From an uncultured Cytophagaceae bacterium (GTDB lineage: Bacteria > Bacteroidota > Bacteroidia > Cytophagales > Spirosomataceae), in contig CAILUB010000362.1 of NCBI GenBank assembly GCA_903837305.1, positions 1 to 32,025 on the forward strand: a stretch of DNA of 32,025 nt, read 5' to 3'. The translations under genes were made by a program, and so were the position numbers. The first letter of the stretch is position 1. Each line of letters opens with the position of its first letter. This document shows, piece by piece, positions 1 to 32,025 of this stretch. The notes beneath the pieces were generated by a model. It had not been told where the DNA came from. It worked only from the letters and a program-made list of their open reading frames with translations, and searched no databases.

Positions 1-418
1 GGTGAGACCTTTCTATTTTACCCTGTGTTTGTAGATCCATTACTCCTCAGTAGATGGGAAATATATCCTCTTTGGCTAAGTAATCCTTTAGTTCTAAGGA
101 CACTTAACAAGCACAAGTATCACTTAGTAAAACTGGTCTTTGCCCTTTTTCAAGCCCCGCTTTTTTATGGCAGTAGCAACAGTGGATTGAACATCCTGTG
201 CCTTCATGGCTCCTAGTGAACTATATACCTGCCCTAATCTTCATTAATGGTACTAAGGTAATACCATTCCTCATCCAATGATTTTAAAGTAGGTAAAATC
301 CTTTTGCCACATCTCATGAACAAACTGGATTTTAGTTTGGCACTCATCGCTTGCTGATAATAGGATATGCGCAGGTGAGATGATCAATCTCCCTTTGCTT
401 TTAATATCATAAACACGC
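1..418 (-). pseudogene. Decayed IS3-family (rve/DDE) transposase fragment, extends past the left window edge
   Basis: Minus-strand translation in shifting frames gives RVYDIKSKGRLIISPAHILLSASDECQTKIQFVHEMWQKDFTYFKIIG*, then WYYLSTINED*GRYIVH*EP, then KAQDVQSTVATAIKKRGLKKGKDQF, then LLSDTCAC, ELKDYLAKEDI and LQTQGKIER. These match the canonical IS3 OrfB pattern ([29 protein letters not shown]...LLSDNG...HPQTQGKIER) with several stops and frameshifts. Confidence 0.85.
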
Positions 419-628
419 TTCTGGACAGGGATAAGCCCATCGAAGCTTTCAATTACACTTGATGTTCATTCAGGAAATACAGCAAGAAAACTAGGTCTAT
501 TGGAACGAAAGCAGAATGATGCCAAAGCTGTAGTTGATTTAGATTCCATTTTAAGAGAGTTTGACCCAATAGATCCAGTGAAATATGACTTTGCTCTATT
601 TGGACTGGGAGTCATAGAAAAATTTTAA
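419..628 (+). pseudogene. C-terminal remnant of a TIGR02757/DUF2400 family protein
   Basis: Frame reads FWTGISPSKLSITLDVHSGNTARKLGLLERKQNDAKAVVDLDSILREFDPIDPVKYDFALFGLGVIEKF*, resembling the conserved C-terminus of TIGR02757 proteins. The N-terminal part is absent and replaced by the transposase relic. Confidence 0.75.
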
Positions 629-661
629 GAGCTGCACTAATTGTTTACTTCTAAATTATAA

Positions 662-692
662 AAAAAGGCAACGTCAGAAGACGTTGCCTTTT
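662..692 (-). terminator. Rho-independent terminator for the SusCD operon
   Basis: Perfect 11-bp stem AAGGCAACGTC (665-675) / GACGTTGCCTT (680-690), loop AGAA, flanked by an A/T tract, just after the minus-strand stop at 714. Confidence 0.85.
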
Positions 693-713
693 ATAATCAT
701 AGGAATTAACCTA

Positions 714-1658
714 TTACTTCAAAGTAGCCGGCCATGGTTTACCAGGGTTAGACTTAACTTGAACAATCATGAAATCTCCATAACCGTTAGTAACACTAAA
801 GGTTAAAAGTTCAGGAGTTCTACTGATAAACTTCATAGAGTATGGAGAACCATACTGATCTACTCCACCCATGCTAAGTACACCACAAGCATCGCTTATA
901 GCAACATCTCCTGAGTATTTATCATTCTGACATCCATACAATCCAAATGTACCATCCGATACTGTATAGCTAGTAGAAGTACCCTTTTTAGTCCATGTCG
1001 TTTTACCTGTATAAGTACCACCTGCGCAAGTACCATAATCAGACTTCTGCTCAGTAGCAGTGAAGTCATATGTACCCGCTAAATCAGAAGGACAAATTAC
1101 AGAAACAGGGAACTGGAATGGAGAATCGTAGAAAGGAGCACCCGCAACATTGGTAGTAACGTTGTCTGAAGAAAATACTCTTCCAAACTTGTCTTTCAAT
1201 ATTAAACGGAACTCAAATGCATCTCCTCCACTGATTCCTGCATTCGTCAAACCTACAGCAGCAATCGCTTCAGCAGCTGTAATGGTGAAATCAGCTCTCA
1301 AAAAACGAGAATTACTGTTTGGTTTGAAATCAGCCGCTTGAAGCGTCTTCACTAACACGTCGTTCGCTGGAGTGTATTTTAAACCAACACCCGCAACTAA
1401 ACGTCTGTGACGAACACGAATTTCTACGGTCTGAACCGTCTTACCATCTTCCTTATCAACTGCTTCAACGGTTAGCGCAAATTTTGAGCTAGCCAAATCA
1501 AAGAAGTTAAAGGTTGTGCTTGTTCTAGCAATTGTTCTTAAGTAAGCCCCTGTGTCAAAATCTTTGTAAGGAACAGCTGGCTCCACAAAATCTCTACAAG
1601 AACTTAGAAAGATGAGCATAGTTGCCAACAATCCGAAACTATATCTTAGCATTTTCAT
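714..1658 (-). CDS. SusCD-associated lipoprotein of unknown function
   Basis: 314 aa ORF with lipobox-like signal (LLATMLIFLSSC), third gene downstream of susD-like gene. Confidence 0.8.
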   Translation of the reverse strand: MKMLRYSFGLLATMLIFLSSCRDFVEPAVPYKDFDTGAYLRTIARTSTTFNFFDLASSKFALTVEAVDKEDGKTVQTVEIRVRHRRLVAGVGLKYTPANDVLVKTLQAADFKPNSNSRFLRADFTITAAEAIAAVGLTNAGISGGDAFEFRLILKDKFGRVFSSDNVTTNVAGAPFYDSPFQFPVSVICPSDLAGTYDFTATEQKSDYGTCAGGTYTGKTTWTKKGTSTSYTVSDGTFGLYGCQNDKYSGDVAISDACGVLSMGGVDQYGSPYSMKFISRTPELLTFSVTNGYGDFMIVQVKSNPGKPWPATLK

Positions 1659-1676
1659 ATTTTCTAATTTTTAAGG

Positions 1677-3338
1677 TTAATAAATCCAAGGTGATGCAGG
1701 ATTCTTATCCCAGAACACTTGAGTAGCTAGATTCTGTTTCTGAACTGCAGAAGTATTGGTCACAAGGTAGTTGTTAGGATACAAGAATGATCTAACAAAA
1801 GGTCCTGTTACCGCTTCTAAACCAGGCTGCATACGAGATGGCTTACCAGTTCTTCTATACAAATTGTAAGCTTCCATACCATTACCATATAGTGACAACC
1901 AATACTCTCTTGCGACAACGTCTAATTTAGCGTCGTTGGAAGAAGCAGCATCAATCTGAGCACCTATATAGTTTTGGTAGTTAGTCACACGTCCCGTAAA
2001 GGCAGTAGCTGTTTCAAAAGCAGAAATAGTAGCACCTTCAGCACCAGCAACTGCAAAAGCACGAACATAGTCCATATGCTTCTTAACACCTGATAGCATC
2101 AAGGTCTTTGCATTACCCGTAGTTCCAAGAGTTAAAGCAGCTTCAGCTAACATAAAATCAACATAAGCAGCTAACATGATCGGGTGAATACCAGCACCTT
2201 TCATACCCAAAGCAGGGTTAGCAACCGGAGCACCAGAGTTGTTATCAAAACGACCACCAGCAGGGAAAGTACCATAAGCCGTACGTTTTAAACCATCGGG
2301 TGGTATACCGTCTGGATCTAAGTGATCACGACCCCAGTATCCTTTGTTGCCCGCAGGATTACAGTAGCAATAGTTTCCAACCAAGTAGTGTGGAGGTGCA
2401 ATCTGAGAAATACACTCTTGCTCATCTACGTTAGTCGTATTCGTCAATGTTTGACGATACAAGTAGTAACGAACGCGAGGATCATCAAAACCTTTTTCCA
2501 CAGTCAAATGGTGCATGAAATCCGTAGATTGGTAGTCTCCACCACCGGCAGTATACTGACCAGCAAACTTAGGATGTCTAGAATCTGGATCTGCAGCAGT
2601 AGTACCAAAACGGAAGACAAAATCATCACCAGTACCAATAAGCGCATTTGCTGCTATTAACGCATTAATCGCATTCTTAGAAGCATCTGCATTAACCAAA
2701 CGCGTGTATAAGTAATACTTTAACTTAAGAGTATTAACAAATTTACCCCAACGCGTATAATTTCTGGCGTAAAAGTAATCATTCGGCGTTCCACCAGAAG
2801 AAGTTGCAGCAAAGTGAACTGCTGCTTCATCTAACAATTTCAAAGCAGCAGCATAGATAGTAGCACCATCATCTGTTTTAGGATTGAAATTAGCCGCATT
2901 TAATGCTTCAGTAAAAGGAACGTTACCATACGTATCTACTAGATCCATCAAGACCATTGCCTTGATCGTCTTAGCTATACCCATGTGGCGTTGCAAATTC
3001 GACTTCTGTGCCAAAGGCAACAAAAACTCAACGTCAGCTAAAATATTCGCATAAGCATTAGACCACGTTCCATTAGTAGAACCAGCAGAATAAGCTGCTT
3101 CATACAAGGCAGATCCTTGGTTAATTTGACGAGTCAAACGTGCACCACGATCTGATACACCATACCATAAACTTTGGTAGTTAAGCTGGATACTGTTCAA
3201 AAGGAAATCAGGAGATGCAGTAGTTGCATTAACTGCATTCGGGTTTTCCAATAATTCATCCAGTTTCTCCGAACATGACGTTGCGAATACCATTCCGGCA
3301 ACCATCGTCAAACCATATATAAATCTTTTCATTATCAT
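1677..3338 (-). CDS. SusD/RagB family nutrient-binding outer membrane lipoprotein (SusD-like_2 type)
   Basis: Lipoprotein signal (VFATSCSEKLDELLENPNAVN), SusD-type organisation, directly downstream of a SusC-like gene. Confidence 0.93.
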   Translation of the reverse strand: MIMKRFIYGLTMVAGMVFATSCSEKLDELLENPNAVNATTASPDFLLNSIQLNYQSLWYGVSDRGARLTRQINQGSALYEAAYSAGSTNGTWSNAYANILADVEFLLPLAQKSNLQRHMGIAKTIKAMVLMDLVDTYGNVPFTEALNAANFNPKTDDGATIYAAALKLLDEAAVHFAATSSGGTPNDYFYARNYTRWGKFVNTLKLKYYLYTRLVNADASKNAINALIAANALIGTGDDFVFRFGTTAADPDSRHPKFAGQYTAGGGDYQSTDFMHHLTVEKGFDDPRVRYYLYRQTLTNTTNVDEQECISQIAPPHYLVGNYCYCNPAGNKGYWGRDHLDPDGIPPDGLKRTAYGTFPAGGRFDNNSGAPVANPALGMKGAGIHPIMLAAYVDFMLAEAALTLGTTGNAKTLMLSGVKKHMDYVRAFAVAGAEGATISAFETATAFTGRVTNYQNYIGAQIDAASSNDAKLDVVAREYWLSLYGNGMEAYNLYRRTGKPSRMQPGLEAVTGPFVRSFLYPNNYLVTNTSAVQKQNLATQVFWDKNPASPWIY

Positions 3339-3351
3339 TTTTAGTTTGGAG

Positions 3352-6300
3352 TTAGAATGTAAGAGTCAACGTTCCACCCAATCTACGAGAGCTAGGTCCA
3401 GTTACGAAATCAAATCCAAGTCCGTTACCTACACCAGTACCCAATACGTCAGTATCGAAGTTCATGTTTGGTGGGAAGTTAAGGGCAAGGAACCATAAGT
3501 TAGTACCGCTCAAAGCAAAAGATGCTTTCTTGAATGGAGTCTTAGACATCAATTTACTAGGCAAGCTGTATGCCAAAGAAATTTCTCTCAAACGAATCGT
3601 AGATCCGTCAAATACGTTAGGCTCATCTGTAGCTCCCTGGTATCCAGAGAAGAAATAATCAGAAGCAGAAATTTGACGATCATTTTTGATGTAAATTGGC
3701 GTTCCATCTGGATTAGTACCATTTTGTCTTACACCAGGCATGATGAAAGTCATTTCACGATCAGCAACTGGATCCTTGGTTACACCACGAGCTAAAGTTG
3801 CCGTTACTGTATTAGACATTACTACACCTTTGTGACGGTATTCCATCATAGCGCTTAAGGTAAAACCTTTATAAGAGAAGCTATTGATGAATGAACCAGT
3901 CCATTCTGGGTTAGGATCACCTAATACTACAGGCTCATTAGTAGGCTTGTGTACACCAGTAGAAAGGATGATAGGCTGTCCTGTAGCAGGATCTCTATCA
4001 AAACCAATACCTTTGATGATGTTGAATGGCTGACCAGGAACAGCGAAGTTACCTAAATCGGTAAATCCAGCCACTACTACTTCAGATAATCCACCACCTA
4101 ATTCCATTACTAAAGTCTTGTAAGTAGCCCAGTTAATAGTAGAGTTCCACTCAAAACCACTTGCTGTAGATACCGGTGTTACAGTAGCTTGGAATTCAGC
4201 ACCACGAGTTCTGATACGACCAATATTGATTGCAGTACCAGTAAAACCAGTTGCAGGGTCAATTGGAGCATTCGTAATCAAATTCGTCGTGTTTTTCTCG
4301 TAAATAGAGATATCAAATTTCAACTTGTTGTTGAACATAACACCTTCCACACCGAACTCTGCCTCACCATGAAGCTCAGGCTTCAAGTTAGGGTTACCCA
4401 AGGTATTAGATACCGAGTGAGTAGCAGTCACAGATCCACCTACATCGAATGCTCTAGCAGACTGAGCTAAGACATTACGTGTACTGTATGGGCTAGGATA
4501 ACCAGCTGAGGTACCGTAACCAAATCTCAACTTAAGGTATTTCAATGTAGAAGAACTCCAATCAAATGCCGTAGTAGGGATGAAAGATAAAGATCCTCCA
4601 GGATACAATACACTTCTATTAGCTTCTTCGACTGTAGATGTCCAATCATTACGAGCAGACAAGTTCAAGAATAAGTAATCAGAATAGTCTAAAGTAATGT
4701 TAGTGTACAAACCATATCTACGCTCATCTACGCCATAGTTCATAGTTCCACCTGAATAGGCATCATTACTAGAAGAAGTAGCGAAGTTAGAGTGTCTGAA
4801 CAACCCGAAAGCCAATTGACCTTGAGAAGCCACACCAGACTGGGCATAAGTATCAAAACGAGAGTTTCCACCAAATAAAGCAGTCATGCTGAATTTATCA
4901 GAAAAGTCTTTCTTCCAATTCAAGATTAAGTCTTGGTTCCAGATCGTATTATTAATATTAATGGTTCTATAGTAACCGTTTTTAGTTGCTAGGTTAGCCG
5001 TAGCACCACCTTTATTGTATAAGATCTCTTGTAATTCAGAATACGTATCTAGACCTAAACGATAAGTCACAGAGAAGTTATTGCTGAAATCATAGTTCAA
5101 AGAAGTCGAGTTGAAGAAACGACTCACGTTAGAAGTATTCTTGTAATATTTAACCAACCAGTTAGGGTTAGTAATATCGTTTCCACCTCTAAAGTAAACA
5201 GAGCTTTTGTCTACAGGGTTCTCATACGGAAGGTTTTCTAAATCCACTGAACGTGGAGTAAACAATACGTGACCAAAAACAGAAGGAATATCAGATCCTG
5301 AACCATATGATGCGTTTGCAGGAGGAGAGATTAAATCAGTTTTAGCGAAAGTGAAAGAAGAGTTAACCGATAACTTATCAGTAATTTCAGATCTAACTCC
5401 CAATCCGAAGTTAAACTTCTTCATTTCATTTCCTGGAGTAAAGCCTTCTTCATCTGTATAACCAAAACTTGCATTATAGCTAGTCTTAGCCGAACCACCT
5501 GCTACTTGAACAGAGCTATTGGAAATTAAACCTTGTCTAAAGAAGATTTGAGAAGGATCCTTGTAAGCTTTGTATTCATACTTAATAGGAGTACCACCCA
5601 CTTTACCATCTACCCAAAATTGAGGGAATGCCTCACGAACCGCCGCTACAGAAGAAGTAGCATAAGGGTGATTGATCAACAAACCAGAATTCATGCTCGG
5701 ACCGAAGTTAGAGAAGAAGAAACCTGGAGCTTGCTGAAAACCGTTACCATATTCCATACCATAATCCGGTAAAGAAGCTGCCTTGTTAAAGAATACAGAC
5801 TGGTTGACCGTTACTTCAGCATCTTTTCTCTTAGATGCACCAGATTTAGTTGTAATCAAGATTACACCATTTCTACCTTGGTCACCATAAAGAACGGTTG
5901 CAGAAAGACCTTTCAATACAGACATAGTCTCGATGTTGTTAGGATCAATATCCAAGAAACGAGAAGAAGTAGTAGCACCACCGCCTGTAAACGAGTTCTG
6001 CGCGTTAGTAGAGGTATTAAATGGAACCCCATCCACAACGAACAACGGCTGGTTGTTACCAGTAGCTGATTTGTAACCACGGATAATCATGTTAGTACCA
6101 GATCCTGTCATACCATTGGTTGAGGTAATGTTTACCCCTGGTACCTTACCCTGCAATACGCGGGCAACGTCAGCTTCTGGACGATTCTCCAACTGTGTTT
6201 TACTTACTGAAGTTACTGCGTAACCCAGTGCTTTTTTCTCCCTTGCAATACCGATCGCCGTTACTACCACTTCGGATAGCTGCGATGCATCGACTTTAAG

Positions 6301-6588
6301 GGTTAAATTGACTACGGACCGGCTACCAATTGCCTCTTCCTGAGCCTTAAGGCCTACGAAAGAAACAACTAACACATCGGATCCCGCAGGAACGTTGATA
6401 GAGTACTTACCATCCAAATCGGTGGTAGCACCCACTTTCGTCCCTTTCACGAGAACCGTTGCACCTGGCAACCCTTGACCGTTTTCCTCGGAAATTACCG
6501 TACCGGTAATCACCCGTTGTTGCGCTGAAACCTCAAAACTGAGGGTCATTGTTAAAACCGCAACAACAAAGAGTAAAGCTTTTCTCAT
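3352..6588 (-). CDS. SusC/RagA family TonB-linked outer membrane protein
   Basis: Signal peptide, carboxypeptidase-D-like repeat (ITGTVISEENGQGLPGATVLVKGTKVGATTDLDGKYSINV), plug domain (LQGKVPGVNI, LFVVDGVPFN), C-terminal beta-barrel ending in LTLTF. Confidence 0.97.
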   Translation of the reverse strand: MRKALLFVVAVLTMTLSFEVSAQQRVITGTVISEENGQGLPGATVLVKGTKVGATTDLDGKYSINVPAGSDVLVVSFVGLKAQEEAIGSRSVVNLTLKVDASQLSEVVVTAIGIAREKKALGYAVTSVSKTQLENRPEADVARVLQGKVPGVNITSTNGMTGSGTNMIIRGYKSATGNNQPLFVVDGVPFNTSTNAQNSFTGGGATTSSRFLDIDPNNIETMSVLKGLSATVLYGDQGRNGVILITTKSGASKRKDAEVTVNQSVFFNKAASLPDYGMEYGNGFQQAPGFFFSNFGPSMNSGLLINHPYATSSVAAVREAFPQFWVDGKVGGTPIKYEYKAYKDPSQIFFRQGLISNSSVQVAGGSAKTSYNASFGYTDEEGFTPGNEMKKFNFGLGVRSEITDKLSVNSSFTFAKTDLISPPANASYGSGSDIPSVFGHVLFTPRSVDLENLPYENPVDKSSVYFRGGNDITNPNWLVKYYKNTSNVSRFFNSTSLNYDFSNNFSVTYRLGLDTYSELQEILYNKGGATANLATKNGYYRTININNTIWNQDLILNWKKDFSDKFSMTALFGGNSRFDTYAQSGVASQGQLAFGLFRHSNFATSSSNDAYSGGTMNYGVDERRYGLYTNITLDYSDYLFLNLSARNDWTSTVEEANRSVLYPGGSLSFIPTTAFDWSSSTLKYLKLRFGYGTSAGYPSPYSTRNVLAQSARAFDVGGSVTATHSVSNTLGNPNLKPELHGEAEFGVEGVMFNNKLKFDISIYEKNTTNLITNAPIDPATGFTGTAINIGRIRTRGAEFQATVTPVSTASGFEWNSTINWATYKTLVMELGGGLSEVVVAGFTDLGNFAVPGQPFNIIKGIGFDRDPATGQPIILSTGVHKPTNEPVVLGDPNPEWTGSFINSFSYKGFTLSAMMEYRHKGVVMSNTVTATLARGVTKDPVADREMTFIMPGVRQNGTNPDGTPIYIKNDRQISASDYFFSGYQGATDEPNVFDGSTIRLREISLAYSLPSKLMSKTPFKKASFALSGTNLWFLALNFPPNMNFDTDVLGTGVGNGLGFDFVTGPSSRRLGGTLTLTF

Positions 6589-7026
6589 AAGGTGTTTAGT
6601 TTAGTTTATGTTTAATTTATTCGAGCAAGGTATATTATTTATCGGTAAAATCAAAAAAAAATATGCTCAAAAAAAATCAAAAAGGTGTTATTAGGTAATT
6701 AAGTGACGATTAAATAATTCAATCTTAATCGTTTTATCAATCAAATAAGACTATTCAAAGTTTGAATAATACTCAATTTTAAAAATTTTCTCATACCTAT
6801 TATATATATACTACATTCTCCTTTCATATGCGTATTTCACACCATGTTTTTGCTAAGAATAAAATTGACATAGAAAATAGCTTAAAAATCGCCTAAAAAA
6901 TCCCGTTAAAATGGAAATAAAGAAATTATAAGGTAGGTTTTAATTTTAGGCTTTGGCCCTAACAGAAACTTTGCGCAATTTTGAAGTTAATCTACCTATA
7001 TGGTAAAAGTAGTGAAGTAGAAAGCC

Positions 7027-7905
7027 ATGGAAATAAGAAACATAACAACAAGGGATTACTTAGTAGTAGATGAAAAGGTAGGTGCGAGTCTAATTGAATT
7101 AAATCTTTCTGGAATTTCATTAATTGATTTACCCGGTAGTGCGAATCACCCTTTAGAAAGTAACCCCTATCATCCAAGTGCACTACTTACTCCTTGGGTG
7201 AATCGCGTTCGCAACGGAAACTATTCCTATAAGGGGAAAAATTACCAATTACCCATTAATGAACCAGCCTTAGGAAATGCAATCCATGGTTTATTAGCAA
7301 GAGCGCCTTTCTCAATCAAACAACAATCAGAAAATTCAATCACCTTAGACTACGTATACGAAGGCGAAGAACTGAACTACCCCTTCCCCTTTATCTTTAG
7401 CTACACCTATAATTTACTAAATGAAGGCGGCCTCGAAATCACTTTCCAAGCAAAAAACACCGGATCAACTTCTATGCCATTTGCTTGTGGCTGGCATCCC
7501 TATTTTAAATTCCCCGATACAACAATAGCGGACTTATCCATCAATTTTCTTCCAATCAGCCGTTTTATATCAGATTCGCAGATGATTCCCTTAAAAGAAG
7601 AAAGTCTACAAGGGCAGAAAGCGTTTATTTTCTCTAAAGAAAAAGTGGATCATGTCTTTAGACTAGAACCCCTTAAGAAGCACATCACAGAATTGAGAGA
7701 CAACAAACACCAGCGATCATTGTTTTTGGAACAATCTTCCATTCAATTTCCATTTCTGGTTGTCTTTCATCCTGAGGGATTTACTTCAGTAGCCATAGAA
7801 CCGATGACTGCCAATACGGATGCCTTCAATACGGGGGATGGATTAATTGAATTGGAGCCTTTAGAGGTCTTTTCAGGACAGATACGTTTATCCATTGGAA
7901 AATAA
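7027..7905 (+). CDS. Aldose 1-epimerase family protein
   Basis: 292 aa; motifs HPLESNPYHPSALLTPWVNRVRNGNYSYKGKNYQL, NAIHGLLARAPF, FACGWHPYF typical of the galactose mutarotase-like fold. Confidence 0.9.
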   Translation: MEIRNITTRDYLVVDEKVGASLIELNLSGISLIDLPGSANHPLESNPYHPSALLTPWVNRVRNGNYSYKGKNYQLPINEPALGNAIHGLLARAPFSIKQQSENSITLDYVYEGEELNYPFPFIFSYTYNLLNEGGLEITFQAKNTGSTSMPFACGWHPYFKFPDTTIADLSINFLPISRFISDSQMIPLKEESLQGQKAFIFSKEKVDHVFRLEPLKKHITELRDNKHQRSLFLEQSSIQFPFLVVFHPEGFTSVAIEPMTANTDAFNTGDGLIELEPLEVFSGQIRLSIGK

Positions 7906-7926
7906 GCCATTCCTACAGGTTTTTTG

Positions 7927-7934
7927 TACCTTTG
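7927..7934 (+). promoter_or_regulatory. Bacteroidota -7 element (TAnnTTTG)
   Basis: TACCTTTG exact match to the consensus, ending 4 nt before the ATG at 7939. No clear -33 TTG at ideal spacing. Confidence 0.5.
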
Positions 7935-7938
7935 TCAA

Positions 7939-8829
7939 ATGAAGTATAATTTGCTTTTCATTTTGTTGTTTTTCATTGCTTTAGAGCCTGCATTAGCAGT
8001 ATCTAAGGCTGATTCTACGGCAAATAAATGGAAACAAATAATGACCTCAGGCATTAACTTGAATCAATCGAGTTTTAGTGATAACTGGAAAGGGGGGGGA
8101 ACAAATACCTTAGCCATTGGCTGGTATTTAAATCATACAGCAAACGTTTCCAATGAATCTTGGCGTTTGAATTCTGACCTTAATTTACAAGTAGGTTTTC
8201 TCCAAAATAAAACTCAAAGTCTTCGTAAAAATATAGACCGTATTGCCTATGAATTTAAGGCCGGTTATCGAATCAGCCCTAAATGGGACTTTTTCGGTTC
8301 TACTAACTTTCAAACACAATTCTTTAGTGGATTTGAATATGGGAAGAAAAACAAAGCAGGTGTTCCTGTAGACTCCCTTATTTCAAGCCTTTTTGCTCCT
8401 GCCTACCTAACTTCTTCGATGGGTTTAGAATACCATCCAGATAAATCTTTTTATACCCGAATAGGTATTGGTAGTTTACGACAAACTTTTGTCTTCGATC
8501 AAGCTATCTCAAGAGCAGGATTATATGGTTTAGAAAAGCCAGGCGACAATATTAGAAATCAATTCGTATTCCAATATTTAGTTAACGTGGACAAAGATGT
8601 TTGGGAAAATATCAATGTAAAAGCCCGCTATTCAGCCCTCATCGACTATTTCAGACTAACATTATCAAATAGTATTGTGCATCGATTAGATGCGAATATT
8701 ACAATGAAAGTAAACAAATATGTCAGTACGAATCTGCAAATCGTATTATTCCGCGATTATGATCAAGACCCTAATTGGCAATTTTCCCAAGTATTATCGA
8801 TGGGTCTTGTCTACCGAATAGAAAAATAA
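7939..8829 (+). CDS. DUF3078 domain-containing protein
   Basis: Signal peptide MKYNLLFILLFFIALEPALA, then WKQIMTSGINLNQSSFSDNWKGGGTNTLAIGWYLN, beta-rich. The track start at 7924 is a TTG; the ATG at 7939 fits the signal peptide better. Confidence 0.82.
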   Translation: MKYNLLFILLFFIALEPALAVSKADSTANKWKQIMTSGINLNQSSFSDNWKGGGTNTLAIGWYLNHTANVSNESWRLNSDLNLQVGFLQNKTQSLRKNIDRIAYEFKAGYRISPKWDFFGSTNFQTQFFSGFEYGKKNKAGVPVDSLISSLFAPAYLTSSMGLEYHPDKSFYTRIGIGSLRQTFVFDQAISRAGLYGLEKPGDNIRNQFVFQYLVNVDKDVWENINVKARYSALIDYFRLTLSNSIVHRLDANITMKVNKYVSTNLQIVLFRDYDQDPNWQFSQVLSMGLVYRIEK

Positions 8830-9720
8830 TTATTTCTTTCTATTTAAATACCGGTCATAGAGCATTTGTAAAATACCGTCTTTCAGTCCTAAATCGGGTA
8901 CCAAAATCGATTTACAACCAGCTAACTCCATCGCAGTCAAATAGATAGAAGCTGCTGGCACGATGACATCAGCTCGGTCTGTATTTAAGCGAAGCTTATT
9001 GACACGGTCTTCAAAAGAGAAAGATCCTACATAGGCAGCCATCTCAAATAAAGCATCAAAAGTCATTGACTTCTCCTCTGTTCCGGGCTTAGATAAATTA
9101 AATAATTTGGCGATATTTCCACCTGTCCCAATTGCCTCAATTTCACCTGAGATTAATTCTTTCTGCTGCGAAATCCAATTACGCATTTTTTCCCAATCCC
9201 CCTCCTTCTCTGTGCCTTCTAATAAACGAACTGATCCTATTTTAAAGGATTTAGAGGCCAATTTCTCCCGATGACGGTAGATATTTAATTCAGTACTTCC
9301 ACCACCTACATCAATGTGCAGATAATTTTTCTTCGGATGCAACGATTGAACTACCACATCATTAATTAATTCTGCTTCGCGGCTTCCATCAATTAATTGG
9401 ATTTTCATATCTAAAATCTTATGAATTCGAGTAATAATCTCGGCTGAATTAGAGGCTTCACGCATGGCTGAGGTGGCACAAATAGCGTAATCCTTCACTT
9501 CATGTAAATCCATTAATAACTTGTAAGCATGCAACAATTTAAAGACCCTTACCTCCGATTCAGGGGAAATGGAACCATCGCCAAACACATCATGACCTAA
9601 GCGAAGAGCGAAACGCACGTATTCGATCCGCTTAAAACTGATCACACCATCGTTCTCCAATACACTGGATATTTGAAGACGAGCGGCATTCGAACCGATA
9701 TCTATGGCTGCAAATTTCAT
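8830..9720 (-). CDS. Ppx/GppA family phosphatase (exopolyphosphatase-like)
   Basis: MKFAAIDIGSNAARLQI, CATSAMREASN, LHIDVGGGSTEL motifs. Confidence 0.93.
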   Translation of the reverse strand: MKFAAIDIGSNAARLQISSVLENDGVISFKRIEYVRFALRLGHDVFGDGSISPESEVRVFKLLHAYKLLMDLHEVKDYAICATSAMREASNSAEIITRIHKILDMKIQLIDGSREAELINDVVVQSLHPKKNYLHIDVGGGSTELNIYRHREKLASKSFKIGSVRLLEGTEKEGDWEKMRNWISQQKELISGEIEAIGTGGNIAKLFNLSKPGTEEKSMTFDALFEMAAYVGSFSFEDRVNKLRLNTDRADVIVPAASIYLTAMELAGCKSILVPDLGLKDGILQMLYDRYLNRKK

Positions 9721-9998
9721 GATTTCGCGGGTTTATGAAGGTAAAAACCATTGCCTTGGGCTTCGTATGAAATCTCTGTTCCTAGGACAAATAACAATTC
9801 TCTTCGATCAATGATAACAGGAATATTTTCAATCAGGTATTCCTCGTCAAACTCAGTTTTAGCATCAAAGCCAAGTATAAATGTACCACCACATGTACCA
9901 CCTCGCATTCCAACCCTAAGAAAAGGCTCAGGAAAAGAAAGTAGGCGCAGATTTTCAACCGCAGATTCCGTTAAATGAACAGGATAATCTATTAACAT
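9717..9998 (-). CDS. HesB/IscA-like iron-sulfur cluster biosynthesis family protein
   Basis: 93 aa; LRVGMRGGTCGGTFILGFDAKTEFDEEYLIENIPVIIDRRELLFVLGTEISY matches the A-type fold; lacks the C-terminal CxC. Confidence 0.8.
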   Translation of the reverse strand: MLIDYPVHLTESAVENLRLLSFPEPFLRVGMRGGTCGGTFILGFDAKTEFDEEYLIENIPVIIDRRELLFVLGTEISYEAQGNGFYLHKPAKS

Positions 9999-10018
9999 GT
10001 ATTAACGAGGATTAAATG

Positions 10019-10036
10019 TAAAATTAGCTAATTTTA
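10019..10036. repeat. Perfect 18-bp palindrome in divergent promoter region
   Basis: TAAAATTAGCTAATTTTA equals its own reverse complement; lies between the divergent IscA-like gene and porX. Confidence 0.9.
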
Positions 10037-10061
10037 GACTTGAAAGGTAAATAAAAGAAGA

Positions 10062-11627
10062 ATGACGTATAAAATACTTTGGGCAGACGATGAAATCGAT
10101 TTATTGAAACCCTATATTTTGTTTTTAGAGAGCAAGGGATATGAAGTTTATACGGTTAATTCAGGTGCTGATGCACTTGAATTAGTAGAGACGCAGAAGT
10201 TCGACATTTTATTCCTAGATGAAAATATGCCAGGAATGTCTGGATTAGAGGTCTTATTACAAATCAAAAAGATCCGTCCCAACCTTCCCGTTATCATGAT
10301 TACAAAATCAGAGGAGGAAGAATTAATGGAGGATGCTATCGGTTCTAAGATAGCAGATTACCTCATCAAGCCACTGAATCCCAATCAATTATTACTTTCA
10401 GTTAAGCGTATATTCGATAAGAAAAGACTGGAAGAAGGGAAAACGAATATTACGTACCAACAAGAATTTTTGGCCTTATCAATGCAATACCAGGATCATT
10501 TAAATGCCAAAGAATGGTCTGAAATCTACGAAAAACTTGTGTATTGGGAGCTCGAAATAGACACCACCGAAAATAAATCGATGGCTGAAGTTTTGAACAA
10601 TCAAAAAAATGAGGCAAATGCCCATTTTAGTAAATTCATTGAAAAAAATTACGAAGATTGGTTGCAAAAACCAGATGCAGAAACCCCCGTTTTATCACAC
10701 TTGATGCTTCGTAAACACGTATTTCCGAAAATAAACGATAAGAGTCCACTCTATTTTATTTTAATCGACAACTTACGTTTTGACCAATGGAAAACGTTGG
10801 ATAAATACATCCAAGAATACTTTCAATTAGAACAGGAAAACAAGTATTATTCCATCCTTCCCACCACAACCGCCTATGCCCGAAATGCTATTTTTGCCGG
10901 TATGATGCCGTCTGAAATTGCAAAAAATTATCCTGATAAATGGGTATATGATATAGGTGATTCGGAAGATGAAGAGGGATATAATAAACAAGAAGAATTC
11001 TACCTACAAGAACAACTAAAGCGCTTGAAAATCAACGCTAAAAGCTCCTATCACAAGATTATTCACCAATACCAAGGAAAACAGTTAGTCGACAATTTCA
11101 ATAAATTAGCCACCAATGATTTAAACGTCATCGTCTATAATTTCGTGGATATGCTATCCCACGCACGCACAGACATGGCCATGATTAAGGAATTAGCCCC
11201 AGACGAATCTGCTTATCGCAGTTTAACAGCCAGCTGGTTCCAACATTCTCCCCTATTTGATCTGTTAAAGAAGATCGCAGAGAAAAAAGGGCGTGTAATC
11301 ATTACGACGGATCACGGGATGATTCGAGTACAAAATCCAGTTAAAATCATTGGTGATCGCAATACGAATACGAATCTACGCTATAAGCAAGGGAAAAATT
11401 TAAATTGGGATGCAACCAATAAAATGATGGTTTGCAGGAAACCAGAGAACATTTTCTTACCGAAACCGAATGTCTCTACCACCTATGTTTTTGCTAAAGA
11501 AGACAATCTATTCGCTTATCCCAATAATTTCAATCAATACGTAAACCACTATAAAAATACATTCCAACATGGAGGTATTTCACTAGAAGAATGTATCATT
11601 CCAGTGGTTTACTATACAGGAAAATAA
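10062..11627 (+). CDS. porX: PorX-like response regulator with PglZ/alkaline-phosphatase-like effector domain
   Basis: N-terminal REC domain (KILWADDEIDLLKPYILFLESKGYEV...FLDENMPGMSGLEVL...MITKSEEEE...DYLIKP) joined to a PglZ domain (LPTTTAYARNAIFAGMMPSEI, TDHGMIRV, FQHGGISLEECIIPV). Confidence 0.92.
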   Translation: MTYKILWADDEIDLLKPYILFLESKGYEVYTVNSGADALELVETQKFDILFLDENMPGMSGLEVLLQIKKIRPNLPVIMITKSEEEELMEDAIGSKIADYLIKPLNPNQLLLSVKRIFDKKRLEEGKTNITYQQEFLALSMQYQDHLNAKEWSEIYEKLVYWELEIDTTENKSMAEVLNNQKNEANAHFSKFIEKNYEDWLQKPDAETPVLSHLMLRKHVFPKINDKSPLYFILIDNLRFDQWKTLDKYIQEYFQLEQENKYYSILPTTTAYARNAIFAGMMPSEIAKNYPDKWVYDIGDSEDEEGYNKQEEFYLQEQLKRLKINAKSSYHKIIHQYQGKQLVDNFNKLATNDLNVIVYNFVDMLSHARTDMAMIKELAPDESAYRSLTASWFQHSPLFDLLKKIAEKKGRVIITTDHGMIRVQNPVKIIGDRNTNTNLRYKQGKNLNWDATNKMMVCRKPENIFLPKPNVSTTYVFAKEDNLFAYPNNFNQYVNHYKNTFQHGGISLEECIIPVVYYTGK

Positions 11628-11629
11628 GA

Positions 11630-12301
11630 TTAAAGACTGCTTACAGGGAAGATTTTACCTCCTTCGCATTTCAGGATTTTACCTGGGACTTTAGCCATCG
11701 TATTGTAATCATGACTAGCCATGATAATCGCCATGCCGCTTTGATTTAATTCTTTGAATAATTGCATAATTTCCAAAGAAACCTCTGGATCTAAATGCCC
11801 CGTAGGCTCATCAGCTAGCAATAGCATCGGATTATTCAGAATCGCTCGGGCAATACAAATACGTTGTTGTTCTCCACCTGAAAGACGGTGAATACGCTTG
11901 TTGATGGCAGAACTCATTCCCACGCGCGCTAAAACCTCCTCAATCTTGAATCGAATTTCATCTTTATTCGTATGACCAGTAGCCTCTAAAACAAAAGATA
12001 AATTCTTCTCAACATTGCGATCAGTCAACAATTGAAAATCTTGAAATACAAAGCCTAATTTGCGCCTTAAGAAAGGCACCTCTGAACGCTTAATCGTATT
12101 CAAAGAATAGCCTGCAACGGAGGCAATTCCCGATTCAAGGCCAATTTCCGCAATGATACTGCGAAAAAAAGTACTCTTCCCACTACCTGTTTTGCCGATC
12201 AAATAATAAAATTCTCCTTCATTAATCGTTAAATTAATGTCTTCGAGTGTGTTAACACCTTCTTGTGAAATACTTACTTGTTCAAAAGATAAAACAGACA
12301 T
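11630..12301 (-). CDS. ftsE: ABC transporter ATP-binding protein, FtsE-like
   Basis: Walker [10 protein letters not shown], signature LSGGEQQR, Walker [13 protein letters not shown]; length and layout match Bacteroidota FtsE. Confidence 0.82.
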
Positions 12302-12318
12302 AAAATCGCCTAGGTTAA

Positions 12319-12975
12319 TTATGAATTCGCTTTTGCGTGATCAGCTAAAAATTGGGCTAAACCAGTATCAGTTAATGGGTGCTTCAAAAGAGCTAACATC
12401 GCTGACAATGGACCTGTCATGACATCAGCAGCTGCTTCAGCACATTTAATGATATGCATGGGGTGACGTACAGAGGCTGCTAAGATTTGTGTATCAAATT
12501 CGTAGTTATCGTAGATCAAGCGAATTTGCTCTATCAATTCGATACCATCAAAAGAAATATCATCTAAACGTCCGATGAAAGGGGAAACATAAGTTGCACC
12601 TGCTTTCGCTGCTAATAAAGCTTGACCGGCTGAAAATACAAGCGTGCAATTGGTTTTTATACCTCTTTCAGAAAAATATTTCAAGGCCTTAATACCGTCC
12701 TTGATCATTGGAATCTTAACTACAATTTTATCATCTAGCTCAGCTAATTCTTCGCCTTCACGAATCATTCCCTCGTAATCAGTCGCAATTACTTCGGCAG
12801 AAACATCACCGTCTACGATATCACAAATCGCTTTGTAATGACGTAAAACGTTATCTTTTCCGGTAATTCCTTCTTTAGCCATTAAAGAAGGGTTCGTTGT
12901 AACGCCGTCTAAAACACCTAAATCCTGTGCCTCTTTTATTTGAGCTAGGTTTGCTGTATCAATGAAAAATTTCAT
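12319..12975 (-). CDS. Transaldolase / fructose-6-phosphate aldolase family
   Basis: [74 protein letters not shown]. Confidence 0.94.
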
Positions 12976-13001
12976 AGGTCAGATTTTTTATAACAAAAAA
13001 A

Positions 13002-13081
13002 TGGCAAATTCACCGCTACGACCGACCTACCCTTGCTTCGATCAAGACCTGGGGGATTCAGCGGGAGCTGGTAATTTGCCG
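13002..13081 (-). ncRNA. ffs: Small bacterial signal recognition particle RNA (4.5S-like)
   Basis: Minus-strand GGCAAAUU...GAAUCCCCCAGGUC...GAAGCAAGGGUAGG...GAAUUUGCC, then U7. Closing stem GGCAAATT/GAATTTGCC, SRP domain IV-like CCCCAGG...AGCAAGGGUAG signature. Confidence 0.8.
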
Positions 13082-13144
13082 TCACAAATATGATAAAAAA
13101 GCTGCTTTTTTCAAAATATATATCGTTTTTTTGGATTAGCCCCT

Positions 13145-13152
13145 TAACTTTA
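13145..13152 (+). promoter_or_regulatory. Possible -7 element (7/8 match to TAnnTTTG)
   Basis: TAACTTTA ends 4 nt before the ATG at 13157, the same spacing as at 7927-7939. Confidence 0.35.
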
Positions 13153-13156
13153 AAAG

Positions 13157-13858
13157 ATGAAAAAATTGATATTATTTCTAAGCCTTAGTTTTGCTTGGGC
13201 TTGCTCAACGTCAGGTGAGGCTTGGTTAGACGAGGCGAAAGCCAGATTGAAGAAAGGGGAAACAGTTTCTGCAAAAGAGGCTCTTCAGAAAGCGATTGAA
13301 AAAAATCCAGGTTTAGCTGAAGCGTATAACCTCAAAGGGGTCATTCTATTTCAAGAAAAAAATTATCCTGAGGCAGAAGCAGCCTATCGTAAAGCTATCG
13401 AACTAAAACCTTCCCTATATACTGCTCAGCTTAATCTAGGGGCAGTTTTGATGGAACAAGGAGTTTGGGATAAAGCCTTAGCTCCTACAGATAAAGCCAT
13501 CACAGCTCAGCCAGATTCAGGCGCAGGATACCTCCAAAGAGGGATCATTCAAGCAGCTTTAGCTGATCCAGCAAAAGCTAAGATCGATTTTACTCAAGCC
13601 ATCAAATTAGCCCCCAAAGACATCAATGCCTATTATAACCGCGGAAACATTTTGTTTCAAGAAGAAAATTATGCCGAAGCTATAGCTGATTTTGCGAAGG
13701 CCGCAGAAATTGATCCAACCTTTGGAAAATCCTATTACGCTTTAGGCCTGAGCTATATAAAATCGAAACAAAACGATAAAGCTTGCCTTGCTTTCCAACA
13801 AGCGCAGAAATTGAACTATCCAGGTGCAGCCGAAGCAGTAAAAAACCTATGTAATTAA
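13157..13858 (+). CDS. Tetratricopeptide repeat lipoprotein
   Basis: Lipobox-like LSFAWACS, then tandem TPRs (AEAYNLKGVILFQEKNYPEAEAAYRKAIELKP etc.). Confidence 0.93.
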   Translation: MKKLILFLSLSFAWACSTSGEAWLDEAKARLKKGETVSAKEALQKAIEKNPGLAEAYNLKGVILFQEKNYPEAEAAYRKAIELKPSLYTAQLNLGAVLMEQGVWDKALAPTDKAITAQPDSGAGYLQRGIIQAALADPAKAKIDFTQAIKLAPKDINAYYNRGNILFQEENYAEAIADFAKAAEIDPTFGKSYYALGLSYIKSKQNDKACLAFQQAQKLNYPGAAEAVKNLCN

Positions 13859-13859
13859 G

Positions 13860-14216
13860 ATGAAAAAGGCACAATTAGTTTTGGGAGGTTTATTTGGACT
13901 AGTATTTTTACTGTTCACTTATTGGCAATTAAATGATCCAGACCCCATTTTGTGGGTTCCGGTTTATGCTACGGCAGTTTATACGTCATTACAAGCGATG
14001 CGTGGTAAAACTAATCCCGAACTTCTACTCATTTTATTTTGCTTATCCTTCTTCGCAGGATTGCAATTATGGGTCGAAATGACGGCCTGGGAGGGATTCT
14101 TAACCGATGGTTTAAGCATGAAGACGCATAATCAAGAATTAGCAAGAGAAGCAGTAGGTCTTTGGATAGCAACCGGTTCTTTTGCTTTGTTTTACGGACT
14201 AGAAAAAATGAAATAA
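13860..14216 (+). CDS. Transmembrane 220 (TMEM220) family protein
   Basis: 118 aa, hydrophobic, TYWQLNDPDPILWVPVY motif. Confidence 0.8.
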   Translation: MKKAQLVLGGLFGLVFLLFTYWQLNDPDPILWVPVYATAVYTSLQAMRGKTNPELLLILFCLSFFAGLQLWVEMTAWEGFLTDGLSMKTHNQELAREAVGLWIATGSFALFYGLEKMK

Positions 14217-14217
14217 A

Positions 14218-15138
14218 ATGTTTGAACTTGGATTTGTCTCTGCGATTCTCCCTACTAAAAGCCTATTTGAGGTATTAGACTACGCAAATCAACAAAATTT
14301 TGCGTGTGTGGAGGTCATGTGTTGGCCTGCTTCGTCTAAAGACGCGCGCAGGTATGCAGGAGTTTCTCATATAGCGGTGGATGAAATGACTACGGAAGAT
14401 TTATTGAGCTTAAAAGAGAAATTAGCACAGCATCCGGTCAAAATATCAGCTCTTGGCTATTATCCGAATCCATTAGATCCGGACGAAACTCAAGCTTCTT
14501 TTTACCGCGAGCACATCAAAAAAATCATCAAGGCTGCGGCCATATTAGGTATATCGCGTGTGAACACCTTCGTAGGACGTGATTACACGAAGAATGTGAA
14601 TTATAATGTAGGAAAATTTGCAGAAGTTTGGCCTGAAATTATTGCCTTAGCTGATACGTTACAGATCAAAATAGGGATTGAAAATTGCCCCATGTTTTTT
14701 ACGGATGATGAATGGCCGGGTGGAAAAAATTTGATGACGACGCCTAAGATTTGGGATGAATTATTTACGATTATTCCATCGGCAAATTTTGGCTTAAATT
14801 ATGATCCATCACATATGGTTTTCCAAATGATGGACTACACCTACCCTATCTATGCATATGCAGATCGGATTCACCATGTGCATTTAAAAGATGTGAAAGT
14901 GTATCCAGAGAAGTTAAATCGGGTGGGGATTTTAGCCAATCCATTAGAATACCATGCTCCTAAAATTCCAGGTTTAGGTGATATTCATTGGGGAAAGTTT
15001 ATCTCAGCATTGAATGATGTACGTTACCGAGGCCCCATCGTCATCGAAGTAGAAGACAAGGCTTATGAGGGTTCGGAAGAGGATATTGATAAAGCGATTC
15101 GAAGTGCTCGAAATCACATTCAGCAATTTTTACCCTAA
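14218..15138 (+). CDS. Sugar phosphate isomerase/epimerase (AP_endonuc_2 TIM barrel)
   Basis: IGIENCPMFF, NYDPSHMVFQ, IHHVHLKDVKV, GPIVIEVED motifs. Confidence 0.92.
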   Translation: MFELGFVSAILPTKSLFEVLDYANQQNFACVEVMCWPASSKDARRYAGVSHIAVDEMTTEDLLSLKEKLAQHPVKISALGYYPNPLDPDETQASFYREHIKKIIKAAAILGISRVNTFVGRDYTKNVNYNVGKFAEVWPEIIALADTLQIKIGIENCPMFFTDDEWPGGKNLMTTPKIWDELFTIIPSANFGLNYDPSHMVFQMMDYTYPIYAYADRIHHVHLKDVKVYPEKLNRVGILANPLEYHAPKIPGLGDIHWGKFISALNDVRYRGPIVIEVEDKAYEGSEEDIDKAIRSARNHIQQFLP

Positions 15139-15170
15139 AAAAAGGGCTTCATTTCTGAAGCCCTTTTTTA
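15137..15170. terminator. Bidirectional Rho-independent terminator between convergent genes
   Basis: AAAAAAAGGGCTTCA TTTC TGAAGCCCTTTTTT hairpin with A and T tracts. Confidence 0.9.
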
Positions 15171-15190
15171 ATACAGCGAAAAACACTTGA

Positions 15191-15922
15191 TTATTTGCTT
15201 GGTTTTGCAAAAATAACTGGATCAATTGTCGGATTAATCTCTACAGAAACCGTTTCCACTGTCATCATGCCACCCATTGGATTTGCTGTTTCCACCGTGT
15301 GAGGGAAAGCTAAACCATTAACCATTTTATAGTTCGAGAAGCTAACTTCTGAATCTATTTCTTGGCCATTCGCTTGAACTTTTGCCTGTGTCTTCACTAC
15401 GAAATTAGTGGCAGTAGAAACGTAGACTTTACTATCTTCGCCAGAAGGCTTTGTAACCGTTAACAGATACACATCAGCACCATCTAATTTCTCCTTAGAT
15501 ACTAACTCGATCTTATAACCGTCTTTTTTTGCATTCGTTAAAATAGAACCTAATGTCTTTTGTGAGCTTGACATCTTTACTTGTTCACTAGGCATATCTT
15601 CAGGCTCACCCGTTCCACCCATCATGGCAGGGCGATTCATCCAACCTTTGTCTCCGTCAATTACAGTAATGATTTTATTTCCCATTACTTCCACCTCTTG
15701 ACGAAAAGACTTACCAACCACTAAGGACGTCTTGCTTTCAATGTCCATTCCTTGAACATTAAACTTATTCTTTACCACAGCTGTTTTCACAGTTGCCCAT
15801 TTATCGGCACCACCCATAGCGGCTTCGTGTTTAGCTAAAATTTCCTCTGTCGATTGAGCAAAGGCTACATTAGCTACAAGCATTACTGCCACAAGGCAGA
15901 TTGATTTGATCATTGTTTTCAT
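15191..15922 (-). CDS. LolA-like outer membrane lipoprotein-sorting-like protein
   Basis: Signal peptide, EEILAKHEAAMGGADKWATVKTAVVKNKF..., VVGKSFRQEVEVMGNKIITVIDGDKGWMNRP. Confidence 0.7.
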   Translation of the reverse strand: MKTMIKSICLVAVMLVANVAFAQSTEEILAKHEAAMGGADKWATVKTAVVKNKFNVQGMDIESKTSLVVGKSFRQEVEVMGNKIITVIDGDKGWMNRPAMMGGTGEPEDMPSEQVKMSSSQKTLGSILTNAKKDGYKIELVSKEKLDGADVYLLTVTKPSGEDSKVYVSTATNFVVKTQAKVQANGQEIDSEVSFSNYKMVNGLAFPHTVETANPMGGMMTVETVSVEINPTIDPVIFAKPSK

Positions 15923-15987
15923 TTAAAAGGGGTTTATTTTCGAAAGTTAAGGTAAAAAAGCATAGCTTAATTACCGTTCATCCTTTT

Positions 15988-17202
15988 TTAAGCGTGTTTC
16001 TTGGGGATAGAGCGCATCACGATAAACCAACCAATGAGTACTAATATGGCGGCCATAAAGAAAGCAGCACCAGGAAATAAGATAGGGGCTTTTTCTGAAG
16101 CAAAATAGGCAAACAGATTGGAGGCTAATAAGGGCCCAAAAATCGTCGTAATCGACTGTAAACTGGTTAAACCACCTTGCAACTCACCTTGTTCATCAGG
16201 ACCTACTTGTTGGGTAATGAGACTTTGTAGTGCTGGTCCTGCAATTCCTCCTAATCCGAAAGGAATCATAAAGGCGTACATCATCCAAGACTTAGTGGCA
16301 TAAGCAAACATAAAGAAACCAATTCCGTACAGGAGTAGACCGTAGGAGATCGCTCGTATTTCCCCCAATTTGGGCAAAATAACACGCGCCAATCCTCCTT
16401 GCACAATGGCAACAATTAAACCCACAAAAGCCAAGGAATAACCTACCTGATCCGGAGTCCAACCAAATACCTTCATCGTAAAATAGGACCAAGTGCTAGG
16501 GTGCACCTGACCAGCTAATTGTAAGCAGAAAAAGCCACCCACTAAACCGGCAATAAGGGGGTATTTTGTTAAGTTTTTTAAGGAACCTAAAGGGTTTGCA
16601 CGTCTAATATCAAAGGGACGGCGATTCGATTTTGCTAGGGATTCAGGCAAGACAAAATAGCCATAAATTCCATTAATCAAGGTTAAACCAGCGGCTGCAA
16701 AGAAAGGAATTCGGTCTCCATAAGAGGCTAATATACCGCCTACGGCAGGCCCAATGATGAATCCTACACCAAAAGCGGCTCCCACTACCCCAAAGTTCTT
16801 AGCGCGATCTTCCGGCTTAGAAACATCCGCAATATAGGCTTGAGCGGTTGTAAAACTAGCTCCAGTAATCCCAGACATAATTCGCCCGATAAATAACCAC
16901 AGGATATTGGGGGCAAAAGCTAAAACTAAATAATCAATCGTGAATCCAAATAAAGAGGCTAAAATCACGGGGCGTCGACCCACTTGATCAGATAATCCAC
17001 CTAAAACAGGTGAAAAAAGGAACTGCATAATGGCATAGGAAGCCATTAACCAGCCTGCATATTGGGAGGCTACTGAAATATCACCGCCTACAAAACCTTT
17101 AATTAAGGTAGGTAAAACGGGGATAATTAAGCCGATTCCAAGAACGTCAATTAATAAAGTGATGAAGATAAACCCAATTGCAGGATCCTTTTTACTCGCC
17201 AT
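15988..17202 (-). CDS. MFS transporter, TetA/TCR-like subfamily
   Basis: 12-TM pattern; motif [41 protein letters not shown]. Confidence 0.92.
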
Positions 17203-17225
17203 TTGATTTTAAATTAGGCTGCAAT

Positions 17226-18113
17226 TTAAGAAAAAGGATACTGAATTTTAGATTTTAAAAATTCCTTACTCGTTTCTGCACAACTTAGTGGTGTTTTACC
17301 TGTATCAGGGACAGAATCTAATTCCACAATGGCAAAGCCCTTAAACTTGATTTTATCCAAGTTGGCGAATACCTCTTCTAAATTAACTTTTCCTTGTCCT
17401 AATTCGACAAAACGGTAGCGAGGCTCTGTTTGGCGCACATCTTTCATATGCAAAGAGTGTAACACTTTGCGGTATTTCAAGACTGCTTCCGCTGGATTTC
17501 CTCCGCCTTGGAAATAGTGTGCCACATCTAAAAGCAATTTGATCTTCGAAGAGTCCATGTGGGTTACCAATAAATCAACCTCCTCTGGTGTTTCCCCAAA
17601 CTGGTCCATGTGGTTATGGTAGGTAGATTGAATGCCAATTTCTTTCGTTTTAGCACCAATTTCGTTCATTACCTCTGCTAAACGAATCAAGTCTTTTTCC
17701 TCCGGCTTTACCCCTTTCTTACGTAGGGAATTAGTCAATTGAATCGAAGTTCCTCCTAAGGCTTTCACAAATGCCGCGTGCTTAACGTGCTGAGCAATAG
17801 ATGCTTCTACTTTAGCCGGATCTATTTCGACATTACCACTTGAAAACATGCATAATTGCAATCCCGATTGCTCTAATAGTGTTTTTAAGGCAGCCGTATT
17901 GTCTTTGTATTTTGCGAAGGTATTCGCACGCAGTTGAATTCCTTTAAATCCTAAGCCAGAAATATCTTTAATTGCCTGCTCATCTTGCCCACTCCAGGTA
18001 ATAGCTGAATAACCTAATGAATAGGATTTTTTAGCACCAAAAAGGGAAATGGGAAGTGTGGATGCTAAAGTAAATAAGGCTGATTTAGCCAAAAATTCGC
18101 GTCTAGTTTTCAT
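17226..18113 (-). CDS. Exported sugar phosphate isomerase/epimerase
   Basis: N-terminal signal MKTRREFLAKSALFTLASTLP (RR-containing), TIM-barrel motifs STYHNHMDQFGE, LLLDVAHYFQGG, LHSLHMKDV. Confidence 0.9.
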   Translation of the reverse strand: MKTRREFLAKSALFTLASTLPISLFGAKKSYSLGYSAITWSGQDEQAIKDISGLGFKGIQLRANTFAKYKDNTAALKTLLEQSGLQLCMFSSGNVEIDPAKVEASIAQHVKHAAFVKALGGTSIQLTNSLRKKGVKPEEKDLIRLAEVMNEIGAKTKEIGIQSTYHNHMDQFGETPEEVDLLVTHMDSSKIKLLLDVAHYFQGGGNPAEAVLKYRKVLHSLHMKDVRQTEPRYRFVELGQGKVNLEEVFANLDKIKFKGFAIVELDSVPDTGKTPLSCAETSKEFLKSKIQYPFS

Positions 18114-18149
18114 TTAAATAGGTTTTATTGTAAAAGCTTAATCTCAGGC

Positions 18150-18884
18150 TTATTTACTCTCGCCGAATTTCAAATAGTCTGATAACAAACTTAATTTATC
18201 TGTGCCAATATAGTCTACACCGATATCCATCAAAGCCTGGTATCCTAAAAGAGTATCTGGCGTAGCCCAAAGACGGACTTTTCGTCCATTCGCGTGAACT
18301 TGATCGACGTAGTTTTTGAGTTTTTCTTTCAAAGCGGCAGGAATTGGTCCTTGGCCACCCCAAAATCCAAATTTTAACATAGATTCGCTCTCCAAAATCA
18401 CTTTTTTCGTTGGAAAACGCTCATCTGAACGACCATCAAAGGTAATCCAAGCAGGAGATTCAATGTATTGTGAAGGCTTAGGACGATTTCCTGAAATCAC
18501 AATTCGGAATCCCTTTTTCAGTAAGATTTCGGCATGGGGCCTCAATGCAGCAATAATCAGCGGCAAAGTGGAGTCTGATGAGGTCTTAGAATCAATCAAT
18601 AATTGGTGAAAATTACCCTCTTTATTTGCTTTCAGAACTCGAATAATGGGATCTATGTACAAATCTTTCAAGTTGCGATTCAGGCGTAACTGGGAACGCT
18701 CATGTCCCACCAATAATTCACCATTTACTGCATATACATCCGCTTCAATAGAGCCAAAACCTAGCTGAAACGCATCAAAAAATGGTCGAGCGTGTTCGTA
18801 ATCATTGTGTGCGTGCGCCTTTAAAAGCGGGTTTTGGGCCTGAGCGGTAAATGTCAACAAACAAAGAAGAACGATATTTTTCAT
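18150..18884 (-). CDS. GDPD/PI-PLC-like phosphodiesterase family protein
   Basis: Signal peptide, AHAHNDYEHARPFFDAFQLGFGSIEADVYAVNGELLVGHE, TPDTLLGYQALMDIGVDYIGTD. Confidence 0.82.
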   Translation of the reverse strand: MKNIVLLCLLTFTAQAQNPLLKAHAHNDYEHARPFFDAFQLGFGSIEADVYAVNGELLVGHERSQLRLNRNLKDLYIDPIIRVLKANKEGNFHQLLIDSKTSSDSTLPLIIAALRPHAEILLKKGFRIVISGNRPKPSQYIESPAWITFDGRSDERFPTKKVILESESMLKFGFWGGQGPIPAALKEKLKNYVDQVHANGRKVRLWATPDTLLGYQALMDIGVDYIGTDKLSLLSDYLKFGESK

Positions 18885-21800
18885 TAGCCTTTCACATAAT
18901 CCCCAGACGCAATGCGCGTTTTCGGGTCGATTTTTTTATTATATAAATACGCATAAGTTTCAATTTCTTTGCCTTTTAAGCTCACTTTTACCTGCTCACG
19001 CACAAAAATACTTTCTGCTGGTTTTTCGGTATTGTATTCCTCGTATTCATCTAACACGTTCAATAATTTGATCGTATTGGACAATAAATACAATTCACCT
19101 ACAACTTGGTCTTTTGCATCTGATGAAGGAATGATACCTGGATAATCGGCCACTTGGTACATTTGACCTTGGTATGTTGCCATGCCGATATAGTCCGAAT
19201 TACGTGCGATTAAGCGATGTAAGTCGTTTCCACAGTCACGACGCAAGGTTCCATACACAAATAAATATTCTTCCACGTTTGGTTCTGGGAGTTTTGCCTC
19301 TTCCAAGGTCAATACTAAGTCTTCTTGCTCTACCACCGTTCCTTCTGTAAGTACTACGTTACCGATGATTCCCTCGAATGGAGCTGAAACGATCGATTCC
19401 ATCTTCATCGCTTCGATCACGTAAAGTGGCGCGTTTAATTTCACTTCATCGCCTGGTTTTACCAAGATACGGGATAAGCGACCTTGCAATGGAGCGCCGA
19501 TATCGCCTTTTACTTTTGCCTTCGCGTGTTGAGCGCGTTCGACTTTGACGTTTTTGTCCAAAATCTTAATGCGGCGAGCTTGGCCATTCAACTCAAAAGT
19601 CACGTTACGCAGACCTGACTCATCTGGCTCAGACATGTACAAGAACTTCACGATGATCGTTTTACCTGGCTCAATCGTAATCATAATCTCCTCATCCTGC
19701 TTTAAGCCATAGAAGAAGGCTGGCGTAGGAAGTGCCGATAATTCACCGAATGAAGCCGAATTCTTGTAATAGTCTTCGTAGACTTTCGGGTACATTTTGT
19801 ACGATAAGTAATCAAAGAATCCGTCTTCAGCCTCAGGGAATTTCTTTTTAAATGACTTGAAGTCAGCATCGAAGTCGATGGGTGCTAAATGATCGTTTGG
19901 ACGACCTTCGATCGCGTGTTCACCTTTCAAGATGATCTCCTGTAATTGTTTTGGGAAACCTTGGTAAGGTTGACCTAGGCCGCCCTTGAAGAAGTCTTTT
20001 ACGGATTCAGGGAAGGATAAGGTGGCGCCTTTGGCATACACATCCTCCGCCGTTAACGAATTCGCTGTCATAAAAATCGCCATATCCCCTACCACTTTCG
20101 ACGATGGAGTTACTTTAACGATATCTCCAAAAAGCGTATTTGCCTCCGTATAATTACGCTTCAACTGTTCAAACTTATCGCCTACGCCCAACGCAATCGC
20201 TTGGCCACGTAAGTTGGTATATTGTCCACCCGGAATCTCATTATTGTACACCTCAGCGGTTCCCGCCTTCAGTTCCGATTCGAACGGCGTATACATCGTA
20301 CGAACCGCCTCCCAATAATTCGAATATTCGTTTAGTAAGTCTAAATTCAAATCTGATGCTTTCGGATGACCCTGCATCATCGCCACTAGCGAGTTCAAGT
20401 TAGGCTGAGAAGTCAATCCTGACATCGCTCCTAACGCTCCATCTACAATATCTACACCGGCTTCAATGGCCTTTAAATACGTCGCTGATTGAACTGAGGC
20501 TGTATCGTGGGTATGTAAATGAACCGGTAAATCAACCGCTTTCTTTAATTCGGTCACTAATTTCTCCGCTTGGAAAGGACGTAAAAGACCGGCCATATCT
20601 TTTATACACAACATATGAGCACCGGAGTCTTCCAACTGACGCGCCATATCCACGTAATATTGCAGATTGTATTTTTCGTTTGTAAAGACGTCGCCTGTGT
20701 AGCAAATGGCAGCTTCTGCAATGCCCGGCGTGCGTTCGCGAACGGCTTTGATCGAGACTTTCATCGCGTCAATCCAGTTCAAGGAATCGAAAATACGGAA
20801 GACATCGACTCCGGCTTCGGAGGATTTCTCCACGAATTTTTCAATCAAATTATCTGGGTATGCTGAATATCCCACGGCGTTTGAGCCACGGAAAAGCATT
20901 TGCAAGAGCATATTCGGCATGGCTTCGCGGAACTCTTGCAGACGTTTCCAAGGAGATTCTTGCAAGAAACGCATCGCCACGTCGAAGGTCGCGCCACCCC
21001 AAACCTCCATCGAGAACAATTGAGGGAAGGATTTCGCAAATCCGTCAGCCACGGCTAACATATCTTGGGTACGAACACGGGTCGCTAAGAGCGATTGGTG
21101 TCCATCTCGGAATGTCGTGTCGGTGAAATAGATTTGCTTCGCATCACGAATGTGCTTCGCAAATTTCTCAGGACCCATTTCCGTTAATAATTGTTTGTTT
21201 CCTTTCGGGTATTCCGCCATCGGATCCACATACGGGATGATTGGGGTGCGGAAAGGAGCCGTTGGCTTCACTTTCACATCCGGATTTCCGTTGACGATAA
21301 CTTCTCCCAGGTAGCGTATCGCCTTCGTAGAGCGGTCGCGAGTGGGTTTGAAGTTGAATAATTCCGGGTGGTTCGCAATGAATGGCACCGTGCAATGGCC
21401 TTCTTGGAAGACGGGGTGTGTGATCACGTTGCGTAGGAACGGGATGTTGGTTTTCACGCCGCGGATTCGGAATTCGGTTAGTGCGCGGTTTAAGCGCTCG
21501 GACGCACCGCGAAGCGTGCGGCCTTTGGCCGACACTTTTACTAACATCGAATCGAAATACGGGGAAATTTTTACCCCAGGATACGAAGACCCTTCGTCCA
21601 AACGAATACCGAAACCGGCTGCATTACGGTAAGCGATAATCGTTCCAAAATCCGGTTTAAATCCATTCGCTGGATCCTCCGTCGTGATACGACATTGGAT
21701 TGCAAAGCCCTTTAACGGGATGTCCGCTTGGTTTTGGATGAAAATACCTGGGTCGGATAACTTATAGTTTTGGGCGATTAGGATCTGCGTCCGGACGATA

Positions 21801-22744
21801 TCGATGCCCGTCACCTCTTCCGTAATCGTATGTTCTACTTGAATGCGGGGATTTACCTCGATGAAGTAGATATTTTCGTCTTTATCGACTAAAAACTCTA
21901 CCGTTCCTGCGTTATAATAATTGACCGCTTTACCGATGGAAAGCGCGTAAGCGTATAATTTCTGTTTTGTTTCTTCTTTTAGACCAAAAGAGGGGGCAAT
22001 TTCGACCACTTTTTGGAAACGTCTTTGTACCGAACAATCGCGCTCGTACAAATGCACCAAATTTCCGTGCTGATCCCCTAATAATTGTACCTCGATGTGC
22101 TTCGGGTCATCGATAAATTTCTCGATGAACAAGGTGTCATCTCCAAAAGCATTTTTCGCCTCATTCTTCGCCTCTTGATACGCCTTTTCTAATTCTTCTT
22201 CCGTTCTTACTACACGCATTCCACGTCCACCTCCACCGGCAGCCGCTTTCACCATGACGGGAAATTTAATACGTTTAGCTTCGGATAGGGCCAAAGAATA
22301 ATCAGCCAAATCCCCTTTCGAATCCTCAATCATAGGCACATTGGCCTTCAAGGCTGCCACTTTCGCTGCTACTTTATCTCCTAATGCATTCATCGCCTCT
22401 GGAGATGGACCCACAAAAACGATTCCCTCTTCTCTACAGCGGGTTGCCAACACCACGTTCTCCGATAAGAAACCATAACCCGGGTGAATAGCGTCAATTT
22501 TCTTCGATTTACACAAAGAAATCAAGCCCTCAATGTCCAAGTAAGGCTTTAAAGGTTCATCATCTTTTCCGATTTGGTATGCTTCATCCGCTTTATAGCG
22601 GTGCAAGGAATAGCGATCCTCGAAGGTATACACAGCGACTGTCCGAATACCTAATTCGGAAGCAGCACGCATAATTCGGATAGCGATTTCACCGCGGTTA
22701 GCGATTAATAGGCTAGAGATTTTCTTAACGTATGATTTTGGCAT
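18884..22744 (-). CDS. pyc: Pyruvate carboxylase with C-terminal gamma-glutamylcyclotransferase-like domain
   Basis: Biotin carboxylase (LLIANRGEIAIRIMRAA, GGGGRGMRVV), carboxyltransferase (TTFRDGHQSLLATRVRTQD), BCCP (EAMKMES), then YLFVYGTLRRD...LDEYEEY. The track start is 22771; the ATG at 22744 is preferred (MPKSYVKKISSLLIANRGE). Confidence 0.96.
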   Translation of the reverse strand: MPKSYVKKISSLLIANRGEIAIRIMRAASELGIRTVAVYTFEDRYSLHRYKADEAYQIGKDDEPLKPYLDIEGLISLCKSKKIDAIHPGYGFLSENVVLATRCREEGIVFVGPSPEAMNALGDKVAAKVAALKANVPMIEDSKGDLADYSLALSEAKRIKFPVMVKAAAGGGGRGMRVVRTEEELEKAYQEAKNEAKNAFGDDTLFIEKFIDDPKHIEVQLLGDQHGNLVHLYERDCSVQRRFQKVVEIAPSFGLKEETKQKLYAYALSIGKAVNYYNAGTVEFLVDKDENIYFIEVNPRIQVEHTITEEVTGIDIVRTQILIAQNYKLSDPGIFIQNQADIPLKGFAIQCRITTEDPANGFKPDFGTIIAYRNAAGFGIRLDEGSSYPGVKISPYFDSMLVKVSAKGRTLRGASERLNRALTEFRIRGVKTNIPFLRNVITHPVFQEGHCTVPFIANHPELFNFKPTRDRSTKAIRYLGEVIVNGNPDVKVKPTAPFRTPIIPYVDPMAEYPKGNKQLLTEMGPEKFAKHIRDAKQIYFTDTTFRDGHQSLLATRVRTQDMLAVADGFAKSFPQLFSMEVWGGATFDVAMRFLQESPWKRLQEFREAMPNMLLQMLFRGSNAVGYSAYPDNLIEKFVEKSSEAGVDVFRIFDSLNWIDAMKVSIKAVRERTPGIAEAAICYTGDVFTNEKYNLQYYVDMARQLEDSGAHMLCIKDMAGLLRPFQAEKLVTELKKAVDLPVHLHTHDTASVQSATYLKAIEAGVDIVDGALGAMSGLTSQPNLNSLVAMMQGHPKASDLNLDLLNEYSNYWEAVRTMYTPFESELKAGTAEVYNNEIPGGQYTNLRGQAIALGVGDKFEQLKRNYTEANTLFGDIVKVTPSSKVVGDMAIFMTANSLTAEDVYAKGATLSFPESVKDFFKGGLGQPYQGFPKQLQEIILKGEHAIEGRPNDHLAPIDFDADFKSFKKKFPEAEDGFFDYLSYKMYPKVYEDYYKNSASFGELSALPTPAFFYGLKQDEEIMITIEPGKTIIVKFLYMSEPDESGLRNVTFELNGQARRIKILDKNVKVERAQHAKAKVKGDIGAPLQGRLSRILVKPGDEVKLNAPLYVIEAMKMESIVSAPFEGIIGNVVLTEGTVVEQEDLVLTLEEAKLPEPNVEEYLFVYGTLRRDCGNDLHRLIARNSDYIGMATYQGQMYQVADYPGIIPSSDAKDQVVGELYLLSNTIKLLNVLDEYEEYNTEKPAESIFVREQVKVSLKGKEIETYAYLYNKKIDPKTRIASGDYVKG
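18887..19276 (-). other. Gamma-glutamylcyclotransferase/AIG2-like domain fused to pyruvate carboxylase (approx. residues 1166-1295 counted from the track start)
   Basis: VEEYLFVYGTLRRDCGNDLHRLIARNSDYIGMATYQGQMYQVADYPGIIPSSDAKDQVVGELYLL...LNVLDEYEEYN...FVREQVKV...YAYLYNKK: YGTL substrate-loop motif and acidic LDEYE motif. Confidence 0.88.
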
Positions 22745-22929
22745 AATCAATAAAGTAGGAGATTCTAACAAAAATGCTAAATATATTGTGAAAATCGCAT
22801 CGAATACCGCATTTTATTTGGGAAAACTTAAAAAAATACCATATTTATTGGGTTCGTTACCAAGAAAAATAATTCTACCGCCTTCGAACGATTTTTCTTA
22901 ACTTGCAGGTCGAACAAAAATTAGTTTTT

Positions 22930-23928
22930 ATGAAACCTATCATCGGTATCACGTTAGGGGATTACAACGGTATCGGACCGGAAGTAATCTTGAAATCCTT
23001 AGCTAGTCCTCGCTTATTGAAGTGGTGTACACCGGTGATTTATGGATCTATTAAAGTATTGGATTTCTATCGCCAAAAATTCGAATTAAAAGAGTGGTCC
23101 ATCGCCGTTATCCAAGAAGCTTCCGAAGCCAAATCTGGTGAAAGCTTTGTCATCAACTGTTGGGACGACTCTTCTACGGTCGTAGAACCCGGAAAAGAGA
23201 CCAAAGAAGCAGGGAAAGCTGCCTTTGATTGCTTAGAAAGAGCCGCAAACGACCTAGATCGTGGACTAATTTCCGCTTTAGTCACTGCCCCTATTAATAA
23301 ACATAATATCCAATCCGAGGAGTTTAAATTCCCAGGACACACCGAGTATTTAACAGAACGCTTCGAAGCGAAATCATCTTTAATGATGATGGTTTCGGAT
23401 GGTTTTAGAATGGGCGTTGCTACTGGCCACATTCCTCTATTAGAGGTTTCCAAGGCATTAAGCGCCGATTTGTTACGCACAAAAATCACCTTATTCTTGA
23501 AGAGTTTAAAGGAGGATTTCTCGATTGACAAACCGCGTTTAGCCGTGTTGGGTTTAAATCCTCACGCAGGAGAATCGGGGTTATTAGGCCAAGAAGAATT
23601 AGAGATAATTCAACCGGTTGTGGATGAATTTAGAACGAAGGGTAACCTGGTTTTTGGGCCGTATCCGGCGGATGGATTCTTCGGAAAAGCGCAATTCAAG
23701 GATTTTGATGGGGTTTTAGGTATGTACCATGATCAAGGGTTGATTCCATTTAAATACATAGCTTTCGACTCAGGTGTGAATTTCACAGCCGGTTTACCAG
23801 TCATTCGTACGTCTCCAGATCATGGAACGGCTTATGATATTGCTGGCCAAAACATAGCCGATCCAGGTTCCTTCTTACAAGCCTTATTTTTAGCGTTAGA
23901 TCTTATAAAAAATCGAATGAATGCGTAA
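22930..23928 (+). CDS. pdxA: 4-hydroxythreonine-4-phosphate dehydrogenase
   Basis: IGITLGDYNGIGPEVILKSL, TAPINKHNIQ...FPGHTEYL, LGLNPHAGESGLLGQEE, GMYHDQGLIPFK, RTSPDHGTAYDIAG. ATG at 22930 preferred over the track's TTG at 22903. Confidence 0.96.
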   Translation: MKPIIGITLGDYNGIGPEVILKSLASPRLLKWCTPVIYGSIKVLDFYRQKFELKEWSIAVIQEASEAKSGESFVINCWDDSSTVVEPGKETKEAGKAAFDCLERAANDLDRGLISALVTAPINKHNIQSEEFKFPGHTEYLTERFEAKSSLMMMVSDGFRMGVATGHIPLLEVSKALSADLLRTKITLFLKSLKEDFSIDKPRLAVLGLNPHAGESGLLGQEELEIIQPVVDEFRTKGNLVFGPYPADGFFGKAQFKDFDGVLGMYHDQGLIPFKYIAFDSGVNFTAGLPVIRTSPDHGTAYDIAGQNIADPGSFLQALFLALDLIKNRMNA

Positions 23929-24841
23929 AGTCTTAATCGTCGACGAGGTTCATCCTTCGATGACAGAAGGACTAACGAATTTGGGATTCGAGGTGGAAAC
24001 GCGTACAGATTTAACTCTAACAGAGTTTGTGTCGATTTTGCCGACTTATGAGGGATTAGTTGTTCGAAGTAAATTCAAAATCACGGCAGAAATGCTGTCA
24101 GATACTACTTTGACTTTCATCGCTCGTGCTGGTGCAGGACTAGACTTATTGGATGTAGACGCCTGTCTATCTCGAGGAATCGCGGTTTTCTCCGCCAATG
24201 AAGGAAATTCAGACGCGGTGGCGGAACACGTCATTGGCCAACTGTTATCCCTTGCCCATAAACTCCATACTTCGGACACGGAGGTTCGTCATGGTTTATG
24301 GGAAAGAGAAGGAAATCGGGGTTTTGAACTCAAAGGAAAGACGATCGGCATTATCGGATATGGAAATATGGGCAAAGCGGTCGCTTCGCGCCTTTCTAGC
24401 TTCGGAATGACCATTTTAGCGTATGATAAATACGCCCCGTCGGCTGATTATCCAGCCACAATGGAGCAGCTATTTGAACAGTGTGACATCCTAAGTTTAC
24501 ACATTCCTTTGACTACTGAGACGCGGGGACTTATCTCCATTGAGTTTTTAGACTCGTTCAAAAAGCCCATTATTCTAATCAATAGTTCTAGAGGACCCAT
24601 TGCACCGCTGCAACCCTTATTACACGGATTACGCTCCGGCCAGATTAAGGGATTAGCGCTAGATGTGCTACCAAACGAAAAGTTATCCTCTTGGTCTCCG
24701 GTGGATAAAGAACTTTTCGCTGAAATCGCCGCTTATCCAGCGACCATTTTCAGCCCACACGTAGCGGGTTGGACGACGGAAAGTTATTATAAAATCAACG
24801 AGGTATTACTCGAAAAAATAAAGTTGCACTTTTCTCTATGA
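23921..24841 (+). CDS. D-2-hydroxyacid dehydrogenase, phosphoglycerate dehydrogenase-like
   Basis: Rossmann motif GKTIGIIGYGNMGKAVA, FIARAGAGLDLLDVDACLSRGIAVFSANEGNSDAVAEHVIG, SPHVAGWT. Confidence 0.92.
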   Translation: MRKVLIVDEVHPSMTEGLTNLGFEVETRTDLTLTEFVSILPTYEGLVVRSKFKITAEMLSDTTLTFIARAGAGLDLLDVDACLSRGIAVFSANEGNSDAVAEHVIGQLLSLAHKLHTSDTEVRHGLWEREGNRGFELKGKTIGIIGYGNMGKAVASRLSSFGMTILAYDKYAPSADYPATMEQLFEQCDILSLHIPLTTETRGLISIEFLDSFKKPIILINSSRGPIAPLQPLLHGLRSGQIKGLALDVLPNEKLSSWSPVDKELFAEIAAYPATIFSPHVAGWTTESYYKINEVLLEKIKLHFSL

Positions 24842-27279
24842 ATTACCCCGTAAATCTTGCCGAAAAACTGGGTTTCAACCAGGTAAAAGAGGAAATTAAG
24901 CAACTTTGCTTAAGTCAGATGGGGCTGGAATATGCCGATAAAATGCGTTTTTCAGACCGATTCCCTTTGGTCAAACAATGGGTAGAACAGGTCGATGAGA
25001 TGAATCGTATTTTGGGCGAGCACGGTGGCGAATTTCCGCAAACAGATTATTACGACTTACGTTCTTATCTAAGTCCGCTGCAGCTGGAAGGTCATTATTT
25101 GTCAGCAGACGAGTGGAGAGATTGGCAGCGTGCATTGACGGTTTTGTATGAAACCATTCGGTTCTTTGCATCTATCGATTCTGCCGAATACCCAGAAATA
25201 CACAAAATTACACAGCATTTTCTCACCAAAGGTGCGGAAAGCGAGGGGGATTTCAGACAGATCATTCCGATTATTCAGGATTTGGATCGCGTATTTGATG
25301 TAAATGGTCAAATCAAGGAAACGGCCTCCCCTGCTTTAGGCGATTTACGACGCCAGCGGATTGCAGAAGAGCAAGGACTTCGTAAGAAACTCGACTCCTA
25401 TTTAAGCCAGGCCTATAAAGAGGGCTGGGTCAGCAAGGATTTCTCCTTAACCTTGCGAAATGGCCGGATGGTGATTCCTTTAGCGGCAGAGCACAAGCGA
25501 AAGATCAAAGGTTTTGTTCAAGATGAATCAGATACCGGGAAAACCGTCTTTTTAGAGCCCGCGGATGCCTTAGCGATGAACAATGAGATCAAGTCTTTGG
25601 AATCAGCTGAGCGTCGCGAGATTATCCAGATTTTATCGAAGCTGTCGGACCGAATTCGTCCTTTAACTCCCTTTTTAGCTCATGCCTTTTCGTGGTTAGG
25701 TCTGATTGACTTTATTCGGGCCAAAGCCATTTGGGGAAGCGCTCACAAAGCCATCAAGCCTACGTTTATTCAAGATAAACCGATCGTTAATTGGACTGAT
25801 GCGCGTCATCCCTTATTGGAAAAATCGCTCGAAAAAATTGGTAAGAAGATTAAACCACTGACCATTCGTTTAGAAGATGACCGCCGCATTATGGTCGTTT
25901 CAGGTCCCAATGCGGGAGGTAAATCCGTAACATTGAGCACAGTAGGTTTATTGCAATTCTTATTCCAATCCGGCTGTTTAGTGCCATTAGCCGAAGGCAG
26001 CACGATGGGATTCTTCTCCCAACTCTTCCTAGATATGGGGGATGAACAAAATCTAGAAAACGAATTAAGTACCTATTCGTCCCATTTAAGTAACATGCGG
26101 CATTTCTTGCAGCATGTAAATGAGAAAACGCTGATTTTAGTCGATGAATTCGGAACTGGAACAGAGCCCTCTTTAGGAGGAGCGATTGCGGAATCCATCT
26201 TAGAGAAACTAGCCGATAAAGGATGTTACGGCGCGATTAATACACACTTTGGTAACTTAAAAAGTCTAGCTGATCGCCAAAAAGGGCTATTCAACGCCGC
26301 CATGCGTTACGATACCGAACACTTGGAACCTCAATTCATCTTGGATATGGGAAAACCGGGTAGTTCATTTGCCTTTGAAATCGCTCAGAAGATTGGATTG
26401 CCTAAGGCCATCATCGAAAATGCACGCAAGAAACTAGGCAAAAAACAGGTGGATTTTGACAAGTTATTGCTGGAAACGGAGACGGAGAAGCAGATTTGGG
26501 AGAGCAAAAATGCTAGTTTAGCACTCGCTAATGAGCAGGCACTTTCCATCAAGGAAAACTATGAGCGGCTCAAAAATCACGTACAAGAGGAGCAGAAAGC
26601 CATGTTAAATGCGGCGAAGGCTGAGGCAAAAAAGATTATTCAGGAGGCAAATCAACGGATTGAGCAAACAATTCGCCAGATAAAGGAGAAGGAAGCTGAC
26701 AAGGAGAAAACGAAGGAATTGCGCGCGGATTTAGAACAATTCGTTCAGAAAGAATTAAAAACCGTTGCTCCATTAAAGGTCGTTTCTGAAACTCCAGGAA
26801 TCGTTTACGCGAACTCCCCTATCGCTGTGGGCGATTGGGTGGTGATTAAAGGGAGTGGCGACGAACCTACTTTGGGACAAATACTCGAACTAAAAGGCAA
26901 AGACGCGGTCATTTCTTTGGGAGCCATTCGCAGTACGATCAAACTAAATCGACTTCAAAAAATCATCGCGCCCAAACAACCCAAGAAAAGCACAGCCCCC
27001 CTTCGTGGCATCGACATCAATGATCGAATGGCGCAATTTCAACTTAAACTAGATATTAGGGGGAAGCGAGCAGAAGAAGTCTATGTTATTTTAGACCAAT
27101 ACATCAATGATTGCCTCTTATTAGGTGTTCCGGAAGTTCAAATTCTGCACGGAAAAGGAGATGGAATTTTACGTACGCTCATCCGGGAACAATTACGCCG
27201 TTATCGGGAAATCAAAAACAGTACGGACGAACATGCAGACCGTGGCGGTGCGGGAATCACCATCGTCACCTTCAAATGA
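24838..27279 (+). CDS. mutS2: Endonuclease MutS2 with Smr domain
   Basis: Walker A VVSGPNAGGKSVTLSTVGL, LILVDEFGTGTEPSLGG, C-terminal Smr (LDIRGKRAEEV...ILHGKGDGILRTLIRE). Confidence 0.96.
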   Translation: MNYPVNLAEKLGFNQVKEEIKQLCLSQMGLEYADKMRFSDRFPLVKQWVEQVDEMNRILGEHGGEFPQTDYYDLRSYLSPLQLEGHYLSADEWRDWQRALTVLYETIRFFASIDSAEYPEIHKITQHFLTKGAESEGDFRQIIPIIQDLDRVFDVNGQIKETASPALGDLRRQRIAEEQGLRKKLDSYLSQAYKEGWVSKDFSLTLRNGRMVIPLAAEHKRKIKGFVQDESDTGKTVFLEPADALAMNNEIKSLESAERREIIQILSKLSDRIRPLTPFLAHAFSWLGLIDFIRAKAIWGSAHKAIKPTFIQDKPIVNWTDARHPLLEKSLEKIGKKIKPLTIRLEDDRRIMVVSGPNAGGKSVTLSTVGLLQFLFQSGCLVPLAEGSTMGFFSQLFLDMGDEQNLENELSTYSSHLSNMRHFLQHVNEKTLILVDEFGTGTEPSLGGAIAESILEKLADKGCYGAINTHFGNLKSLADRQKGLFNAAMRYDTEHLEPQFILDMGKPGSSFAFEIAQKIGLPKAIIENARKKLGKKQVDFDKLLLETETEKQIWESKNASLALANEQALSIKENYERLKNHVQEEQKAMLNAAKAEAKKIIQEANQRIEQTIRQIKEKEADKEKTKELRADLEQFVQKELKTVAPLKVVSETPGIVYANSPIAVGDWVVIKGSGDEPTLGQILELKGKDAVISLGAIRSTIKLNRLQKIIAPKQPKKSTAPLRGIDINDRMAQFQLKLDIRGKRAEEVYVILDQYINDCLLLGVPEVQILHGKGDGILRTLIREQLRRYREIKNSTDEHADRGGAGITIVTFK

Positions 27280-27764
27280 TACGTATTCTAGCTATTCTTT
27301 TTGCCCTATTTCTACTAAGTAGTTGTATGTTTAAATACGCAACTGGACTTAGTCAAATTCAACAAGAAAAATACGAACAAGCCACCTATAATCTCTCAGT
27401 GGCTCTTTCAAAAGCCCCCAATAACCCAGCAATCTACTTCGCAAGGGCTTTTTCCCGCGGATCGATGGAGCAATATTCTGGAGCCATTTCTGACTTAACA
27501 AAAGCTATTCGCCTAGATTCAACGAATGCGGATTATTATTTCTACCGCGGCTTTTACAAATCCAAATTAGGCAACGATAAAGGAGCGATCCGCGACTATT
27601 CACAATCCATCATTCGGTATCCCTATTACGCGGAAAGCTATTATAATCGTGGGTTAAATTTGATGCATTTGGGTTTATTGGACGATGCGTGCCTTGATTT
27701 CAAGACGGCGATTGAGCTGGGAGATACTTTGTCCTTGAAGTACCAAGCTTCTCTTTGTAGATAA
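27276..27764 (+). CDS. TPR repeat lipoprotein
   Basis: ATG at 27276 overlaps the mutS2 stop (ATGA) and gives lipoprotein signal MIRILAILFALFLLSSC followed by TPRs. The longer track ORF (27111) runs inside mutS2 and is unlikely. Confidence 0.85.
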   Translation: MIRILAILFALFLLSSCMFKYATGLSQIQQEKYEQATYNLSVALSKAPNNPAIYFARAFSRGSMEQYSGAISDLTKAIRLDSTNADYYFYRGFYKSKLGNDKGAIRDYSQSIIRYPYYAESYYNRGLNLMHLGLLDDACLDFKTAIELGDTLSLKYQASLCR

Positions 27765-27765
27765 G

Positions 27766-27817
27766 AGAGAAGAGAGTAGAGAGGTGATAATGGTGAATGG
27801 TAATTGGTGAATGGTGG
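27766..27817. repeat. AG-rich low-complexity tract and TGGTGAATGG direct repeat
   Basis: AGAGAGAAGAGAGTAGAGAGG followed by TGGTGAATGG at 27791-27800 and 27805-27814. Confidence 0.75.
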
Positions 27818-27889
27818 GTTCATTTGCTTTGAAAGCCAGTGAAAATTCGTGTTATTTGTAGCTTATTTTTTAATTTATAACGATTCAAT

Positions 27890-28318
27890 ATGTCTATTGC
27901 AAAAACCGGCGACAAGGTTGCCGTACACTACACAGGTAAACACACCGACGGTTCTATTTTTGACTCTTCTGTAGGAAGAACACCCCTTGAATTTCAATTA
28001 GGTTCAGGCATGGTCATCAAAGGTTTTGATGATGGCGTAACTGGAATGACTATTGGTGAGAAAAAAACGGTGGTTATACCAGCTGCCGAGGCCTATGGAG
28101 AGCATTCTCCAGAAAATACAGTGACCTTAGAACGTGCTCAAATTCCTCCTCACATTGAATTAGAATTAGGTGCTTCTTTGTCAATGCACCAAGATGGTGG
28201 TCATGTGGTAGAGGTAGTTATCACTGACTTAACAGATTCTCATGTAACTTTAGATGCAAATCACCCATTGGCTGGTCGTGATTTAACATTTGAATTAGAA
28301 TTAGTATCGATTTCATAA
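27890..28318 (+). CDS. FKBP-type peptidyl-prolyl cis-trans isomerase, SlyD-like
   Basis: VAVHYTGKHTDGSIFDSSVGRTPLEFQLGSGMVIKGFDDGVTGMTIGEKKTVVIPAAEAYGEH; no His-rich tail. Confidence 0.95.
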   Translation: MSIAKTGDKVAVHYTGKHTDGSIFDSSVGRTPLEFQLGSGMVIKGFDDGVTGMTIGEKKTVVIPAAEAYGEHSPENTVTLERAQIPPHIELELGASLSMHQDGGHVVEVVITDLTDSHVTLDANHPLAGRDLTFELELVSIS

Positions 28319-28321
28319 ACT

Positions 28322-30760
28322 ATGAAAATTAATTTGCGCTCCTTTGCCCCCCACGGGATTGTCCTTATGGGTTTCCTATTGATCGCTTTTATCTATTGTG
28401 GGCCCGTTCTACAAGGAAAAGTATTGATTCAACACGATATTCAGCAAGCCCAGGCGGCGGCACAGGAGAGCATACAATACAAAGAGAAAACGGGTGAAGA
28501 TGCGTGGTGGTCGAACTCGATGTTTGGGGGAATGCCTACTTACCAAATTTCAGGATCTTATCCCTATTCTATTTCTGCCAAAATAGGTTCTTTCATTACC
28601 AATCTCCTTCCAAGTCCAGTGAACTTACTTGTCTTGCAGATGTTAGGCATGTATATTTTGCTTTGGGCGATGGGATCCTCTCCTATCTTAGGATTTGCTG
28701 GAGCCGTTTTTTACGCCTTTGCGACGTATAACATGGTTATTATCCCAGCTGGACACACCTCAAAAGTTTTGGCCTTGGCTTATGCTCCGATCGTTCTAGC
28801 TGGTGTGAAACTAGGATGGGGTAATAGAAAATGGCTAGGCGCTGCCCTATTCACGCTCGGAATGGCACTCGAATTATATGCCAACCACGTCCAAATTACG
28901 TATTACCTTTTCTTCATCATTGGATTTTACTTGGTTTACACCTTTTCTAAGGCAATTAGTCAGAAGACCCTTGCCGACTGGTTCAAACGCGGATTGTTGC
29001 TAGGATTGGGTTTAGTTTTAGCTTTAGGAACTCACTCGATGCGTCTTTGGAATAACTACGAATATGCTAAAGAAACAACGCGTGGTGCCTCCGAACTAAG
29101 CGCCAACAAATCGCGTGGAGATGGTTTAGACCAAACTTACGCTTTTGATTGGTCCTATGGTATCGCTGAAACTGGGACATTACTAATCCCCAATTTCATG
29201 GGAGGAGCTTCTGCGGGAGATTTAGGAGGAACCGCTTCTAACACCTACCAGACGATGACTAATGCAGGCATTCCAGAGGAGCAAGCTTTGGGATTCGTAG
29301 AAAAAGGTCCGGCCTATTGGGGTGAACAAAGTTATACCGCAGGTCCTGCCTATGCGGGTGCACTTGTGATCTTCTTGTTTTTGTTTGGTGCCTTCTATAT
29401 TAAATCTGAAGAAAAGTGGTGGATCATTGGATTTACAGCCCTTTTCATCACCTTCGCCTGGGGTAAATATTTCTTCTTTAACGGATTTCTCTTCCAATAT
29501 TTCCCCTTGTTCAACAAATTCAGGGCAATCACCATGGTGCTTTCCTTTGTACAGCTAGGTTTCGTTAGTTTGGGTATATTAGGGCTAATTCGATTCATTC
29601 AACTTAAATCCACTTGGTCCGATATCAAAAAACCGCTTTTATATGCCGCAGGTTTAAGCGGAGGACTTGCCTTGTTTTTCGGAATGGCTCCTGACTTATT
29701 TCTTGACTTTAAAGGTCCTAACTTTGGTGGGGCTCTGATTCAAGATACGGCACTAAACAACCAAATCTGGCGAAGCATTCAACTAGATCGAATCGATTTA
29801 TTTCAATCTGACGCCTTCCGTAGCTTCTTTATTGTACTCATTGGAACTGGCATCTTATGGGTGGCAAGTACAGGAAAAGTAAAAAAATCCATTTGGCTAC
29901 TTGCGTTAGTTCTCTTAGGTATATTCGACTTAACTCCAGTGGCAAAACGCTATTTTGGCAAAGAATTTTTTGTTTCTAAAGCGACTCTTGATGAGCAAAT
30001 TTTACCTACGCCAGCCGATCAAAAAATCTTACAAGATTCTACGCATTACCGTGTGGTGAATGTGGCAACCAGCTTTATGAACGATGCGACTACATCCTAT
30101 TACCACCAATCAGTGGGAGGATATCACGCAGCTAAACTACGTCGTTACCAAGAATTAATTGAGAAGCAATTCACCGCAAATCCAGGACAAATGAATATCC
30201 TGAATATGCTCAATACAAAATACATCCTAAGCCCTGATTCGACCGGCCAATTAACACCACAAACCAATCCCGGAGCTTTAGGCAATGCGTGGTTTGTTTC
30301 AGCTGTTAATCTTGTTCCATCAGCAGATAGTGCCTTGAATGGAATTGGGAAGATAGATCCGCGTTCTGTGGCTTTAGTGGAACAAAAAGATGCCGCATAC
30401 CTACCTGCTAAAGAGTTTAAGACGGAAGGTAGTATTCAATTAACGGAGTATAAGCCGAATCATCTAACCTACAGTTCTAATTCGAAGGTTCCAAGCTTTG
30501 CGGTTTTCTCTGAAATTTACTACCGTGGAAACAAAGATTGGAAGGCCTATATCGATGGAAAAGAAACAAATCACGTACAAGCAGATTATATTTTACGTGG
30601 CTTAGCGATTCCCGCTGGGAAACATACCATTGAATTTAAATTTGCTCCCATTTCCGTTATTACTGGAAATAAAATTGACTTAGGGGCTTCCATCGCGATG
30701 CTTTTATTTATTGCATTTGCTTTTTACCAAGCGGCTAAGGCCAAAAAAGAAACGATATGA
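28322..30760 (+). CDS. YfhO family membrane protein
   Basis: 812 aa multi-TM protein with large C-terminal soluble region; [22 protein letters not shown] and [16 protein letters not shown] motifs. Confidence 0.85.
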
Positions 30761-31647
30761 TCTACTCCATGACGGGTTTTGGAAAATCCCAAAAAGAACT
30801 ACAAGACCTTCAAATCCGTGTCGAAGTCAAAAGCTTAAATTCTAAATTTACCGATATCTTCTGTCGTGTCCCTAAATCACTATCAGCTAAAGAAATTGAT
30901 ATCCGCAATTACCTCACCCAACAATTAGAGCGAGGTAAAATGGAGTTGAATTTACATCTGCAAAAAAACACGGAAAACGTAGAACAAAGTATCTTACCCC
31001 AAGGCCAAATTTCCACCTACTTCACTGAATTAAAACGAGTTGCCTCTGAACTAGGCATTTCGAATATTGACGAGAATGCCTTGTACCTGCAAGCCATGTC
31101 GATGCCTAGTTTAAATGCATCGGATCATTCGCAAGACAACGAAGACGAAATTGAAGCACTTTGGAAAGTGGTATTCGAGGCCGTTCAGGAAGCAGTCAAA
31201 GAGTGCAAGGAGTTCCGTGCTCGGGAAGGCAAGGTAGTGGAGGATAAATTCCGTGAATACATCGCTGCCATCAAATCTGGATTAGCCCAAGTTTTAGAGC
31301 AAGACAAAATTCGTATGCCAGGTATCCGCGAACGGATGCGCAATGCGCTTTTGGAACTTGGTTTGAAAGAGGATTTTGACAAAAACCGCTTTGAACAAGA
31401 AGTCGTTTACTACATCGAAAAATTTGACATTTCAGAAGAAAAAGTACGTTTAGCGACCCACCTAGATTACTTCATTGAAATTCTAGAAGAAGGAAACGGA
31501 AAGAAACTCAACTTTATGGCCCAAGAAATTGGCCGTGAAATCAACACCATTGGCTCAAAAGCAAACGATTCTACTATTCAGCGTTTAGTTGTAAATATGA
31601 AGGATGAGCTGGAGAAAATTAAGGAGCAGACTGCAAACGTTTTATAA
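30757..31647 (+). CDS. yicC: YicC/YloC family endoribonuclease
   Basis: [34 protein letters not shown]-terminal [47 protein letters not shown]. Confidence 0.96.
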
Positions 31648-31668
31648 TTGCGGGGCAATTTTAAAACG

Positions 31669-31782
31669 TAGAGTATAGATTATAGAGTATAGATAAGAGA
31701 TAAATTTAAATGTTAGCCATAATCTATTCTATATAATCTTTACACTACTATCTCTACTCTATACTCTCTTATCTCTACTCTA
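31669..31782. repeat. Long imperfect inverted repeat between convergent genes
   Basis: Arms 31669-31702 and 31749-31782 match at 29 of 34 positions when one is reverse complemented; 46-nt spacer. Confidence 0.8.
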
Positions 31783-32025
31783 AAGAATAATCAATGCAAT
31801 TCCAGCGCACCCCAACCCTATCCCTAACCACTGCTTGTTCGTCAACTTTTCTTTGAAGAAAATCAAAGCAGTTATGGCACTTAACAGAATCACTCCTAGG
31901 TTATAAATGGTCAATACCACCGCACCGTTTTGTTGGTAGGCATCTAAGGCTTTTAGCAAGAAATAGAAAGAGAAGAAATTAGGAAGACCTAAAGGAATTC
32001 CTGCTAAAACGGATCTTAATGACCA
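31780..32025 (-). CDS. DMT/EamA-family transporter, C-terminal part (start lies beyond the right edge)
   Basis: Not in ORF track. Minus strand reads WSLRSVLAGIPLGLPNFFSFYFLLKALDAYQQNGAVVLTIYNLGVILLSAITALIFFKEKLTNKQWLGIGLGCAGIALIIL*; the FKEKLTxxQWxGIxLxxxGI pattern is typical of EamA C-termini. Confidence 0.82.
   Translation of the reverse strand, partial: WSLRSVLAGIPLGLPNFFSFYFLLKALDAYQQNGAVVLTIYNLGVILLSAITALIFFKEKLTNKQWLGIGLGCAGIALIIL

Follow-up and report, generated by a model that had tools for sequence, protein, structure and literature searches.

Pyruvate carboxylase (PC) is among the best-studied multidomain enzymes. It is a tetramer whose biotin-carrier domain (BCCP) swings between the biotin carboxylase (BC) and carboxyltransferase (CT) sites, and in the lipoyl fold of this domain the C-terminus lies at the end opposite to the biotin hairpin. 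Known single-chain enzymes of the Staphylococcus aureus type (3bg5; NF009554/TIGR01235) have the domain order BC-CT-PT-BCCP and usually end at or just after BCCP. The two-subunit PC (5ks8; PMC5059739) departs from this standard chain by splitting it, whereas the protein described here has all of these domains in the same order and departs from the standard by the addition of an unrelated enzyme, a GGACT-family domain. In human gamma-glutamylamine cyclotransferase (GGACT/A2LD1; 3jub/3juc/3jud) and its mouse counterpart (1vkb), the residues reported for the active site are Tyr7, Gly8, Thr9, Leu10, Ile50, Glu82, Tyr88, Tyr115, and Tyr143 (PMC2954230), with Glu82 as the acid/base (PMC7022552). Bacterial relatives, including YkqA (2qik), YtfP (1xhs), and homologs in Bacteroidota, are free-standing proteins, in contrast to the domain reported here.

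The DNA analyzed (hereafter the window) comprises 32,025 nucleotides of a contig from an uncultured Cytophagaceae bacterium. A single open frame on its minus strand (18884–22744; ATG at 22744, TAA at 18886–18884) encodes a protein of 1286 amino acids with a predicted mass of ~144 kDa when unbiotinylated. From the DNA letters it had been proposed that a PC is joined here, in one frame without a stop codon, to a GGACT/AIG2-like domain, and this was confirmed by the uninterrupted frame together with matches to the NCBIfam PC equivalog NF009554 (residues 7–1148, 1685 bits vs. a cut-off of 965) and to PF06094. Pfam analysis placed Biotin_carb_N, CPSase_L_D2, Biotin_carb_C, HMGL-like, PYC_OADA, Biotin_lipoyl, and GGACT (PF06094) on the same chain.

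All parts of the gene lie on the minus strand. The biotin carboxylase domain (residues 9–457, window 21374–22720; PF00289, PF02786, and PF02785) is followed by the CT domain (approximately residues 536–831, 20252–21139; NF006761 from residue 536, HMGL-like, and alignment to 3bg5), the PYC_OADA conserved carboxylase region (residues 832–1033, 19646–20251; PF02436), and the BCCP domain (residues 1082–1147, 19304–19501; PF00364 and Foldseek matches to PC BCCP structures). The CT motifs TDTTFRDGHQS, CIKDMAG, and HLHTHDT are all present and align with those of S. aureus PC. The original prediction had correctly located the codon of the biotinyl lysine at 19403–19405; this residue, K1114 within EAMKMES, is 172 residues from the C-terminus. 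Among solved structures, bacterial PCs come closest, and their chains stop at the point at which the GGACT domain starts (S. aureus 3bg5, query residues 6–1150). Unlike these, the fused protein continues for 138 residues beyond the end of the PC model at 1148, 126 of which form a second enzyme domain. Judged by its curated equivalog score, Pfam domains, and biotin and CT motifs, the protein is assigned to the single-chain PC family, and its C-terminal extension is a variation on the PC chain rather than a reason for exclusion from that family.

The linker between the two parts, LEEAKLPEPNVEEY (residues 1147–1160, 19265–19306), has 14 residues and an LPEP motif in each of 45 distinct fused tails. 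It leads into the GGACT/AIG2-like domain (residues 1161–1286, 18887–19264), within which PF06094 matches residues 1161–1284 (E 4.3e-21, 76–82 bits vs. a gathering cut-off of 22.8) and is covered from model position 1 to 119 of 120, that is, as a whole domain. An AF2 model of the isolated domain had a pLDDT of 93.6 and a pTM of 0.87. The best Foldseek matches of this model were YkqA, PH0828, Arabidopsis AIG2-like proteins, and mouse/human GGACT, with a probability of 1.00 to 2qik, 1v30, 1vkb, and 3jud. The assignment of the domain is thus backed by HMM, by profile comparison against the PDB, and by fold, and the concern that it might have no HMM match is removed.

The genome to which the window belongs is assembled in fragments and ~83% complete, and a missed stop codon or a frameshift could have produced such a frame. 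However, the identical frame is present in named isolates (Aquirufa antheringensis, A. ecclesiirivi, A. aurantiipilula, A. rosea, Sandaracinomonas limnophila, Arcicella rosea, and Flectobacillus sp.) as well as in many metagenome-assembled genomes (MAGs) and the one-contig genome G128, which leaves an assembly or annotation artefact with a vanishingly small probability. Among GTDB relatives with the fusion, the chain, counted from the first residue of the biotin motif, runs for 175–183 residues (one contig ends early) and carries the same linker and domain throughout, whereas in the unfused set it stops 38–43 residues from the start of EAMKM. The fusion was found in no fewer than 45 different protein tails of independent assemblies, isolates included, and is thus neither chance nor artefact. 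The original prediction had named separate genes in close relatives as a sign of assembly error, and the agreement of independent isolate genomes led us to reject such an error.

Some records deserve comment with respect to their names. NZ_JAAALB010000001.1, which bears the label Cellulophaga sp. BC115SP (Flavobacteriaceae), clusters closely with Flectobacillus in both of the trees described below and appears to be misnamed. Likewise, an Aquirufa-type fused PC is carried by several MAGs under the name Spirosoma fluviale. In addition, two small ORFs (~150 and 43 amino acids), resembling a toxin–antitoxin-type pair, lie downstream of the fused gene in an Arcicella-like genome (locus L117 of G052, 4548–5385). 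After them, the final 237 bp of the PC–GGACT gene occur once more (224/237 identical; an 85-amino-acid remnant ORF), a pattern suggestive of a small insertion by which the 3′ end of the host gene was regenerated.

To investigate the distribution of the fusion, the positions of PF06094 and of PF02436 were determined independently of each other in 151 genomes of the family. The fusion was detected in all 35 sampled genomes, representing eight genera, of a clade of freshwater Bacteroidota comprising Flectobacillus, Arcicella, Pseudarcicella, Sandaracinomonas, and Aquirufa. Each has one PC and one GGACT, both in the same ORF (~1280–1341 codons; one cut by a contig end), and this family-HMM survey detected neither a second PC nor a free-standing GGACT copy in any of the 35. 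The fusion is retained without any observed loss in the eight genera. In other PC-bearing genera of the family, GGACT is a free protein, mostly of 130–190 amino acids, encoded elsewhere in the genome. Where both unfused genes could be checked on one contig (G020, G021, G034, and G045) they are 1.6–3.5 Mb apart, and no GGACT ORF was found within ~8 kb on each side of unfused PC genes where contigs allow. Sixty-one of the 151 genomes have no PC match, and GGACT is retained in almost every one of them. The survey slightly undercounts GGACT: at least two genomes that it missed (G047 and G049) were later found to have a copy by the domain profile (E 1.7e-24 and 2.2e-33). Plasmid records contain only standalone-looking relatives (~31% identity). 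In a search with a junction-spanning profile, full-length fusion matches were confined to this clade among the 342 order-level and 396 phylum-level genomes sampled.

The gene next to the fusion (18150–18884, minus strand) overlaps it by 1 nt. This overlap (TAATG), reported in the original prediction, is real. The accompanying description of the neighbor as GDPD-like is reflected in a weak match, although this is sub-threshold only (GDPD_2, E 0.005, 17.8 bits vs. 27), and no Pfam or NCBIfam family was matched above cut-off. Coupled translation of the two genes is consistent with the overlap; it would be a local matter, since homologs of the neighbor adjoin the fusion only in Aquirufa and Sandaracinomonas, whereas the fusion itself occurs in all other genera of the clade. 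The neighbor therefore lies outside the conserved unit, and translational coupling was rejected as a general feature of the fusion. Elsewhere in the window (10062–11627, plus strand) is a gene for a protein with a response-regulator receiver and a PglZ domain, the architecture of PorX, a regulator of type IX secretion.

In a tree built from the PC part without the GGACT domain, a single branch (support 100) separates the fused sequences from all unfused ones, with Siphonobacter-type PCs as the nearest unfused sequences (support 94). In the tree of the GGACT part, the fused domains likewise form one clade (100/97), and deeper forks are weakly resolved. As each tree gives one fused clade, the fusion has a single origin. 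The simplest account of these trees is one event followed by vertical inheritance, with the free copy gone. The event would have taken place in the ancestor of the Flectobacillus/Arcicella/Pseudarcicella/Sandaracinomonas/Aquirufa clade, and most simply the GGACT gene of the genome would have been transferred from a distant locus and appended to PC at its 3′ end, replacing the free-standing copy. An origin from an operon, in which neighboring genes merged by loss of a stop codon, is unsupported, given the flanks without GGACT and the distances of megabases between the unfused genes. With regard to the source of the domain, a horizontal origin was considered, for which the GGACT tree offers too little resolution outside the fused clade. 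Standalone GGACTs of the sister lineages in the PC tree (G033, and G020 of a Siphonobacter-like genus) scored best against the fused-domain profile in one comparison, which favors a vertical origin, although standalone GGACTs of other lineages scored similarly to these copies in a broader order-level search.

A single event of this kind may have been a chance in-frame fusion after which both halves went on working as before, the join itself being unselected. Such a neutral join is possible, if somewhat unlikely. It agrees with there having been one event only, with the lack of a second fusion in the order and phylum samples, and with the unlinked genes of relatives. On the other hand, the fusion has been kept in every genome of the clade with an exact linker length and an invariant LPEP, and neutrality would then require that splitting the gene is simply hard.

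None of the 45 distinct fused tails has a methionine between the biotin motif and YGTL; a separate ATG start for the GGACT domain is therefore excluded, and its independent internal translation would require a GTG or TTG start. Pairwise dN/dS was determined for 72 non-independent pairs with whole-gene dS of 0.15–1, and the medians were 0.067 for the GGACT domain, 0.033 for the linker, and 0.015–0.026 for the PC parts. The GGACT domain is thus under purifying selection and has no sign of decay. Its amino acid sequence changes at several times the rate of the PC part. At a PC identity of 88–91%, the median domain identity was 73% for fused versus 49% for standalone copies (non-independent pairs, the standalone side being ten genomes of one other genus).

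Residues of the active site were counted in 53 fused and 50 standalone sequences, with positions mapped by profile alignment. Equivalents of Y7, G8, T9, L10, E82, and Y115 (human numbering) and a conserved Arg after E82 are present in all 53 fused copies. The catalytic Glu, E1235 in our protein (codon 19040–19042; aligned with Glu82 of human/mouse GGACT; PMC7022552, PMC2954230), is also invariant in the standalone set (50/50). In contrast, the position of Tyr88 (F1247, codon 19004–19006; PMC2954230) is Phe in 53/53 fused copies versus Tyr in 45 and Phe in 5 of the 50 standalone sequences, and the standalone copies of the sister lineages keep Tyr. Two further substitutions are fixed in the fused set: an E directly after E82 (53/53 vs. 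5/50 standalone) and the His of GNxLH (53/53 vs. 9/50). Compared with the human and mouse enzymes, the fused domain shares the fold (TM 0.67), YGTL, and the equivalents of Glu82, Arg90, and Tyr115 (PMC2954230). It differs in being joined to PC, in having Phe for Tyr88, and in being <20% identical; the region around Ile50 of the animal enzyme is shorter, without the loop in which that residue sits. Standalone bacterial proteins are closest to it in both sequence and fold. The replacement of Tyr88 by Phe may lower or change the activity.

It is very unlikely that the domain is only a non-catalytic appendage, a GGCT fold serving stability, oligomerization, or protein contacts. The Phe at position 88 in all fused copies would fit such a role, as would the Foldseek match to PDB 9i09, where the GGCT fold occurs in a non-enzymatic-looking setting, as part of the Paulinella chromatophore transit peptide. 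Yet the equivalents of the Glu, YGTL, Arg, and Tyr115, needless for a purely structural role, are present without exception in the 53 copies, and the fused genomes have no other GGACT copy. E. coli YtfP (1xhs) appears to have no residue equivalent to Glu82 in the profile alignment; membership in the GGCT-fold family is thus no guarantee of a cyclotransferase reaction, and the cyclotransferase annotation of YtfP-type proteins deserves caution. YtfP without this Glu, together with the clade-wide Phe and the faster evolution of the domain, counts against a working enzyme.

On balance, the protein is probably a bifunctional enzyme that combines a normal PC with a working GGACT-family domain, an explanation that overlaps with both the neutral join discussed above and the coupling considered below. 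A GGACT-family enzyme would be attached by the fixed 14-residue linker to the C-terminus of the biotin-carrier domain, such that each mobile BCCP arm of the PC tetramer carries a single GGACT domain at the pole opposite to biotin. Since the C-terminus of BCCP is opposite to the biotin hairpin, a domain tethered there need not block the BC or the CT site. We infer that the domain is catalytically active and most likely kept the ancestral reaction, in which the alpha-amino group of a gamma-glutamyl compound attacks its own gamma-carbonyl. E1235 would act as the acid/base, and the products would be 5-oxoproline and an amine or amino acid. The output of GGACT would then be tied to the abundance of PC, and the fused domain would be the only cyclotransferase of the GGACT family in the clade.

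Gene content bears on the possible substrates. Of 13 fused genomes, 12 were found to encode GGT-family proteins, which makes it probable that these cells carry out gamma-glutamyl chemistry. PxpA, a 5-oxoprolinase subunit, was detected in only 3 of the 13, which argues against obligatory recycling of 5-oxoproline by this route. The glutathione-synthesis family GCS2 was detected in 4 (and in none of the 4 Aquirufa genomes tested); its absence from the other nine argues against glutathione as a general substrate. Partner genes for glutathione or 5-oxoproline recycling do not form a consistent pathway, and the suggestion made with the original prediction, that the fusion links anaplerosis to 5-oxoproline/gamma-glutamyl metabolism, finds no consistent support in this pattern.

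A more elaborate proposal, which we regard as clearly unlikely, is that the two parts form a regulated unit: the GGACT domain would sense or process a gamma-glutamyl metabolite and alter BCCP movement or PC activity, and the supply of anaplerotic oxaloacetate would thereby be coupled to glutamate/gamma-glutamyl status. Such coupling would be in keeping with the fixed length of the linker and its invariant LPEP, the stronger conservation of fused than of standalone domains at equal PC divergence, the clade-wide substitutions near the catalytic Glu and at position 88, and the lack of loss in eight genera. However, a single origin makes the clade-wide residues partly a matter of inheritance, and an AF2 model of the two domains gave no confident relative orientation (pTM 0.54). 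Moreover, most unfused relatives keep GGACT even where PC is missing, which indicates no general functional dependence, and most of the fused genomes tested lack PxpA and the glutathione-synthesis family.

PC and GGACT are both known families, and it is their combination that appears to be new. The expectation that this architecture had not been described held for the open-access papers searched, in which we found no description of a PC–GGACT fusion and nothing characterizing one, common as it is within one clade. The BCCP arm of PC has to move back and forth between two active sites, and a natural enzyme in which, throughout a clade, this arm bears a 14-kDa second enzyme offers a ready test of the load that the swinging domain can tolerate. 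The fusion also provides a pointer to the role of the largely uncharacterized bacterial GGACT/YtfP-type proteins, and, with no free GGACT copy found in the clade, the function of the fused domain is open to probing by edits confined to a single domain of a single gene. If the join is functional, it would represent a new way of tying anaplerosis to glutamate/gamma-glutamyl status via the BCCP arm.
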